Assembly (NCBI RefSeq): GCF_004570385.1
Contig: NZ_SPQL01000016.1
Span: 1-64,000, forward strand
From: Blastococcus sp. CT_GayMR19
GTDB lineage: Bacteria; Actinomycetota; Actinomycetes; Mycobacteriales; Geodermatophilaceae
DNA: 64,000 bases
Direction: 5' to 3'
Below the pieces are notes generated by a model. It was not told where the DNA came from. It did not search any database and was given only the letters and a program-made list of their open reading frames with translations. The translations under genes were made by a program, and so were the position numbers. Of this stretch, positions 1-64,000 are shown in pieces; the stretch's first letter is position 1; each line of letters starts with the position of its first letter.

Positions 1-2
1 AA

Positions 3-107
3 CGCCACGACCGCATGGATCTGCGGTTCGCCATCGGCGTGCTCATGGGCAACCGCGACCTCCTCCGACGCCTCGCCGCCGAGGCCGGCGTGCCCGCGAA
101 CGGCTGA
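3..107 (+). CDS. 3' end of an unrecognised gene (5' truncated by window edge)
   Basis: An open frame enters from the left edge and encodes 34 residues before a TGA at 105-107. The tail contains [18 protein letters not shown], an amphipathic helix-like stretch, then EAGVPANG. Codon use is typical of the window (G/C at third positions), which supports a real gene end. I do not recognise the family from this fragment. The next gene lies downstream in the same direction with less than 100 bp between them. Confidence 0.5.
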
Positions 108-199
108 GACGGCGCTTCCGCGGGAACGCCGCACAGGAACCCCGCAGGGGTGGCGAGCCGCACCGTTTGGCGGCGTCGGACCGAGGGCAGCCAGACACG

Positions 200-1924
200 G
201 TGCCAGCACGCCGACCCGCGCCCGACGACGACAACCCCGCCGGCGCGACGGCTTCCGTGCGCACCCGCCGCATCCGGGAGGTCGCCCGCGACGTCCTCGG
301 CTTCGACGCGTTCCGGCCAGGCCAGGAGGCGGCGATGCAGTCCGTCGTCGCGGGCCGCGACACTCTCGCCGTCCTGCCCTCCGGTGCCGGCAAGACGGCG
401 ATCTACCAGGTCGCCGGCCAGCTCCTGGACGGTCCGGTCGTCGTCGTCTCCCCGCTGATCGCCCTGCAGCGGGACCAGGTCGAGCGGCTGGCCGAGATCG
501 AGGACCGCGCCGGACGCCCCGTCCAGCTCAACTCCACGCTCTCGGCGGGCGACCAACGCGAGGTCCTCGAGGCACTCCAGGACGGAACGGTCCGCTTCGT
601 CTTCCTCGCCCCCGAGCAGCTGACCAAGCCCGAGGTGGTCGACGCCGTCCGCGACGCGCACCCGGCGCTGTTCGTCGTCGACGAGGCGCACTGCGTCTCC
701 GCCTGGGGCCACGACTTCCGGCCCGACTACCTGCGGCTCGGCAGCATGATCGAGCAGCTCGGCCGCCCGACGGTGCTGGCGCTGACCGCCACGGCGGCTC
801 CCCCGGTCCGCGCCGAGATCGTCGAGCGGCTGGAGATGCGCGACCCGGAGGTCGTCGTCGCCGGCTTCGACCGGCCGGAGATCCGCCTGGAGGTCGACCA
901 CTACGCCGACGCCCACGGCAAGGAGCAGGGCGTGCTCGACCGGGTCCTGTCCGAGGTCGGCGAGGGGCGGGGGCCGGGCATCGTCTACAGCGCCACCCGG
1001 AAGGGCACGGAGGAGATCGCCGCGGCGCTCGCCGACCGGGGCCTGCGCGCCCGGCACTACCACGCTGGGCTCAACAAGGCCGACCGTGAGGACACCCAGC
1101 GGGCCTGGATGGACGACGAGCTGGACGTCGTCGTCGCGACCACGGCATTCGGCATGGGGATCGACAAGCCGGGCACCCGCTTCGTGATCCACGCCGAGCC
1201 GGCCGACTCCGTGGACAGCTACTACCAGGAGATCGGCCGGGCCGGCCGGGACGGGCTGCCCGCACTGGCCGTGCTCGTCTACCGACAGGAGGACCTGGGC
1301 ATCCGGCGCTTCTTCGCGGCCGGGACGCCGGCGGAGGAGGAGCTCCAGCAGGTGGCCGGGCTGGTCGCCGCAGCGGCCGCCGCCGGGATCGAGGACGGCG
1401 TCGACGTCAAGGACCTGCGGGAGGAGACCGGCCGGGCCGCCACGCCGCTGACCCGCGACCTGAACCTCCTGGAGGAGGTGTCGGCCGTCGTCCTGGACGA
1501 CGACGGCGCCGCGCACCCGGCGGCGAACGCGCCGTCCCCCGGCGAGGCGGCCGCGGCCGCGCGGCAACTGGCCGAGCACCGCGAGCGGGTCGACCAGAGC
1601 CGGGTGGAGATGATGCGGGGATACGCCGAGACGACCCGCTGCCGGCGCCAGTTCCTGCTCGGCTACTTCGGCGAGCAACTCGACGAACCCTGCGGCAACT
1701 GCGACACCTGCTCCGACGGCACGGCCGCCCAGATGGAGGGCGGGGCGGACGACGTCCCGTTCACCGCCGAGACCCCGGTCGAGCACAGCGAGTGGGGCGC
1801 GGGCGTGGTGATGCGGGTCGACGAGGACCGCCTCGTCGTGCTGTTCGACGAGGTCGGATACAAGACGCTGGGCATCGCCGCGGTCATGGAGAACGAGCTG
1901 CTCCGGCCGCGAACTCCCGCCTGA
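200..1924 (+). CDS. recQ: RecQ-family ATP-dependent DNA helicase
   Basis: A superfamily 2 3'-5' DNA helicase acting in recombination and fork repair. In order it shows the RecQ 0-motif region ([13 protein letters not shown]), Walker A as [11 protein letters not shown] (GAGKT rather than the usual TGxGKS), the DEAH box [19 protein letters not shown], motif III LALTATA, motif [14 protein letters not shown], motifs [23 protein letters not shown] and [10 protein letters not shown], then a Cys cluster ([10 protein letters not shown]...CGNCDTC) typical of the RecQ zinc-binding domain. The C-terminus is a short beta-rich module ([20 protein letters not shown]), not an obvious HRDC domain. The start is uncertain: GTG 200 was chosen; TTG 167 and GTG 257 are in frame and none has a strong ribosome-binding site. 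About 574 residues, usual for short actinobacterial RecQ. Function is confident. Confidence 0.9.
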
Positions 1925-2105
1925 TCGTCCTGCTGGCGGCGGCGCACGCGGCCCTTTTTCCACAGACTGATGCGGTTCACAATGAATCTGCCCGCCCGCG
2001 AACCGGGCGGAGGACGCGATCCGAACACCGATGGGAGCACCCGCTCCCCCGGCGGGAGGCCGTCCGATCGGTTTGGTTGTGCGCCACCCGATCGGGCGAA
2101 AGCCG

Positions 2106-2129
2106 GTTCGGCTATACCGGGCCGGGTAC
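2106..2129 (+). promoter_or_regulatory. Possible SigB/SigF-type stress promoter
   Basis: GTTC (2106-2109), 14 bp, then GGGTAC (2124-2129), close to the actinobacterial SigB/SigF consensus GTTT-N14-16-GGGTAY. It lies about 55 bp upstream of the DUF4383 start codon, a sensible distance. Inferred from motif match only. Confidence 0.4.
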
Positions 2130-2184
2130 CCCTCCAGCCGGACCGCCGCGCCCTGGCGGAAAACGCACGTGTAGGAGGAACACC

Positions 2185-2610
2185 ATGTCCGCAGCTGGAC
2201 ACAGCGCCACCGGCGACCGCACCCTGCCGCAGACGATCGCCCTCGCCTTCGGTGCGATCTACCTGCTGGTCGGCATCGTCGGCTTCTTCATCACCGGATT
2301 CGACGACTTCTTCGGGCACGACCCGGACAAGACGTTGATCGTCTTCGACATCAACGGGATGCACAACGTCGTCCACATCCTCATCGGTGTGGCCGGTCTC
2401 CTGCTCGCCCGCACGCTCGAGGGCGCCCGCACCTACGGCTGGCTGCTCGCGGCCGGCTACGGCGCGGCCTTCCTCTACGGGCTGTTCGCCGTGGGTCAGG
2501 ACTGGGACTTCCTCAACCTGAACTGGGCGGACAACATCCTGCACCTGGCCACCGCGATCGTCGGTGTGGTCATCGCCAAGATGCCCGCCCGCAGCGGCAC
2601 CCGGGTCTGA
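2185..2610 (+). CDS. DUF4383 four-helix membrane protein
   Basis: A 141-residue integral membrane protein of the DUF4383 family, common in actinobacteria and of unknown biochemical function. Four hydrophobic segments are visible: about residues 14-35 (IALAFGAIYLLVGIVGFFI), 58-76 (NVVHILIGVAGLLLA), 84-105 (WLLAAGYGAAFLYGLFAVG) and 115-133 (NILHLATAIVGVVIA). The hallmark motif MHNVVHILIG, with its NxxH pattern repeated as DNILHL near the C-terminus, supports the call. The start is well set: AGGAGG at 2173-2178 sits seven bases before ATG 2185. A SigB/SigF-like promoter lies upstream, which would make it a general-stress membrane protein; that role is inference. Two hairpins follow the stop. Confidence 0.85.
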   Translation: MSAAGHSATGDRTLPQTIALAFGAIYLLVGIVGFFITGFDDFFGHDPDKTLIVFDINGMHNVVHILIGVAGLLLARTLEGARTYGWLLAAGYGAAFLYGLFAVGQDWDFLNLNWADNILHLATAIVGVVIAKMPARSGTRV

Positions 2611-2615
2611 GCTCG

Positions 2616-2690
2616 GGCCGGCCGCACGCCGGCCGGTGAGCCCCGGAAGCCCGGGTCCGTCGTCCTCCGTGGACGGCGGGCCCGGGCTTC
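2616..2690 (+). terminator. Two consecutive GC-rich hairpins after the DUF4383 gene
   Basis: The first hairpin pairs GGCCGGC (2616-2622) with GCCGGCC (2628-2634). The second pairs GAAGCCCGGG (2646-2655) with CCCGGGCTTC (2681-2690) and is followed by TTCC. They lie between the DUF4383 stop and the acyl-CoA dehydrogenase start, so they probably separate the two transcription units. Confidence 0.6.
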
Positions 2691-2750
2691 TTCCGGTTCC
2701 GGCGATGACCCCGGTGCGACGGGGGTCACGCCCGCCGCTACGTTGCGGGC

Positions 2751-3962
2751 ATGGACTTCGCCCTCTCCGCCAAAGCCGAGGACGTCTGCGGCCGGATGTG
2801 GGACTTCATGCGCGAGCATGTCTTCCCGGCCGAGCCGGTGTACGAGGAGTACCGCGCGTCCCGCGGGTACGACGACCACAGCACTCCGCCTGTGCTCGAG
2901 GAGCTGAAGGCCGAGGCGCGCAAGCGGGGCCTCTGGAACCTGTTCCACCACGAGCTCGGCGGGCTGTCCAACCTCGAGTACGCCTCCGTCGCCGAGATCA
3001 CCGGCTGGTCACCGGTCATCGCACCCGAGGCGATCAACACCGGTGCGCCCGACACCGGCAACATGGAGACTCTGATGCTGTTCGGGACGCCCGAGCAGAA
3101 GGAGCGGTGGCTGAACCCCCTCCTGGAGGGCGAGATCCGGTCGGCGTTCGCGATGACCGAGCCGGACGTCGCCAGCTCCGACGCCCGCAACGTCCAGACG
3201 TCGATCGTCCGGGACGGCGACGACTACGTGATCAACGGCCGCAAGTGGTGGATCTCCGGGACCGCCGACCCGCGCTGCCAGATCTTCATCGTCATGGGCA
3301 AGACGGATCCCGAGGGCGCCCCGCACCGGCAGCAGTCCATGGTCCTCGTGCCGCGGGACACCCCGGGCTTCGAGATCGTCCGGCACCTGCCGGTCTTCGG
3401 CTACCAGGACCAGCACGGGCACTCCGAGCTGCGGTTCACCGACGTCCGGGTGCCGGCGTCGAACCTCCTCGCGAGCGAGGGCGACGGCTTCATGATCGCG
3501 CAGGCCCGCCTGGGCCCCGGCCGCATCCACCACTGCATGCGCGCCATCGGCATGGCCGAGCGGGCGCTGGCCCTGATGGTCGAGCGGGCCAAGGCGCGGG
3601 TCGCCTTCGGCCGCCCGCTGGCCGAGCAGGGGACCGTGCGGGAGTCGATCGCCCTCTCCCGGATCGAGATCGACCAGGCCCGGCTCTACGTGCTGAAGGC
3701 GGCCGACCTGATCGACAAGTACGGGGCGAAGGGCGCCCGCACCGAGATCTCCGCGATCAAGGTGGCCGCCCCGAAGGTGGCCCTCGACGTCATCGACCGG
3801 GCGATCCAGCTGCACGGCGGCGCGGGCGTCAGCGACGACACCCCGCTGGCCGGCTTCTGGGCGCACGCCCGGACGCTGCGCATCGTCGACGGCCCCGACG
3901 CCGTGCACCTCCGCGGAGTGGCCAAGGAGGAGCTGGACCGGGAGCGCCCCTACAGCGCCTGA
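2751..3962 (+). CDS. Acyl-CoA dehydrogenase
   Basis: An FAD-dependent acyl-CoA dehydrogenase (403 residues, normal length) catalysing alpha,beta-dehydrogenation of an acyl-CoA, with electrons passed to electron-transfer flavoprotein. Visible family features: the mid-domain flavin/substrate segment [16 protein letters not shown] followed by [12 protein letters not shown]; the C-terminal helical domain with [27 protein letters not shown] and [17 protein letters not shown]. The long N-terminal region and the RIHHCMR motif resemble the ACAD10/11-like branch, so a long- or branched-chain acyl substrate is possible, but the substrate cannot be read from sequence. ATG 2751 is the first start; no clear Shine-Dalgarno site. 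It appears monocistronic. Confidence 0.92.
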
Positions 3963-3963
3963 G

Positions 3964-4027
3964 CCTCAGGGGCCGGGCCTCAGGGGCCGGGCCTCAGGGG
4001 CCGGATCTCAGGGCCGAACCTCAGGGG
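3964..4027. repeat. 14-bp tandem repeat, about 4.5 copies
   Basis: Units of CCTCAGGGGCCGGG run head to tail from 3964: two perfect copies (3964-3977, 3978-3991), one with a final A (3992-4005), one 13-bp degenerate copy (4006-4018) and a half copy (4019-4027). The array fills the gap between the stop codons of two converging genes and overlaps the last codons of the small minus-strand gene. Slippage-prone, and possibly able to fold as RNA. Confidence 0.85.
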
Positions 4028-4221
4028 CTGAGCGTCGTCCCGAACGAGCCACCGGCCAGCTTCGCCATGAGCTGGGTGCGGTCGAGCCCCAGTGCGTCCA
4101 GCGCGTCGCCGTCCCGGTCGGTGTCGATCTCGCCGGGCAGAGTGTTCTCCACCTTGTCGGCGGTGTCGTTGTCGCCCTCGGTGCGGAGCAACTTCACGAG
4201 TTCCTGCTTGTCGAGCTTCAC
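4021..4221 (-). CDS. Small hypothetical protein, 66 residues
   Basis: A small acidic soluble protein starting VKLDKQELVKLLRTEGDND and ending LMAKLAGGSFGTTLSP. It has no cysteines and no membrane segment. I do not recognise a named domain; it reads as a small helical DNA- or protein-binding actinobacterial protein, but no function should be assigned. GTG 4221 is preferred because GGAG stands five bases upstream; the longer frame to 4290 adds an arginine-rich, non-conserved-looking leader. Its last codons overlap the 14-bp tandem repeat. Confidence 0.6.
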   Translation of the reverse strand: MKLDKQELVKLLRTEGDNDTADKVENTLPGEIDTDRDGDALDALGLDRTQLMAKLAGGSFGTTLSP

Positions 4222-4346
4222 GGCGTCTCCGTCCTCGTGCGCCCTGGTCGGCGTCGTCCGGAGTGTGCTGCGGGCTCGGGCCGTCCGCAACGGCGGCCGA
4301 CGGGACCTGCCAGGTCAGGATCCGATTGCGTCCCCGTGCGACCGGT

Positions 4347-4562
4347 TCACCGACGGGACGCGCGGCGGTACAGGAAGGCGCCGATCCCGGCCATCGCCAG
4401 GCCGAGCACCACCTGGCCGACGCCGACACCGGTCTGCCCCGTGCCGAACCAGGTTGCCGACGACAGCAGCAGGACGGCGGCGACGCCCAGCGCGAGGAGC
4501 GCGACCAGCCGCTCGCGACGGGCGTTCCGCGAGGGGTGGGTGCCGGGGTCGGGGAGGGCCAT
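4347..4562 (-). CDS. Small two-helix membrane protein, 71 residues
   Basis: Starts MALPDPGTHPSRNARRERLV and carries two hydrophobic stretches, LVALLALGVAAVLLLSSATWF (about residues 19-39) and VGVGQVVLGLAMAGIGAFLY (about 46-65), ending with YRRASRR. The basic ends suggest an inside-inside hairpin topology. No family recognised. The start at 4562 has AGGG eight bases upstream. It sits between the small 66-residue gene and a GNAT gene, all on the minus strand with gaps of 36 bp or more. Confidence 0.6.
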   Translation of the reverse strand: MALPDPGTHPSRNARRERLVALLALGVAAVLLLSSATWFGTGQTGVGVGQVVLGLAMAGIGAFLYRRASRR

Positions 4563-4597
4563 GACCGACACCCTGCCAGGAGAGCCCGGATCGCCGG

Positions 4598-5122
4598 TCA
4601 GAGGCGGCACACCAGCAGGATCTCGTCGCGGTCGTCGCCGGGGCCGACCCGGACCGCGCCGGGCAGCCGGCCGACCTCCCGGTAGCCGAGCCGCCGGTAG
4701 AAGGCGTCGGCGCCGGTGCCCGCCCGGGCGCCGAGGTGCAGGAACTCGAGGCCTTCGTCGCGGGCGATGGCGTGCACGCCGGCCATCAGCACCCGGCCCA
4801 GTCCGGTGCCCTGCCGGGACGGGTGGACCTGGACGCGGAACACGGTCGCCCAGTGCTGGCGCAGGGGGCTGGCCGCACGGGCGAGCACGGCGAAGCCCGT
4901 CGTGGCGCCGTCCACCGTCAGGAGGGCCAGCAGCGCCCGGCCCTCGCGCACGCGACGCACCAGCTCGTCGAGGGCGGGCGCGACGTCGTCCTCCGTGACC
5001 GGGGGGACGAAGCCGACTGCGCCGCCGGCGTTGCTCACGTCGGTCCAGCAGGTCAGCAGCTCGCGCCGGAGCGCCTCGTCGACGGCGGCGACGGCCTGGA
5101 CCTCGGCTGCGGACACGGGCAC
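4598..5122 (-). CDS. GNAT-family N-acetyltransferase
   Basis: A single-domain GCN5-related acetyltransferase of about 174 residues. The acetyl-CoA pyrophosphate-binding motif A is clear: VQVHPSRQGTGLGRVLM (Q/RxxGxG/A form), preceded by the beta-strand TGFAVLARA and followed by FLHLGARAGTGADAFYRRLGYREVG, the usual motif B region. The acceptor substrate is unknown. GTG 5122 is preferred because AGGCGG lies six bases upstream; a TTG extension to 5194 would overlap the promoter of the divergent ArsR gene and is unlikely. Confidence 0.85.
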   Translation of the reverse strand: MPVSAAEVQAVAAVDEALRRELLTCWTDVSNAGGAVGFVPPVTEDDVAPALDELVRRVREGRALLALLTVDGATTGFAVLARAASPLRQHWATVFRVQVHPSRQGTGLGRVLMAGVHAIARDEGLEFLHLGARAGTGADAFYRRLGYREVGRLPGAVRVGPGDDRDEILLVCRL

Positions 5123-5183
5123 ATCGTGCCGCCTGGGCAGAGTGGCGGTGACAGGCCGTCCCGGACCCGACCCCCGGAACCCC

Positions 5184-5213
5184 TTGTCAGGCAAGTGGAT
5201 ACTTGCCTATTGT
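5184..5213 (+). promoter_or_regulatory. ArsR-gene promoter with overlapping palindromic operator
   Basis: TTGTCA (5184-5189) and TATTGT (5208-5213) are spaced by 18 bp and look like a vegetative promoter. Between them is a perfect inverted repeat, GCAAGT-GGAT-ACTTGC (5191-5206). The GTG of the regulator begins at 5220, about 7 bp after the -10 box, so the transcript is probably leaderless. The arrangement suggests autorepression by the ArsR-type protein; binding is inferred. Confidence 0.6.
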
Positions 5214-5219
5214 GGCGTC

Positions 5220-5492
5220 GTGGGCGATGTGTTCAAGGCCCTCGCCGATCCGACCAGACGGGCGATCCTCGACGAGCTCCAGGAACGGAGCGGCCAGACG
5301 CTGTTCGAGCTGTGCACCCGGCTGATCTCCCGGCACGGGCTCGGCTCCTCCCGTCAGGCCGTCTCGCAGCACCTGGACGTGCTCGAGGAGGCCGGCCTGG
5401 TGCGGACCCGGCGGGAGGGCCGCTACAAGTTCCACGATCTGGACACCTCGCCGCTCCGGACCATCGCCGAACGATGGCGCATCGACAGCTAG
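5220..5492 (+). CDS. ArsR/SmtB-type winged-helix transcriptional regulator
   Basis: A 90-residue regulator: VGDVFKALADPTRRAILDEL is the classic ArsR opening; the helix-turn-helix is SRQAVSQHLDVLEEAGLV with a wing of VRTRREGRYKFHDL. No CxC metal-binding motif is seen in the recognition helix, so this is likely one of the non-metal ArsR proteins that sense small molecules or work in tandem with a partner enzyme. It is followed 11 bp later by a VOC-family protein in the same direction, a very common pairing. GTG 5220 is the natural start, likely leaderless. A palindrome in its promoter is the probable operator. Confidence 0.9.
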   Translation: MGDVFKALADPTRRAILDELQERSGQTLFELCTRLISRHGLGSSRQAVSQHLDVLEEAGLVRTRREGRYKFHDLDTSPLRTIAERWRIDS

Positions 5493-5503
5493 AGGAGCAC
5501 GGC

Positions 5504-5887
5504 ATGCGGATCAACATGGCCAGCGTCCTGGTCGACGACCAGGACAAGGCCCTGCGCTTCTACACCGAGGTGCTCGGCTTCGTGAAGAAGACCGAGTTCC
5601 CGGCGGGCGAGCACCGGTGGCTCACCGTGGTCTCCCCCGAGGACCCGGACGGCGTCGAGCTCGCGCTCGAACCCGACGAGCACCCGGTGGCCAAGCCGTT
5701 CAAGCAGGGACTGGTGGCCGACGGCATCCCCTTCACCTCCTTCGCCGTCGACGACGTGCACAAGGAGTACGAGCGCCTCACCGGGCTCGGGGTCACCTTC
5801 ACCCAGGAGCCGCTGACCATGGGCCCCATGACGACGGCGATCCTCGACGACACCTGCGGCAACCTCATCATGATCGCCAGCATGTGA
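5504..5887 (+). CDS. VOC-family (glyoxalase/extradiol dioxygenase fold) protein
   Basis: A 127-residue protein with two beta-alpha-beta-beta-beta modules: MRINMASVLVDDQDKALRFY...VLGF at the N-terminus and PFTSFAVDDVHKEYERLTGLGV...AILDDTCGNLIMIAS at the C-terminus. The fold binds a divalent metal in many members; possible ligands here include E in GVELALEP. Actual reaction unknown; annotated glyoxalase-like proteins of this type are often antibiotic- or toxin-resistance or stress proteins. AGAGGAG (5491-5497) precedes ATG 5504. It forms an operon with the upstream ArsR regulator. Confidence 0.88.
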   Translation: MRINMASVLVDDQDKALRFYTEVLGFVKKTEFPAGEHRWLTVVSPEDPDGVELALEPDEHPVAKPFKQGLVADGIPFTSFAVDDVHKEYERLTGLGVTFTQEPLTMGPMTTAILDDTCGNLIMIASM

Positions 5888-5897
5888 GCCGGTCCGC

Positions 5898-7415
5898 TCA
5901 ACCGCGGCGGGTCGGGGGCTTCCCGGCGGCGAGTGCCGCCTCGGCCTGCGCGCGGTCGTAGGCGCAGGCGTCCGTGACGTCCGCGGCCGGGTCCTCCGCC
6001 GGCGCCGGCTCGGTGGGCGCCGGCGGCGCGCTCGACCCGGCGGCGTCGTCCGGGGGTGGGTCGAGGGCGTCCTCGACGATCTGCCGCATCGCGTCGTAGT
6101 CCGGATAGGCGGGGTCGATCAGGTTCTCGTCGAAGACGACGCTGCGCAGCTCCGTGTCCTTGACGAGGAACGCCAGGTCGACGAAGTCGTCGAGGGCGGA
6201 GCGGGGGATGTCGGTGCTGACGATGTCCTTCGTTGTCGCCGCGAGCTCCTGGTAGCTGCGGAGCAGGGTCACCGGATCGGCCGCGTCGACGATCGCGTCG
6301 ATGGTGCACCGCTGACGGGCCATGCGGTCGTAGTCGGTCAGCCCGAACCGTCCCCGGGCGAAGTCGAGCGCCCGTGCGCCGTCGAGGAGCTGGTCGGGGC
6401 CGGGCTCGATGTAGTCGTCGGGCAGCGTGCGGCTGTCCGGGATGCCGCCGATCGGCACGTAGTAGTTCACGTTCACCGTGATGCCGCCGAGGGCGTCGAC
6501 CAGGCGGCTGAACCCGTCGAGGTTGACCAGGACGTAGTAGTCGAGGTCCAGTCCGAGCGCTTCACCGACGCCGAGCTTGAGGAAGTCCGCCCCGGGGTTG
6601 TCGGTGCGTCCGAGCACGTCCGGGTACTCCGCCGGGCCGTTGCGGTACACGGCGTTGAGCAGGCTCTCGCTCTCCGAGCCGGCGTCGAAGCCGTCGGGGT
6701 AGATCTCGGCCAGCGGACTGTCGGCCGGGAACGGCAGGTCCTCGAGGTTGCGCGGCAGGCTGAAGAGAGTCGCCTCGCCGGTCTCGGTGGCGATGCTGGC
6801 GACGATGACGGTGTCGGTCCGGACGCCGTCCCGGCCCTCGCCGCCGTCCCCACCGAGCAGGAGGACGTTCACCCGCTCCTTGTCGCCGAACGGGTCCGGG
6901 ACCTCCTCCACGGTCGCCGACTCGCCGTCCTCGGCGAAGAGCCCGTCGACGAGGCCCCGCTGCGCCAGGGCGACGCGCCCGACCAGGACGGCGGGCAGCG
7001 CCACGGCGGCCACGAGCACGGCGACGACGAGAAAGCCGAGGAGGTGCCGCCAGCGGCCCATGCCCGGAGCGGCCAGCATCCGGTAGCCGGCGACGATCAC
7101 GAGCACCCACAGCACGGTGACGAGCCCGACCGCCGCGACGATCCACAGCAGGGACCGGGTGTCGATGGCGAGCCCGACGGCGGTGCGCCGTCCCGCCGTC
7201 GCCAGCCAGACGACGGCCACCGCCAGGAGCGCGAACAGGAGGAGGGTGAACGCCCCGAGCCTGCGGCGACCGGCCGCGAGGAACGCCGTCCCCGGGAGGA
7301 CGGCGCCCAGCAGCGTCCAGCCCAGCGTGGCGCCGAATCCGCGGGGGGCCCGGCGCCGCCTCCGGACGGCACCCGCCTGGACGAACGGCTCGCTGGCGTC
7401 CTGACCTGCGGTCAC
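5898..7415 (-). CDS. LytR-CpsA-Psr (LCP) family cell-wall glycopolymer ligase
   Basis: A 505-residue membrane-anchored LCP protein, expected to attach arabinogalactan or teichoic-like polymers to peptidoglycan outside the membrane. The N-terminal 150 residues contain four hydrophobic helices (about 28-48, 53-73, 88-110, 125-148); the LCP domain spans about 181-350, with RVNVLLLGGD at its start, RTDTVIVASI, FSLPRNL and FARGRFGLTDYDRMARQR, the conserved Arg/Asp residues that bind the polyprenyl pyrophosphate substrate. The C-terminal tail is Pro/Ala-rich. Four N-terminal helices are more than the single anchor of classical LytR. GTG 7415 chosen; the ribosome-binding site is weak. It diverges from the desaturase gene. 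Confidence 0.88.
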   Translation of the reverse strand: MTAGQDASEPFVQAGAVRRRRRAPRGFGATLGWTLLGAVLPGTAFLAAGRRRLGAFTLLLFALLAVAVVWLATAGRRTAVGLAIDTRSLLWIVAAVGLVTVLWVLVIVAGYRMLAAPGMGRWRHLLGFLVVAVLVAAVALPAVLVGRVALAQRGLVDGLFAEDGESATVEEVPDPFGDKERVNVLLLGGDGGEGRDGVRTDTVIVASIATETGEATLFSLPRNLEDLPFPADSPLAEIYPDGFDAGSESESLLNAVYRNGPAEYPDVLGRTDNPGADFLKLGVGEALGLDLDYYVLVNLDGFSRLVDALGGITVNVNYYVPIGGIPDSRTLPDDYIEPGPDQLLDGARALDFARGRFGLTDYDRMARQRCTIDAIVDAADPVTLLRSYQELAATTKDIVSTDIPRSALDDFVDLAFLVKDTELRSVVFDENLIDPAYPDYDAMRQIVEDALDPPPDDAAGSSAPPAPTEPAPAEDPAADVTDACAYDRAQAEAALAAGKPPTRRG

Positions 7416-7503
7416 GCGCCGTCCGTCGCTCGGGGATGCCGGGTCACGGAGGCCATGATCGCACTGATCGGGGGGCGGGCGCCGGTCACGCCACGCGCAG
7501 GCA

Positions 7504-7523
7504 CCGGTCGGGTGAACGACCGG
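7504..7523. promoter_or_regulatory. Perfect inverted repeat in the LCP/desaturase divergent promoter region
   Basis: CCGGTCG (7504-7510), six bases, CGACCGG (7517-7523). It sits in the 220-bp divergent region between the LCP gene and the acyl-ACP desaturase, about 110 bp from each start. Operator-like geometry; the cognate regulator is not known. Confidence 0.4.
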
Positions 7524-7635
7524 CGGAACGAGGGGTAAGCAGCCCGCCGCCGGGGAACCACCCGTCGTACGCCGACCGAAGGTTTCGGGAGCGTAGGTTC
7601 GGCCACGCATAGCTCGAGGCGACCCGGAGGTCCCG

Positions 7636-8586
7636 ATGCCCCAGACATCCCCCCATGCAGCGATCCTGACCGAGCTCGAGCCGGTGGTCGCGCAGAACCT
7701 CGACCGGCACGACCGCCTCGCCAAGGAATGGCACCCGCACGACTACGTCCCGTGGGACGAGGGTCGCAACTTCGCCTTCCTGGGCGGCGAGGACTGGTCC
7801 CCGGAGCAGTCGCGGCTGGACGACACGGCGAAGGCCGCCATGTTCGTCAACCTGCTGACCGAGGACAACCTGCCGAGCTACCACCGGGAGATCGCCACCC
7901 GGTTCGGGCGCGACGGGGCCTGGGGCACCTGGGTCGGCCGCTGGACGGCGGAGGAGAACCGGCACGGCGTCGCGCTGCGGGACTACCTCGTCGTCACCCG
8001 CGGCGTCGACCCGGTCGAGCTCGAGCGGGCCCGCATGGCCTACATGACCCTCGGCTACGACTCGGGCGACAAGACGCCGCTCGAGGCGGTCGCCTACGTC
8101 TCCTTCCAGGAGCTCGCGACGCGGGTGTCCCACCGCAACACCGGCCGGGCCTGCATGGACCCGATCGCCGACCAGCTGCTCGCCCGCATCGCGACGGACG
8201 AGAACCTGCACATGGTCTTCTACCGCAACCTCGTCCAGGCGGCCTTCGACATCAACCCCGACGAGATGATGCGCGCCGTCGCCAACGAGGTGATCAACTT
8301 CGAGATGCCCGGCGCCAACATGGCCAACTTCCGGAAGAACTCGACGATCATCGCCAAGGCCGGCATCTACGACCTGCGGCTGCACCACGACGAGGTCGTC
8401 TCCCCGATCCTGCGCTTCTGGAAGGTGTTCGACCGCACCGACTTCGGCCCCGTCGGCGAGCAGGCCCGCGAGGAGCTGGCGCAGTTCCTGGTCGGCCTCG
8501 ACGCGCAGGCGACGAAGTTCGTGGAGAGCCGCGAGCGCATGCGCGCCCGGGTCGCCGCCCGCGGCCAGGTGCCGATCCAGGTCTGA
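7636..8586 (+). CDS. Acyl-ACP desaturase (soluble diiron fatty-acid desaturase)
   Basis: A 316-residue member of the soluble stearoyl-ACP desaturase family (DesA-like), introducing a cis double bond into acyl-ACP and so controlling membrane fluidity. The two carboxylate-bridged diiron signatures are present: WTAEENRHGVALRDYL and ATDENLHMVFYRNL (ExxH type), with additional ligands in the upstream E-rich helix (LLTEDNLPSYHREI). Length and layout match mycobacterial DesA2-type proteins. Soluble, with no membrane segment. GGAGG stands seven bases before ATG 7636. It is followed directly by an intergenic repeat element. Confidence 0.92.
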   Translation: MPQTSPHAAILTELEPVVAQNLDRHDRLAKEWHPHDYVPWDEGRNFAFLGGEDWSPEQSRLDDTAKAAMFVNLLTEDNLPSYHREIATRFGRDGAWGTWVGRWTAEENRHGVALRDYLVVTRGVDPVELERARMAYMTLGYDSGDKTPLEAVAYVSFQELATRVSHRNTGRACMDPIADQLLARIATDENLHMVFYRNLVQAAFDINPDEMMRAVANEVINFEMPGANMANFRKNSTIIAKAGIYDLRLHHDEVVSPILRFWKVFDRTDFGPVGEQAREELAQFLVGLDAQATKFVESRERMRARVAARGQVPIQV

Positions 8587-8602
8587 GAGAGGTACTGGCT
8601 CG

Positions 8603-8732
8603 GTCGCGCCGAGTGGGGGCCACAACACTGCGGTCCTCCGGACCGCACCGCGGCTCACTGCCGTCCCCCTGATGCGGTGAGCCGCTTCGTCGCGCCTGCC
8701 CGGAGACCCTCCGGGCCCCCACTCGGCACGAC
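8603..8732. repeat. Intergenic repeat element, copy A, with 19-bp terminal inverted repeats
   Basis: Ends are GTCGCGCCGAGTGGGGGCC (8603-8621) and its complement with one mismatch (8714-8732). Inside is the 17-bp palindrome GCGGTCCTCCGGACCGC (8630-8646). The stretch from about 8625 to 8732 is clearly homologous to 28231-28333, with the same palindrome, the CCGTCCCC core and the CCACTCGGC end. It occupies most of the gap between the desaturase stop and the xthA start. It has no coding capacity that I would trust. MITE-like or a structured RNA; which one is open. Confidence 0.7.
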
Positions 8733-8748
8733 AAGACACCATGGCCTC

Positions 8749-9567
8749 ATGCGGTTAGCCACCTGGAACGTCAACTCCATCCGCAGCCGTGCCGACCGGG
8801 TGGCGGCCTTCCTGCAGCGCAGTGACGTCGACGTGCTGGCCTTGCAGGAGACCAAGTGCCGGGACGACCAGTTCCCGGAGATGATGTTCAACGCGCTCGG
8901 CTACGAGGTCGCCCACGTCGGCTACTCGCAGTGGAACGGCGTCGCGATCCTGTCCCGGGTCGGTATCGAGGACGTCGAGATCGGCTTCCCCGGGCAGCCG
9001 TGCTGGTCGGCTGGGGGTGGCGGGGCGGGCGAGGTCGCCGACACGGAGACCGAGGCCCGGGCGCTGGGCGCGACCTGCGGCGGCCTGCGGGTGTGGAGCC
9101 TGTACGTGCCCAACGGCCGCACGCTCGCCGACCCGCACTACCTCTACAAGCTCGACTGGCTGGCGGCGCTGCGGAACGCCGGCGCCGACTGGCTGGCGAA
9201 GGACCCCGACGCGCAGGTGGCCCTGGTCGGCGACTGGAACATCGCCCCCCAGGACGACGACGTCTGGGACATGACGGTGTTCACGCACTCCACCCACGTC
9301 TCCGAACCGGAGCGGGCCGCGTTCGGCGCGATCGTCGAGGCCGGGTACGCCGACGTCGTCCGGCCGTACGCGCCGGGGCCGGGCGTCTACACGTACTGGG
9401 ACTACGTGCGGCTGCGCTTCCCCCGGCGCGAGGGCATGCGGATCGACTTCGTCCTCGGCTCACCCGCGCTCGCGGCCCGCACGACGGGCGCACTGATCGA
9501 CCGCGAGGAGCGCAAGGGCAAGGGCGCCAGCGACCACGCCCCGGTGATCGTCGACCTGGCCGACTGA
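8749..9567 (+). CDS. xthA: Exodeoxyribonuclease III
   Basis: A 272-residue Mg-dependent AP endonuclease/3'-5' exonuclease for base-excision repair. All signature blocks are present: MRLATWNVNSIRSR (catalytic Asn), VLALQETKCRDDQFP (metal-binding Glu), WNGVAILSR, LYVPNGR, VALVGDWNIAPQDDDV (Asp and Asn), YTYWDYVRLRFPRREGMRIDFVL and the terminal SDHAPVIVDL with catalytic Asp-His. Length is normal. ATG 8749 begins the conserved N-terminus. It starts only 16 bp after the repeat element, so the promoter may lie within it. Confidence 0.95.
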   Translation: MRLATWNVNSIRSRADRVAAFLQRSDVDVLALQETKCRDDQFPEMMFNALGYEVAHVGYSQWNGVAILSRVGIEDVEIGFPGQPCWSAGGGGAGEVADTETEARALGATCGGLRVWSLYVPNGRTLADPHYLYKLDWLAALRNAGADWLAKDPDAQVALVGDWNIAPQDDDVWDMTVFTHSTHVSEPERAAFGAIVEAGYADVVRPYAPGPGVYTYWDYVRLRFPRREGMRIDFVLGSPALAARTTGALIDREERKGKGASDHAPVIVDLAD

Positions 9568-9591
9568 CCGCTCCGCACCGTCGCGCGTCCT

Positions 9592-9651
9592 GTTCCACCA
9601 TTGCGGACGCTGCAGCACCGGCAACGGTGGAACGACACCCGCAATGCGGGT
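9592..9651 (+). terminator. Two hairpins between xthA and yaaA
   Basis: The first pairs GTTCCACC (9592-9599) with GGTGGAAC (9626-9633), extended inward by TTGC/GCAA after one mismatch. The second is ACCCGCAATGCGGGT (9637-9651), a six-pair stem with a three-base loop. Likely termination of xthA; no U-tract. Confidence 0.5.
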
Positions 9652-9690
9652 CGACCGTCGATCGGGCGACGGCACGTAACCTGGCCTCCC

Positions 9691-10437
9691 GTGCTCGTCC
9701 TGCTGCCCCCGTCGGAGACCAAGCACCCCGGCGGGGACGGCGCGCCGCTCGACCTGACCGCGCTCTCCGCGCCCGAGCTGACCCCGGTCCGCACCGAACT
9801 GGCCGAGACCCTGGTGAAGCTGGCCGCCGATGCGCCCGCCTCACGCACCGCCCTCGGGCTCTCCGCGACGCAGGACGACGAGATCGCGCGCAACGCCGCG
9901 TTGTGGACCAGCCCCACGATGCCGGCGCTGGCCCGGTACACCGGCGTCCTCTATGACGCCCTCGACCTGCCGTCGCTGACGCGCGCTCAGCGTGCCCGGG
10001 CCGGCCGCCGGCTGGCGGTCGGGTCGGCGCTCTTCGGGCTGGTGGGCGCAGAGGACCGCATCCCGGCCTACCGGCTGTCCGCCGGCTCGTCCCTCCCGGG
10101 CCTGCCGACCCTGCGGTCGCTCTGGCGGCCGGCCCTCTCCCCCGTGCTCGCCGGGCTCGACGGGCTCGTCGTCGACCTGCGCAGCGGCTCCTACGCAGCG
10201 CTCGCCCCGGTGCCCGGCGCGATCACGGTGCAGGTGCTCAGCGAGCGACCCGACGGCACCCGCGCGGTGGTCAGCCACTTCAACAAGGCGCACAAGGGCC
10301 GGCTGGCCCGGCTGCTGGCCACGACCACGGCCGAACCGGACGGCGTCGTGCGGCTGCGGAGCCTGCTCCGGCGCGCGGGGTTGCACGTGGAACACGACGG
10401 CGGCACCGCGCTCACGCTCGTCGTCCCGGCGCCGTGA
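9691..10437 (+). CDS. yaaA: Peroxide stress protein YaaA (DUF328)
   Basis: A 248-residue YaaA-family protein; in Escherichia coli this family lowers free intracellular iron during peroxide stress. Recognisable blocks: LVLLPPSETKHPGG at the N-terminus, a central MPALARYTGVLYDALD (usual RYxGxVYxxLD), GSALFGLVGAEDRIPAYRLSAGSSLPGLPTL and the C-terminal VVSHFNKAHKGRLAR (usual SHxxKxxRG), all in family order. GTG 9691 chosen as the first codon before LVLLPP. Whether it has the same iron role here is inference from the family. The parS-like site at 10380-10394 lies inside its 3' end. Confidence 0.9.
   Translation: MLVLLPPSETKHPGGDGAPLDLTALSAPELTPVRTELAETLVKLAADAPASRTALGLSATQDDEIARNAALWTSPTMPALARYTGVLYDALDLPSLTRAQRARAGRRLAVGSALFGLVGAEDRIPAYRLSAGSSLPGLPTLRSLWRPALSPVLAGLDGLVVDLRSGSYAALAPVPGAITVQVLSERPDGTRAVVSHFNKAHKGRLARLLATTTAEPDGVVRLRSLLRRAGLHVEHDGGTALTLVVPAP
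10380..10394. other. parS-like site 1 (inside yaaA)
   Basis: GTTGCACGTGGAACA, differing from the palindrome GTTCCACGTGGAAC by one base in the left half. Its reverse complement equals the site at 28355-28370 over 15 bases. Motif match only; it lies in coding sequence, as many parS sites do. Confidence 0.4.
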
Positions 10438-10577
10438 GATCCGCGGACTGTGAAACTGCCCCCGCTTGGTTGCGCCCAACCGACATGCCGTGACATAACT
10501 GCCTGCGAGGTCGCGACGCGAGCAGCGTGGTCGCGCGCCCGTGCATCCCTGGCGGCATGCCGGGCAGAAGGGCATTC

Positions 10578-13184
10578 GTGAACGACTCCGCAGACGGCAC
10601 GACCGTCGGCGACCCCTCGGTCGGCCATGGCTCGGCCGAGTTGCTGCGCCGCGACGCAGAGCGGACGGACGACGCCCGGCGGATGACGCCCCGCGAGAGC
10701 GGCCCCCAGGGCCTGGAGCGGCTGGCCGAGTTCGCCGCCCGCCTGCTCGGTACGGCGGCGAGCCAGATCTCGCTGCTCGCCGACCAGCAGGTCATCGCCG
10801 CAGGGTTCGGTCTGGCCCCCGGGTCGGTCGGCGCGGTGACCCCGCTCGAGGAGTCGCTCTGCACGGTGACGGCCGCGGCGGACGGGCCCCTGGTCGTGCC
10901 CGACGCCCCGCACGACGGGCGCGTCCAGGATCTCCCGCCCGTCACGTCCGGCCAGGTGGGCTCCTACCTGGGCGCGCACCTGACCGACAAGAACGACCGG
11001 GTGATCGGCACCTTGTGCGTGTTCGGTCCCGACACGCGCCAGTGGTCGGACAGCGACGTCGCCACGCTGCGCCGGCTGGCCGACTCCGTCGTCACCGAAC
11101 TCGAGCTCTCGGCGCTGGTGCGCGAGTACGAGAGCGACCGGCTGCGCTGGGGCCTCGCGGTGGACGCCGCCGGCATCGGCACCTTCGACTGGGACCTCAC
11201 CACCGGGCAGCTGACGTGGGACGACCAGCTGATCGCCATGTTCGGCTACGACGCCGACGGCTTCGACGAGAGCATCGAGGCGTTCAACGCCCGGCTGCAC
11301 CCCGACGACCTGGCGCGCGTCACCGAGGCGCTGCAGGGATGCATCGACAGCTGTGGCGAGTACGAGTCGGAGTACCGCGTCGTCCTGCCGGACGGCGAGA
11401 CCCGCTGGGTGCACGCCCGCGGCCGCGCGCTCTGCGGCACGGACGGCACCGCCGAACGGCTCCTGGGTGCCGCCTTCGACACGACCGGCGAGCGAGCGGG
11501 CGCCGCCCGCGTGACCCGGGTGCTGGAGGCGATGCCGGCCGGCTTCTACAGCCTGGACCGGGAGTGGCGCTTCACCCACGTCAACGCCGAGGCCGAGCGG
11601 CTGCTCGGCCGCACCCGCGAGGATCTGCTCGGCCAGGTGCTCTGGGAAGCCTTCCCGGCTGCGCTGAACAGCATCTTCGACGAGAGCTACCGCAGCGCCG
11701 TCCGCACCGGGCAGCCCGTCTCCTTCGACGCCTACTACCCCGCACCGCTCGACGGCTGGTACGAGCTGCGCGCGTGGCCCAGTCCCGACGGGTTGTCGGT
11801 CTACTTCCTCGAGGTGACCGAGCGCCGGCGCGTGCAGGACCGGGCGGAGCGCTCGGCCCACCGCCTGGCGATCCTGGCCCAGGTCAGCGCCGAGCTCGCC
11901 GGCACCCTGGACGCCCAGTCGGCCGTCGCCCACCTGCCCCGACTGGTCGTCCCGGCGCTGGCCGACTTCTGCATCGTCACCGTGGTCGACCCGGACGGCC
12001 GTCCCCGGGACGTCGGGTCATGGCACTCGGACCCCGCGGGCCGCTCGCTGCTGGCGCGCTACGCCGCCGTCCGGCTGGGATCGATGTCCGCGGTCTCCCC
12101 CCTGGCTCGTGCCCTGGTCAGCGGCGAGATGATCCGTGAACCGATCTCCGCCGTCCTCGACGTGCTCTGGTCCGACGAGGCACGTGAGCTCCTCCAGGTG
12201 CTCGCGCCCGAGACCGCCACCGTGTTCCCCCTACGGGGCCGCGGGCGCACCATGGGCGTCCTGACCATGTACCACCGGCGCGGTTCAGAGGTCACCGACG
12301 AGGACCTCTCCACCGCGCAGGACGTCGCCGACCGGGCCGGGCTGGCCATGGACAACGCCCGGCTCTACGGCGCGCAGCAGCAGCTCGCCGAGGGGCTGCA
12401 GCGCAGCCTGCTCACCGAACCCCCGGAGCCGGACCACGCCGAGATCGCGGTGCGGTACCTGCCCGCGGCCGAGGCCGCCCGGGTCGGCGGGGACTGGTAC
12501 GACGCGTTCCTGCAGCCCGGCGGCACCACGATGCTGGTGATCGGTGACGTCGTCGGCCACGACACCGAGGCGGCGGCCGCCATGGGCCAGCTGCGCGGAC
12601 TCCTGCGTGGCATCGCGACCTATAGCGACGCCGGCCCGGTCGAGGTCCTCCGCGGCCTCGACGCGTCGATGACGACGCTGCAGACGAGGACCCTGGCCAC
12701 CGCCGCCGTCGCCCGGTTCGAGCAGACCCCCGACGAGCTGGCCCGGGGCGTGACCCGCATGCGGTGGGCCAACGCCGGGCACCTGCCGCCGCTGATCATC
12801 AACCCCGACGGGAGCCTCGCCGAGCTGGCCACCTGGAAGGGCGACCTGCTGCTCGGCGTCGACCCGGACACCTGCCGCCGCGAGTCGGTGGTCACCCTCG
12901 ATCGCGGCTCGACCGTCCTGCTCTACACCGACGGGCTCATCGAGCGCCGGGACGCCGACCTCGACGCGGGGCTGGTGCGGCTGCGCGACACCCTCCTCGA
13001 GCTGGCGGACCGCCCGCTGGAGGAGATGCTCGACGAGGTGATCGAGCGGCTCGTGCACGGCCGCCCGGAGGACGACGTCGCCATCGTCGCCGTCCGGCTG
13101 CACCGCCAGGACCTCCCCCGGCCGGCCGAGGCGGGGCCCAACTCGGTGCCCCCGGACGTTCCTCCGCCGCTCGCCCTCGCCTGA
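10578..13184 (+). CDS. GAF-PAS-PAS-GAF-PP2C serine phosphatase (SpoIIE/RsbU type)
   Basis: A multidomain sensory phosphatase of about 868 residues that probably dephosphorylates an anti-sigma-factor antagonist. Order: N-terminal GAF (about 45-180, FAARLLGTAASQISLLAD), PAS-1 (about 190-310, GIGTFDWDLTTGQLTWDDQL...FGYDADG), PAS-2 (about 325-425, AMPAGFYSLDREWRFTHVN), second GAF-like region (about 430-610), and PP2C/SpoIIE catalytic domain (about 630-850). Catalytic signatures are intact: GGDWYDAFL, IGDVVGHD, RWANAGHLPPL, LLYTDGLIERR, EDDVAIVAVR. No membrane segment. GTG 10578 is preferred (AGAAGGG five bases upstream); ATG 10557 and GTG 10527 are alternatives. Its PAS-2-to-end half is closely similar to the protein at 25948-27648. 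Confidence 0.93.
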   Translation: MNDSADGTTVGDPSVGHGSAELLRRDAERTDDARRMTPRESGPQGLERLAEFAARLLGTAASQISLLADQQVIAAGFGLAPGSVGAVTPLEESLCTVTAAADGPLVVPDAPHDGRVQDLPPVTSGQVGSYLGAHLTDKNDRVIGTLCVFGPDTRQWSDSDVATLRRLADSVVTELELSALVREYESDRLRWGLAVDAAGIGTFDWDLTTGQLTWDDQLIAMFGYDADGFDESIEAFNARLHPDDLARVTEALQGCIDSCGEYESEYRVVLPDGETRWVHARGRALCGTDGTAERLLGAAFDTTGERAGAARVTRVLEAMPAGFYSLDREWRFTHVNAEAERLLGRTREDLLGQVLWEAFPAALNSIFDESYRSAVRTGQPVSFDAYYPAPLDGWYELRAWPSPDGLSVYFLEVTERRRVQDRAERSAHRLAILAQVSAELAGTLDAQSAVAHLPRLVVPALADFCIVTVVDPDGRPRDVGSWHSDPAGRSLLARYAAVRLGSMSAVSPLARALVSGEMIREPISAVLDVLWSDEARELLQVLAPETATVFPLRGRGRTMGVLTMYHRRGSEVTDEDLSTAQDVADRAGLAMDNARLYGAQQQLAEGLQRSLLTEPPEPDHAEIAVRYLPAAEAARVGGDWYDAFLQPGGTTMLVIGDVVGHDTEAAAAMGQLRGLLRGIATYSDAGPVEVLRGLDASMTTLQTRTLATAAVARFEQTPDELARGVTRMRWANAGHLPPLIINPDGSLAELATWKGDLLLGVDPDTCRRESVVTLDRGSTVLLYTDGLIERRDADLDAGLVRLRDTLLELADRPLEEMLDEVIERLVHGRPEDDVAIVAVRLHRQDLPRPAEAGPNSVPPDVPPPLALA

Positions 13185-13186
13185 GC

Positions 13187-14884
13187 TCAGGTGCGGTCGC
13201 GCCGCACCGTGGCCTTCCGGCCCTTGATCATCGTGGCCTTGAGCGCCCGGACGACCTCGTCCGCGGCCGACTCGGGCACCTCGACCAGGGCGAACCGCTG
13301 GTGGATCTCGATGGATCCGACGTCCTTGCCGGTGAGGCCGGTCTCGCCGGTGATGGCGCCGACCAGGTCGCCGGGGCGGATCCCGGCCTCGCGGCCGGCG
13401 CCGATGAACAGCCGCGCCCCCGGCCCCGAGGGCCGCGGTCCCCGGGGACCTGAGCGGTCGGCTCGGCCGGAGTCGGGCCGCCGTCCGGAGTCCTTGTCGG
13501 GCCGGAAGGAGACGACGGGGATCTCCTCGTCGTCGTCGGCCCCGCCCCCGGCCGCCTCGTGGGCCAGCTTGACCGCCGCCAGGGCGACCTCGATGACGTC
13601 GAACTCGTCCGTGAGGGCCTCGACGACCGCCCGGAAGCGCTCCAGGTCGTCGGTGAGCAGGCTCTCGCGGAGCGCGGCGCGGGTCAGCTCCAGGCGGCGG
13701 TTGCGCAGGTCGGCGACCGTCGGCACCTTCTCGACGACGATGGCCGCGCCGACGACCCGCTCGATGGTCTTGAGCTGCCGGTGCTCGCGCGGCTCGGCCA
13801 GCGTGATGGCCACGCCCTCGCGTCCGGCCCGGCCCACCCGGCCGATGCGGTGGACGTAGGACTCCGGCGCCGACGGGACGTCGTAGTTCACGACGTGGGT
13901 CAGGGTGTCGATGTCCAGGCCGCGGGCGGCGACGTCGGTGGCCACGAGCAGGTCCGCCGTCCCCCCGCGGAGCCGCCCCATCACCCGGTCCCGCTGTTCC
14001 TGGCTCATGCCGCCGTGCAGCGCCTCGGCGCGGTACCCGCGGCCGTTGAGCGTCTCGGTGAGCGAGTCGACCTCCTCGCGGGTGCGGCAGAAGACGATCG
14101 CGGCGGCCGGCGCCTCGACGTCCAGGATGCGGCCGAGGGCGGCCGGCTTGGCGGCCCGCGGGACGACGTAGGCGGTCTGCCGGACCCGCGGCGCCTCCCC
14201 CGGCGCGGCCTTCTCGCGGCCGAGGGTGATCCGGACGGGCTCGCGCAGGTGCCGGCGGGCCAGGGAGTCCAGCCGGCGCGGCATGGTCGCGGAGAACAGC
14301 ACCGTCTGCCGCTCCGCCGGGGTCTCGCCGAGGATCGCCTCGAGATCCTCGGCGAAGCCCATGTCGAGCATCTCGTCGGCCTCGTCCAGGACGACGGTGA
14401 GCACCTCCCCCAGGTGCAGGCTCCCCCGCTGGAGCAGGTCGAGGGCCCGCCCCGGCGTCGCGACGACGACGTCGACGCCGGACTCCAGGGCCCGGAGCTG
14501 GCGGACGATCGGGGCGCCGCCGTAGACGGGCAGCACGCGGGCGCCGAGGTCCTTGCCGTAGCGGTGCAGCGCCTCCGACACCTGGACTGCCAGCTCACGC
14601 GTGGGCACCAGGACCAGCCCGACGGGCGCCCGGCCGGAGCGGTGCGCCGGGAGCAGTTGGAGGATGGGGAGGGCGAACGCGGCGGTCTTGCCGGTCCCGG
14701 TGGCGGCCTGGCCGAGCAGGTCGCGGCCTGCCACCAACGGCGGGATGGCCTCCTGCTGGATCGGCGTCGGCTCCTCGTAGCCGAGGGCGGCCAGCGCGCC
14801 CAGCAGCTCCGGCCGCAGCCCCAGGTCCTCGAAGGTTCCGCCGTCGTCGGCGGTGTCCGTGCTCGTCGCTCGTTCCTCGTCCAT
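13187..14884 (-). CDS. deaD: DEAD-box ATP-dependent RNA helicase with DbpA-type RNA-binding tail
   Basis: A 565-residue DeaD/CsdA-like helicase for ribosome assembly, mRNA decay or cold response. N-terminal acidic leader, then FEDLGLRPELLGAL, Q-motif TPIQQEAI, Walker A AATGTGKTAAFALP, motif Ia PTRELAVQV, VVLDEADEMLDMGF (DEAD), SATMP, VIFCRTREEVD, ATDVAARGLDID and HRIGRVGRAGREG. After an acidic/Arg-rich linker (about 430-490) comes a C-terminal DbpA/CsdA RNA-binding domain (ARLFIGAGREAGIRPGDLVGAI...RFALVEVP). ATG 14884. The stop lies two bases from the stop of the converging phosphatase gene, with no room for a terminator between them. Confidence 0.94.
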   Translation of the reverse strand: MDEERATSTDTADDGGTFEDLGLRPELLGALAALGYEEPTPIQQEAIPPLVAGRDLLGQAATGTGKTAAFALPILQLLPAHRSGRAPVGLVLVPTRELAVQVSEALHRYGKDLGARVLPVYGGAPIVRQLRALESGVDVVVATPGRALDLLQRGSLHLGEVLTVVLDEADEMLDMGFAEDLEAILGETPAERQTVLFSATMPRRLDSLARRHLREPVRITLGREKAAPGEAPRVRQTAYVVPRAAKPAALGRILDVEAPAAAIVFCRTREEVDSLTETLNGRGYRAEALHGGMSQEQRDRVMGRLRGGTADLLVATDVAARGLDIDTLTHVVNYDVPSAPESYVHRIGRVGRAGREGVAITLAEPREHRQLKTIERVVGAAIVVEKVPTVADLRNRRLELTRAALRESLLTDDLERFRAVVEALTDEFDVIEVALAAVKLAHEAAGGGADDDEEIPVVSFRPDKDSGRRPDSGRADRSGPRGPRPSGPGARLFIGAGREAGIRPGDLVGAITGETGLTGKDVGSIEIHQRFALVEVPESAADEVVRALKATMIKGRKATVRRDRT

Positions 14885-14953
14885 CGGGGCTCATGGTCCC
14901 CCGGCGCTCCGCCGGACTGCATGCCGGTGCCCCGTACGTGACAGGCTCGGGCC

Positions 14954-16375
14954 GTGACCGCCGCGAACGACGACCTCTGCACCCGGCCGGCGACCGAGCT
15001 CGCCGCGCTGCTGCGCGCCCGGGACATCTCCGCCCGTGAGCTGCTCGAGGCGCACCTGGACCGGATCGAGAAGCTGAATCCGGACACCAACGCCATCGTC
15101 ACGCTGGACGCCGAGGGCGCGCGGACCGCTGCCGACGCCGCCGACGCCGCCCTGGCCTCCGGGCGTCCGGTCGGCCCGCTGCACGGGCTGCCGGTCGCGC
15201 ACAAGGACACCCACGCCACGGGCGGCATGCGGACGACGTGGGGCTCACCGCTGCACGCGAACACGGTGCCGGCCCACGACGAGCTGGTGGTCGCCCGGCT
15301 GAAGGACGCCGGCGCCATCCGGATCGGCAAGACGAACGTCCCGGAGTTCGCGGCGGGCTCGCACACCTTCAACCCGGTCTTCGGGGTGACGCACAACCCC
15401 TACCGGCACGGGCTGTCGGCGGGCGGGTCCTCCGGCGGTGCGGCGGCGGCACTGGCCGCCGGATTCGTGCCGCTGGCCGAGGGCAGCGACATGGGCGGCT
15501 CGCTGCGCAACCCGGCCGCGTTCTGCAACGTGGTCGGCCTGCGCCCGACACCGGGCCGGGTGCCCACCTGGCCGGCCGCGATGGGCTGGTCGCAGATCTC
15601 GGTCCAGGGCCCGATGGGGCGGACCGTCGCCGACGTGGCGCTGCAGCTGTCGGTGCTGGCCGGGCCCGATCCGCGGGTGCCCATCTCGCTGGACGACGAC
15701 CCGGCGTCGTTCACCGCTCCCCTGCCGACCTCGCTGGACGGGCTCCGCGTCGCGTGGGCGCCCGACCTCGGTGGCCGGGTGCCGGTCGCGCCGGCGATCA
15801 CCGCGGTGCTGTCGGCGTCCATCGGGGTGTTCGAGCGGCTGGGCGCCAGCGTGTCGAAGGACTGCCCCGACCTGTCCGGCGCGGACGAGGTGTTCGGCAC
15901 CTTGCGGGCCTGGCTGTTCGACGCCTCCTTCGGCGAGCTCGTGCGGAAGAACCCGGACAAGGTGAAGGAGACGATCCGCTGGAACGCCGAGGCGGGCGCC
16001 AAGCTGACCGGCTCCGACGTCGGCCGGGCGGAGATCGCGCACACGAAGCTGTTCGAGGAGGTGGTCGCGTTCTTCGAGCGCTACGACGTCCTCCTGGCGC
16101 CGACCACCCAGGTGCTGCCGTTCCCGGTCGAGGTCGAGTACCCGACCGAGGTCGCCGGGGTGGCCCTGGGCACCTACCTCGAGTGGATGCGCTCCTGCAC
16201 GCTGATCTCGGCCACCGGCTGCCCGGCGCTGTCGGTGCCGGGCGGCTTCACGCCGGACGGGCTGCCGGTGGGCCTGCAGATCATCGGTGCACCCCGGGCC
16301 GACCGTCGCGTGCTGGAGGTCGGTCACGCATTCGAGCAGGCCACGAAGTTCGGCGAGCGCCGCCCCGCTCTCTGA
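14954..16375 (+). CDS. Amidase (amidase-signature family)
   Basis: A 473-residue amidase-signature hydrolase acting on a carboxamide; substrate unknown. The Ser-cisSer-Lys triad is visible: Lys84 in GLPVAHKDTHATGG, the Gly/Ser loop AGGSSGGAAAALAAG (about 157-171, cis-Ser 160), and nucleophile Ser183 in GSDMGGSLRNPAAFCNVVGLRPTPGRVP. Length is normal. GTG 14954 begins the conserved region (CTRPATELAALLRARDISARELLEAHL). Divergent from deaD with a 69-bp gap. A strong palindromic hairpin lies about 200 bp downstream. Confidence 0.92.
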   Translation: MTAANDDLCTRPATELAALLRARDISARELLEAHLDRIEKLNPDTNAIVTLDAEGARTAADAADAALASGRPVGPLHGLPVAHKDTHATGGMRTTWGSPLHANTVPAHDELVVARLKDAGAIRIGKTNVPEFAAGSHTFNPVFGVTHNPYRHGLSAGGSSGGAAAALAAGFVPLAEGSDMGGSLRNPAAFCNVVGLRPTPGRVPTWPAAMGWSQISVQGPMGRTVADVALQLSVLAGPDPRVPISLDDDPASFTAPLPTSLDGLRVAWAPDLGGRVPVAPAITAVLSASIGVFERLGASVSKDCPDLSGADEVFGTLRAWLFDASFGELVRKNPDKVKETIRWNAEAGAKLTGSDVGRAEIAHTKLFEEVVAFFERYDVLLAPTTQVLPFPVEVEYPTEVAGVALGTYLEWMRSCTLISATGCPALSVPGGFTPDGLPVGLQIIGAPRADRRVLEVGHAFEQATKFGERRPAL

Positions 16376-16386
16376 CGCACTCTGCC

Positions 16387-16413
16387 GCTCTCTAGCATCT
16401 CTGACTAGAGAAC
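16387..16413. repeat. CTAG-containing inverted repeat
   Basis: GCTCTCTAG (16387-16395), nine bases, CTAGAGAAC (16405-16413), eight of nine positions paired. CTAG is a rare tetranucleotide in such genomes, so two in 27 bp stand out. A related CTAGAGAAC occurs at 22722-22730. Function unknown: operator or weak terminator. Confidence 0.45.
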
Positions 16414-16577
16414 CCGAGATTCGCCGAGATCCGCTCCCGGCCGGTATCCGAGGCCCCGGGCACCGGCCTGAGCCGGATCTCGACGTCACCGCAGCCGCGT
16501 GATCCGGTCGGCCGTCATGCCCGCATGATCACCCGCGCCGCCACCTCGCCGCACGCAGATTCCGCCGTCGAGAGCTG

Positions 16578-16616
16578 CGAAGTGGTGGCCATCAGCGGCT
16601 GATGACCACCACTTCG
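16578..16616. terminator. Near-perfect 39-bp palindrome, bidirectional terminator between amidase and gdhB
   Basis: The 19-base arms 16578-16596 and 16598-16616 match at 18 of 19 positions around a single central base. The stem begins CGAAGTGGTGG and ends CCACCACTTCG. It stands 24 bp beyond the stop of the minus-strand glutamate dehydrogenase gene and about 200 bp after the amidase stop, ideal for terminating both. Confidence 0.7.
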
Positions 16617-16640
16617 TGCGGCTCGATGACCGGGCCGGGG

Positions 16641-19600
16641 TCAGGCCGTAGGGGCCGGGCGGGGCTGGCGGCGGGCGGTGCGGCGGCGGCGCAGCCCGCG
16701 CAGCGTGCGGACGGCGACCAGCAGCTCGGCCAGCTCGTGGCGGTCACCTGTGGCGATGTCGGCCAGCTGCGCGGCGGCGCGCGCCTGCGTGCCGTCCCAG
16801 CCCGTCACCCACGCCTCGACCAGCTTCCCGGGCGCCTCGTCGTCGGACGTCCGCATGCTGAGCACGTCCTCGGTCAGCGACGCCTGCTCCATCGAGAGGT
16901 CGTCGCGCAGCGAGGCGCGGGCCATCGACGGCCAGCGGCGGTCCCGCGGCAGCGCGAGCACCATCTCCCGGAGCGGCACCAGCCCCAGCCGCTCGGCCAG
17001 GCTCTGCATCACCTGGCCGGCCATGGCCACCGGCGCTCCGGTGCGCTCGGCGACCACGGCGAGGTCGAGGGCGGCGGGGAGAAGCGGGGCGGCGGCGACC
17101 TCGGCGGCCAGCTCCGCGGGAACCCCGGCCTGCTGCAGCCGTGCCGCGCGCTCCGCGAAGCCCTTCGCCTCGCTGCCGAGCAGCCAGCCGGGCAGCCCCG
17201 CCCGGACCTCGCGCACCGGTGCGACGAACCGATCCTCCACCTCGGCCAGCAGCGGCGCGGTCTCCGCGGCCAGCTCCGGCTGGCGCAGCAGCCAGCGCGC
17301 GGCCCGCTCGGCGAGCCGGGTCGCCTCCGTGCGGAGCTCGACCTGCGTGGTGGCGGCGACCTGGTTGTCCAGCGGCCGGACGGCGTCCCACAGCCGGTCG
17401 ACGTCGAAGACCGCCCGCGCGACCGCGTGCGCCAGCACCACCCGGGCCAGCGGCACCCCGGTCTCCTGGACCAGCCGGAACAGCCCGGTGACCCCGGCGA
17501 CGTTGACGGCGCGGTTGGTCAGCGCGGTCGCCACGATCTCCCGCCGCAGCGCGTGCGTGGCGATCGCCTGGGGGAAGCGCTCGCGGATCTGCGCGGGGAA
17601 GTAGCCGGTCAGCAGGTCCTCGAGCGCCGGGTCGTCGGGCAGCCCCGACCTCAGGACGACGTCCCCGGTCTCGAGCTTGGCGTAGGCGAGCAGCACCGAC
17701 AGCTCGGGGCTGGTGAGCGCCTGCCCGTCGCGGCGGCGCTCGACCAGCGCACGCTCGTCGGGCAGCGCCTCGACGCTGCGCACCAGGCGTCCCGACCGCT
17801 CCAGGGAGCGGAGCAGCCGCTCGTGCGCGTCGAGCAGGCTGCGGGCGGACGTGACCTCCACGGCCAGGGTCGCGTTCTGCGCGTGGTTGTCGCTCAGCAC
17901 CTGGACCGCGACCTCGTCGGTCATCTCGCCCAGCAGGCGGGCGCGCCCCGCGGCGTCGAGCTGCCCGTCGTCCACCACGCGGTTCAGCGCGATCTTGATG
18001 TTGACCTCGTGGTCGGAGGTGTCGACACCGGCGGAGTTGTCGATGGCGTCGGTGTTCACCCGCCCGCCGGCGAGCGCGTACTCGATCCGGCCCCGCTGGG
18101 TGAGCCCGAGGTTCCCGCCCTCGCCGACCACCCGGGCCCGCAGGTCCCGGCCGTCCACGCGGACGGCGTCGTTCGCCTTGTCCCCCGCGTCCAGGGTGCT
18201 CTCCGTCGACGCCTTGACGTAGGTGCCGATCCCGCCGTTGAACAGCAGGTCGACCGGTGCGAGCAGCGCGGCCCGGATCAGCTCCACCGGCGGCAGGCTC
18301 TCCACACCGTCGGGCAGGCCCAGCGCCGCGCGCATCGGCGCCGAGACCGGGATCGACTTCGCCGTCCTCGGCCACACCCCGCCGCCGGCACTGATCCGGG
18401 AGCGGTTGTAGTCGGCCCACGAGGATCGCTGGAGGCCGAAGAGCCGCTTCCGCTCGGCGAAGGAGGCGGCCGCGTCCGGGGTGGGGTCGACGAACACGTG
18501 CCGGTGGTCGAACGCGGCGACCAGCCGGATGTGCTCGGACAGCAGCATCCCGTTGCCGAAGACGTCGCCGGACATGTCGCCGATGCCGACGACGGTGAAG
18601 TCCTGCTTCGCGACGTCGAGATCGAGCTCGCGGAAGTGACGGGTCACCGACTCCCAGGCGCCGCGGGCGGTGATGCCCATGGCCTTGTGGTCGTAGCCCA
18701 CCGACCCGCCCGAGGCGAAGGCGTCGCCGAGCCAGAAGCCCCGCTCGATCGCGACCGAGTTGGCGAGGTCGGAGAAGGTCGCCGTCCCCTTGTCGGCGGC
18801 GACGACGAGGTACGGGTCGTCGCCGTCGTGGCGCACGACCTTCTCGGGATGGACGACCTTGCCGTCGACCAGGTTGTCGGTGAGGGCGAGCAGGGCGCCG
18901 ATGAACAGCCGGTAGCAGGCCTGCCCCTCGGCCAGGACGGCGTCGCGCGAGGCCGGGTGCGCCGGGTCGGACACGGCCGGCGGGTTCTTGACGACGAAGC
19001 CGCCCTTCGCCCCGGTCGGCACGATGACGGTGTTCTTCACCATCTGGGCCTTGACCAGGCCGAGCACCTCGGTGCGGAGGTCCTCGCGGCGGTCGGACCA
19101 TCGCAGCCCACCGCGGGCCACCTTGCCGAAGCGCAGGTGGATGCCCATGACGCGCGGGGAACTGACCCACACCTCGTGCGCCGGACGGGGCTCGGGCAGG
19201 TCGGGGACAGCGGCGGGGTCGAGCTTGAGCGCCAGGGGGCCGCCCGCGTAGTAGGTGGTGCGCTGGGTGGCGACGACGGCCGCCAGCAGCGAGGTGAGCA
19301 CGCGGTCCGCGTCGAGGGAGGCGACCTCGCCGATCGCGCGGCGCAGCGACTCGGTCAGGTCGGCCTGCCGCTCGGTCCTGCTGCCGTTGCGTCCCGGGGA
19401 GAAGCGGGTCTCGAACAGCGCCACCAGCCGGGCGACGACGTCGGGATGGGCCGCCAGCGTCGACTCCACGTACCGCTGGCCGAAGGGCAGGCCGGCCTGC
19501 CGCAGCCACTGGACGTAGGCCCGCACGACCGTGACCTGTCGCCAGTTGAGACCGGCCAGCATGACCAGGGCGCCCAGTCCGTCGTCCTCGGCCTCGCCGC

Positions 19601-21659
19601 GCCAGACCGCGCCGACCGCCTCGGTGAACCGCTCGGGCAGGGAGCGCAGCAGGGGCAGTTCGACCGCGGGGACGGTGACGCCGAAGTCGTAGATCCAGGC
19701 CGGGGGTGCGCCGATGCGGTCTATCTCGTAGGGCCGCTCGTCGACGACGTCGACCCCCATGTGCTGCAGCACCGGCAGCACCTCCGACAGCAGCAGCCGC
19801 TCCCCCACCCGGTAGACGGTCAGCCGCCGCTCGCCGGGCGCCGCCCGCCGCGGGGTCCAGAGCCGCAGGGCCAGCTGCCCCTCGGACAGGCCGTCGAGGC
19901 GGGCGAGGTCGTCGACGGCCTGCTCGGCGGAGAAGTCCTCCTGGTAGACGGCCGGGAAGGCGTCGGCCACCCGCGACAGCAGCCGCTCGGCCTCGTCGCC
20001 GTGCCGGGCGCCGAGCGCGTCGGCGAGGTCGTCGGTCCAGCTCCGCGCCGCGGCCGCGAGCGCGGCCTGCAACGCCTCGACGTCGACCTTCATCGGCTTG
20101 GGCGTGCCGCGCGTGCCCACCGGCACGCGCACCACGAAGTGCAGCCGGGTCAGCACCGACTCGGTGGACCGCGCCGTGTACTCGACGCTCGTGCCGCCCA
20201 GGCGCTCGAGCAGCAGCTGCTGCATCGCCAGCCGCACCTCGGTCGTGTACCGGTCCCGGGGGAGATAGACCAGCGCCGACCAGAACCGGCCGGTGGGGTC
20301 CTGCCGCAGGAACAGCCGGGTCTGCCGGCGTTCCTGCAGGTGCAGCACGGCCAGTGCCACCGGCAGCAGCTCGTCGGCGCCCACCTGCAGGAGCTCGTCG
20401 CGCGGATAGGTCTCGAGGACGTCGAGCAGTTCCTTGCCCGTGTGGCTGTCCACCGGCACGCCGGACCGGGCGATCACCTCGGTCACCCGCCGCCGCACCA
20501 GGGGCACGTCGAGCACGCCGCTCGTGTACGCGGCCGACGGGAACAGGCCGACGAAGCGGAACTGGCGGGCTGCTCCGGAGCCGTCGGGGAGGCTGACCGC
20601 GATCAGGTCCAGCCAGGCCCGGCGATGCACCGGCGAGCGGGCGTCGGCCTTGGTGACGGCGATCAGGTGCTGGAGCGGGGCATGGGCGGCCTCGGGCAGC
20701 ACCACCGCGCTCATGTCGGTGTCGCTGCGCAGCACCCCCAGGCCGGTCCCGGGGACGGCGCGGGCGCTGGGCTTCCCCCGGGCGGTGACGAGGTCGACGT
20801 CCCGCGCCCCGAGGAAGACGAAATTGCCGTCGGCCAGCCAGCGGAGCAGGGCCGCAGCCTCCGCCGGGTCGTCGGCCGGGTCCGCCTCGGGCGCGGGGGC
20901 GGCGCTGCGGCCGGCCAGCTCGTCCAGGCGCCCGGCCAGCTCCAGCACCCGGGCGCGCAGCCGTTCGGCGTCCTCGTCGACGGCGCGCACGTCGTCGAGG
21001 ACGGTGCGCAGGCCGGCCACCAGGTCGGCGGCCGCCTCGTCGTCCACCGGCCCGTCGAGGACGACGGCCATCCACGACTCGGCCAGCGCGTCGGAGCCGC
21101 AACCCTCCGGGGAGGAGCTGTCGCAGAAGGCCTTCAGCCGGCCGGTCAGGTCGCGCCGGACGACGACGACCGGATGGACGACGTGGGCCAGCTCGACGCC
21201 CTGCCGCACGACCTCCGCGGTGACCGAGTCGACGAGGAAGGGCATGTCGTCGGTGACCAGCCGGACCACGGCTCTGGTGCCACCCACCCCGCCGCCCTCG
21301 GCCGCGGCCGGCCGGTGGACGTCGACCGTCGCCGAGCCGGGGGGCCGGACCTCCGCGAGCCGCAGGTGCCCGAGCGCCAGTCCGGCCAGCTCGGCGGGGT
21401 CGTGCCCGAGGACCTCCGCGGCGGGCTCGCTCCAGTAGTAGCGCTGCAGGAGGGCGGGCAGGTCGTCGGCCGTGCAACCGGCCGGGAAGCTCGCCTTCGT
21501 GCCCAGCCGCGTGGCGGCTGTCTCCGCGGCCTGCGCGAGCAGCTGCCGCTTCTCGTCGCGGGCGGCCTCGAGTGCGGCGAGCTCGGTCAGGGAGCCGCCG
21601 GACGTGCCGCTTTCCTGTCCGCGCGCCGGGGTCGCCGGCGCAACGGTGGTGCTGGCCAT
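16641..21659 (-). CDS. gdhB: NAD-specific glutamate dehydrogenase, large (about 180 kDa) type
   Basis: A 1672-residue GDH_L180-class enzyme converting glutamate and NAD+ to 2-oxoglutarate, ammonia and NADH, best known from Streptomyces clavuligerus and Pseudomonas. The N-terminal about 700 residues are the regulatory ACT-like region (e.g. VRLVTDDMPFLVDSVTAEVVRQG); the catalytic core includes VMGIHLRFGKVARGGLRWSDR, MVKNTVIVPTGAKGGFVVKN (substrate-binding Lys residues), VGIGDMSGDVFGNGML and VVGEGGNLGLTQRGRIEY (NAD-binding region). Full length, no frameshift. ATG 21659. The long antisense frame opposite it is a high-GC artefact. Likely catabolic: glutamate as carbon source. Confidence 0.96.
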   Translation of the reverse strand: MASTTVAPATPARGQESGTSGGSLTELAALEAARDEKRQLLAQAAETAATRLGTKASFPAGCTADDLPALLQRYYWSEPAAEVLGHDPAELAGLALGHLRLAEVRPPGSATVDVHRPAAAEGGGVGGTRAVVRLVTDDMPFLVDSVTAEVVRQGVELAHVVHPVVVVRRDLTGRLKAFCDSSSPEGCGSDALAESWMAVVLDGPVDDEAAADLVAGLRTVLDDVRAVDEDAERLRARVLELAGRLDELAGRSAAPAPEADPADDPAEAAALLRWLADGNFVFLGARDVDLVTARGKPSARAVPGTGLGVLRSDTDMSAVVLPEAAHAPLQHLIAVTKADARSPVHRRAWLDLIAVSLPDGSGAARQFRFVGLFPSAAYTSGVLDVPLVRRRVTEVIARSGVPVDSHTGKELLDVLETYPRDELLQVGADELLPVALAVLHLQERRQTRLFLRQDPTGRFWSALVYLPRDRYTTEVRLAMQQLLLERLGGTSVEYTARSTESVLTRLHFVVRVPVGTRGTPKPMKVDVEALQAALAAAARSWTDDLADALGARHGDEAERLLSRVADAFPAVYQEDFSAEQAVDDLARLDGLSEGQLALRLWTPRRAAPGERRLTVYRVGERLLLSEVLPVLQHMGVDVVDERPYEIDRIGAPPAWIYDFGVTVPAVELPLLRSLPERFTEAVGAVWRGEAEDDGLGALVMLAGLNWRQVTVVRAYVQWLRQAGLPFGQRYVESTLAAHPDVVARLVALFETRFSPGRNGSRTERQADLTESLRRAIGEVASLDADRVLTSLLAAVVATQRTTYYAGGPLALKLDPAAVPDLPEPRPAHEVWVSSPRVMGIHLRFGKVARGGLRWSDRREDLRTEVLGLVKAQMVKNTVIVPTGAKGGFVVKNPPAVSDPAHPASRDAVLAEGQACYRLFIGALLALTDNLVDGKVVHPEKVVRHDGDDPYLVVAADKGTATFSDLANSVAIERGFWLGDAFASGGSVGYDHKAMGITARGAWESVTRHFRELDLDVAKQDFTVVGIGDMSGDVFGNGMLLSEHIRLVAAFDHRHVFVDPTPDAAASFAERKRLFGLQRSSWADYNRSRISAGGGVWPRTAKSIPVSAPMRAALGLPDGVESLPPVELIRAALLAPVDLLFNGGIGTYVKASTESTLDAGDKANDAVRVDGRDLRARVVGEGGNLGLTQRGRIEYALAGGRVNTDAIDNSAGVDTSDHEVNIKIALNRVVDDGQLDAAGRARLLGEMTDEVAVQVLSDNHAQNATLAVEVTSARSLLDAHERLLRSLERSGRLVRSVEALPDERALVERRRDGQALTSPELSVLLAYAKLETGDVVLRSGLPDDPALEDLLTGYFPAQIRERFPQAIATHALRREIVATALTNRAVNVAGVTGLFRLVQETGVPLARVVLAHAVARAVFDVDRLWDAVRPLDNQVAATTQVELRTEATRLAERAARWLLRQPELAAETAPLLAEVEDRFVAPVREVRAGLPGWLLGSEAKGFAERAARLQQAGVPAELAAEVAAAPLLPAALDLAVVAERTGAPVAMAGQVMQSLAERLGLVPLREMVLALPRDRRWPSMARASLRDDLSMEQASLTEDVLSMRTSDDEAPGKLVEAWVTGWDGTQARAAAQLADIATGDRHELAELLVAVRTLRGLRRRRTARRQPRPAPTA

Positions 21660-21736
21660 GTCAGGCCACGCTACTGCGAACGGCAGGAGCCGTCACGACG
21701 ACTCGGCGGCCGTTACCGGCCCGTGGCCGAGGGGGC

Positions 21737-22108
21737 TCAGCGGTCCAGGATCTGGTCGGCGACCCACCCGGCGACGGCGAGGATGAGCCCGCCGAGAACG
21801 GCGGTCCCGATGCCGTCGATCGCCAGGCGGTCGGTCAGCCCGGCGGTGAGGGCGAGCAGGACGGCGTTGATCACCAGCAGGAACAGACCGAGGGTGAGGA
21901 CGACGAAGGGCAGCGCCAGCAGCCGCAGGATCGGGCCCACGATCGCGTTGACCAGGCCGAAGATCAGCCCGATCCACAGGTAGGTGCCCGTCGCCCCCAG
22001 CGGCCCTTCGGGGTCCGGCAGCACGTCGAGGCCGGGCAGCACGTCGAACCGGGTGAGGCCGTAGAAGACCAGCGCCAGGAGCACGACCTTGAGCGCGAAC
22101 TTGATCAC
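21737..22108 (-). CDS. Four-helix membrane protein of the mycobacterial phage-holin (superfamily IV) type
   Basis: A 123-residue protein with four hydrophobic helices: KFALKVVLLALVFYGL (about 3-18), GTYLWIGLIFGLVNAIVGPILRLL (about 40-63), LPFVVLTLGLFLLVINAVLLALT (about 65-87) and GTAVLGGLILAVAGWVADQIL (about 99-121). The pattern GLxNAIVGPILRLLALPFxxLTLGLFLLVINA is diagnostic of this family. Despite the name these are ordinary chromosomal membrane proteins of unknown role; nothing phage-like is nearby. GTG 22108 is chosen, without a recognisable Shine-Dalgarno site. Divergent from the PH-domain gene. Confidence 0.85.
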   Translation of the reverse strand: MIKFALKVVLLALVFYGLTRFDVLPGLDVLPDPEGPLGATGTYLWIGLIFGLVNAIVGPILRLLALPFVVLTLGLFLLVINAVLLALTAGLTDRLAIDGIGTAVLGGLILAVAGWVADQILDR

Positions 22109-22223
22109 GCGGGGGACGGTAGTGGCGGCGGTCCCCCGAATGGGGGACATCGGCCGGTATGGCCCTGTCCAGCGTCCCCGCCAGAGGGCGACAGATCGCC
22201 CTCGACGACCGCAGAATCCCCCG

Positions 22224-22676
22224 GTGACCAGCACCGACGCGCAGCTCGAGCTCCGCCCGCCGCGATGGTCGCGGGTCTGGGTCGTGGTGTTCCCGGTCGT
22301 CTTCGTGAGCACCATCGTGTCCGGCGTCGTCCCCCTGCGCGGCGACCCGGGCAGGGCGGCGAGTCTGCTCATCTGCGTCTTCGCCGCCGCTCTGGGCTGG
22401 CGGCTGTTCCGGCTGGCGGCGCTCGGCACCGCCGACGGGCGGCTGGTCCTGCGCAACCACTGGCGCGACCGGACGCTGCACCGCGACGACGTCACCGAGG
22501 TGACCGTCGAGCGGGTCGGGCGCGGGGGCAACCGGTCGGTGCACCTCCGGCTGCGCGACGGATCGACGGTCGGGTTGGACGTCACCGAGGTGCCGTTCCT
22601 CGGGCGCTCGCGGCTGGAGAGGCAGGCCGACGAGGTCCGGGCCTGGTTGTCGGCGCGGCCGGGGCCGTTCCTCTGA
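22224..22676 (+). CDS. Small membrane protein with bacterial PH-like domain
   Basis: 150 residues. Two hydrophobic segments, VWVVVFPVVFVSTIVSGVV (about 18-36) and AASLLICVFAAALGWRLFRL (about 45-64), are followed by a soluble half resembling the bacterial PH domain: ADGRLVLRNHWRDRTLHRDDVTEV, then RSVHLRLRDGSTVGLDV and RLERQADEVRAWL. This arrangement is common in actinobacterial PH-domain proteins of unknown function. GTG 22224 preferred; the frame is open further upstream but lacks supportive signals. Confidence 0.75.
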   Translation: MTSTDAQLELRPPRWSRVWVVVFPVVFVSTIVSGVVPLRGDPGRAASLLICVFAAALGWRLFRLAALGTADGRLVLRNHWRDRTLHRDDVTEVTVERVGRGGNRSVHLRLRDGSTVGLDVTEVPFLGRSRLERQADEVRAWLSARPGPFL

Positions 22677-22696
22677 ACCGCGACACGCGCTAGGCC

Positions 22697-22730
22697 GTTC
22701 TATCGATCTCTACGGTCGGCGCTAGAGAAC
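22697..22730. promoter_or_regulatory. Imperfect inverted repeat upstream of the AAA ATPase gene
   Basis: GTTCTA (22697-22702) pairs imperfectly with TAGAGAAC (22723-22730), the latter part of CTAGAGAAC as at 16405-16413. A direct GCGCTAG repeat is also present (about 22687 and 22720). It is 18 bp before the ATPase start codon, where a promoter or operator would be expected. Confidence 0.35.
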
Positions 22731-22747
22731 GCCATACGGTGCTCGAC

Positions 22748-23941
22748 ATGGATCCCGTGCGGAACCCCTACGCCCCGGGGGCAGGCCAGCGCCCGCCCGA
22801 GCTGGCCGGCCGCGACACCGAGCTCTCGGCCTTCGACGTCGTCCTCGAGCGCATCGCGCACGGCCGCCCGGAACGCTCCCTCGTGCTCACCGGCCTGCGC
22901 GGGGTGGGCAAGACGGTGCTGCTCAACCAGCTGCGCTCGGCCGCGATCACGCGCGGCTGGGGAACGGGCAAGATCGAAGCAAGGCCGGAGCAGTCGCTGC
23001 GCCGGCCGGTCTCCTCCGCGCTGCACATGGCGCTGCGCGAGCTGGGACCCCGGCACCGCGACCAGGAGTCGATGGAGGAGGTCCTCGGCGTCGTCAAGGC
23101 CTTCGCCCAGCGCGTGACGCCGGCCGATGCCAAGGTCCGCGATCGCTGGCAGCCGGGCATCGACGTCCCTGCGGCGACCGGCCGGGCCGACTCCGGCGAC
23201 ATGGAGATCGACCTGGTCGAGCTGCTCAGCGACGCCGCGGGGGTGGCCGCGGACATCGGCAGCGGCATCGCGCTGTTCATCGACGAGATGCAGGACGTGC
23301 AGCCCGACGACGTCTCGGCCATCTGCGCCGCCTGCCACGAGCTCTCCCAGCAGGGTGCGCCGCTGATCGTCGTCGGCGCGGGCCTCCCCCACCTGCCCGC
23401 GGTGCTCAGCGCGTCCAAGAGCTACTCGGAGCGGCTGTTCCGCTACCTGCGCATCGACCGGCTCGACCGCGAGGCCGCCGACCGCGCGCTGCTCGCCCCG
23501 GCGGCGCGGGAGGACGTCGAGTTCGACCCCGCCGCCCTCGACGCGCTGTACGAGGCGGCCGACGGCTACCCCTACTTCGTGCAGGCCTACGGCAAGGTCA
23601 CGTGGGACCTCGCGGCCTCCTCCCCCATCACCGCGGACGACGTCGCGATGGCGGCGCCCGTCGCCGAGGCCGAGCTGGCCGTGGGCTTCTTCGGCTCCCG
23701 CTACGACCGGGCCACCCCGGCCGAGCGGGAGTACATGCACGCGATGGCCGAGCTCGGCGGGGAGGCCGGGGCGGCGGTGTCCACCTCGGAGGTCGCCGTC
23801 TCCCTGGGCCGCAAGCCCGCGTCGCTCTCCCCTGCCCGCGACAGCCTCATCAAGAAGGGCCTCGTCTACTCGGCCGAGCGGGGGCAGATCGCCTTCACGG
23901 TGCCGCACTTCGGCCGCTACCTGCTCCGCCATCCCGACTGA
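22748..23941 (+). CDS. AAA-type ATP-binding protein with C-terminal winged-helix-like region
   Basis: A 397-residue P-loop ATPase. Walker A is LTGLRGVGKTVLLNQL (about 47-62), Walker B GIALFIDEMQDV (about 177), and sensor-1-like LIVVGAGLPHLP follows; YFVQAYGKVTWDLA is the lid region. The last 90 residues (STSEVAVSLGRKPASLSPARDSLIKKGLVYSAERGQIAFTVP) look like a winged helix. This resembles the archaeal-type ATPase/ORC-CDC6-like fold proteins found in many actinobacteria, whose role is unknown. ATG 22748 preferred over GTG 22739. No toxin or nuclease partner is adjacent, so a defence role is not supported. Confidence 0.8.
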   Translation: MDPVRNPYAPGAGQRPPELAGRDTELSAFDVVLERIAHGRPERSLVLTGLRGVGKTVLLNQLRSAAITRGWGTGKIEARPEQSLRRPVSSALHMALRELGPRHRDQESMEEVLGVVKAFAQRVTPADAKVRDRWQPGIDVPAATGRADSGDMEIDLVELLSDAAGVAADIGSGIALFIDEMQDVQPDDVSAICAACHELSQQGAPLIVVGAGLPHLPAVLSASKSYSERLFRYLRIDRLDREAADRALLAPAAREDVEFDPAALDALYEAADGYPYFVQAYGKVTWDLAASSPITADDVAMAAPVAEAELAVGFFGSRYDRATPAEREYMHAMAELGGEAGAAVSTSEVAVSLGRKPASLSPARDSLIKKGLVYSAERGQIAFTVPHFGRYLLRHPD

Positions 23942-23991
23942 GCTCGCCAGTCCGGCCACGATGGCCATTTCGGCCGCTGGAAGGGCCGAGG

Positions 23992-25773
23992 TCAGGCCGG
24001 GTGGGGAAGGGCGGCCGGCAGGAGCTCCGGTCCCGCCTCCGCCGGCCGTTCGGCGTCCACCGGGTGGGCCCGGACGGCGAGGACCGCCACGTCGTCCTCC
24101 ACGCCGTCCCCGAGCAGCTCCTCGAGCAGCCGGTCGCACAGCACCGGGAGCGGCAGGTCGGCACAGCGCCGCACGATCTCCCGCACCTGCGCCCGCCCCT
24201 CGTCCAGCGGCACACCCCGGCGCTCGAACAGCCCGTCGGTGAACAGCAGCAGCGTGCTGCCTTCCGGCATGGGGACCAGCCCGTCCACGCGTGGGCCGAG
24301 CCAGCCGATGCCCAGCGGGGGACCGACCGGGACGGCGAGGTCGACGACCGTGCCGTCGGCGCCGAGGAGCATCGGGTCCGGATGGCCGGCCGAGGACCAG
24401 CGCAGCCGGCGCAACCCGGCCGCCCGGTCCTCCCGATTCTGCTCGATGCGGCAGACGAGCGCGGTCGCCAGGGTGGGGATGGCGAGCCCGACGAGCGCGA
24501 GGTCGACGCGCCGCAGCACCCCTGCGGGCTCTTCCAGCCGGTCGTAGGCGATCCCCCGCACGAGGGTCTTCACCTGTCCCATGGCGGCGGCTGCCTCGAT
24601 GTCGTGACCCATCACGTCGCCGATGACCAGCACCGTGTCCCCGTCGGGCTGGAGGAAGGCGTCGTACCAGTCCCCGCCGATCGACACGCCCTGGGTCGCC
24701 GGCCGGTAGCGGACGGCGAGCTCCAGGTGGTCGGGCTGCACGGGAGGCGAGAGCAGGCTCAACTGGAGGCGCTCGGCCACCTGGTTGTTCGCGGCGGCGA
24801 GCCGGGCGTTGTCCAGTGCGAGAGCCGCGCGGCGGGAGGCGATCTCCGCCGTCCGCAGCTCCACCTCGGTGTGCGGTCCACGCTCGGGCTCGTTGATCAG
24901 GGTGAAGCCGCCGATGACCTCGCCGCGGGCCAGGAGCGGGAAGCCCGCGGCTGCGGCCGGCCGCAGCGGGGCCAGCGCCTGCCGGGCCTGCTCGTCGGGG
25001 ACCATGGACAGGACGATCTCCTCCGTCAGCACCGGGAAGACCACCGGCCGGGGGTCGCGGAGCATGCGGGGAACGGGCGCGGTCACGTTGTTGGTCTGCA
25101 CGCGCAGGTCGGCGTAGCGGTTCATCGCGTCGACCAGTGCGGGGTCCTTGTGCGCTCGCCCGACGTCCCGGCGCCTCCCGTCGGGGTCGATGACGCTCAC
25201 CACGCACCAGTCGGCGAGCAGCGGCACGACCAGCTCCGCGAAGCGCTGGACCGCCTCGTCGGTGTCCAGTGTCGAGGTCATGGCCAGGTTGATGTCCCCG
25301 AGCAGCATCAGGTGCCGTCCGGACAACTCGGCCTCGGCAGCAGCCCGTTCCGCGGCCTCGACCGCCACCTCGCGCGCGGCGATGGCTGCGGCGCGCTCCT
25401 CGTCGGCGCGGCGCCGAGCCGTGACGTCGTCGTAAGTGACGACGAGCCCGCCGTCGGTGTGGAAGGCGTCGACCTGGAACCAGCTCTGCAGCGGCTCGTA
25501 CCAGGCCTCGAAGCTGGCCGGCTGCCCCGTGGCCGCGACCCGGCGGTAGTGCTCCTCGAAGGGGCTGTCCACCGTCCCGGGGTACTTCTCCCAGATGACG
25601 CGGCCGACGATCCCGTCGACCCGCTCGCCCAGCAGCGTCGCGCCGGCGGGGTTCATGTAGCTGAACCGCCAGTCGTCGTCCAGGACGAACAGCGGACGCT
25701 CCATGCCCTCGACGGCCTGGAGCAGCAGGTCGCCGGGTGGCGGCACCGCCTCGTCCCGCGTCATGGCGACCAC
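23992..25773 (-). CDS. PAS-GAF-PP2C serine phosphatase (SpoIIE/RsbU type)
   Basis: A 593-residue sensory phosphatase. PAS (about 20-120: AVEGMERPLFVLDDDWRFSYMNPAGATLLG), a short Ala/Glu/Arg-rich coiled coil (about 121-150, ARRRADEERAAAIAAREVAVEAAERA), GAF (about 160-330), then the PP2C domain with GGDWYDAFLQ, VIGDVMGHD, RWSSAGHPDPMLL, LLLFTDGLFERRG and EDDVAVLAVR. The metal-binding acidic residues are present, so it should be active. The start is GTG 25773 (GAGG four bases upstream) or ATG 25764. Transcribed divergently from another PP2C gene, sharing a 174-bp promoter region. Confidence 0.92.
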   Translation of the reverse strand: MVAMTRDEAVPPPGDLLLQAVEGMERPLFVLDDDWRFSYMNPAGATLLGERVDGIVGRVIWEKYPGTVDSPFEEHYRRVAATGQPASFEAWYEPLQSWFQVDAFHTDGGLVVTYDDVTARRRADEERAAAIAAREVAVEAAERAAAEAELSGRHLMLLGDINLAMTSTLDTDEAVQRFAELVVPLLADWCVVSVIDPDGRRRDVGRAHKDPALVDAMNRYADLRVQTNNVTAPVPRMLRDPRPVVFPVLTEEIVLSMVPDEQARQALAPLRPAAAAGFPLLARGEVIGGFTLINEPERGPHTEVELRTAEIASRRAALALDNARLAAANNQVAERLQLSLLSPPVQPDHLELAVRYRPATQGVSIGGDWYDAFLQPDGDTVLVIGDVMGHDIEAAAAMGQVKTLVRGIAYDRLEEPAGVLRRVDLALVGLAIPTLATALVCRIEQNREDRAAGLRRLRWSSAGHPDPMLLGADGTVVDLAVPVGPPLGIGWLGPRVDGLVPMPEGSTLLLFTDGLFERRGVPLDEGRAQVREIVRRCADLPLPVLCDRLLEELLGDGVEDDVAVLAVRAHPVDAERPAEAGPELLPAALPHPA

Positions 25774-25947
25774 TCTGCCTCATCCGGCGCCCGCTGCCGG
25801 TGTTCGGCCGGAAGCCAGGGACGGCGTCCACCCGATCGGGACGGCCGGCGGCGTTCAGGACCTCCTTGGCAGCGGGAGGTGCGGGCGGCCAGAATCACGT
25901 GCCTGGCTCCAGCAGGGGCCCTGCAGAGCCGCAGGCTGGGGGAGGCC

Positions 25948-27648
25948 GTGGACGTCATCCGGGCCGACGCCTGCACCCGGCTGCCGGCCGATACCGGCGG
26001 GGCGTGGGCGGGCGGCACGGGCCCGGACGGCGTGGACCTGGTCCGCATGCTGGACGCGATGCCTGCCGGCTTCTGCCTCCTGGACCCCGAGTGGCGGTTC
26101 CGCTACGTCAACGGCGAGGCGGAGCGGCTGATGCGGCACCGCAGCGAGGAGGTCGTCGGCCGGACGGTGGCCGACATGTATCCGGAGACCGTCGGCAGCG
26201 TCTTCGAGGCGGCGTTCCGCACCGCGATGTGCTCCGGGGAGCCGGTGAGCTTCGAGGCGCCCTACCCGGGTCCGACGGCCGAGGGGTGGCTGGAGGTGCG
26301 CGCCTGGCCGGAGCCGGGCGGTCTCGCCGTCTACTTCCTCGACGTCACCGACCGCGTGCGGGCCGAGGAGGCCGCCCGCCGGGCGACCGGGCGGGCGGCG
26401 CTGCTCGCCTCGGTCACGGCGGAGCTGTCCGGCGCCCTGGACGGCGAGTCCGCGCTCGGGCGGCTGGCGCAGCTCGTCGTCCCCACGCTCGCCGATGGCT
26501 GCATCGTGACCGTCGTCGACCGCGAGGGGCGCGCCCGGGACGTCGGGTCCTGGCACGCGGATCCGCGCCGCCGGGCCATGCTGGAGCGGTACACCGAGAT
26601 CCGCCTGGACACGCTCCCGATGACCTCCCCCGTGGCCCTGGCGCTGCACGCGGGCACCGCCGTGACGGAGTCGGTCACGTCCGTGCTCGACCTCATGCCG
26701 CCGGGGCCGGCGCGCGGGCTCCTGCAGGCGCTCGGCCCGGAGTCCGCTGTGGTCCTCCCCCTGCCCGCGGAGGAGCGGACGGTCGGCGTCCTCACGCTCT
26801 ACCAGGATCCGGGACGCGATCTGGGGGACGACGACCTCGAGACCCTCGGGCAGGTGGCCGTCCAGGCGGGCCGGGCGATCGAGCGCGTGCACCGGCAGAG
26901 CCAGCAGGCCCAGCTGGCCGAGGCCCTCCAGCGCAGCCTGCTCACCGACCCGCCCGAGATCGACGACGCCGCGGTCGTCGTCCGGTACGTGCCGGCCGCC
27001 GAAGCCGCCCGCGTGGGCGGCGACTGGTACGACGCCTTCCTCCAGCGGGACGGCGCGGCCGTGGTCGTGATCGGCGACGTCGTCGGGCACGACACCGCGG
27101 CGGCAGCCGCGATGGGGCAGCTCCGCGGGCTGCTGCGGGGCATCGCCCACTACAGCGGGGCCGGCCCGGCCGAGGTGCTCCGCGGCCTGGACGAGGCCAT
27201 CTGGGACATGCACACCGACACGCTCGCCACGGCGGCCGTCGCCCGCCTCGAGCGCGCCGACGGGAACGGCTGGACCCGTCTCCGGTGGGCCAACGCCGGG
27301 CATCCGCCGCCGTTGCTGCTGAGCCCCGACGGGGACGTGACCGTGCTCGGCGAGCCCGTCGGCGACCTCATGCTGGGCGTCGACCCCGCCGCCGAACGCG
27401 TCGAGACGGTCGTCCCACTGCAGCCCGGGACCGTCGTGCTCCTGTACAGCGACGGGCTGGTCGAGCGTCGCGGCAGCACCATCGACGCGGGCAGCGACCG
27501 ACTGGTCGAGCACCTCCGCGAGCTGGCCGGCCGGCCGCTGGACGACCTCTGCGACGCCCTGCTGCGACGGATGCTGCTCGGCACTCCGGAGGACGACGTC
27601 GCCCTCCTCGCGGTGCGCATCGACCCCCGGGGCGCGGCCTCCTCCTGA
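25948..27648 (+). CDS. PAS-GAF-PP2C serine phosphatase (SpoIIE/RsbU type)
   Basis: A 566-residue phosphatase. PAS (about 30-135: MLDAMPAGFCLLDPEWRFRYVNGEAERLM), GAF-like region (about 145-320), PP2C domain (about 335-555) with GGDWYDAFLQRD, VIGDVVGHD, RWANAGHPPPLLL, LLYSDGLVERRG and EDDVALLAVR. The protein closely tracks the C-terminal two-thirds of the 868-residue phosphatase at 10578-13184 (same AALQRSLLT-type linker, PAAEAARVGGDWYDAFLQ), indicating paralogy. GTG 25948 follows GGGGGAGG closely. It is followed 110 bp later by an RsbW-like gene in the same direction, a plausible partner pair. Confidence 0.92.
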   Translation: MDVIRADACTRLPADTGGAWAGGTGPDGVDLVRMLDAMPAGFCLLDPEWRFRYVNGEAERLMRHRSEEVVGRTVADMYPETVGSVFEAAFRTAMCSGEPVSFEAPYPGPTAEGWLEVRAWPEPGGLAVYFLDVTDRVRAEEAARRATGRAALLASVTAELSGALDGESALGRLAQLVVPTLADGCIVTVVDREGRARDVGSWHADPRRRAMLERYTEIRLDTLPMTSPVALALHAGTAVTESVTSVLDLMPPGPARGLLQALGPESAVVLPLPAEERTVGVLTLYQDPGRDLGDDDLETLGQVAVQAGRAIERVHRQSQQAQLAEALQRSLLTDPPEIDDAAVVVRYVPAAEAARVGGDWYDAFLQRDGAAVVVIGDVVGHDTAAAAAMGQLRGLLRGIAHYSGAGPAEVLRGLDEAIWDMHTDTLATAAVARLERADGNGWTRLRWANAGHPPPLLLSPDGDVTVLGEPVGDLMLGVDPAAERVETVVPLQPGTVVLLYSDGLVERRGSTIDAGSDRLVEHLRELAGRPLDDLCDALLRRMLLGTPEDDVALLAVRIDPRGAASS

Positions 27649-27757
27649 GGGATCTCACCCCTCGGGGCCCAGAACTCCGCACCTCGGGGGTTGGGTGGTC
27701 GCCCGTCTGGGCATCCCGACCGTGTCCCACACACCGTGATCCTGAGGGGGGGAGGGC

Positions 27758-28222
27758 ATGGGTCGACACACCTGGCCGCTACGACCGCTGCCGGACGGCC
27801 GCGGGGACGTCTGGCGGTGGAACCTGGCCGAGCTCGCCGAGCTGCCGGCGGCGCGAGCCGGTCTGCGCGGCAGACTCGGCGACGTCGGCTTCCCTGCGGA
27901 CCACGACTCCGAGGATCCGGCGGCGGAACGACTGGTCCTCGCCTTCGACGAGCTGGCGTCCAACGCGCTGCGTCACGGGCAGGTGCCGGTCGTCGCGACG
28001 GTCGTCGCCGGCAGCGGCGGCTGGCTGATCGACGTCAGCGACCGCGCACCCGAGTCGATGCCCGCCCCCGCGGTCGACCGCGACCCGGCGCTCGGCGGGA
28101 TGGGCCTGCACCTCGTGGCCCGGCTGTCGGTGGCGCACGGCTGGTACGTGGACGGCGGCGCCAAGCACGTCTGGGCCTGCCTGCCGTCGATCATCCGGGA
28201 CCGCGAGCCCGCCCTGGCCTGA
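27758..28222 (+). CDS. RsbW-like ATP-binding protein (anti-sigma factor/serine kinase fold)
   Basis: A 154-residue single-domain GHKL ATPase. The N-box is AFDELASNALRHG, the G1 box is IDVSDRAPES and the G2 box GGMGLHLVARLS, matching the RsbW/SpoIIAB-type HATPase_c_2 family widespread in actinobacteria. Such proteins phosphorylate a STAS-domain antagonist and/or bind a sigma factor; no STAS or sigma gene is adjacent, so its partner is encoded elsewhere. A strong run of G with GGAGG precedes ATG 27758. The PP2C gene upstream could reverse its kinase reaction. It converges on the chemotaxis operon. Confidence 0.88.
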   Translation: MGRHTWPLRPLPDGRGDVWRWNLAELAELPAARAGLRGRLGDVGFPADHDSEDPAAERLVLAFDELASNALRHGQVPVVATVVAGSGGWLIDVSDRAPESMPAPAVDRDPALGGMGLHLVARLSVAHGWYVDGGAKHVWACLPSIIRDREPALA

Positions 28223-28354
28223 GGTGCTGACACTGCGGTCCTCCGGACCGCACCGCGGCCACGTGCCGTCCCCGTGTCCGTTGAGCCGTTTCGTCGCCCT
28301 GCGCGGAGCCCTCCGGCCCCACTCGGCGCGACACTGCACACCGCTCGGCACGGC

Positions 28355-28370
28355 TGTTCCACGTGCAACA
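28355..28370. other. parS-like site 2 (intergenic)
   Basis: TGTTCCACGTGCAACA, one base away from the perfect palindrome TGTTCCACGTGGAACA, itself a known type of chromosomal ParB-binding sequence. Located near the middle of the inverted-repeat element. Binding is inferred. Confidence 0.45.
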
Positions 28371-28384
28371 ACTGCCCCGGACAT

Positions 28385-28423
28385 GCGTCGACCCCCGCGG
28401 CCGTCGGCAGCGGGGGTCGACGC
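28385..28423 (-). terminator. Hairpin terminator of the cheB-R-Y-X-Y-X operon
   Basis: GCGTCGACCCCCGC (28385-28398) pairs perfectly with GCGGGGGTCGACGC (28410-28423) around an 11-base loop. It lies 34 bp beyond the last chemotaxis stop codon and may also serve the converging RsbW-like gene. Confidence 0.65.
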
Positions 28424-28456
28424 GGTGCGGTCCGGAGGACCGCAATGTCACAGGCG

Positions 28457-28939
28457 TCACGGCACGACGAGGGAGAGCCCGCCCTTGCCGTACCCCTGGA
28501 CCTCGACCACGAGGTCGATGCGGTTGAAGGCGGCCAGCATGCCCGCGATGTCGCCCGGGAGGTCGTCCCCCGGCGCGTACAGCTTGTGCAGCTTCGAGTG
28601 CGGCGCGCCCGGGGTGTTGAACAGCGCCGAGACGATGTTCACGACCTCGTGCAGGGCCTCGACCATCATGCCGCTGAGCTCGCCGTCCTCCTCGACCGCG
28701 TCCTGGCAGCCGCCGGCAGGCAGCAGGGCAAGGCCACCGGCGGTGTAGGCCGACGCCGCGAGGTCCATCAGGCAGAGCGCGTTGACCGACATGTCGGGCG
28801 CGACGTAGACCGCGACGGAGACCGGGCGGTCCGGCGCCGGGGTGACGGGTGCGCCGGGCGAGACCACCACGGTGCGGCCGACCAGGCCCTCGAGCATCTC
28901 GCGGACGTCCTTGGGGGCGGGAAGCGTCACGGTGCTCAC
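28457..28939 (-). CDS. cheX: CheX/CheC-like CheY-P phosphatase (divergent second copy)
   Basis: A 160-residue protein, last gene of the operon. DMSVNALCLMDLAASAYTAGG and the helix SGMMVEALHEVVNIVSALFN correspond to the CheC/CheX/FliY catalytic pattern D/S-xxx-E-xx-N; here the Glu and Asn are present (HEVVN) but the leading D/S is Glu, so activity may be altered. A later Pro (TPGAPHS) is near the expected spot. Start GTG 28939 overlaps the upstream cheY stop (GTGA), implying translational coupling. Probably dephosphorylates the adjacent CheY or acts as a scaffold; inferred from fold and context. Confidence 0.7.
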   Translation of the reverse strand: MSTVTLPAPKDVREMLEGLVGRTVVVSPGAPVTPAPDRPVSVAVYVAPDMSVNALCLMDLAASAYTAGGLALLPAGGCQDAVEEDGELSGMMVEALHEVVNIVSALFNTPGAPHSKLHKLYAPGDDLPGDIAGMLAAFNRIDLVVEVQGYGKGGLSLVVP

Positions 28940-29298
28940 GCGATCACGCCGTCCAGGTGCTCGTTGAAGGTGTCGGCGGTGAACGGCTTGGCGATGAGGA
29001 AGAGGGCGCCGGCGTTGGCCGCCTTCTCCCGCATCTCCGGGGAGCCCTCCGAGGTGACGAAGCCGAACGGCACGGCCGAACCGGAGGCACGCATGGCCTG
29101 GAGGCACTCGATGCCGGTCATGTTCGGCATGTTCCAGTCGGAGAGGACGAGGTCCGGCTTCTCCGAGGTGACCTTGGCCAGCGCGTCGGCGCCGTCCTCG
29201 GCCTCGACGATGTCGTGGTCGTCGTAGCCGGCCTGCCGCAGGGTGCGGATGACGATCTGCCGCATGACGCGGCTGTCGTCGGCGACAAGGATCTTCAC
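28936..29298 (-). CDS. cheY: CheY-like single-domain response regulator (second copy)
   Basis: 120 residues, receiver domain only. Acidic pocket Asp7-Asp8 (VADDSR), phosphoacceptor Asp54 in LVLSDWNMPNMTG, Thr82 (FVTSEG) and Lys104 (IAKPFTADTF): all chemotaxis-type residues are present, and DWNMP is the typical CheY form. GTG 29298 has GGAG seven bases upstream. It lies 43 bp after a CheX gene and its stop overlaps the start of another CheX-like gene. The two CheY proteins of the operon differ enough (QQAGHGREG versus VEAEDGADAL) to have separate jobs, such as motor binding and phosphate sink. Confidence 0.93.
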   Translation of the reverse strand: MKILVADDSRVMRQIVIRTLRQAGYDDHDIVEAEDGADALAKVTSEKPDLVLSDWNMPNMTGIECLQAMRASGSAVPFGFVTSEGSPEMREKAANAGALFLIAKPFTADTFNEHLDGVIA

Positions 29299-29341
29299 AG
29301 TGACACTCCGTTCTCGGTGCTGCGCGGTTCTGGGGAATGGG

Positions 29342-29863
29342 TCAGTTCTGGGGGGCGCCGGGGAGCGCGGGAAGCGCGCCCTGGACGGAGATCGACAGCG
29401 GCTCGCCGCGCCACAGGACGTCGAGGCGGCACACGTCGGCCGGGTTGCGGACCGCCGGGGCGTCGCCGACGTCGGGGAGGCTCAGCGCGGACGGGCCGGG
29501 CAGGGCCGCCTTGACGTTGCCGCCGACCACGTTGGCGATCTCGCCGAAGGCATCGGCGATGTCCTCGTCCTCGAGTTCGTCGGGCGCGTGGTCCCCGAGC
29601 AGCGCCCGGGTCAGCCCGGCAGCCGTCTCGCGTCCCGTGGTGAGGACGACGGTGCCGGTCCACGGGCCGACGACGTCGACCCAGCTGGACACGATGTCGC
29701 CGGTGAGCTCGCCCGGGATCGGCAGGAGGATCTCGTCCTCGCCGACCAGAGCGGTCCAGGCGTCCTCGGCGATCGACTGGACGGTGGCCTCGTCGATCAG
29801 CTCGGTGATGACCGGGCGGGTCTCGCCGCTCCGGCGGCGCTCGCCGGTGTCCACGTCGTTCAC
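29342..29863 (-). CDS. cheX: CheX/CheC-like CheY-P phosphatase (first copy)
   Basis: 173 residues. The catalytic helix reads DEDIADAFGEIANVVGGNVKAALPG, an exact match to D-xxx-E-xx-N (DAFGEIAN) of CheC/CheX/FliY phosphatases, followed by the basic and proline positions. WTGTVVLTTGRETAAGLTRALLG is the family's strand-helix unit. Start GTG 29863 overlaps the stop of the preceding cheY (29860), so both are probably made together and act on each other. No cheZ or cheD is visible in the locus, so this is the main candidate for signal termination. Confidence 0.82.
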   Translation of the reverse strand: MNDVDTGERRRSGETRPVITELIDEATVQSIAEDAWTALVGEDEILLPIPGELTGDIVSSWVDVVGPWTGTVVLTTGRETAAGLTRALLGDHAPDELEDEDIADAFGEIANVVGGNVKAALPGPSALSLPDVGDAPAVRNPADVCRLDVLWRGEPLSISVQGALPALPGAPQN

Positions 29864-30243
29864 AGCGCGACCTCCTGGGGGAGCAGGCCGAGCAGCGCGA
29901 GCTTGTCGCGGAAGGCGTCGGCGGTGAAGGGCTTGATCATGTACTCGTGGGCGCCGGCCGCCAGGGCCCGCACGATCTGGGTGTGCTCGCTCTCCGACGT
30001 GACCATCATGATGGTCAGCTGCCGATAGGCGGGGTTGGCGCGGACGGCCGAGACGAACTGCAGTCCGTCCATGACCGGCATGTTCCAGTCCACGCAGACC
30101 AGCTCGGGCAGCCAGCCACCGTCGAGGACGTCGAGGCCCTCGCGGCCGTGACCGGCCTGCTGGGTTTCGTAGCCGAGACCCTCGAGGATCCCGGAGACGA
30201 TCCGGCGCATCGCGCGGGAGTCGTCGATCACAAGTGCACGCAC
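29860..30243 (-). CDS. cheY: CheY-like single-domain response regulator (first copy)
   Basis: 127 residues, receiver only: Asp7-Asp8 (VIDDSRAMRRI), phosphoacceptor Asp52 (LVCVDWNMPVMDG), Thr82 (MMVTSES), Lys104 (YMIKPFTADAF). Classic CheY for the flagellar motor, phosphorylated by CheA. GTG 30243 begins one base after the cheR stop, and its own stop overlaps the cheX start (ATG/GTGA-type coupling). The short C-terminal extension LLGLLPQEVAL is unremarkable. Confidence 0.94.
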   Translation of the reverse strand: MRALVIDDSRAMRRIVSGILEGLGYETQQAGHGREGLDVLDGGWLPELVCVDWNMPVMDGLQFVSAVRANPAYRQLTIMMVTSESEHTQIVRALAAGAHEYMIKPFTADAFRDKLALLGLLPQEVAL

Positions 30244-30244
30244 G

Positions 30245-31069
30245 TCAGTTCCCCTTCAGCGGGCGGTAGGCGGAGCTGCGGCCGACGACGACCCGCTCCC
30301 AGGAGTCGTCCACCCCGAGCGTCGTCTCCGCCGCACCGAGGAACAGCCATCCGTCGGGGCGCATGAGTTCGCGCACGCGGCGGAGGATCGCCTGCTTGGT
30401 GGGCAGGTCGAAGTAGATGAGCACGTTGCGCAGGTAGACCACGTCGAACGGGCCCATCCGCGGCAGCGGCGCTGCGAGGTTGCACTCGCTGGCGGTGACC
30501 ATGCGCCGCAGCTGCGGCGCGACCTCCCACTCGCTGCCGGCCCGCGTGAAGTGGCGGACGAGCATCGGGGCCGGCAGGCCACGGTTGACCTCGAGCTGGC
30601 TGAACCGGCCGGCCTTCGTCCGCTCGACCATCTCCCGTGACAGGTCCGTCGCGGTGATCGAGACCCGGCTGGCCGCGTTCGGGATCGCATCCTCGAGGAG
30701 CATGGCGATCGTGTACGGCTCCTGGCCGCTGGAGCAGGCCGCGGACCAGATCTGCAGCCGCTCGTTCGGGCCGCGGGCCGCGAGGAGGGCGGGCATCACG
30801 GTCGAGGTCAGCGCGGTGAACGGATCGCCGTCGCGGAACCACGACGTCTCGTTCGTGGTCAGCGCCTCGACGATCTGCCGGGTGCTGTCGGGGCTGGGCC
30901 GGCTGCGGACGGACTCGACGTAGGTCGAGACGTCGGGAATCCCCATCTGCCGGGCGATGGGCAGCAGCCGCGCCTCGACGAGGTACTCCTTGCCCGGCTG
31001 GAGGACGATCGCGCTCTCCTTGTGGACGAGCGCGCGCACCCAGTCGAAGCTGGTGGCGGTCAGGGTCAT
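30245..31069 (-). CDS. cheR: Chemotaxis protein methyltransferase CheR
   Basis: A 274-residue S-adenosylmethionine-dependent methyltransferase that methylates glutamates on the chemoreceptors. N-terminal alpha domain (about 1-70, FDWVRALVHKESAIVLQPGKEYLVEARL), then catalytic domain with ALTTNETSWFRDGDPF, QIWSAACSSGQEPYTIAM (SAM motif I), ITATDLSREMVERTKAGRFS and FDVVYLRNVLIYFDLPTKQAIL. No C-terminal TPR or receptor-tether extension. ATG 31069 overlaps the cheB stop by ATGA, and its stop is one base from the next cheY. Receptors in the window lack the NWETF tail, consistent with pentapeptide-independent CheR. Confidence 0.95.
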   Translation of the reverse strand: MTLTATSFDWVRALVHKESAIVLQPGKEYLVEARLLPIARQMGIPDVSTYVESVRSRPSPDSTRQIVEALTTNETSWFRDGDPFTALTSTVMPALLAARGPNERLQIWSAACSSGQEPYTIAMLLEDAIPNAASRVSITATDLSREMVERTKAGRFSQLEVNRGLPAPMLVRHFTRAGSEWEVAPQLRRMVTASECNLAAPLPRMGPFDVVYLRNVLIYFDLPTKQAILRRVRELMRPDGWLFLGAAETTLGVDDSWERVVVGRSSAYRPLKGN

Positions 31070-32172
31070 CGGGGTCCCCCGGTCAGCGTGGCGGCGGTAC
31101 GAGCGGTGCCCACCCCGGCGAGATGCCGGGCGATGGCCTCGGGCATGCGTTCCAGCGGCAGGACCTCGTCCGCGAGGCCGGCCTGGCTGATGGCGCCGGG
31201 CATGCCCCACACGACGGAGGTGGCCTGGTCCTGGACCACGACCGTGCCGCCGGCGGCGCGGACCTCGGCGGCGCCGTTGCGCCCGTCGGAGCCCATCCCG
31301 GTCAGCACGACCGCCAGGACGGCACCCTCGTAGACGGCGACGACCGAGCGGAACAGCGGGTCCACCGCCGGGCGGCAGAAGTTCTCCGGCGGGCCCTGGT
31401 TGAGCGAGGTGTGCGGGCCGCGTGCGCCCCCGCGGACCACCAGGTGGTGGTCGCCGGGCGCGAGGTGGACGGTGCCGGGCAGCAGCGGCGTGCCGTCGAC
31501 CGCCTCGACGACGCGGAGCGGGCTGAGGCGGTCGAGCCGCTGCGCGAACTGGCGGGTGAAGACCGGGGGCATGTGCTGGACGATGAGCACCGGCACGGTC
31601 AGGGCCGCCGGCAGCTGAGGCAGCACCCGGGCCAGGGCCTCGGGGCCGCCGGTCGAGGACCCGATGACGAGGACCGCGGGCTTCTTGCTCGGGCCGGTCC
31701 GAGGCGCCGCGGGACGGGGCGGGGCCACGGCTGCGGCGGCGCGGGCCGGGCCGCCGGTCACCGGGCGTCCGGTGAGCGCCTTGATCTTCGGGATGAGCTG
31801 CTCGCGCACGCTCTCCATCGACTGGCCGACGCTGCCCACGTTCGCGGGCTTGGTCACGTACTCGTTCGCGCCCGCCGACAGTGCGTCGAGGGTCGCGGAG
31901 GCGCCGCGCTCGGTCAGCGTGCTGAACATGATGATCGGGACGCGGCTGCGCGTGGCGCGGATCGCGCGTACCGCGTCGATGCCGTTCATCTCCGGCATCT
32001 CGATGTCCATCGTGATGAGGTCGGGCTTCAGGGCCTCGAGCTTGGCGAGGGCCACCTTGCCGTTGACGGCAGTACCCACGACCTCGATGTCGGGATCCGC
32101 GGACAGCACGTCGGTCACGATCTTCCGGACGACGACCGAGTCGTCGACGACCATCACCCTGATCGGGTTCAC
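31066..32172 (-). CDS. cheB: Protein-glutamate methylesterase/deamidase CheB
   Basis: 368 residues: receiver domain (1-120) with Asp10-Asp11 and phosphoacceptor Asp56 (LITMDIEMPEMNG), a Pro/Ala linker (about 136-163), and the C-terminal methylesterase with the Ser-His-Asp triad in GSSTGGPEA (Ser172/173), IVQHMP (His200) and TGMGSDGRNG (Asp296). All catalytic residues are present. First gene of the operon; AGGAGG lies seven bases before GTG 32172 and a sigma-28 promoter about 55-80 bp upstream. Confidence 0.96.
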   Translation of the reverse strand: MNPIRVMVVDDSVVVRKIVTDVLSADPDIEVVGTAVNGKVALAKLEALKPDLITMDIEMPEMNGIDAVRAIRATRSRVPIIMFSTLTERGASATLDALSAGANEYVTKPANVGSVGQSMESVREQLIPKIKALTGRPVTGGPARAAAAVAPPRPAAPRTGPSKKPAVLVIGSSTGGPEALARVLPQLPAALTVPVLIVQHMPPVFTRQFAQRLDRLSPLRVVEAVDGTPLLPGTVHLAPGDHHLVVRGGARGPHTSLNQGPPENFCRPAVDPLFRSVVAVYEGAVLAVVLTGMGSDGRNGAAEVRAAGGTVVVQDQATSVVWGMPGAISQAGLADEVLPLERMPEAIARHLAGVGTARTAATLTGGPR

Positions 32173-32602
32173 GCGTGATCCTCCTGCTTCCCTGCTGGGG
32201 TTCAGCCCCGCAGGCTGCCGTTCTCTTTATCGGCAGCCGGCCGGAAGGCTTGAGCGCATCGCAGCGGCAAAAGCCGGGAACGGCGCGGGTCCGGGGGGCC
32301 GGACCGCCTCCACGACGATTTCGGCCGTGCGCAACCGAACTTCACGCGAACGGACCGATCCGGTCCGGAAGGGGCACGAGCGACGGATCGACCGGCCGGT
32401 CGCCGTGCGCCACGCGTGCCGGTCCTCAGCGGGCCACGCGGGCGCGTCTGTGCGGAAACCGGGGACTGGATCGCCGTTCGGCCCCGATTTCTGCACAGTC
32501 GCGCGCACGGAGCGGCCCGAGCGCCGACCGGGCCGGGGGAACTACCCCAGGTTCGGGGCGAGCGGGTCCGCCGAGGCGGACGGATCGGGCCGGGAGGTGC
32601 GG
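32173..32602. other. 430-bp intergenic region upstream of cheB with a large imperfect inverted repeat
   Basis: Besides the sigma-28 promoter it holds a GGACCG-ATC-CGGTCC hairpin (32352-32366) and a 17-bp inverted repeat: CTGTGCGGAAACCGGGG (32448-32464) against CCCCGATTTCTGCACAG (32482-32498), 15 of 17 paired, extended outward by GCGCG on both sides to about 32443-32503. The repeat is about 105 bp past the stop of the unknown 296-residue gene, so it may be its terminator, or a small structured RNA. No convincing gene. Confidence 0.5.
32227..32253 (-). promoter_or_regulatory. Sigma-28 (FliA/WhiG-type) promoter of the cheB operon
   Basis: On the minus strand: TCAAG (32253-32249), 14 bp, GCCGATAA (32234-32227). 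GCCGATAA is the exact sigma-28 -10 consensus. It lies 55 bp upstream of the cheB start codon. The same -10 box, with a similar downstream GAGA sequence, precedes cheA. Confidence 0.65.
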
Positions 32603-33493
32603 TCAGCGGCCGCCGGTCACCCGGGCCCACGGAGCACGGAGCACCGCGAGGGAGACCTCGTCGAGCAGGTCGCCCATGTACAGGCCCTGCACGCACCCGG
32701 CGACGGCGTTCCAGGCTCCGGACGCGCCGTCCCGGCCGTCGAAGCCGCCGTCCAGGAACGCCTGCACGGCGTGCAGTTGGACGGCGGCGAGATCCCGCGT
32801 CCGGCCGGAGACATGCGCGGCCCACGAGGCCTCGTGCATCGCGCCGGCCCACGGGCGGTGCTCGGCCCGCCCCTCGTCGACGGCGGCGCGCCACCGGTCG
32901 CGACCGGCGTCGTCGAGGTCCCGGACGGCCGCGAGGAAGGTCTGCAGCTCGTCCCCGAGGTCGACGGCGAACCCGGCGGAGAACGGTCCCCCGTCGGTCA
33001 CGCGGTCGAGGGCGGAGGTGAGCTCGCGGCGCACCAGCGGCGGCAGCACGCCGGCCGCCCAGAAGCCGACGGCGGCGTCGGCCAGCACCTCGGCGGCCTC
33101 GTCCCGCAGCTCGGGGTCCAGGCCGGCCACGGCCGGGTGCTCGGAGCCCAGGACGTCGTCCCGGAGCAGTCGCTCGAGGGTGGGGGCGTCGCCGATCGTG
33201 CCCTGTTCCAGCTGCGCGACGAGGACGGCGGCGCGGTCGCGTGCGTCGCCGGCGGCGGCGTCGCGCACGTGCGGGACGGAGGCGGCCATCTCGCGGGCAC
33301 GGCGGGAGCGGACGGCACGGACGCCGCGCTGCTCGCGCTCGAGCCCCCGGGCGGGATGGGCGGCGGCGACGCGGGTGAGATCGGTGGCGTCGGCGGCGAG
33401 ACCGATCAGGAGGACTTCGGCGACCGCCCGGCCGGCGGGCAGCCGCACCAGGTCGAAGCCGAGCGTCGCGGCACTGACCAGGGAGTAGGGCAT
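32603..33493 (-). CDS. Unrecognised 296-residue protein in the chemotaxis locus
   Basis: A soluble, acidic, Ala/Asp/Arg-rich protein starting MPYSLVSAATLGFDLVRLPAG and ending AVLRAPWARVTGGR. It has two cysteines at most and no membrane segment. The middle (LLRDDVLGSEHPAVAGLDPELRDEAAEVLADAAVGFWAAG) and C-terminal parts look all-helical. I cannot assign a family. The start is strong: GGAGG six bases before ATG 33493, with a bulged hairpin immediately upstream. It is flanked by cheW and cheB in the same direction, so it may be an accessory chemotaxis or motility protein; that is only inference from position. Confidence 0.75.
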   Translation of the reverse strand: MPYSLVSAATLGFDLVRLPAGRAVAEVLLIGLAADATDLTRVAAAHPARGLEREQRGVRAVRSRRAREMAASVPHVRDAAAGDARDRAAVLVAQLEQGTIGDAPTLERLLRDDVLGSEHPAVAGLDPELRDEAAEVLADAAVGFWAAGVLPPLVRRELTSALDRVTDGGPFSAGFAVDLGDELQTFLAAVRDLDDAGRDRWRAAVDEGRAEHRPWAGAMHEASWAAHVSGRTRDLAAVQLHAVQAFLDGGFDGRDGASGAWNAVAGCVQGLYMGDLLDEVSLAVLRAPWARVTGGR

Positions 33494-33508
33494 GGCTCGC
33501 CTCCAGGG

Positions 33509-33536
33509 GTGGGTCTGACCATGCTGGTCGACCCAC
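33509..33536 (-). promoter_or_regulatory. Leader hairpin just upstream of the ribosome-binding site of the 296-residue gene
   Basis: GTGGGTC-T-GACCA (33509-33521) pairs with TGGTCGACCCAC (33525-33536): twelve pairs, one bulged base, three-base loop. On the minus strand the RNA hairpin ends a few bases before GGAGG, so it could affect translation or be an operator for a dimeric protein. Confidence 0.45.
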
Positions 33537-33760
33537 CCGGTCGGGCGCCATCCGACGACACCCGGTCATCACCCCATGGCAGGAGAGCGAGGGGTGACGG
33601 CCGCGTGTTCTCTCCGCCTCTGTTACTGAAGATGACTCTCAGTAGCCGATCGGGAGGCCGTCGTCCGCAGCTCGCCAGAGCCTCCTCCGGGCCGACCGGC
33701 CGCATCCACCCCTACAGGCGAACCCACCTTCACGTCGTGCTGGACGGGGACGCACGACAG

Positions 33761-33796
33761 ACCGGCCCGGGCCTGCGGGCGCAGGTCCGGGCCGGT
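33761..33796 (-). terminator. Hairpin terminator of the cheA-cheW operon
   Basis: ACCGGCCCGGGCCTGC (33761-33776) pairs with GCAGGTCCGGGCCGGT (33781-33796) with one mismatch and a four-base loop. It lies 22 bp beyond the cheW stop. Very stable, no U-tract. Confidence 0.7.
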
Positions 33797-33817
33797 GTCG
33801 GGCGTCGGGAGAGCGGC

Positions 33818-34270
33818 TCAGGCGCCGACGGCCTTGTGGACGTCGAGCGCCAGCAGCAGCTTGCCGTCCAGCTTGTAGGCACCGCGGATGAGGTCGCGGG
33901 CCGAGCCCTCGAGCGTGTCCGGCGGAGCCTCGAAGTCACTGGCGTCCACGTCCACGACGTCGGCGATCGAGTCGACGAGCAGGCTGACCGCCTCCCCGCG
34001 CAGACGCACGACGATGACGACGGCGTCGGTGCCCTCGGGGCGGGGGGGCCGGCCGAGACGCTCACGCAGCTCGATCGCGGTGACCACCTGACCGCGCAGG
34101 TTGATCAGCCCGGCCACCGCGGACGGCGCCAGGGGAACGCGCGTCAGCTGCTGGCTGCGCAGCACCTCCTGCACGTGCTCCACCTCCACGCCGTAGAGGT
34201 CGCCGTCCAGCCGGAAGGTGGCCAGCTGCCCGCTGGCGGCGGGCGCCTTGTTCTCGATCGCGGCAGTCAC
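33818..34270 (-). CDS. cheW: Chemotaxis coupling protein CheW
   Basis: A 150-residue SH3-like scaffold that couples receptors to CheA. QLATFRLDGDLYGVEVEHVQEVLRSQ, VPLAPSAVAGLINLRGQVVTAIELRERLG and the C-terminal GAYKLDGKLLLALDVHKAV match the CheW fold in order. A ten-residue Ala/Pro leader precedes it. GTG 34270 starts one base after the cheA stop, so the two are co-translated. Followed by a strong hairpin. Confidence 0.95.
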   Translation of the reverse strand: MTAAIENKAPAASGQLATFRLDGDLYGVEVEHVQEVLRSQQLTRVPLAPSAVAGLINLRGQVVTAIELRERLGRPPRPEGTDAVVIVVRLRGEAVSLLVDSIADVVDVDASDFEAPPDTLEGSARDLIRGAYKLDGKLLLALDVHKAVGA

Positions 34271-34271
34271 G

Positions 34272-36698
34272 TCAGACCTCCAGCAGAGAGGTGGTGGTGC
34301 CCTCGGGCACCGTGGGAAGGGGGGTGAGGGCGGTGGGGTGGGTGGAATAGAACGCCGGGTCGGCCGCCAGGATCGCCGCGCGCACGTCCAGGAGCTCGGT
34401 CACCCGGTCGCCGAGGACGGCGGAACCGAGCAGGCCCAGGTCGTCGATGTCGCTGCGCACGGCCGCCTCGCCGTCGACGATGTCGAGGATCTCCTCGACG
34501 ACGATCGCGACGCTGCGCCCGTGGTCGGCGTACACGATGACCTCGAGGACCTCGCGCTCGCTGTCGTTGTAAGCGCCCAGGTGCCGGTCGAGGCGGACGA
34601 TCGGCAGGATCGCGCCGCGGTACTGCACGACCTCCCGGTTGCCGACCTTCTCCACCGCGTCGGTGCGCACCAGCTCGAGGCGGGTGACCGTGTCGAGCGG
34701 GATGGCGACGCGGCGTCCGCCGCCGATCGCGGCCAGCAGCATCCGCTGCCGCTCGGTCTCGACGGTCGCCGCAGCGGCGGCCGCGCGGGACTCCTGGCGG
34801 TCCACGGTCTCGGTGCGCAGCGCGCGCCGGGCGAGGGCCTGCACGTCGAGGATCAGCGCGACGGTGCCGTCGCCGAGCACCGTGGCGCCCGAGTACAGGC
34901 CGATCGCCTTGAGCTGGCCACCGACCGCCTTGACGACGATCTCCTCGGTGTTGATGACGCGGTCGACGACGAGGCCGAAGCGGCGTCCCTCCGACCGGAG
35001 GACGGCGATGACGACGTGGCCGTCGTGCCGCTCGGAGGTGAGTCCGAGGACGTCGGTGAGGCGGACCAGGGGAAGCAGCTCGCCGCGCAGCCGGTACACC
35101 TGCGCGCCGCCCACCTCCTCGACGGCGTTCGCGGCCTTCTCGGCGTCGAGGGAGACGAGCTCCTGCAGGCTGATCTGCGGGATGGCGTAGCGGTCGGAGG
35201 CGCACTCGACGGTGAGCGCGGGCACGATCGCCAGCGTCAGCGGGATGCGCAGCCGGCAGACGGTCCCCACACCGGCCTCGGACTCGACCTCGATCGTGCC
35301 GCCGATGGCCTCGATGTTGGTCTTGACCACGTCCATGCCGACGCCGCGGCCGGAGACGTTGGTGACCGCCGCGGCCGTGGAGAAGCCGGGCAGGAAGATC
35401 AGCTGGAGGATGTCGGCCGGGCTCATCCGGTTGAGCGCGTCGACGGTGATCAGGCCGCGCTCCACCGCCTTCGCGCCGAGCTTGGCCGGGTCGATGCCCG
35501 CGCCGTCGTCGGCGACCTCGACCACGACCTGGCCGCTCTCGTGCTTGGCGCGCAGCGTCAGGACGCCCTCGGCGGGCTTGCCCGCGGCCTTGCGGGCGTC
35601 GGGCTTCTCGACGCCGTGGTCGACGGAGTTGCGGACCAGGTGGGTCAACGGGTCCTTGACGGCCTCGAGCAGCGTCTTGTCGAGCTCGGTGTCCTTGCCC
35701 TCCATCTCCAGGCGCACCGACTTGCCGCACTGGATGCCGAGGTCGCGGACGACGCGGGGCAGCTTGGACCAGATGTGGTCGATCGGCTGCATGCGCGTCT
35801 TCATGACGCCCTCCTGCAGCTCGCTGGCGATGAGGTTCAGCCGCTGCGAGGAGCGGATGAGGTCCGTGTCGGTCTGCTTCGCGACGTTCTGGACGATCTG
35901 GTTGCGGGTCAGCACCAGCTCACCCACGAGCAGCATGAGCTCGTCGAGCAGGTCGACGTCGACGCGGATGGTGCTGTCGGCGACCGCCCGGCGTCCCTGG
36001 CCGCCCGCGCCGTCGGTGTCGGGGTGGTCGACGGACTCCGGCGCGACCGGCTCCTCGACGATGCGCTCGGCCATGACTACGGGGGCTCCCTGGAGCAGGT
36101 CGTCGACGAGAACGGCCGGCAGCTCCGGAGCTGCGGGCACGGGGGCCGGCTTCTTCGCCGCGGGGGCGGCCTTCGCGCGCGGGGCCGCCGCCTTGCGGGC
36201 GGGGGCCTTCCTCGCGGCCGGTGCCTTCCTCGCGGCGGGGGCCTTCGCGGGCGCCTTGGCGGGGGCCTTGGCGACCGGCGCAGGTGCGGGGGCCGGGGCC
36301 GGCTCGGCGGGGGCGTCCTCCATCGCGGCGCTGATCGCGGCGACGACGGCGGAGACGTCGACCGCACCCTCGCCGCCGGTCGCCTCGATCGAGGCCAGGA
36401 GCGCGCGGACGGTGTCGACCATCTGCAGCAGCACGCTGGTCCGGGTGGGGGTCAGCTCGAGCGCGCCGTCGCGCAGCCGGGACAGCATGTTCTCGCCGCC
36501 GTGCGTGACCTCCTCCAGCCGGTTGAAGGCCAGGAAGCCGCTCGTGCCCTTGATCGTGTGGATCGTCCGGAAGATGCTGGACAGCCGGTCGCGGGAGTTG
36601 GGCTCCTGCTCGAGGGCGACCAGGTCAGAGTCCAGCTGGTCGAGGTTCTCGTGGCTCTCCACCAGGAACTCTTCGACGATGTCGTCCAGACCGTCCAC
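34272..36698 (-). CDS. cheA: Chemotaxis histidine kinase CheA with tandem CheW-like domains
   Basis: About 808 residues. HPt domain (about 1-105) with phosphorylated His47 in RTIHTIKGTSGF; an Ala/Lys/Pro-rich linker (about 130-190, KAPAKAPAKAPAARKAP-like repeats); dimerisation domain P3 (RVDVDLLDELMLLVGELVLTRNQIVQ); kinase domain P4 with N-box HLVRNSVDHG, G1 VADDGAGID and G2 GRGVGMDVVKTN; then two consecutive CheW-like domains (about 500-640 and 650-790). No separate P2 CheY-binding domain is obvious; the basic linker stands in its place. GTG 36698 is preferred: GAGAGAAGG lies eight bases upstream and the conserved VDGLDDIVEEFLVESHENL starts here; ATG 36758 is the longer alternative. Operon with cheW. 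Confidence 0.94.
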   Translation of the reverse strand: MDGLDDIVEEFLVESHENLDQLDSDLVALEQEPNSRDRLSSIFRTIHTIKGTSGFLAFNRLEEVTHGGENMLSRLRDGALELTPTRTSVLLQMVDTVRALLASIEATGGEGAVDVSAVVAAISAAMEDAPAEPAPAPAPAPVAKAPAKAPAKAPAARKAPAARKAPARKAAAPRAKAAPAAKKPAPVPAAPELPAVLVDDLLQGAPVVMAERIVEEPVAPESVDHPDTDGAGGQGRRAVADSTIRVDVDLLDELMLLVGELVLTRNQIVQNVAKQTDTDLIRSSQRLNLIASELQEGVMKTRMQPIDHIWSKLPRVVRDLGIQCGKSVRLEMEGKDTELDKTLLEAVKDPLTHLVRNSVDHGVEKPDARKAAGKPAEGVLTLRAKHESGQVVVEVADDGAGIDPAKLGAKAVERGLITVDALNRMSPADILQLIFLPGFSTAAAVTNVSGRGVGMDVVKTNIEAIGGTIEVESEAGVGTVCRLRIPLTLAIVPALTVECASDRYAIPQISLQELVSLDAEKAANAVEEVGGAQVYRLRGELLPLVRLTDVLGLTSERHDGHVVIAVLRSEGRRFGLVVDRVINTEEIVVKAVGGQLKAIGLYSGATVLGDGTVALILDVQALARRALRTETVDRQESRAAAAAATVETERQRMLLAAIGGGRRVAIPLDTVTRLELVRTDAVEKVGNREVVQYRGAILPIVRLDRHLGAYNDSEREVLEVIVYADHGRSVAIVVEEILDIVDGEAAVRSDIDDLGLLGSAVLGDRVTELLDVRAAILAADPAFYSTHPTALTPLPTVPEGTTTSLLEV

Positions 36699-36814
36699 GG
36701 TTACTGCCTTCTCTCTCACGTCGCGGACGGGCTCGTGGGCCGCGTCCGGTTGGGTCATCGGCCTGCCGCCGGCGGAGTCAAGGTGAATCCGTCCGGCGAC
36801 AGCCGTCTCTCTCG

Positions 36815-36822
36815 TTATCGGC
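36815..36822 (-). promoter_or_regulatory. Sigma-28 type -10 element upstream of cheA
   Basis: GCCGATAA on the minus strand (36822-36815), followed by CGAGAGAGACGGC, closely resembling the sequence after the cheB -10 box (AGAGAACGGC). No convincing -35 is seen in the G-rich stretch upstream. The box abuts the terminator hairpin of the receptor gene upstream, so the two signals overlap. Confidence 0.55.
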
Positions 36823-36869
36823 AGCCGCGCCCGCCCCCCGCACGCACCGGCGGGCGGGGGGGCGGCTGC
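36821..36869 (-). terminator. Hairpin after the first receptor gene, overlapping the cheA promoter
   Basis: GCAGCCGC (36821-36828) pairs with GCGGCTGC (36862-36869), extended inward by C-rich and G-rich arms. It begins 4 bp past the stop codon of the receptor gene (minus strand) and shares two bases with the cheA -10 box. Confidence 0.5.
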
Positions 36870-36872
36870 GCC

Positions 36873-38519
36873 TCAGTAGGTGAAGCGGCTGACGTTGGTG
36901 CGCAGGTCCGCGGCCATCCGGGACAGCTCGTCCACCGCGGTGCGGGTCTGGGTGAGCGCCTGGGTGGTGGACTCGGCGGCAGCCGAGACGCCGGTGATGT
37001 TGCCGGCGATCTCGGTGGAGCCCGTGGCGGCCTCCTGGACCGAGCGGCTCATCTCGTTGGTCGTGGCGGTCTGCTCCTCGACGGCGCTGGCGATGGTGGT
37101 CTGCCGGTCGGAGATCTGCGCGACGATGCTCGAGATCTCCTCGATCGCGTTCACCGCCGCGGTGGTGTCGCCCTGGATGGCCAGGACCCGGCGGGCGATG
37201 TCCTCGGTCGCCTTCGCCGTCTCCTGCGCCAGCTCCTTCACCTCGTTGGCGACGACGGCGAAGCCCTTGCCGGCCTCCCCCGCCCGGGCGGCCTCGATCG
37301 TGGCGTTCAGTGCCAGCAGGTTCGTCTGCTCGGCGATGCTCGTGATGACCTTGACGACGTTGCCGATCTCCGCGGAGCTCTCACCGAGCTTCGCGACCGT
37401 GGCGGTCGTGGTGGCGGCGGCGGTGACGGCCTTGGCCGCGACCTCGCTGGCCTCCGCGGCGTTGGTGGCGATCTCCCGGATCGACGCGCCCATCTCCTCG
37501 GCGCCCGCGGCGACCGTGGCCACGTTGCGGGAGACCTCCTCCGCGGCGCTGGACACGACACCCGACTGGGCCGAGGTCTCCTCCGCCGAGGCCGAGATCT
37601 GAGCCGAGGACGCCGACAGCTCCTCCGACGACGCCGCCACCGCATCGGCCGAACCGACGACGGACGCCATCAGGTCACGCAGGCCGGCGACTGCCGTGTC
37701 CAGTGCTGCGCCCATGCGGCCCAGCTCGTCCTTCGTGGTCAGGCCGCTGCTCTTGGTCAGGTCGCCGGCGGCCAGGGCCTCGGCGACCTCCTGGACCCTG
37801 CCGACGCCGCGGGCCATGCCGCGAGCGACGACGAGACCGATGCCCAGCGCCAGGGAGATCCCGACCAGCAGGACGACGATGGACAGCGTCCGCTGCGTCT
37901 CGTAGTCGGCCTGCGCATTCTTGGCGGCCTGGGCTGCGGCGTCGGCCTCGCTCGCACTCAGCTCGCGTACCGCCGTCTCGGTCGCGGAACCGAACTCGGA
38001 GACCCGCTCCTTGTTGGTCGAGTACCAACCGGCGTAGTCGTTCGCCATGGCCAGGGGAATCAGCTCGGTCCGGACGGCGGTCGCGTACGTGTCGAAGCTG
38101 GTGGTGGCCTCCTCGAGGACGGCACGCTGCTCGTCGTCGGGATCGGCGGCGAGATAGTCCTCGGCAGCGGCCTGGAAGGCCGCCTCCACCTCGGCGAGCT
38201 CCGCGACGACCTCCTCGGTCAGCTCCGGGGTCGGGGCGAGGATGGCGTTCCGCGAGGCAAGCCGCGCGGCGGCAACCCCGTCCACCATCGACTCAGCGGC
38301 CTGGATCCCCTTGATGTTGCCCTCGTACAGCGCCGTGGTCGCATCGGCGGTGGTGCCGAGCGCGGAGATGCCCATGACACCGACACCGAGGGCGACGGCG
38401 GCGGTGACGCCGACGGCGGCGAGGGTCTTGGTCCGGACGCCGCGGTCACCCCACCAGGCGGTGGATGCGGCCGGTACGGCCGGGGCCTCGGCCGAGCCGG
38501 CGGACGTGGAGTGGGACAT
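36873..38519 (-). CDS. Methyl-accepting chemotaxis protein 1
   Basis: 548 residues. TM1 about 31-55 ([21 protein letters not shown]), extracytoplasmic helical sensor about 56-204 resembling a four-helix-bundle domain ([29 protein letters not shown]), TM2 about 205-228, HAMP ([20 protein letters not shown]...[11 protein letters not shown]), then the coiled-coil signalling domain with the hairpin tip [37 protein letters not shown]. Ends SRFTY, with no NWETF CheR tether. GAGGAG precedes ATG 38519 by eight bases. The reading frame continues upstream as open sequence to 39035, but that part is not protein-like. Ligand unknown. Confidence 0.94.
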
Positions 38520-39095
38520 GACGGTGCTCCTCGATTGTGCCGCGACGCGCGACTGGGAATGGCTGCTCCTGCCACGGGTCCTCGATGACCGGCGGCGCAT
38601 CCGGGGATGCGCCTCGACGGTTCGAGGGGCGCTGCCGGACATGCAGAAGATTAGGGGCCGAAACCTTGCGCCGGGCGATTTCCACGAGCCCCCGAGCACC
38701 TTTTTGCGCCGGCCGGCAAGACCGGTCGATGACCTTTCTCGAATGTCGATCTGGCGACTCGACACGGTCATTGCGTCGACGACGAGCTGAGAGCGAATGA
38801 CCTGCTGACGACGTTGCGGGACTGCGCGGCCGCACCGGAACGGCTGGCCGGACGCCAATGCTGGGGTGATTCCATCGAGGCCGCCGGCCCGGCTGTCGAC
38901 ACGACGTGCGGCGTGTCCGGCGTGTCGTGGATCGCCCGCGCAGCCCGCGACTCGGTCATCGCTCCGGCCACCGGATCGGGGGCTGCCTCGTCCGGACCGT
39001 CGGGGACGGCACGATGATCCTGACGACCGAAGCACGGAGGGGGTGGCGAACCGGGTCTCCGGCTCGCCACCCCCTCCGGGTGTCCTTCGTGGACG
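38520..39095. other. 576-bp intergenic region between receptor genes 1 and 2
   Basis: The longest non-coding stretch here. It contains the promoter region of receptor gene 1, the terminator of receptor gene 2 (39036-39077) and one TGTCGACA palindrome (38894-38901). Several short frames exist on both strands but none has a ribosome-binding site or protein-like composition. Bases 38640-38720 are locally less GC-rich and are the likeliest promoter position. Confidence 0.5.
39036..39077 (-). terminator. Terminator of receptor gene 2
   Basis: GGAGGGGGTGGCGA (39036-39049) pairs perfectly with TCGCCACCCCCTCC (39064-39077), 14-base loop, 19 bp past the stop. Confidence 0.7.
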
Positions 39096-40727
39096 TCAGT
39101 AGGTGAACCTCCCGACGGTGGTGCGCAGGTCGGACGCCATCCGGGACAGCTCGTCCACCGCGGTCCGCGTCTGGCCGAGCGCCTGCGTCGTGGCGTCCGC
39201 CGCCGTCGACACACCGGTGATGTTCGTGGCGATCTCCGTCGTGCCCGAGGCGGCCTCCTGCACCGACCGGGACATCTCGTTGGTGGTCGCCGTCTGCTCC
39301 TCGACGGCGCTGGCGATGGTGGTCTGCCGGTCGGAGATCTGCGCCACGATGCTCGAGATCTCCTCGATCGCGGTGACCGCCGCGGTGGTGTCGCCCTGGA
39401 TGGCCAGCACCCGGCGGGCGATGTCCTCGGTCGCCTTCGCCGTCTCCTGCGCCAGCTCCTTGACCTCGTTGGCGACGACGGCGAAGCCCTTGCCGGCCTC
39501 ACCGGCCCGCGCGGCCTCGATGGTGGCGTTCAGGGCCAGCAGGTTCGTCTGCTCCGCGATGGAAGTGATCACCTTCACGACGTTGCCGATCTCCGCCGAG
39601 GACTCCCCCAGCTTGGCGACCGTGGCCGTCGTGGTGGCGGCCGCGGTGACGGCCTTGGCTGCGACCTCGCTCGCCTCCGCCGCGTTCGAGGCGATCTCCC
39701 GGATCGACGCACCCATCTGCTCCGCACCGGCGGCGACGGTCTGCACGTTGCGCGAGACCTCCTCCGCGGCACCGGCCACGACGCCGGACTGCGCCGAGGT
39801 CTCCCCCGCCGACGCCGAGATCTGCGCCGACGACGCCGACAGCTCCTCCGACGACGCCGCCACCGCGTCCGCCGAGGCGGCGATCTCGCCGACCGTCGTC
39901 GCCATCGTGCCTGCGGCGCTGTTCAGCGCAGCCGCCATCTGGCCGAGCTCGTCCCGGCCCCGCACGGGGAGGCGCACGGACAGGTCGCCGTCGGCCACCC
40001 GCTCGAGTCCGCCCTTGACCTCCTTGACCCCGCGGACGATGCCGCGGGAGACGACCAGGGCGACGGCGAGACCCAGTGCCAGGCTCAGCGCGGTGACCAG
40101 GCCGGCGATCAGCGCGGTGGTGTCGTCGGCGTCCTGCGCCTGCCCGCGCAACGAGGCCGCCCGGGCGTCCACGGACGTCACGAGCTCGGTCATCGCCTGG
40201 TCCAGCACGTAGAAGACGTCCCACTTCTCGCCGGTGGACATGGCGTCGCCCTCGTCGAGGCGGCCCGCGGCCCACAGGGCGAAGATCTGGTCGTTGAAGT
40301 CGCTCATGGCGCGCCAGTTGGTCTCGATCGCGGCCAGGCTCTCGCGGCCCTGCTCGTCGAGAAGGGTCTGGTCGATCGCGAAGAGCCGCTCGAAGCCCTC
40401 GGCGCCGTCGGTGTAGAACGCGACGTTGTCGCCGTCGGCCGCCGCCGCGGTGGCACCGCCGTCGACGCGGGAGCGCCAGGCGGTGATGTTCTGCCAGTTC
40501 GCCGCCCAGAGCAGGTCGTAACGGGCCGTCTCGACCTGCTGCTGCACGCGCACCGCGGCATCCGCCTGGGCCTGCAGGTCGCTGGCCCGGTTGCCGTTGA
40601 CCACGCCGGAGACCAGCGAGGCGATCAGCCCGAGCAGGAGGACGCCGGTCAGCCCGAGGATCCGGGTGCGGATGGACAGGTCCCGATACCAGTGGGATCG
40701 GTTTTCGGTGGGGTTGGTGGACTTCAC
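39096..40727 (-). CDS. Methyl-accepting chemotaxis protein 2
   Basis: 543 residues. TM1 about 22-45 ([22 protein letters not shown]), periplasm-equivalent sensor about 46-188 rich in Trp and Asp ([41 protein letters not shown]), TM2 about 189-216, HAMP ([34 protein letters not shown]), then the signalling domain shared with receptors 1, 3 and 4. Ends VGRFTY. GTG 40727 with GAGGAG about ten bases upstream. The sensor differs from its neighbours and is probably helical; ligand unknown. Confidence 0.94.
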
Positions 40728-41049
40728 GGTGGTGCTTCTCCTCGGGATCTTCGTTCCTGCGCGACCGGGGCTTCGGTGGCAGTGGTGCCGTGCGGTGTGG
40801 TCGCCTGCGCAATGGCGTCGGCCCCTCGGGGCTCTGGAGTCACAGACGTCGCAGGAAGAAGTTAAGCGCTGAGGGATCGCAGTACCGCGCCATTCTGCGC
40901 GTGTTCCAACAGCGCCCAGGAATAGCTCGGGCACCGCTTTCCGGGTGTCGACAAAGCGCCCGGGCACCCTTGTCCGGCACAGCCGGGAATGCGACGAGGG
41001 TGGCAACCGGAATTCCGGTCGCCACCCTCGTCGGGAGGAGCTGGGGAGG
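40728..41049. other. 322-bp intergenic region between receptor genes 2 and 3
   Basis: Holds the receptor 2 promoter region, a TGTCGACA palindrome (40946-40953) and the receptor 3 terminator (40992-41033). The best-looking AT-rich patch is at about 40858-40872 (GAAGAAGTTAAGCG). No gene seen. Confidence 0.5.
40992..41033 (-). terminator. Terminator of receptor gene 3
   Basis: Two 21-base arms (40992-41012 and 41013-41033) match except at one position, centred on GAATTC. The hairpin starts 17 bp past the stop codon. The GAGGGTGGC stem resembles that of the receptor 2 terminator. Confidence 0.7.
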
Positions 41050-42666
41050 TCAGTAGGTGAACCTCCCGACGGTGGTGCGCAGGTCGGACGCCATCCGGGA
41101 CAGCTCGTCCACGGCGGTGCGGGTCTGCCCGAGCGCCTGCGTGGTGGAGTCCGCGGCCGCGGAGACCCCGGTGATGTTCGTGGCGATCTCGGTGGTGCCC
41201 GAGGCCGCCTCCTGGACCGAGCGGGACATCTCGTTCGTCGTGGCGGTCTGCTCCTCCACCGCGGAGGCGATGGTGGTCTGCCGGTCGGAGATCTGCGCGA
41301 CGATCGTGGAGATCTCCTCGATCGCGTTCACCGCGGCGGTGGTGTCGCCCTGGATGGCCAGGACCCGGCGGGCGATGTCCTCGGTCGCCTTCGCCGTCTC
41401 CTGCGCCAGCTCCTTCACCTCGTTGGCGACGACGGCGAAGCCCTTGCCGGCCTCGCCGGCCCGGGCGGCCTCGATGGTGGCGTTCAGCGCGAGCAGGTTG
41501 GTCTGCTCGGCGATGCTCGTGATCACCTTGACGACGTTGCCGATCTCGGCCGAGGACGCCCCCAGCTTGGCGACCGTGGCCGTCGTGGTCTCCGCGGCGA
41601 CGACGGCCTTGGCCGCCACCTCGCTGGCCTCCGCGGCGTTCGACGCGATCTCGCGGATGGACGCGCCCATCTGCTCCGCACCGGCGGCGACGGTCTGCAC
41701 GTTGCGGCTGACCTCCTCCGCGGCGGAGGCGACGACACCGGACTGCGCCGAGGTCTCACCGGCCGACGCCGAGATCTGCTGGGACGAGGCCGACAGCTCC
41801 TCGGACGACGCGGCGACCGCGTCGGCCGAGCCGACGACCGACGAGAGGACGTCGCGCAGGTTCTGCTGCGCCGACTCGAGGGCGGCTGCCATCTGACCGA
41901 GCTCGTCCTTCGACGTGACGCCGCTGCTGACGGTGAGGTCGCCGGCCGCCATGGCCTCCGCGGAGCGCTGCACCGAGCGCACCGTGCGAGTGATGCGCCG
42001 GACGACGACGACGGTCAGGGCGACGGCCACGGCGACCGCACCCGTGGAGGTGGCCAGGAGCAGCGTGACGGCCGAATCGGCCTCGTCGGAAGCGGCTGCG
42101 TTGCGCGCGGCGGCCTGCGCGGACTGCGCGACACCCTCGGCCTCCATGTCGTCGGCGATGATCTGCAGCAGCGGCTGGAGCTGCTCCGACTGGATCTGGG
42201 CGAAGGCCTCGAAGTCGCCGCGGTCGGCCGCCGGGAACAGCTCGGTGGCCACCAGCTCGAGGTACTGCTCCCGGGTCTCCATCATCCGGGTCATCTCCTC
42301 CGGCGCCACGATGAACGGCTCGTAGGCGTCGTAGCCGGCCTGGAGGTCGGCGGCCTTCTCCTCCATCTGCCCGACCAGCTCGAGGCGGCGCTCGGGGGAG
42401 GACACCGCGTACTCGAGGGTGCGGACGCGGTACGCGGCGTGCGCCCGCTGCACCTCGGCCAGAGCGTTCAACGGCAGGAGGTTCTCGTCGTAGATGGCCT
42501 CCTGGCCGGCGCGCATCTCCTGGATGCGGTCGACGGCCAGCCAGTTCGTGCCGAGGACGACGACGGCGAGCAGCGCGACGACGGCGCCGATCCGGACGCC
42601 GACCGGCTTGTCTGCGAACCAGCCACCGGGGCCCCTCTTCGGAACGGAGCGAGCAGGGACGGACAT
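41050..42666 (-). CDS. Methyl-accepting chemotaxis protein 3
   Basis: 538 residues. N-terminal [20 protein letters not shown]1 about 25-43, sensor about 44-195 ([31 protein letters not shown]: four-helix-bundle type with the usual NLxPL and R-rich helix), TM2 about 196-221, HAMP ([37 protein letters not shown]), signalling domain shared with receptors 1, 2 and 4, ending VGRFTY. AGGAG seven bases before ATG 42666. The [12 protein letters not shown] opening matches receptor 4 ([12 protein letters not shown]), so these two share an N-terminal module as well. Confidence 0.94.
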
Positions 42667-42893
42667 GTCGGTACTCCTGGAGGTGAGGGCAGCTGCGTGC
42701 GCGCGGTTCGGGTGCTGAATGTGTGAGCGGCGGCGACTCCCAGCCGCTCGGGTGACTCGGAGCAATGATGGGACATTTCGATCGATGGAGTGCCGCAAAT
42801 GAGTGAGAAATCGGACGTGTCCCGAGAAAGTGCGGCGACCGTCGTTCGCCCGGTGATTTGTCGACAGGCGCCGTCCGCACGGTCGGGAACAGA

Positions 42894-42928
42894 AAGGAGC
42901 GCATGGCCGGAATGGCCATGCGCTCCTT
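42894..42928 (-). terminator. Terminator of receptor gene 4
   Basis: AAGGAGCGCATGGCC (42894-42908) pairs perfectly with GGCCATGCGCTCCTT (42914-42928), five-base loop. A second smaller hairpin (GCCGGCGT/ACGCCGGGC, 42931-42949) lies between it and the stop at 42962. Confidence 0.7.
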
Positions 42929-42961
42929 CTGCCGGCGTCAACGCCGGGCGTCGTTTCGCGA

Positions 42962-44575
42962 TCAGTAGGTGAACCTCCCGACCGTCGTGCGCAGGTCGCT
43001 AGCCATGCGGGACAGCTCATCGACGGCGGTACGGGTCTGGGTCAGCGCCTGCGTGGTCGAGTCGGCGGCGCCCGAGACACCCGTGATGTTGGTGGCGATC
43101 TGGCCGGCGCCGTCGGCGGCTTCCTGCACCGAGCGGGACATCTCGTTCGTGGTCGCGGTCTGCTCCTCCACCGCCGAGGCGATGGTGGTCTGCCGGTCGG
43201 AGATCTGGGCGACGATGCTCGAGATCTCCTCGATCGCCGCGACGGCGGCGGTGGTGTCGCCCTGGATGGCCAGCACGCGCTTGGCGATGTCCTCGGTCGC
43301 CTTCGCGGTCTCCTGCGCCAGCTCCTTGACCTCGTTGGCCACGACGGCGAAGCCCTTGCCCGCCTCGCCGGCCCGCGCCGCCTCGATGGTGGCGTTCAGC
43401 GCCAGCAGGTTGGTCTGCTCGGCGATCGAGGTGATGACCTTGACGACGTTGCCGATCTCGGCCGAGCTCGCACCGAGCTTGGCCACCGTCGCGGTGGTGG
43501 TCTCCGCGGCGACGACGGCCTTGGCAGCGACCTCGCTGGCCTCGGCCGCGTTGGACGCGATCTCCCGGATCGACGCACCCATCTCCTCGGCACCCGCGGC
43601 GACCGTGGCCACGTTGCGCGAGACCTCCTCCGCGGCACCCGCCACGACACCGGACTGGACGCTGGTCTCCTGAGCCGAGGCCGAGATCTGCTGGGAGGAC
43701 GCGGACAGCTCCTCCGACGACGCCGCGACCGCATCGGCCGAGCCGGCCATCGCCGACAGGACCTCTCGCAGAGCCGCCTGCGCGGTGTCCAGAGAGGCAG
43801 CCATCTGGCCGAGCTCGTCGTTCGAGTTGACGCCGGTCGCGACCGTCAGATCACCGGTGGCCAGTGCATCGAGGGACGCCTTCACGGCGCGGACCGGCCG
43901 AGTGATGGACCGGACCGTCACGACACTGAGCCCGGCGACCACGGCGAGGCCGATCGCCAACGCGATGAGCGTGTTCGTCTGCGCGTCACCGATCGCGTCG
44001 TTCAGCACGGTCTGCGCCTCGGCGTTGGCCGCCGCGAGGGCGTCCTTCGCCGCGCCGACGGCGCCGTCGGTCAGGTCGTTGGCGGCCTGGATCTCCTCCC
44101 ACCGGACCTGCATCGCCTCCTGATCGGCGACCGCGCCGTCCACGAAGGCGGTGATGGCATCGGTGTAGGCACCGTAGCTCTCCTGCAGGTCAGCGACCGC
44201 GGCGGCCGACGGCGGGCTGTCCGCCAGGTGGATGGTGTCGAGCTCGGCGAGCAGCTCCTGCGGGGTGGCGATGTCGTCGGCCAGTTCGGCGAGCTGGTCG
44301 CTCGGGTTCTCGCGGACGAGCGCCTTGAAGCCGTCGACCTTCAGCTCACTGGCCCGGGTGTCGAGCTGGAGGACCACCTTCTCCGCGTGGTTCAGGTGGG
44401 CGAGCTCCTCGTCGGCCACGAGCACGGCCGCGTTGCCGGTGAGGACCGAGACGAGCACGCCACCGAAGGCGAAGATGACGACGCCGACGAGGATGCCGAA
44501 CTTCACGGCGAGGGAGCGATTGGCGAACCAGCCGGCACGCTTCGGGCCGGCCTGGGGGAGGGGAGGGGTACTCAC
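42962..44575 (-). CDS. Methyl-accepting chemotaxis protein 4
   Basis: 537 residues. [20 protein letters not shown]1 about 26-46 ([18 protein letters not shown]), helical sensor about 47-190 ([34 protein letters not shown], resembling a helical-bundle sensor), TM2 about 190-212, HAMP ([35 protein letters not shown]), then the shared signalling domain, ending VGRFTY. GTG 44575 has only a weak GGACGG upstream. Ligand unknown. Confidence 0.93.
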
Positions 44576-44896
44576 GAGAAACCGTCCAGAAGGGGAGTGA
44601 ATGGTGCCGGCACCGGGGCTGGGTGACACGGTGATTGTTGTGATTCCAACACTTCCCGACGGCCTTGAGACCCTATGGTCAGAGCAATCGTTATGCATGG
44701 CCGTGGTCGCCGGTCCGGCACTGAGATTTGTCGACAGCCCCGTCCGGGTCACCGATTCCGAATGCGTGGATGCGTGAGCGAATACGCTGGTCGCCGTCCA
44801 GGCCGGGCGGATTGTCGACATTCCGCGGACGCTCGCCGGAGGGCGGACGTGCGGTCATTCCGGCGGCGGCGCCGACACGCCGGATGCGGCGGGTCG
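44576..44896. other. 321-bp intergenic region upstream of receptor gene 4
   Basis: Promoter region for receptor 4. Contains two TGTCGACA palindromes (44729-44736 and 44813-44820). The first is embedded in a context very like the one at 42859-42866 (GATTTGTCGACA then a GTCCG-containing stretch). An AT-rich patch at 44630-44650 (GTGATTGTTGTGATTCC) may hold the start site. No gene. Confidence 0.5.
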
Positions 44897-45655
44897 TCAG
44901 GCCAGCAGATCGGCCAGCCGGTTCAGCACGGCAACTGCCGCGACAGTATCCGATACCCGGTGCCGGGCCTCGGTGGGCCCCTCCCCGATCTTGACGGTGA
45001 CGTCGTGGTCCCCGGCGAGGGCACGGAAGCCGTCCTCGTCGGTGACGTCGTCCCCGAGGTAGACCGAAGCGGCGACGCCGAGCTCGTCGGCCAGCCGCCG
45101 GAGGGCGCCCCCCTTGTCGGCGTCGGTGACCGCGATCTCGAGGACGTCCTTGCCCGGCTTCAACGTCAGTGACGAATCCACCGTCGCACGTGCTTCGTCC
45201 AGCAGGAGAGCGGCCGCGGCGCGGTCCTCGACCGGGCGGACGTGCACGGCGACGCTCGCCGGCTTGACCTCGAGCCAGGCACCGTCGACGGTCGCCACGA
45301 GGGGCTCCAGTTGCTCGGCCAGCCGGTCGCGCCGGTCGGCGAGCTCGCCCGTCAGCGGGCCGTCGAACTCGGCCCCGTGACTGCCCACCCACCGGAAGTC
45401 GCCGGACCAGCCGCTCGTCGCCTGGAGGTCCGCCACGCCCCGCCCGCTGACGAGGGTGACGATGACGCCGTCCACCCGGGACAGCCGTGCGAGCGCCTCG
45501 CCGGCACCCGCCTCGGGGACGGCCGCCGCCGGGTCGTCGCGCAGCGGGGCGAGCACCCCGTCGTAGTCGCTGGCCACGAGCAGCGGCCGCCGCTCCGCGA
45601 GGTCCACCAGCGCCGCGTCCAGGGCCGGTGGCAGCGCGACCGGTCCGGTGCTCAT
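44897..45655 (-). CDS. otsB: Trehalose-6-phosphate phosphatase
   Basis: A 252-residue HAD-superfamily enzyme that dephosphorylates trehalose 6-phosphate to trehalose. Motif I is [14 protein letters not shown] (DxDGxL), motif II VTLVSGR, followed by WVGSHGAEF (typical OtsB GxHGxE), [16 protein letters not shown], and motif [17 protein letters not shown]; Lys in [12 protein letters not shown] is motif III. ATG 45655 overlaps the otsA stop (ATGA), so it is translationally coupled to otsA. Confidence 0.95.
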
Positions 45656-47145
45656 CCCTGCGCTCCCGGCTGTCCCCGTCGCGCGCTCCGTTCCGCGTCG
45701 CGGTCGGCCTTCCGGTCCGCACCCCCGCCGTGCGCGCCACTGCGCAGCGCGTCGATGAACGAGGTGGCCCAGTGGTCCAGGTCGTTGCGGAAGAGGTGCC
45801 GGCGCATCGCCCGCATCCGCTTCGCCGCCTCCGCGGGCTCCACCCGAAGGGCACGGACCAGCTGGCTCTTCACCCCCGCGACGTCGTGCGGATTGACCAT
45901 GAACGCCTGCTTGAGCTCGGCGGCCGCCCCGGCGAACTCCGACAGGACGAGGGCTCCGCCCAGGTCACCGCGCGCGGCCACGTACTCCTTGGCCACCAGG
46001 TTCATGCCGTCCCGGTACGGCGTCACCAGCATCACGTCGGCGGCCCGGTACAGCGCGGCCAGCTCCTCGCGCGGCATCGACTGGTTGAAGTAGTGCACCG
46101 CCGGGCCGGCCATCGACCCGAAGACCCCGTTGATGTGGCCGACCTTCTGCTCGATGGTCTCCCGCATGTGCACGTAGTGCTCGACCCGCTCGCGGCTCGG
46201 CGTCGCGACCTGCACCAGGACCGTGTCCGGGGCCTCCACCACGCCGTCCTCGAGCAGCTCCTCGAACGCGGCCAGCCGCACCCCGATGCCCTTGGTGTAG
46301 TCCAGCCGGTCGACGCCGAGGATGATCTTCTTCGGGTTGCCCAGCTCCTTGCGGATCTGCTCGGCCCGGGCCAGCACCTCCGGCGAGCGCGCCAGCTCGT
46401 CGAACGAGGCGACGTCGATGGAGATGGGGAAGGCCCGGGCGACGACCGTCCGCCCGTCGTACTCGACCGTCGGCCCGCGGGCCGGCAGGTCGTGCAGCCT
46501 CCGGGCGAGCTGGACGAAGTTCGACGCCGCGGCCGGCCGCTGGAAGCCGACCAGGTCGGCGCCGAGCAGACCCTCGACGATCGCCGAGCGCCAGGGGAGC
46601 TGGGTGAACAGCTCGTACGGCGGGAACGGGATGTGCAGGAAGAACCCGATCGTCAGGTCGGGGCGGCTCTGGCGGAGCAGCGCGGGGACCAGTTGCAGCT
46701 GGTAGTCGTGCACCCACACGATGGCGTTCTCGGCGGCGACGGCCGCGGCCCGCTCGGCGAACCGCTTGTTGACCTGGACGTAGGTGTCCCACCAGGTCCG
46801 GTGGTACTCCGGCTTCTCGACGACGTCGTGGTAGAGCGGCCACAGCGAGGCGTTCGACATGCCCTCGTAGTAGCGGTCCACCTCCTCCTCGGAGAGCGGG
46901 ACCGGGACCAGCGACATCCCCCCGGACTCGAACGGCTCCGGGCCGTCGCCGGCGGAGCCCGACCAGCCGACCCACGCGCCACCCTGACCGGCGACGAACG
47001 GCTCCAGCGCGGTCACCAGGCCGCCCGGGCTGCGCTGCCAGCGCGTTCCGCCGTCGGGGTCGGTCACCTGGTCGACCGGGAGGCGGTTGGCCACGACGAC
47101 CACGGGGCTGTCCGCCCCGGTCTGCGTGCTCGATGTCTCCCCCAT
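45652..47145 (-). CDS. otsA: Trehalose-6-phosphate synthase
   Basis: A 497-residue GT20 glycosyltransferase making trehalose 6-phosphate from an NDP-glucose and glucose 6-phosphate. Features in order: [89 protein letters not shown], and the C-terminal [16 protein letters not shown]...[10 protein letters not shown] nucleotide-sugar-binding block. Length normal. Supplies the compatible solute trehalose for desiccation and osmotic stress. ATG 47145. First gene of otsAB. Confidence 0.96.
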
Positions 47146-47190
47146 ACCGCCCCCGACCCTACTGAGGTGCCGGGGCCGATGCTCACGGAA

Positions 47191-47218
47191 GGGCCCGTCC
47201 GATGCTCCGGACGGGCCC
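47191..47218 (-). terminator. Terminator of receptor gene 5
   Basis: GGGCCCGTCC (47191-47200) pairs perfectly with GGACGGGCCC (47209-47218), eight-base loop, about 20 bp past the receptor stop and just upstream of otsA, so it also insulates otsA. Confidence 0.7.
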
Positions 47219-47239
47219 TCCCATGCGCGTCTGCCCAGG

Positions 47240-48838
47240 TCAGACGCGGAACTGCCTCGTCACGTCCTGGAGCCGGCTGGACACGTCCGCCAGCTGGACG
47301 GCGGCCTGCTGCGACTCCGCCACGGACTCGCTCGTCGAGCGGGCGGCGGCGGCCACCCCGGCGATGGTGGTGGCGATGTTCCCGGACCCGGTGGACGCCT
47401 CGGTCACGTTGCGGTCCATCTCCGCCGTCGTCGCCGTCTGCTCCTCCACCGCGGAGGCGATGGTCGTCTGGTAGTCGTTGATCCGGCCGATGACGCTCGA
47501 GACCTCCTCGATGGCGCTGACGGCGTTCGCGGTGTCGGCCTGGATGGCCTCGACCCGCCGCGCGATGTCCTCGGTCGCCCGCGCGGTCTCCTGCGCCAGC
47601 TCCTTGACCTCGTTGGCCACGACCGCGAAGCCCTTGCCGACCTCGCCCGCCCGGGCCGCCTCGATCGTGGCGTTCAGAGCCAGCAGGTTCGTCTGCTCGG
47701 CGATGCTGGAGATCACCTTCACCACGTCGCCGATCTCCCGGGACGAGGCGCCGAGCCGGCTCACGGTGACGTTCGTCGTCTCCGCCGCCGCGACCGCGCG
47801 GTTGGCCACCTGAGCGGCCTCGCTGGCGCTCTGCGCGATCTCGCGGATGGAGACCCCCATCTCCTCCGAGCCGGCGGCGACCGTCTGCACGCTGCGCGAG
47901 ACCTCCTCGGCAGCGGCGGCGACGACGTTGGCCTGCGCCGAGGACTCCTGCGCGTTCCCCGCGATGCGGTACGAGGCCTCTCCGACGCGGTCACTGGTGG
48001 CGGCGAGCTCGGCGGCGCTGCGGGACACCGCGGCCATCGCCTCACCCATGCGCGCCAGCGCCTTGTTGGCGTACTGCCCCATCTCGCCGAGGCCGTCCTT
48101 CGCGGCGACGTCGAGCCGCTGGCTGAGGTCGCCGTCGGCGACGGCCGCGAAGACCGTGACGGCGTCGGCCATGGGGGCGGTGATGCTGCGGGCGATGCGC
48201 CATGCCACGACCAGGGCGATCGCGGCGGCCAGGCCGCACAGGACGACCATGACCACCAGGAAGCCGTCGGCGATCTCCCGGGCCTCGGCGCCCTCGGCCT
48301 GGTTCTTGGCCTCCTCGAGGTCGATGAGCACGTTGATCGAGGCGAGCCAGTCGGAGAACAGCGGCGCCACCTCCGTCATCAGCAGGTTGATCGCGGCGGC
48401 GTCCTGCCCGGCCTCGCGCAGGGCGATCACGTCGTCGACGAGCGGAAGCGTCTGCGCCTCGATGCTCTGGATGGCCTCGTAGGCCGCCACCTCGTCCTGG
48501 CTGACCAGGCTGTCGTCGGCGAAGAACGTGTCCAGCTGCTCCGCGGACGCGGCATAGTCCCCGGCCAGCCGCTCGATGTCCGCGACGTGCTTCTCGACGT
48601 CGGCCGGGCCCCACGCCAGGACGACGTCCCGGAGGCTGATGGCGCGGTCGTGGACGCTGCCGCGGAAGTTGATCGCGTAGCGCTGCTTCACGCTGTTGAG
48701 CTCGTTGATGACGCTGAGCCGGTCACTGACCTGGGCTACCCTGCTCACCCCCAGGGCGGTGACGACCACCATGCCCAGCACGACGAGGAGGAAGCCGGCA
48801 ACCAGGCGGTGGCCGACGCTGAGGCGGTGCAGTCCCAC
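47240..48838 (-). CDS. Methyl-accepting chemotaxis protein 5 (divergent)
   Basis: 532 residues. TM1 about 10-32 ([21 protein letters not shown]), sensor about 33-185 of the four-helix-bundle type ([32 protein letters not shown]), TM2 about 186-210, HAMP, and a signalling domain with [45 protein letters not shown]. It differs from the other four receptors in the flanking helices ([27 protein letters not shown]) and ends RQFRV instead of RFTY. AGGAG seven bases before GTG 48838. A GCCGATGT sequence (minus strand 48906-48899) followed by AGAG resembles the sigma-28 -10 of cheB with two changes. Confidence 0.93.
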
Positions 48839-48943
48839 GGGGGAGCTCCTGACACGGACGATGGCCCCCGGGCCACGTCGGCCGGGGGTCTCCCCTCTAC
48901 ATCGGCCGTCGCCATCGGATCGGGAACGCCCGGTGGTGCACAA

Positions 48944-49300
48944 CTAAAGGGCCCCGGCCCCCAGGTAGGCCGCCGCCGCGGCGGCCAGGCCGAGCACCAG
49001 CGTCGCCGCGAGGTAACCCACGGCCCGGCCGAGCGCCCGCTCCTCGACGAGACGGACGACGTCGGCCCCGAGGGTCGAGAACGTGGTGAGCGTGCCGCAG
49101 AAGCCGGTGCCGACGAGCGCCACGACCCACCCCGGTGCTCCGCTCACACCCAGGACCGCGCCGAGCAGTGCAGCGCCCACGACGTTGACGACGAGGGTGC
49201 CCACTGCGGGGTCCCGCCCGCTCCGCGCCGCCGTCCGGATCACCAGCAGCCGGAGCGGGGCGCCGGCCAGCGCGCCGGCCACCACGAGCAGCGGCGTCAC
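48944..49300 (-). CDS. crcB: CrcB/Fluc fluoride channel subunit (second gene)
   Basis: 118 residues, four transmembrane helices. Signature motifs: LLVVAGALAGAPLRLLVIR, GTLVVNVVGAALLGAVLG (TLxVNxxGxxLLG), GTGFCGTLTTFSTLGADVVRL (GxxGxxTTFSTF), and a C-terminal hydrophobic helix. Fluoride exporters work as dual-topology dimers; actinobacteria often encode two adjacent, oppositely oriented subunits, as here. GTG 49300 overlaps the stop of the upstream crcB gene (GTGA). Confidence 0.93.
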   Translation of the reverse strand: MTPLLVVAGALAGAPLRLLVIRTAARSGRDPAVGTLVVNVVGAALLGAVLGVSGAPGWVVALVGTGFCGTLTTFSTLGADVVRLVEERALGRAVGYLAATLVLGLAAAAAAYLGAGAL

Positions 49301-49680
49301 GCGCGTCGGCCCAGGGCACCGTGGGCGGCGAGTGTTCCCGCTGCCACAGCCGCCACGCCACCGACGACCGAGACGACGACGTAGGCACCGGCGGCGACCA
49401 CCGCTCCCGTCTCGGCCAGACGGACGACCTCCACGGCGAACGCCGAGTACGTCGTGTACCCGCCGAGCACACCGACGGCGAGGAACGGCCGCGGCCACGA
49501 CGCCTCGGGGGCGCGAGCCGCGAGGACGGCGAGGAGGACGCCCAGCAGCAGGCAGCCGGTGAGGTTGACCAGCAGGGTCGCCCACGGCCAGCCGGCGGGG
49601 GAGGAGGGCAGGGCTCCGGCGACCGCCCAGCGGGCCAGCGCTCCCAGCGCGCCGCCGAGCGCCGCCAGCACGTAGGCCAT
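49297..49680 (-). CDS. crcB: CrcB/Fluc fluoride channel subunit (first gene)
   Basis: 127 residues, four transmembrane helices: VLAALGGALGALARWAV, WATLLVNLTGCLLLGVLLAVLAA, FLAVGVLGGYTTYSAFAVEVVRL and a final Ala/Val/Gly-rich helix. Conserved NLTGCLLLG and GxxGGYTTYSxF (Fluc selectivity residues; TTYSAF instead of TTFSTF). ATG 49680. Pairs with the following crcB through a 4-bp overlap to form a probable heterodimeric antiparallel channel. No fluoride riboswitch could be recognised in the short leader. Confidence 0.93.
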   Translation of the reverse strand: MAYVLAALGGALGALARWAVAGALPSSPAGWPWATLLVNLTGCLLLGVLLAVLAARAPEASWPRPFLAVGVLGGYTTYSAFAVEVVRLAETGAVVAAGAYVVVSVVGGVAAVAAGTLAAHGALGRRA

Positions 49681-49777
49681 CTCCTGCTCGACCCTCCGGT
49701 CTCTGTGCGGCCCGCGTCCGGCAGCATGCCCGGGGAAGGGTCGCACGCGGGCGGTCCAGGGCAGGGGAGGAGCCGCC

Positions 49778-50872
49778 ATGGGACCGCTGGAGGGCGTGCG
49801 CGTCGTCGAATTCGCCGGGCTGGGACCGGGACCGTTCTGCGGCATGCTGCTCGCCGACCTCGGCGCCGACGTCGTCCGCATCGACCGGCGGGGAGACCGT
49901 GGCGGGCTCATGGGCACACTGGGCGCGACGTCGCTGCTGGACCGGGGCAAGCGCTCGATCGCCCTCGATCTCAAGGACCCGGCCGACCTCGACGTCGTCC
50001 GGGCGCTGGTCGCGCGGGCCGACGTCCTCCTCGAGGGCTTCCGGCCCGGGGTGATGGAACGGCTGGGCCTGGGGCCCGACGAGGCGCTGGCAGGCAACCC
50101 GGCGCTCGTCTACGGGCGGATGACCGGCTGGGGGCAGACCGGTCCGCTGTCGGCCAGCGCCGGCCACGACATCGGCTACATCGCCCTCACCGGTGCGCTC
50201 GGCGCCACCGGCCGCCCGGACGAGCGGCCCGCGCCACCGATGAACCTGCTGGGCGACTTCGGCGGTGGGGGAGTGTTCCTCGCGCTGGGTGCCCTGGCCG
50301 CGCTGATCTCGGCCCGCGGCACCGGTCGGGGCCAGGTGGTGGACGCCGCGATCGTCGACGGCACCGCCGTCCTGACGACGATGATCCACGGCATGCTGGA
50401 CGGCGGTTCCTGGGTGGACCACCGCGGGGTGAACCTGCTGGACACCGGGGCGCCGTTCTACGACGTCTACCGCTGCGCCGACGGGCGGTTCGTCGCCGTC
50501 GGCGCGCTCGAGGAGCAGTTCTACGCGGCGCTGGTCCGCGGTCTGGGCCTGGACGGCGAGGCGTTGCCGCCCCGGGAGGACCCGCGGCAGTGGCCGGCGC
50601 TGCGGGACCGATTCACGCAAGCGTTCGCCTCGCGGACCCGTGCCGAGTGGTGGGCGGTCTTCGCGGGAACCGACGCCTGCGTCGCGCCGGTGCTGTCCCT
50701 GGTGGAGGCGACCGCCGACCCGCACAACGTCGATCGCGGGGTGTTCGTGGAGGTGGACGGCGTCGTGCAGCCCGCCGTCGCCCCCCGGTTCTCGGCCACG
50801 CCGGGCTCGGTGGGCCGGGTGCCCGCGGTGGGGGAGCACGACCAGGAGATCCGCGCCGAGCTCGGCCTCTGA
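49778..50872 (+). CDS. mcr: CaiB/BaiF-family alpha-methylacyl-CoA racemase-like enzyme
   Basis: A 364-residue class III CoA-transferase-fold enzyme. The residues that define alpha-methylacyl-CoA racemases of this fold are visible: His130 in AGHDIGYIALTG, Asp160 in NLLGDFGGGG and Glu245 or 246 in GALEEQFY. N-terminal EGVRVVEFAGLGPGPFCGMLLADLGADVVRID and RGKRSIALDLK are family-standard. It probably epimerises 2-methylacyl-CoA thioesters in branched-chain or steroid side-chain degradation; a true CoA-transferase activity is less likely because the catalytic triad is that of racemases. ATG 49778, divergent from crcB. Confidence 0.9.
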   Translation: MGPLEGVRVVEFAGLGPGPFCGMLLADLGADVVRIDRRGDRGGLMGTLGATSLLDRGKRSIALDLKDPADLDVVRALVARADVLLEGFRPGVMERLGLGPDEALAGNPALVYGRMTGWGQTGPLSASAGHDIGYIALTGALGATGRPDERPAPPMNLLGDFGGGGVFLALGALAALISARGTGRGQVVDAAIVDGTAVLTTMIHGMLDGGSWVDHRGVNLLDTGAPFYDVYRCADGRFVAVGALEEQFYAALVRGLGLDGEALPPREDPRQWPALRDRFTQAFASRTRAEWWAVFAGTDACVAPVLSLVEATADPHNVDRGVFVEVDGVVQPAVAPRFSATPGSVGRVPAVGEHDQEIRAELGL

Positions 50873-50930
50873 CCCGCTTTCGGTACCGAAAGCGGGGCTG
50901 CGCCCGGCGGCTTTCGGTACCGAAAGCGGG
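50873..50930. terminator. Twin perfect palindromes centred on GGTACC
   Basis: A 24-bp perfect palindrome at 50873-50896 and an 18-bp perfect palindrome, GCTTTCGGTACCGAAAGC, at 50910-50927, identical over the 18-bp core and both followed by GGG. They fill the 60-bp gap between two converging genes. Likely a bidirectional terminator; alternatively a protein-binding pair 36 bp apart centre to centre. Confidence 0.7.
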
Positions 50931-50932
50931 AA

Positions 50933-52696
50933 CTAGCGGCGGCGGGTCTCGGGGAAGAGCAGGTCGACGAACCGCTCGGCGACCGGCTGCGGCTCGTGGT
51001 TGGCCAGGCCCGGCCGCTCGTTGGCCTCGATGAAGACGTAGTCGGGGCCGCCGACGTCCGGCACCAGGAAGTCCAGCCCCGTGACGGGGATGCCGAGCTC
51101 GGTCGCGGCGCGGACCGACGCCTGGGCGATCTCCGGGTGCAACCGCTCGGTGACGTCCTCGATGGTGCCGCCGGTGTGCAGGTTCGCCGTCCGCCGGACC
51201 TGGATCCGCTCGCCGTTCGGCGGGACGTCGTCCATGGTCCAGCCCGCCTCGGCGACCACTTCGGCCGTGATGTCGTCCAGCGGGATGCGGGACTCACCGT
51301 CGGTGGCCCGCTCCCGGCGCCGGCTGGTCGCGCGGACCAGCTGCGCCACCGGGCTGCGCCCGTCCCCGACCACCTCGGCGGGACGGCGGACGGCGGCGGC
51401 GACCACCTGCCGGTCGATCACGATGACCCGCAGGTCGTCCCCCTCCACGAGCTCCTCGACGAGCACGTCCGGGCAGAACTGCAGGGCATGGTCGACGGCG
51501 CGGGCGAGGCCGGCGTCGTCCGTCACGCCGACGGTGATGCCGCGCCCCTGTTCACCGCGGGCCGGCTTGACCACGACCGCGCCGACCTCCCGCATCAGCG
51601 CGGCCGCGGCGGCCAGGTCGCCCTCGGCGGCGACCGCCCCGCGGGCCACCCGCACCCCGGCGCGCTCCATGATCCGGCGGGTCACCCGCTTGTCGTCGCA
51701 CCGGCTCAGCGCCACGGCGGAGGTGAACTCCGACAGCGACTCGAGCGTGAGCACGGACCGGCCGCCGACCGACAGCCGCATCTCGCCCCACTCGGGATCG
51801 GTCACCTCGACCCGGATCCCGCGCCGGAGCGCCTCGTCGGCGATGATCCGCGCGTACGGGTTCAGCTGCTCGAGCCCCGGCGGGCGGGCGGCGAACAGCG
51901 GGGTGTTGATCGGGTTCTTCCGCTTGACGCAGACGGCGGCGACCCGCGTGAAGCCGAGCTTGCGGTACAGCAGGATCGCGCCGGCGTTGTCGTGCATGAC
52001 CGAGAGATCCAGGTACGCCCGGCCGCGGCCGACGTAGCGCTCGGCGAGGACGCGGACCAGGGCCTCCCCGGTGCCGGGCGGGGCGTCCTGGGCGTGGACG
52101 GCGAGGCACCACAGGCTGGTGCCGCCCTCCGGGTCGCCGAAGGCGAGCTGGTGGTCGACGCCGGTGACGGTGCCGACGATCGTCCCGGTCCGCCGGTCCT
52201 CCGCGACCAGGTAGGTGAAGGGCCGGGTCCGATGGTTGGCCCACATGACGCCGGCATCGCCGGTCACCATGCCGTTGACGGCGTAGATCGCGTTGATCCG
52301 GTCCATGTCCGCCTGGGACGTCACCGTCCGCACGAACACGCCACGGATGAGTTCGGAGCGTGGCCGGTAGCGGTGCAGGTCGAGGCGGTAGGTGTAGGAG
52401 GGGTCGATGAACAGCTCGTCCGGTGCGAGCCCCACCAGCACGTGGGGGTCGCGCGGGTAGATGCAGATGTCCCGCTCGCCGGTCTCCTCCGCGCGCAGCG
52501 CGTCGACCAGGTCCCGCAGGTCGGGGAACGTCTGGCCGAAGATCAGCCGCCCCCAGCCCAGGTCCAGGACGACGTCGGTCTGCATCCCCTGGAGCTGATG
52601 CTCGGAGGGCTGCTTCCAGGAGCGGCTGGTGATCGCCGGCGCGGAGGCCACCGGCGTGCGCCGGCGATGGCCGGCGACCCGTGGGGTTCCGGACAC
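50933..52696 (-). CDS. ngg: N-acetylglutaminylglutamine synthetase (GNAT + ATP-grasp fusion)
   Basis: A 587-residue fusion. The N-terminal half is an acetyltransferase domain (about 90-270: VNGMVTGDAGVMWANHRTRPFTYLVAED...SLWCLAVHAQDAPPGTGEALVRVLAERY...NAGAILLYRKLGF). The C-terminal half is an ATP-grasp ligase (about 300-587: VVVKPARGEQGRGITVGV, VLVEELVEGDDLRVIVIDRQVVAA, GLDFLVPDVGGPDYVFIEANERPGLANHEPQP). This combination beside an asparagine-synthase-like gene is the known NAGGN pathway of Pseudomonas and Sinorhizobium. GTG 52696 with GAGG nine bases upstream, four bases after the asnO stop, gives the expected family length. Confidence 0.9.
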   Translation of the reverse strand: MSGTPRVAGHRRRTPVASAPAITSRSWKQPSEHQLQGMQTDVVLDLGWGRLIFGQTFPDLRDLVDALRAEETGERDICIYPRDPHVLVGLAPDELFIDPSYTYRLDLHRYRPRSELIRGVFVRTVTSQADMDRINAIYAVNGMVTGDAGVMWANHRTRPFTYLVAEDRRTGTIVGTVTGVDHQLAFGDPEGGTSLWCLAVHAQDAPPGTGEALVRVLAERYVGRGRAYLDLSVMHDNAGAILLYRKLGFTRVAAVCVKRKNPINTPLFAARPPGLEQLNPYARIIADEALRRGIRVEVTDPEWGEMRLSVGGRSVLTLESLSEFTSAVALSRCDDKRVTRRIMERAGVRVARGAVAAEGDLAAAAALMREVGAVVVKPARGEQGRGITVGVTDDAGLARAVDHALQFCPDVLVEELVEGDDLRVIVIDRQVVAAAVRRPAEVVGDGRSPVAQLVRATSRRRERATDGESRIPLDDITAEVVAEAGWTMDDVPPNGERIQVRRTANLHTGGTIEDVTERLHPEIAQASVRAATELGIPVTGLDFLVPDVGGPDYVFIEANERPGLANHEPQPVAERFVDLLFPETRRR

Positions 52697-52700
52697 CGGA

Positions 52701-54482
52701 TCAGACCTCGTGGGTCTGCAGCCAGAGCTCGAGCAGGCCCAGCTGCCAGAGCTTGTTCCCCTTGAGCGGGGTGAGCTCCCCGTTGGGGTCGGCGAGGAGC
52801 TCACGCACGTACTCGGGCCGGAACAGCCCCCGCTCGCGGGCGGGCTCGCTCGCCAGCGCGTCCCGGACGAGGTCGAGCACCTTGCCCTCGAGGTGGGTGA
52901 TCGCCGGCACCGGGAAGTAGCCCTTCGGACGGTCGATCACCTCCGGCGGGATGATCCGCCGGCCGATCGCCTTGAGGACGCCCTTGCCGCCGTCCGCGAG
53001 CTTCAGCTCGGGTGGGCACATCGCGGCCAGCTCGACCAGGTCGTGGTCGAGGAACGGCACACGGGCCTCCAGACCCCACGCCATGGACATGTTGTCGACC
53101 CGCTTGACCGGGTCGTCGACCAGCATGATCTCGCTGTCCAGGCGCAGCCCGGCGTCCACGGAGGTCTCGGCCCCCGGGCGGGTCATGTGCGCCCGGACGA
53201 ACGCCAGGCTGGGGTCCTCGTCGAGGGCGTACCGGTCGGCGACGATCCGGCTCATCTGTGCGTGGTCGCGGTCGTGGAACCGCTTCGCGTACTCCGCGAT
53301 CGCCGCCTCTCGGTCCAGCCCGGCCAGCGGCGGGTACCAGTGGTAGCCCGCGAACACCTCGTCGGCGCCCTGGCCCGACTGCACGACGCGGATGGACTGC
53401 GAGACGCGCTCGCTGAGCAGGTCGAAGGCGACGACGTCGTGGCTGACCATCGGCTCGGCCATGGCACCGATCGCGTGCCCGAGGGCACCGGCGAGCTCGT
53501 CGGAGCTGACCCGGATGCGGTGGTGGTCGGTGGAGAAGTGCTCGGCGATCACGTCGGAGTAGGCGAACTCGTCGCCCTCCTGCCCGCCGACGGTCTCGAA
53601 CCCGATCGAGTACGTCGCCAGCCCCGTCTGCCCCTCCTGGGCCAGCAGCCCGACGATCAGGCTCGAGTCCAGGCCGCCGGAGAGCAGGACGCCCACCGGG
53701 ATGTCGGCGACGAGGCGGCGGCGGACGGCGACCCGCAGGGCCTCCTCGACGGCGTCCTCCCAGTCGCGGGCGGTCCACTTCGCGTGCTCGGGACGGCGCT
53801 CGTAGCGCGGCTCCCAGTAGCGGTGCTCGCGGCTCGTGCCGTCGGGCTCGATCACCCGCACCGTCGCCGGGGGCAGCTTGCGGACGCCGCTCAGCAGCGT
53901 CCGCGGAGCCGGGACGACGGCGTGCCAGGACATGTAGTGGTGCAGCGCGACCGGGTCGACGGAGGTGTCCACGTCACCCGCCCGCAGCAGCGCGGGCAGC
54001 GTCGAGGCGAACCGCAGCCGCCTGGACGTCTCGGACAGGTACAGCGGCTTGATCCCCAGCCGGTCGCGGGCCATGACCACGCGGCCGGTGTCGCGCTCGT
54101 GGATCACGAAGGCGAACATCCCGTGCAGGTGGTCCACGACGTCGGTGCCCCAGCGGTGATACCCCTTGAGGATCACTTCGGTGTCGCTGTGCGAGAAGAA
54201 GCGGTAGCCGTGGCCCTCCAGCTCGGCCCGCAGCTCCTGGTAGTCGTAGATGCAGCCGTTGAAGACGGCGGTGAGGCCCAGCTCGTTGTCGACCATCGGC
54301 TGCGCGCCGCAGGGGGACAGGTCGATGACCGACAGCCGGCGGTGCCCGAAGGCCACCCGGCCCGCGCTCCACGAGCCCTGGCCGTCCGGCCCGCGGGGCA
54401 CGAGCGCCTCGACCACCCGGGCGACGGCTGTCGTGTCGGCCGTCGTCCCGTCGAATGTGATCTCGCCGCAGAGGCCGCACAT
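52701..54482 (-). CDS. asnO: N-acetylglutaminylglutamine amidotransferase (asparagine synthase family)
   Basis: 593 residues. Class II glutamine amidotransferase domain with nucleophile Cys2 (MCGLCGEITFDG), RRLSVIDLSPCGAQPM, FNGCIYDYQELRAELE and MFAFVIHERDTG; then the synthetase domain with PP-loop VGVLLSGGLDSSLIVGLLA, QSGQGADEVFAGYHWYPP and DNMSMAWGLEARVPFLDHDLVELA. The long C-terminal tail and direct linkage with the GNAT/ATP-grasp gene mark it as the NAGGN amidotransferase rather than AsnB. The product, N-acetylglutaminylglutamine amide, is an osmoprotectant. ATG 54482. Confidence 0.92.
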   Translation of the reverse strand: MCGLCGEITFDGTTADTTAVARVVEALVPRGPDGQGSWSAGRVAFGHRRLSVIDLSPCGAQPMVDNELGLTAVFNGCIYDYQELRAELEGHGYRFFSHSDTEVILKGYHRWGTDVVDHLHGMFAFVIHERDTGRVVMARDRLGIKPLYLSETSRRLRFASTLPALLRAGDVDTSVDPVALHHYMSWHAVVPAPRTLLSGVRKLPPATVRVIEPDGTSREHRYWEPRYERRPEHAKWTARDWEDAVEEALRVAVRRRLVADIPVGVLLSGGLDSSLIVGLLAQEGQTGLATYSIGFETVGGQEGDEFAYSDVIAEHFSTDHHRIRVSSDELAGALGHAIGAMAEPMVSHDVVAFDLLSERVSQSIRVVQSGQGADEVFAGYHWYPPLAGLDREAAIAEYAKRFHDRDHAQMSRIVADRYALDEDPSLAFVRAHMTRPGAETSVDAGLRLDSEIMLVDDPVKRVDNMSMAWGLEARVPFLDHDLVELAAMCPPELKLADGGKGVLKAIGRRIIPPEVIDRPKGYFPVPAITHLEGKVLDLVRDALASEPARERGLFRPEYVRELLADPNGELTPLKGNKLWQLGLLELWLQTHEV

Positions 54483-54567
54483 GCAGACCGATCTAACCCG
54501 CGGGGCGGGGGCCCCGCGATGCGGGGACGGCGCGGCGTGAGCGAGTTCACGCGGTCCTTACACCGCC

Positions 54568-54581
54568 GTTCCACGTGGAAC
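54568..54581. other. parS-like site 3 (intergenic)
   Basis: GTTCCACGTGGAAC, a perfect 14-bp palindrome, flanked as CGTTCCACGTGGAACAC. It has the ParB-site form GTTYCACGTGRAAC. Located between asnO and the aldo/keto reductase gene. Binding inferred. Confidence 0.5.
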
Positions 54582-54637
54582 ACGAACCCGCCCAGGTCCA
54601 GCGTGTGGGGGTCGCCGGGAAAGGGCAGGGCTGGGAG

Positions 54638-55648
54638 GTGGACACCCGGACTCTCGGCACGTTGACCGTCTCGGCCCAGGGACTGGGCTGCATGGGGATG
54701 AGCGAGTTCTACGGAACCGGCGACCAGGCGGAGGCGGAACGGACCATCCATCGAGCACTGGACCTGGGCGTCACCTTCCTCGACACCGCGGACATGTACG
54801 GCCCCTTCACCAACGAGCAGCTGGTCGGCTCGGCGATCGCCGGTCGACGCGACGAGGTCGTCGTCGCGACCAAATTCGGCAACGAGCGCGGCGAGGACGG
54901 CTCCTTCCGTGGCATCAACGGCCGGCCCGAGTACGTCCGGACGGCGTGCGACACCTCGCTCCAGCGGCTCGGCGTCGAGGTGATCGACCTCTACTACCAG
55001 CATCGGGTGGACACGACGGTGCCGATCGAGGAGACGTGGGGCGCTCTCCGCGAGCTGGTCGAGGCCGGCAAGATCCGCCACGCCGGCATATCCGAGGCCG
55101 CGCCGGAGACCATCCGCCGGGCCCACGCGGTCCAGCCGGTGACGGCCGTCCAGACCGAGTACTCGCTGTGGACCCGCGATCCGGAGGACGACGGCGTGCT
55201 GGCCACGTGCGCCGAGCTCGGCATCGGCTTCGTCGCCTACTCCCCGATCGGGCGGGGCTTCCTGTCGGGCCGGATCCGCAGCGTCGACGACCTCGCGCCC
55301 GACGACTTCCGACGCCGCAGCCCGCGGTTCCAGGGCGAGGCGTTCGAGCGGAACCTTGCGCTGGTCGACCGGGTACGCGAGATCGCCGATCAGAAGGGCG
55401 TCACCCCCACGCAGCTCGCGCTGGCCTGGGTGATGGCGCAGAGCGAGCGGGCCGGGAGCCCGGCCGGGGTGGATAGGCCCGCCGTCGTGCCCATCCCCGG
55501 CACCAAGCGGGTCTCCTACCTGGAGGAGAACGCGGCGGCGGCCGACGTCGCGCTCGACGACGAGGACCTGCGCCGGCTGGACGAGGCGGCGCCGGCGGGG
55601 GCCGCGATGGGAGACCGCTACCCGGACATGTCCTCGGTGCACCGCTGA
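54638..55648 (+). CDS. Aldo/keto reductase
   Basis: A 336-residue NADPH-dependent oxidoreductase of the YajO/YghZ-like branch. (beta/alpha)8 barrel motifs: [32 protein letters not shown] (catalytic Asp and Tyr), [17 protein letters not shown] (Lys), [25 protein letters not shown] (His), [16 protein letters not shown] and the cofactor-binding [24 protein letters not shown]. All catalytic residues are present; substrate unknown. GTG 54638 is preferred (AGGG seven bases upstream); upstream GTG 54605 is possible. Confidence 0.92.
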
Positions 55649-55742
55649 CCCTCCCGTCACGCCCGGCCTGTGCTGCCGGGCAGGATGACGGCGTGCGGGT
55701 CCCGGTCGTTCGAGCTGTGTTCCGCGGCGCGAGGCTCCCCGG

Positions 55743-56108
55743 GTGACGACGATCCTCGTCGCCGCGATCACCGTCGTCGCGCTGCTGCTCGCCCTGCTGG
55801 GCGCCGCCACCACCGTGGCCGGACGCCGCATCGGCCTGGTCCACCTGGCCGGCGCCGGCCTGCTCGAGGGCCTGCTGCTGCTCCAGGCCGGGATCGCCGT
55901 CGCCGCCCTGGCCGGCGGCACCCGCCCGGCCGACCCGCCGACGTTCCTCAGCTATCTCATCGGCGTGCTGCTCGTCCCGGTCGCCGGCGTCCTGTGGTCC
56001 CGCACCGAGCGGACCCGCTGGGCCGGCACCGTGATCGCGGTGGCGGCCCTGGTCGTCGCGGTCATGGTCTGGCGGCTGCTGCAGCTGTGGGAGGCCACCG
56101 GTGTCTGA
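55743..56108 (+). CDS. Small four-helix membrane protein
   Basis: 121 residues, almost all hydrophobic: TTILVAAITVVALLLALLGAATTVAG, VHLAGAGLLEGLLLLQAGIAVAAL, FLSYLIGVLLVPVAGVLW and WAGTVIAVAALVVAVMVWRLLQL. Basic loop SRTERTRWA. Unknown function; conserved neighbour pairs of this kind occur in actinobacteria. GTG 55743. Its last eight bases overlap the start of the next membrane-protein gene, so they form a coupled pair and may work as one complex. Confidence 0.75.
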   Translation: MTTILVAAITVVALLLALLGAATTVAGRRIGLVHLAGAGLLEGLLLLQAGIAVAALAGGTRPADPPTFLSYLIGVLLVPVAGVLWSRTERTRWAGTVIAVAALVVAVMVWRLLQLWEATGV

Positions 56109-56544
56109 GCACCCAGCGGCGGACCGTGGTGCCCTGCCCGACGGCACGGTCACCGGGCCCGGGCGCGTGCTCGTCGCGCTCTACGGGATCTTCGCGCTGG
56201 CGGCCGGTGCGCGCGCCGCGGTGCAGGTGAGCACCCGGTTCGGCGAGGCGCCGCTGGCGTACCTGCTCTCGGCGCTCGCCGCCGTCGTCTACGTGGTCGC
56301 CACGGCCGGTCTCGTGCGCGGCGGCCGGTCCGGACGGCGGACGGCGCTGGTCGCGATCACGGTCGAGCTCGTCGGCGTCCTCGTCGTGGGGACACTGTCG
56401 CTGGCCGACCCGGGCGCCTTCCCGGACGAGACGGTGTGGTCGGGCTACGGCCGCGGCTACTTCTTCGTCCCGCTCGTGCTGCCCGTCCTGGGGCTCTGGC
56501 TGCTCCGCTCCCGCGCCGGCGGGCCCGCGGCCCGGGAGCGGTAG
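56101..56544 (+). CDS. Small four-helix membrane protein (coupled to the previous gene)
   Basis: 147 residues. A hydrophilic 20-residue start, then four helices: VLVALYGIFALAAGARAAVQV, LAYLLSALAAVVYVVATAGLV, TALVAITVELVGVLVVGTLSL and GYFFVPLVLPVLGLWLLRS. The pattern FALAAGARA and the ETVWSGYGRGYFFVPLVLP segment recur in actinobacterial integral membrane proteins of unknown function. GTG 56101 lies inside the preceding gene (8-bp overlap). Confidence 0.8.
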   Translation: MSEHPAADRGALPDGTVTGPGRVLVALYGIFALAAGARAAVQVSTRFGEAPLAYLLSALAAVVYVVATAGLVRGGRSGRRTALVAITVELVGVLVVGTLSLADPGAFPDETVWSGYGRGYFFVPLVLPVLGLWLLRSRAGGPAARER

Positions 56545-56564
56545 CGGGGAGCGAGCGTGCGGGT

Positions 56565-57341
56565 CTAGAAGTCCCCGCCCCCGAAATCGCCACCCCCGAA
56601 GTCGCCGCCGCCGGAGTCCCAGCCGTTGTCGGCGCCGCCGGCGAAGTCGGCGTTCGGGTCGCCGCCGTAGTCGCCGCCCTGGTCGCCGTAGTCGCCGCCC
56701 GACGCCTCCTGGGACATCCCTTCCTCGTCCCCGCCGCCGAACAGCCCGCCGTCACCCGCGCCCGTGTCGAACAGGGCGTCCGCGACCGCGGTGCCGATGA
56801 CGAGGCCGCCGATGGTGCCCAGCAGGCTGCCGCCGATCATGCTGCCCATCCCGGGCCCGCCGTAGCCGCCCCCGTAGCCGCCGCCGTATCCGCCGCGGCC
56901 GTACCCGCCCTGCCCGTACCCGCCCGGTCCATGGCCGCCCGGTCCGTAGCCCGGCCCACCGCCCAGGGCGCGCTCGAGGGTGCCCGGCTGCCGGACCTCC
57001 GCCCGCGTCGCGACCCGGGCGAGGGTGGCGGGGTCGTCGGTGCGCGGGCGCTCACCGGCCGGGACGGCGGCGGCCAGCTGCGCGAGGACCTGCTGCCGCT
57101 GGTCGGCGTCCAGCTTCGCGAAGGCCTCGGCGTGCGCCTGCTCGATCTGCTCGGGCGGTGCGGTGCGCAGCAGGTACCGGTAGCGCTCGATGGCCTGCTC
57201 GTCGGACACCCCGCCCTGGCCGTGCCCCCCGTGACCGCCGCCGTAGCCACCACCGCCGTAGCCGCCGTGGTCGCCCTGCTGTGCCGGCGGCGGGTACTGG
57301 TGATGCTGGCGTCGGCCGAAGAGTCGGTCGAGCAGTCCCAT
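56565..57341 (-). CDS. Gly/Tyr-rich low-complexity protein with amphipathic N-terminus
   Basis: 258 residues. MGLLDRLFGRR is an amphipathic, membrane-binding-like helix; then a Gly/His/Tyr repeat tract (about 23-45); a folded helical segment (about 46-120, SDEQAIERYRYLLRTAPPEQIEQAHAEAFAKLDADQRQQVLAQL); a second Gly/Tyr tract (about 125-170); a hydrophobic GSMIGGSLLGTIGGLVIGTAVADALF; and an acidic Gly/Asp/Phe tail ending with three GGGDF units. The central helical part plus glycine zipper resembles proteins annotated only as hypothetical in actinobacteria. GGAGG is five bases before ATG 57341. No function assigned; the composition suggests surface association or phase separation. Confidence 0.8.
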   Translation of the reverse strand: MGLLDRLFGRRQHHQYPPPAQQGDHGGYGGGGYGGGHGGHGQGGVSDEQAIERYRYLLRTAPPEQIEQAHAEAFAKLDADQRQQVLAQLAAAVPAGERPRTDDPATLARVATRAEVRQPGTLERALGGGPGYGPGGHGPGGYGQGGYGRGGYGGGYGGGYGGPGMGSMIGGSLLGTIGGLVIGTAVADALFDTGAGDGGLFGGGDEEGMSQEASGGDYGDQGGDYGGDPNADFAGGADNGWDSGGGDFGGGDFGGGDF

Positions 57342-57491
57342 GGCGGTTCCTCCACTTGCGACGGCGCGGGCCCCTGACGAGGACGGACACCTCCGGGCCT
57401 TCCCCGTACCAACGCGGTCCACACCCGGTCGGTGCCCGACCTGCAGCAGGTCTCGTGCATGGAACCGGTGGCACGCGGTTAAATTGCCTGT

Positions 57492-59828
57492 GTGCCGCCC
57501 GTGAGCGACCGTGCCAGCACCTCCTCCGTCCCTGCCCGGGCGGTGGAGGCCGCCGTCGAACTCGCCGCCCGGCCCGCCGCCTCGACGCTGGTGGACGCCG
57601 AGCGCGAGCTCGGGCAGCAGGCGGGCATCGTCACGGCCGCCAGCGCCGCCGTCTCCGGCTCCACGAGCCCCGCCGGTGCGCACGCGGTCCTGCCCGGGGT
57701 GCTCGCCGACGTCCCGGTTGCCGTCCTGGTCATCGACCAGGAGGCCGGCGCGGTGATGTACGCCAACGTTGCCGCCGTCGAGCTCGCGGGCAACATCACG
57801 CTCCCCGTGGACATCGACACCTGGGGCGCGGCGGCCGGGCTCACCGATCTCTCCGGTGCCCCGCTGGCCAGCACGACCGGCCCGCTCTCGCTCGTCGCCC
57901 AGGGCCGTCCGCTCACCGGTGAGGCCGTGCGGCTGGCCCCCGGCCGGAGCACCGAGCGGGAGCGGGCCGACGCCGACGACGGGCAGGACGACCAGCTGCT
58001 GTGGGTCACCGGCTTCCCCCTGACGCAGGTGGGCAGCGGCCAGCAGCTGGCGCTCGTGGTGTTCATGCAGCTCGATCCCGCGGACGAGACCAGCGACCCG
58101 GCGGCCTACCTCCAGGCGCTCCGCGAGCGGGCCGTCATCGCCACCGACATCACCTTCACGATCACCGACCCCCGCGAGCCCGACCATCCGCTGGTCTGGG
58201 TCAACCCCTCCTTCACCCGCGTCACCGGGTACGAGGCCGACGAGGCCATCGGCCGGAACTGCCGCTTCCTCCAGGGCCCGGCCACGGATCCCGCCGTGGT
58301 CGCCGGCATCCGCGCGGCGATCGAGGAACGGCGTCCCCACACGGCAACGCTGCTGAACTACCGCAAGGACGGCACGGCGTTCTGGAACCAGCTGTCGATC
58401 AGCCCGGTCTTCGACGGCAACAGCGACCTCGTCAGCTTCGTCGGGGTGCAGATCGACGTCACCGAGCGCGTCCGGGTGGAGCACGACCGCGAGTCCGCCT
58501 TCGCCGCCGAGCAGGCGGCTCGCCAGGACGCGGAACTGGCCCGCGCGGTCGCGGAGCGGGCGCGGGCCGACGCCGAGCGGGCACAGAGCCGGCTGGCGCT
58601 GATGGCCGAGGCCACCAGCGCGCTGATCGCCACCCTCGACATGACCGAGCTGCTCGACCGCCTCGCCGGGTTGTGCGTGCCCCGGCTGGCCGACTGGGTC
58701 TTCCTGACCCTGGTCGACCAGTACGGCCAGGTGCGGGAGACCGCCGCCCGCCATCGCGACGGGCGGGAGAGCGACCTGGAGGTCATCGCCCGGCACAGCC
58801 GGCACCTGCCGCCCCGGTCCCCGAGCCGGCGGACCATCGCCAGCGCGCGGCCGGTGCTCCTCGAGGACATCACACCCGACGTCCTGCGGGACGTGATCGG
58901 CGACCCCGAGGTGGTGGCGGCGTTCCAGCGGCTGGGCGGCACGACGACGCTGACCGTGCCGATGGTGGCCCGGCGGCGCACCCTGGGCGCCCTCGCCCTG
59001 GTCCGGGCCGACGCCGGGACGTTCACCCGGGAAGAGATCGACCTGGCCGAGGACCTCGCCGCGCGGGCGGCGCTGGCGATGGACAACGTGCGGCTCTACC
59101 AGCAGGAGCACACGGTGGCCGACACCCTGCAGCGGTCGCTGCTGCCGGTGCTGCCGGAGATCCCCGGCATCGAGTCCGCCGCCCACTACGTCAGCGCCTC
59201 GACGGCGGCGGAGGTCGGTGGGGACTTCTACGACCTGCTGCAGCTCCCCGACGGGTCGGTGGGCATGGCCATCGGGGACGTCGTCGGCCACGACGTCGCC
59301 GCGGCGGCGGCGATGGGTCACCTGCGGGGCGTCCTGCGCGCGGTCGTCTGGGAGGCCGTGGACGGCGATCCCGGCTCGGTGCTGGCCCGCGTGGACCGGC
59401 TCGTGCAGGGGCTGCAGGTGGCGTCGCTGGCGACGATGGTCTACGCGCGGGCCGAGCGGCCCGCCCGCGCGGGCGCCCCGTGGCGGGTGCACGTCGCCAA
59501 CGCCGGGCACCCGCCGCTCCTGCTGCGTGCGCCGTCGGGCGCCGTCCGCCTCGTCGACGGCGTGACCGGCCTGCTCGTGGGCGTGGACGTCACGGCCCAC
59601 CGCGAGACGCTCACCGTCGAGGTGCCCAGCGGCTCCACGCTGATCGCCTACACCGACGGGCTGATCGAGCGCCCCGGCCTGGACCTGGATCAGGGCATCG
59701 TCGAGCTCTGCGCGCGGATCGCCGCCACGGCGCCGGACACCGGTCCCCGGGCGTTGTGCGACGCCGCCGTCAGCGGGGCGCTGGACCACCGGGACGACGT
59801 GGCGCTGCTCGCCGTCCGCTTCGGCTGA
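57492..59828 (+). CDS. LOV-domain blue-light-regulated PP2C serine phosphatase
   Basis: 778 residues: an N-terminal PAS-like region (about 60-195), a canonical LOV domain (about 215-325), a coiled-coil linker (about 330-365, EQAARQDAELARAVAERARADAERAQ), GAF (about 365-545) and SpoIIE/PP2C (about 560-778). The LOV core has GRNCRFLQG with photoactive Cys257, flavin contacts Asn289 (NYRKDG) and Asn299 (FWNQLSISP), and the signalling Gln320 (FVGVQIDVT): all key residues intact. PP2C motifs GGDFYDLLQ, IGDVVGHD, NAGHPPLLL, AYTDGLIE and DDVALLAVR are also complete. So blue light probably controls dephosphorylation of a STAS-type anti-anti-sigma protein. GTG 57492. Confidence 0.94.
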   Translation: MPPVSDRASTSSVPARAVEAAVELAARPAASTLVDAERELGQQAGIVTAASAAVSGSTSPAGAHAVLPGVLADVPVAVLVIDQEAGAVMYANVAAVELAGNITLPVDIDTWGAAAGLTDLSGAPLASTTGPLSLVAQGRPLTGEAVRLAPGRSTERERADADDGQDDQLLWVTGFPLTQVGSGQQLALVVFMQLDPADETSDPAAYLQALRERAVIATDITFTITDPREPDHPLVWVNPSFTRVTGYEADEAIGRNCRFLQGPATDPAVVAGIRAAIEERRPHTATLLNYRKDGTAFWNQLSISPVFDGNSDLVSFVGVQIDVTERVRVEHDRESAFAAEQAARQDAELARAVAERARADAERAQSRLALMAEATSALIATLDMTELLDRLAGLCVPRLADWVFLTLVDQYGQVRETAARHRDGRESDLEVIARHSRHLPPRSPSRRTIASARPVLLEDITPDVLRDVIGDPEVVAAFQRLGGTTTLTVPMVARRRTLGALALVRADAGTFTREEIDLAEDLAARAALAMDNVRLYQQEHTVADTLQRSLLPVLPEIPGIESAAHYVSASTAAEVGGDFYDLLQLPDGSVGMAIGDVVGHDVAAAAAMGHLRGVLRAVVWEAVDGDPGSVLARVDRLVQGLQVASLATMVYARAERPARAGAPWRVHVANAGHPPLLLRAPSGAVRLVDGVTGLLVGVDVTAHRETLTVEVPSGSTLIAYTDGLIERPGLDLDQGIVELCARIAATAPDTGPRALCDAAVSGALDHRDDVALLAVRFG

Positions 59829-59853
59829 CCAGCAGCATGGGGCCGCCCCCTCG

Positions 59854-60363
59854 TCAGGCCTCGGTGCGGAGCAGTCCGTAGGCGCCGCGGTGGAACAGCA
59901 GCGGACGGCGTTCGGGATGCGCGCCGAGGTCCAGGACGCGCGCGACGGCGAGCGTGTGGTCGCCGCCGTCGTACTCGGCCCACAGCTCCCCGTCGATCCA
60001 GGCGACGATGTCGGAGAGGACCGGTGAGCCGTGGGCGCTCGGCGTCCAGGGCATCCCGGCGAACTTGTCCGGCGCGGAGCGGGCGAAGTTCTGCGAGACG
60101 GCGTCCTGCCCCTCCGCCAGCACGTTCACGCAGAACCGGCCGATCTCGCGCAGCCGCGGCCACGTGCGGGAGGTGCGCGCGGGAGCGAAGGCGACCAGCG
60201 GCGGATCGAGGGACAGCGAGCTGAACGCCTGGCAGGTGAAGCCGATCGGCCCCTCCGCGGTGACCGCGGTGACGACGGTGACCCCCGAGGCGAAGTGCCC
60301 GAGCACGTCGCGCAGCAACGATGGGTCGACGATCCGCTGCGGTCCTCCCTCGGAATCGCTCAT
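59854..60363 (-). CDS. Flavin reductase-like FMN-binding split-barrel protein
   Basis: 169 residues. LLRDVLGHFASGVTVVTAVTAEGPIGFTCQAFSSLSLDPPLVAFAPARTSRTW is the classic HpaC/flavin-reductase opening; later VNVLAEGQDAVSQNFARSAPDKFAG and AWIDGELWAEYDGGDHTLAVARV complete the split barrel. Reduces FMN or FAD with NAD(P)H, usually for a partner monooxygenase, which is not in the window. ATG 60363 overlaps the stop of the upstream lyase gene (ATGA), so the two are co-translated. Confidence 0.9.
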   Translation of the reverse strand: MSDSEGGPQRIVDPSLLRDVLGHFASGVTVVTAVTAEGPIGFTCQAFSSLSLDPPLVAFAPARTSRTWPRLREIGRFCVNVLAEGQDAVSQNFARSAPDKFAGMPWTPSAHGSPVLSDIVAWIDGELWAEYDGGDHTLAVARVLDLGAHPERRPLLFHRGAYGLLRTEA

Positions 60364-61295
60364 CCGGCGGCGAGGGCACGGGGCACCGAGCGGCCCCCGG
60401 CGCGGTAGAGCGAGCTGGGCAGGGCGTGCCCGACGGCCTGCTCGGTGACGCGGGCGGCAGTCAGGAGCGCGTCCAGGTCGAGGCCGGTCCGCACGCCCGA
60501 CTCCTCCAGCATGTAGACCAGTTCCTCGGTGGCGATGTTGCCGCTCGCGCCCGGTGCGAACGGGCAGCCGCCGAGGCCGCCGATGGAGGAGTCCAGCTGG
60601 GCGGCGCCGGCCTGCACGGCCGCCAGCGCGTTGGCCTGCCCGGTGCCGCGGGTGTCGTGGAAGTGGACGCCCACGGGCACGCCGGGACAGGCCCGGCGGA
60701 CGGCGTCGAGCAGCTGGACCACGCGCAGCGGCGTCGTCGTCCCGATCGTGTCGCCGAGGCACAGCTGGTCGGCCCCGGCGGTCACGGCCGCTCGGGCGAC
60801 GTCCACCGTGCGGCCGACGGGTGTGCGCCCGTCGAACGGGCAGTCCCACGCCGTGGCGATGACGACCTCGAGCGACCCGCCGGCCGCGTGGGCCAGGCCG
60901 GTGATCTCGGGGACGGCGCCGACGGCCTCCGCCGTGGAGCGCCCGGCGTTCGCCCGGCTGTGGCTGTCGGCCGCGGACACCACGTATTCCAGGTGGGCGA
61001 CGCCCGCGTCGATCGCCCGGACCGCGCCGCGGGCGTTGGCCACGAGCGCCGACCAGTGCACGTCGGGCCACCGGGAGAGCTCGGCCGCGACCTGGTCGGC
61101 GTCGGCGAGGGCGGGCACGGCCCTGGGCGACACGAAGGACGTCGCCTCGATCCGCCGCACGCCGGTGGCGACCAGCGCCTCCAGCATCTCCAGCTTGGCG
61201 TCGAGGGGCACGGGCGTCTCGATCTGCAGGCCGTCCCGCATCCCGACCTCACGGACGTCGACCGCGCTCGGCAGCACCAGATCGAACTCGTTCAC
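60360..61295 (-). CDS. mvaB: Hydroxymethylglutaryl-CoA lyase
   Basis: A 311-residue TIM-barrel DRE-type lyase cleaving HMG-CoA to acetoacetate and acetyl-CoA, last step of leucine degradation. Signatures: VDVREVGMRDGLQIE (metal and catalytic Arg), EATSFVSPRAVPALAD, VVSAADSHSRAN, LCLGDTIGTTTP, VGVHFHDTRGTGQANALAAV (metal His pair) and SIGGLGGCPFAPGASGNIATEELVYML, which contains the catalytic Cys loop. GAGGAGG precedes GTG 61295. The coupled flavin reductase suggests use outside plain leucine catabolism, but that is inference. Confidence 0.93.
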   Translation of the reverse strand: MNEFDLVLPSAVDVREVGMRDGLQIETPVPLDAKLEMLEALVATGVRRIEATSFVSPRAVPALADADQVAAELSRWPDVHWSALVANARGAVRAIDAGVAHLEYVVSAADSHSRANAGRSTAEAVGAVPEITGLAHAAGGSLEVVIATAWDCPFDGRTPVGRTVDVARAAVTAGADQLCLGDTIGTTTPLRVVQLLDAVRRACPGVPVGVHFHDTRGTGQANALAAVQAGAAQLDSSIGGLGGCPFAPGASGNIATEELVYMLEESGVRTGLDLDALLTAARVTEQAVGHALPSSLYRAGGRSVPRALAAG

Positions 61296-61382
61296 GCTCG
61301 CCTCCTCGGCCTCGGCGCCGGGGCCGTTTCGTCAGACCCATCCAGCATCCTGCACCTGCGCGAATTACCCCTTTAAGGCGAC

Positions 61383-61397
61383 CCGGAACGGTTCCGG
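61383..61397. promoter_or_regulatory. Perfect palindrome upstream of the diguanylate cyclase gene
   Basis: CCGGAAC-G-GTTCCGG, 65 bp before the GTG start and adjacent to an AT-richer GAATTACCCCTTTAAGG patch (about 61360-61378) that could hold promoter elements. Possibly an operator or a terminator element of the divergent region. Confidence 0.35.
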
Positions 61398-61461
61398 GGC
61401 GTCCGCAGCGCCGATACAGGGGACTGTCACGCAAGATGGTTGAAGTCGATGGAGGTAGGAA

Positions 61462-62352
61462 GTGATCGAGGTGGTGGAGGCGCTGCCGCCTGCGGACCGC
61501 CGCAGTGCGTTCTCCAACGCACCGATGGGCATCGGACTGACCACCCCGGCCGGGATCCTGGTCGATGCCAACCCGGCGCTGTGCGCTCTGGTGGGGCGAT
61601 CGGCCGCCGAGCTGCACGGCCGCTCCGTGCTCGGGCTCGTCCACCCCGACAGCCGGGCGGTCGCCGAGGAGGCACACGCGACGCTCAACTCCCACCGCTC
61701 CCGGCCGCTGCGGCTGGAGACGCGGCTGGTCCGGTCCGACCACAGCGAGGTGCCGGTCCAGGTGACCGCCTCCTGGGTGCCGGAGTCGGAGGACGGCCAG
61801 GCGGCGCACCTCGTCATGATCGTCGAGGACATCACCGACCGGAAGGCCATGGAGGCCCAGCTGGTCCACCGGTCGCTGCACGACGCGCTGACCGGCCTGC
61901 CGAACCGGCTGCTCTTCCAGGACCGGCTGTGGCACGCGCTCGAGCGGGGCCACCGCGAGCGCACGCCCACCTGCGTGCTGATCATGGACCTCGACGGGTT
62001 CAAGGCGATCAACGACGAGCTGGGCCACCCGATGGGCGACCTCGTGCTGATCTCCTTCGCCGAGCGGCTGCGCTCGGTGCTCCGCGCCAGCGACACCGCC
62101 GCCCGCCTGGGCGGGGACGAGTTCAGCATCGTCTGCGAGAACACCGAGCCGGCCGACGCCGAGGTGCTGGCCGACCGGCTCCGCACCGCGGTGACCGAGC
62201 CGCTGTCCCTGAGCGGGACGAGCGTCTCGGTCGGCATCAGCATCGGGATCGGCTCCGCGCCGGGAGGCGAGGAGCCGGGCGACGTCTACGAGCGGGTCGT
62301 CCGGGAGGCCGACGACGCCATGTACGCGAACAAGGCCAGCCGCCGCCGCTGA
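61462..62352 (+). CDS. PAS-GGDEF diguanylate cyclase
   Basis: 296 residues: PAS (about 15-128, FSNAPMGIGLTTPAGILVDANPALCALVGRS...IVEDITDRKAMEAQL) and GGDEF (about 132-296) with LHDALTGLPNRLLFQDRL, IMDLDGFKAINDELGHPMGD and the active-site loop RLGGDEF (217-221). An inhibitory I-site RxxD (RASD, 208-211) stands exactly five residues before GGDEF, so the enzyme should be feedback-inhibited by cyclic di-GMP. No EAL domain and no membrane segment. GGAGG six bases before GTG 61462. Its stop abuts the stop of the converging MmpL gene without spacer. Confidence 0.94.
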   Translation: MIEVVEALPPADRRSAFSNAPMGIGLTTPAGILVDANPALCALVGRSAAELHGRSVLGLVHPDSRAVAEEAHATLNSHRSRPLRLETRLVRSDHSEVPVQVTASWVPESEDGQAAHLVMIVEDITDRKAMEAQLVHRSLHDALTGLPNRLLFQDRLWHALERGHRERTPTCVLIMDLDGFKAINDELGHPMGDLVLISFAERLRSVLRASDTAARLGGDEFSIVCENTEPADAEVLADRLRTAVTEPLSLSGTSVSVGISIGIGSAPGGEEPGDVYERVVREADDAMYANKASRRR

Positions 62353-64000
62353 TCAGCGGGCCGCGGCCCCTACGACCTCGCGCTCGCCGGCCGGCGCCGC
62401 GGCACCCAGCCGCGCGCCCTCGACGTCCAGGTCGGGCAGCAGCCGGTCCAGCCAGCGGGGCAGCCACCAGGCCGACCGGCCCAGGAGCGCCAGGACGGCC
62501 GGGACGAGCGTCATCCGCACCAGGAAGGCGTCGACGAGGATGCCGACGGCCAGGCCGAAGGCGATCGCCTTGACGATGACGTCCTCGATGGTCACGAAGC
62601 TCGCGAAGACCGCGAACATGATCAGCGCCGCGGCGACGACGACCCGTGCCGCGTGCCGGGCCCCGGTGACGACGGCGTCCCGGGGAGCGGCACCGTGCAC
62701 GAACTCCTCGCGCATCCGGGAGACGAGGAAGACCTCGTAGTCCATGGCCAGGCCGAACAGCACCGCCATGAGGATGACCGGCAGGAAGCTGATCACCGGG
62801 CCGGTCGCCGGGACACCGAGCAGGTCGCTGAACCAGCCCCACTGGAACACCGCGACGACCGCGCCGAACGAGGCGCCCACGGACAGCAGGAACCCGACGG
62901 CGGCCTTCAGCGGGACGAGGATCGAGCGGAACACCAGCAGGAGCAGCACGAGGGCGAGGCCGACCACCACGAGGGCGAAGGGCAGCAGCGCGTCGCCGAG
63001 CCGGTCGGAGACGTCGATGGCGACCGCCGTCTGCCCGGTCACGGCGATCTCGCCGCCGGACTCCCGCTCCAGGCCGGGGGCGAGATCGCGCAGATCGGCG
63101 ACGAGGGCGTTGGTCGCCTCCTCCTGCGGGCCGCTCTCCGGGATCACCGTGACGATCGCCGTGCTGCCTCCGGGCAGCAGCGTCGGCTGGGCGAACGCGA
63201 CGTCGTCCAGTCCGCCGGTGAACTCCCCGGGGGTCCCCGTGGGGGTCCCGCCGACAGCGGCCGCGATCCGGCCGACCGACTGCTCGGCCGTGGCGGGGTC
63301 GAGGCCCTCCACGAGCATCACCAGGGGACCGTTGAGGCCGGGACCGAAGTTCTCACTGATCAGGTCGTAGGCCTGGCGCTGGGGGGCCTCGGGCGCGGCC
63401 GTGGAGTTGTCGGGCAGCGCCAGCTGCAGCTGGGGCGCCGGGATCGCCAGGACGACCAGGCCGGCGAGGACGGCCAGCACGGTGACCAGCGGACGACGGG
63501 TGATCAGCCGGGTCCAGCGGGCGCCCATCGAGCCGCCGGCTCCGGTGGTCTCCCGCGCGTCGGCCAGCTCGCGGCGGGCCGCGCGGGAGCCGGGCTTCGG
63601 GGCCAGGCGCCCGCCCGCGAAGCCGAGCAGGGCCGGCAGCAGGGTGAGGGCGACGAGGACGGCGACGAGAACCGTGCCGGCCGCGCCGACGCCCATGACG
63701 GTCAGGAACGGGATCCCGACGACGGCGAGGCCCGACAGGGCGATGACGACGGTGAGGCCGGCGAAGACGACCGCGGACCCGGCGGTGCCGACCGCACGCG
63801 CCGCGGACTCCTCCGGGTGCATGCCCGCGGCCAGCTGGGTGCGGTGCCGGGACAGGATGAACAGCGTGTAGTCGATCCCCACGGCCAGCCCGATCATCAG
63901 CGCCAGGGTGGGCGCCGTCGAGGACAGGGTGATCAGGTTCGACGTGAGCAGCAGGCCACCCATGCCGACCGCGATGCCGACGATCGCCGTCAGCAGGTTC
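62353..64000 (-). CDS. MMPL/RND-family membrane transporter (C-terminal part; N-terminus beyond window)
   Basis: The frame is open to the window edge (residues NLLTAIVGIAVGMGG upstream of the first internal Met), so the gene continues past 64000; about 549 residues are seen. First visible block: the helices of the first membrane domain with GLAVGIDYTLFILSRHRTQLAAG, then the extracytoplasmic loop (about 190-350) and the second six-helix domain with FLPVILMAVLFGLAMDYEVFLVSRMREEF, DAVVTGARHAARVVVAAALIMFAVFASF and the terminal cytoplasmic tail. The repeated G-x-x-x-D-Y motifs are proton-relay positions of MmpL proteins. Exports lipids or drugs; the cargo is unknown. Shortness for MmpL3-type suggests the MmpL-like drug exporter branch. 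Confidence 0.93.
   Translation of the reverse strand, partial: NLLTAIVGIAVGMGGLLLTSNLITLSSTAPTLALMIGLAVGIDYTLFILSRHRTQLAAGMHPEESAARAVGTAGSAVVFAGLTVVIALSGLAVVGIPFLTVMGVGAAGTVLVAVLVALTLLPALLGFAGGRLAPKPGSRAARRELADARETTGAGGSMGARWTRLITRRPLVTVLAVLAGLVVLAIPAPQLQLALPDNSTAAPEAPQRQAYDLISENFGPGLNGPLVMLVEGLDPATAEQSVGRIAAAVGGTPTGTPGEFTGGLDDVAFAQPTLLPGGSTAIVTVIPESGPQEEATNALVADLRDLAPGLERESGGEIAVTGQTAVAIDVSDRLGDALLPFALVVVGLALVLLLLVFRSILVPLKAAVGFLLSVGASFGAVVAVFQWGWFSDLLGVPATGPVISFLPVILMAVLFGLAMDYEVFLVSRMREEFVHGAAPRDAVVTGARHAARVVVAAALIMFAVFASFVTIEDVIVKAIAFGLAVGILVDAFLVRMTLVPAVLALLGRSAWWLPRWLDRLLPDLDVEGARLGAAAPAGEREVVGAAAR

Follow-up and report, generated by a model that had tools for sequence, protein, structure and literature searches.

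A LOV photosensor joined to a SpoIIE-type phosphatase in a Blastococcus-like actinobacterium: a whole-heptad linker and a candidate SigF partner switch

LOV-SpoIIE proteins were named as a typical LOV output class in 2014 (PMC4844311). Such photoreceptors carry a LOV photosensor and a SpoIIE-type PP2C phosphatase in one chain. In the literature that we searched, which covered few subscription papers, we found no member with a tested light-dependent phosphatase activity or a known target. The protein described here is of this already-known kind, to which it adds a PAS domain in front and a GAF domain between LOV and PP2C. What we contribute is a heptad rule in its clade and a link to SigF. RsbP and RsbU of Bacillus subtilis resemble it in joining a PAS or other sensor through a helical linker to a SpoIIE-type PP2C, with an RsbV-type substrate expected. 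However, the RsbP PAS is not a photoactive LOV domain, whereas the input here is PAS-LOV-GAF, and we saw neither RsbQ nor RsbT as a partner. Control by crossing helices has been demonstrated for RsbU and is predicted for RsbP and other PP2Cs (PMC12143880). Rv1364c of Mycobacterium tuberculosis (PAS-PP2C-RsbW-STAS) shares an expected SigF-type target and contains the closest solved PP2C, its RsbU domain (3ke6, 30% identity by Foldseek with the full model). Unlike Rv1364c, our protein has a LOV domain and no fused RsbW or STAS. A further likeness to the mycobacterial SigF partner switch lies in the genome, where a PP2C-RsbW-STAS fusion adjoins rsbW-sigF. As of 2020, the phosphatase that acts on RsfB, the mycobacterial SigF antagonist, was still unpublished, with mention of unshown data for MSMEG_6131 (PMC7693655). 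Finally, YtvA of B. subtilis (LOV-STAS, acting on sigma-B) feeds a LOV input into a sigma partner-switch stress pathway, as predicted here, and the YtvA family model matches our LOV domain locally. The output here is a phosphatase, rather than a STAS domain in the stressosome.

The gene lies in the genome of a soil actinobacterium close to Blastococcus, within a stretch of 64,000 nucleotides that was analyzed as a whole and that we call the window. Its features are:

57480..57485, plus strand: -10-like TAAATT, six bases 5' of the GTG; TANNNT is kept in homologues
57492..59828, plus strand: PAS-LOV-GAF-PP2C gene, an open reading frame of 778 aa with a GTG start
57699..58091, plus strand: N-terminal PAS-fold domain, aa 70-200 (partial Pfam PAS_8, AlphaFold model, Foldseek)
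58131..58466, plus strand: LOV domain, aa 214-325 (NCBIfam, solved relatives, AlphaFold with 0.6 A rmsd to 3t50)
58260..58262, plus strand: TGC codon of Cys257, predicted to form the adduct (Cys in 78/79 alignment rows)
58461..58628, plus strand: continuous LOV-to-GAF signaling helix, aa 324-379 (AlphaFold helix; length 5 modulo 7 in 90 homologues)
58635..59084, plus strand: GAF domain, aa 382-531 (GAF_2, E 2e-10, above cut-off)
59028..59141, plus strand: second helix, GAF to PP2C, aa 513-550 (AlphaFold helix)
59169..59822, plus strand: SpoIIE/RsbU-type PP2C domain, aa 560-777 (Pfam SpoIIE, E 9.8e-39)

The start at GTG 57492 is backed by the TAAATT six bases 5' of it and by the same TANNNT in homologues. 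Specifically, TANNNT stands 6-7 bases 5' of the GTG in 42 of 51 main-clade homologues, versus 3 of the 1072 GTGs in the window, a count that leans upward because the motif helped to choose the start in some homologues. The distance is exactly six bases in 31 homologues, many of which have a frame that opens just upstream. Judged from sequence, this spacing suggests a leaderless transcript. A pattern search in the window revealed no SigF-type promoter 5' of the gene.

An earlier note on this DNA had described an intact LOV photoreceptor fused to a SpoIIE-type phosphatase, with a PAS-like domain preceding the LOV and a GAF domain separating it from the phosphatase, and its account of the architecture is borne out. 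The frame is exact in ends, strand, length, and start codon, and GRNCRFLQG (254-262) with Cys257, along with the predicted flavin contacts Asn289 and Asn299 and the signaling residue Gln320, is where the note had placed it. All four residues are invariant or nearly so among 78 named homologues. The adduct-loop Cys is missing from a single row of the alignment (L156), which is in the wrong frame and was excluded; one further row (L148) was left out. NCBIfam families that contain LOV domains match residues ~208-347 (E 1e-42 to 1e-45), the best solved relatives reach E 1e-34 to 1e-33, and Pfam places PAS families over the region. The note had also proposed structural modeling of the LOV region. 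The AlphaFold model, with pLDDT ~93 across most of the domain, has the LOV fold and superimposes on 3t50 and CagFbFP to within 0.6-0.9 A. The protein falls outside two described LOV families: it scores 145 of the 250 bits required for YtvA (LOV-STAS) and lacks the C-terminal STAS, and it scores 144 of the 450 bits required for blue-light histidine kinases (LOV-HK) and has no kinase domain.

The remaining domains are equally recognizable. Pfam PAS_8 covers the front domain partially (72-106), the LOV cysteine motif is absent from it, and residues 44-214, modeled separately with AlphaFold, match no folds other than PAS/LOV in Foldseek (probability ~1.00, E ~1e-3). In the PP2C domain, the Pfam SpoIIE model scores 133.7 bits against a cut-off of 25 on residues 586-777, and GGDFYD (576-581), GDVVGHD (595-601), YTDG (720-723), and DD (768-769) are all present. 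Residues D578, D596, H600, D601, D722, D768, and D769 are invariant or nearly so among the 78 homologues. The metal ligands of SpoIIE, D628/G629/D746/D795 (PMC5468089), have D596/V597/D722/D768-D769 as their counterparts. The AlphaFold model of the whole monomer, built from 48 window-plus-locus sequences, has a mean pLDDT of 84.6, with residues 1-69 below 50; its pTM is 0.52, and therefore the relative placement of the domains is not to be trusted. Searched with Foldseek, the full model matches the LOV-PAS of Brucella LOV-HK as well as 3ke6.

In that monomer model, an unbroken helix runs from the end of the LOV domain to residue 379, and another, 513-550, enters the PP2C domain. These helices, and linker steps of whole heptads, would suit a putatively dimeric helical link between the sensors and the phosphatase. 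In distinct homologues, we took linker length as the distance between the end of LOV and a fixed motif where GAF begins. Eight lengths were found (5, 19, 26, 33, 40, 47, 54, and 61), and all 90 homologues fit a length of 5 modulo 7; a few homologues lacked a recognizable LOV end or anchor and went unscored, with the readable ones among them fitting by eye count. Unlike the linker, the PAS-LOV, GAF, and PP2C distances differ by single residues. Linker length changed at least 16 times on a tree from which the linker had been left out, and the window copy has 40 residues versus 47 in its nearest relatives, L095 and L096. Variation by whole heptads only implies, on the sequence evidence, that the LOV-GAF helix signals as a coiled-coil held in fixed phase. 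Slippage of a 21-base repeat could lie partly behind the steps. Other LOV proteins, as well as phytochrome cyclases, are already known to follow heptad rules (PMC9587094). In particular, PadC-type light-regulated diguanylate cyclases also have a sensor-effector coiled-coil that varies in multiples of seven; there, -4 and +2 families exist (PMC9587094), whereas here the rule has no exceptions (0/90) and the effector is a PP2C with a GAF domain intervening. Light-controlled phosphatases could be designed with this rule as a template.

The earlier note had called the extra PAS and GAF domains unusual, a judgment that did not survive comparison with relatives. A near full-length orthologue with at least 63% identity is present in 28 of the 37 Geodermatophilaceae genomes searched; one more genome has the orthologue in two pieces and eight are without it. 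The named scan found 79 loci in Blastococcus, Geodermatophilus, Modestobacter, Klenkia, Goekera, and Trujillonella, and it also reached Pseudonocardia, Kineococcus, Cellulomonas, Quadrisphaera, and others. Retrieval leans slightly toward intact LOV domains, because the LOV motif KDGTAFWN lay within one of six patterns used for the search. The PAS-LOV-GAF-PP2C layout is kept across Geodermatophilaceae and in the last four genera named, so the two additional domains are old in the clade rather than specific to this gene. Moreover, PAS-GAF-PP2C without LOV recurs among the 16 SpoIIE phosphatases of the genome. Mean identity in the main clade is 0.80 for LOV, 0.72 for PP2C, 0.67 for PAS, and 0.58 for GAF, and the best conserved segment is the PP2C-proximal linker, 532-559 (0.85).

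Around the gene, synteny in Geodermatophilaceae extends to genes for asparagine synthase, an aldo/keto reductase, two small membrane proteins, a Gly-rich protein, flavin-reductase-like and HMG-CoA-lyase-like proteins, a PAS-GGDEF protein, and an MMPL protein. Neither the window gene nor its syntenic orthologues have a recognized STAS, RsbW, or sigma gene within 10 kb, and a partner-switch gene in cis was rejected, as none of the syntenic flanking genes is of that type. In most Geodermatophilaceae loci, the flavin-reductase-like gene (window 59854-60363, minus strand) and the LOV gene are arranged tail-to-tail; the former was set aside as a functional partner, and we leave the arrangement as shared synteny only. 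Klenkia and Modestobacter have second LOV-PP2C paralogues with a convergent HATPase_c_2-like gene alongside (L143:12114-12833, L145:12155-12781), and a gene of this type is also found near the LOV-PP2C genes of three further relatives (L196, L197, L202).

The neighborhoods of Pseudonocardia relatives are of another kind. In P. kujensis, P. halophobica, P. autotrophica, and P. humida, the LOV-PP2C gene stands head-to-head with rsbV, rsbW, and a gene for a SigB/F/G-type sigma factor; the LOV-PP2C proteins of P. halophobica and P. autotrophica are identical. The same head-to-head cassette occurs in one further genome of the same order (G269, 61% identical) and in a Pseudonocardiaceae MAG, and it is not beside a close Pseudonocardia-like homologue (G287). 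Each cassette product leads back to one place in the Blastococcus-like genome, on contig C42. The sigma factor matches C42:155902-156633 with 60% identity (next match ~31%), and this C42 protein passes the SigBFG cut-off and is the only SigB/F/G-type sigma factor found in the genome. The only match of the cassette RsbW is C42:157080-157376 (48%), and the best match of the STAS protein is that encoded at 160711-160998 of the same contig (70-72 bits; next ~56 in all frames). Thus, the best matches of the rsbV, rsbW, and sigF products share a single 5-kb region, C42:155.9-161.0 kb. An exact SigF-type promoter precedes the C42 rsbW, where 0.01 would be expected in that 10-kb locus; genome-wide, the exact pattern has 5 matches versus 2 for its reversal. 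C42:155899-161000 is likely the SigF partner-switch region of the genome. These neighborhoods and the matching sigF region support the sigma-factor partner switch that the earlier note had predicted. SigF itself is present in nearly all relatives, including genomes without the LOV protein; therefore, its co-occurrence with that protein is not diagnostic, and we rejected it as evidence.

Regarding organization, C42:155899-161000 (L179) comprises rsbW-sigF, a divergent gene for a PP2C-RsbW-STAS fusion (625 aa, Rv1364c-like), and rsbV (L179:7203-7652, minus strand) ~3 kb off. GHKL kinases usually carry ExxxN. The RsbW encoded beside sigF, both here and in Pseudonocardia, reads VDEACATL, which we take to lack the Mg-binding Asn, and the C42 fusion reads GEACANAAEHA. 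Therefore, RsbV may be phosphorylated by the fusion or by another RsbW and not by the sigF-adjacent one. RsfB of M. smegmatis is phosphorylated by RsbW2 and not by the SigF-adjacent RsbW1 (PMC7693655).

We propose that the protein is a blue-light-gated general-stress phosphatase that acts through an RsbV-type STAS protein, RsbW, and SigF, a reading to which we assign a probability of about 0.55. At the sequence level it draws on the intact domains, the heptad-quantized linker, the cassette beside homologues, and the matching sigF region in trans. The LOV domain, which we predict binds flavin and undergoes a photocycle, would form a Cys257-FMN adduct in blue light. The change would then pass along a putatively dimeric coiled-coil to the GAF domain, through the second helix, and into the alpha0-alpha2 switch of a PP2C pair; the PAS and GAF domains presumably sense further inputs. 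The PP2C, once active, would dephosphorylate its candidate substrate, RsbV~P, and the dephosphorylated RsbV would capture RsbW and free the SigF-type sigma factor. The most likely partners in the genome are those of C42:155.9-161.0 kb. We infer the mechanism as a whole with moderate confidence.

The target, however, may be another STAS protein, because the genome has 16 SpoIIE PP2C matches and 15 STAS matches above the cut-off. We consider it unlikely, if worth keeping in view, that the protein is a light-regulated PP2C directed at such a STAS protein, or at a STAS-regulated process other than transcription, rather than at the C42 set. Those numbers stand against a single SigBFG sigma factor, the Geodermatophilaceae loci have no partner in cis, and it is HATPase_c_2, not sigF, that adjoins the Klenkia and Modestobacter paralogues and the genes of the three further relatives. 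Nevertheless, the only sigma-linked neighborhoods found are rsbV-rsbW-sigF, and the best matches of all three of their proteins fall in one region of the genome, which favors the SigF assignment. Improbable in our estimation is an inversion of the logic with the same partners, in which the phosphatase is active in the dark and blue light turns it off. Polarity is unreadable from sequence, and a dark-on/light-off LOV kinase, RT-HK, exists (PMC12148442); we prefer a light-on phosphatase only because most characterized LOV enzymes are light-on (PMC12148442). Last, it is very improbable that the LOV domain, though intact, is mainly a redox/flavin or dimerization module, with PAS or GAF ligands setting the output and light a minor influence: PAS-GAF-PP2C proteins without LOV are common in the genome and the GAF and PAS domains are more variable and input-like, but every correctly framed homologue keeps the adduct Cys and Gln320, which a redox-only LOV would not need, and the strict heptad phase begins right at the LOV end.

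If the SigF reading is true, the general stress response that actinobacteria run through SigF would take blue light as a direct input. The Pseudonocardia cassette and the matching C42 set supply a concrete candidate substrate and sigma factor. It is possible, and we put it forward tentatively, that in Geodermatophilaceae and Pseudonocardia one soluble protein turns blue light directly into SigF release, through a whole-heptad coiled-coil despite the intervening GAF domain. The protein would then be a natural light-driven phosphatase, possibly reaching pigment genes as in M. smegmatis, where SigF controls carotenoid pigment (PMC4694148). In Blastococcus, a link between SigF and pigment is unsupported: of the five exact SigF matches in the genome, none is on the carotenoid contig (C14) or near C26:313.9 kb. 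The pattern is strict, and a missing match near carotenoid genes is therefore a weak negative. At C26:310792-315430 (L228), a PAS-GAF-PP2C gene lies upstream of a gene of the crtI family, ~1.3 kb away.

We found just one other LOV domain in this genome (L048, C36:226085-226405, minus strand); it belongs to an EAL...LOV-GGDEF-like protein of ~756 aa in which NCRFLQG is intact; its domains were assigned by eye. The window itself encodes further PAS/GAF-PP2C phosphatases at 10527-13184 (plus strand), 23992-25773 (minus strand), and 25879-27648 (plus strand). Directly 3' of the last of these, a small HATPase_c_2 (RsbW-like) gene occupies 27758-28222 (plus strand), and the two form a possible phosphatase-kinase pair.
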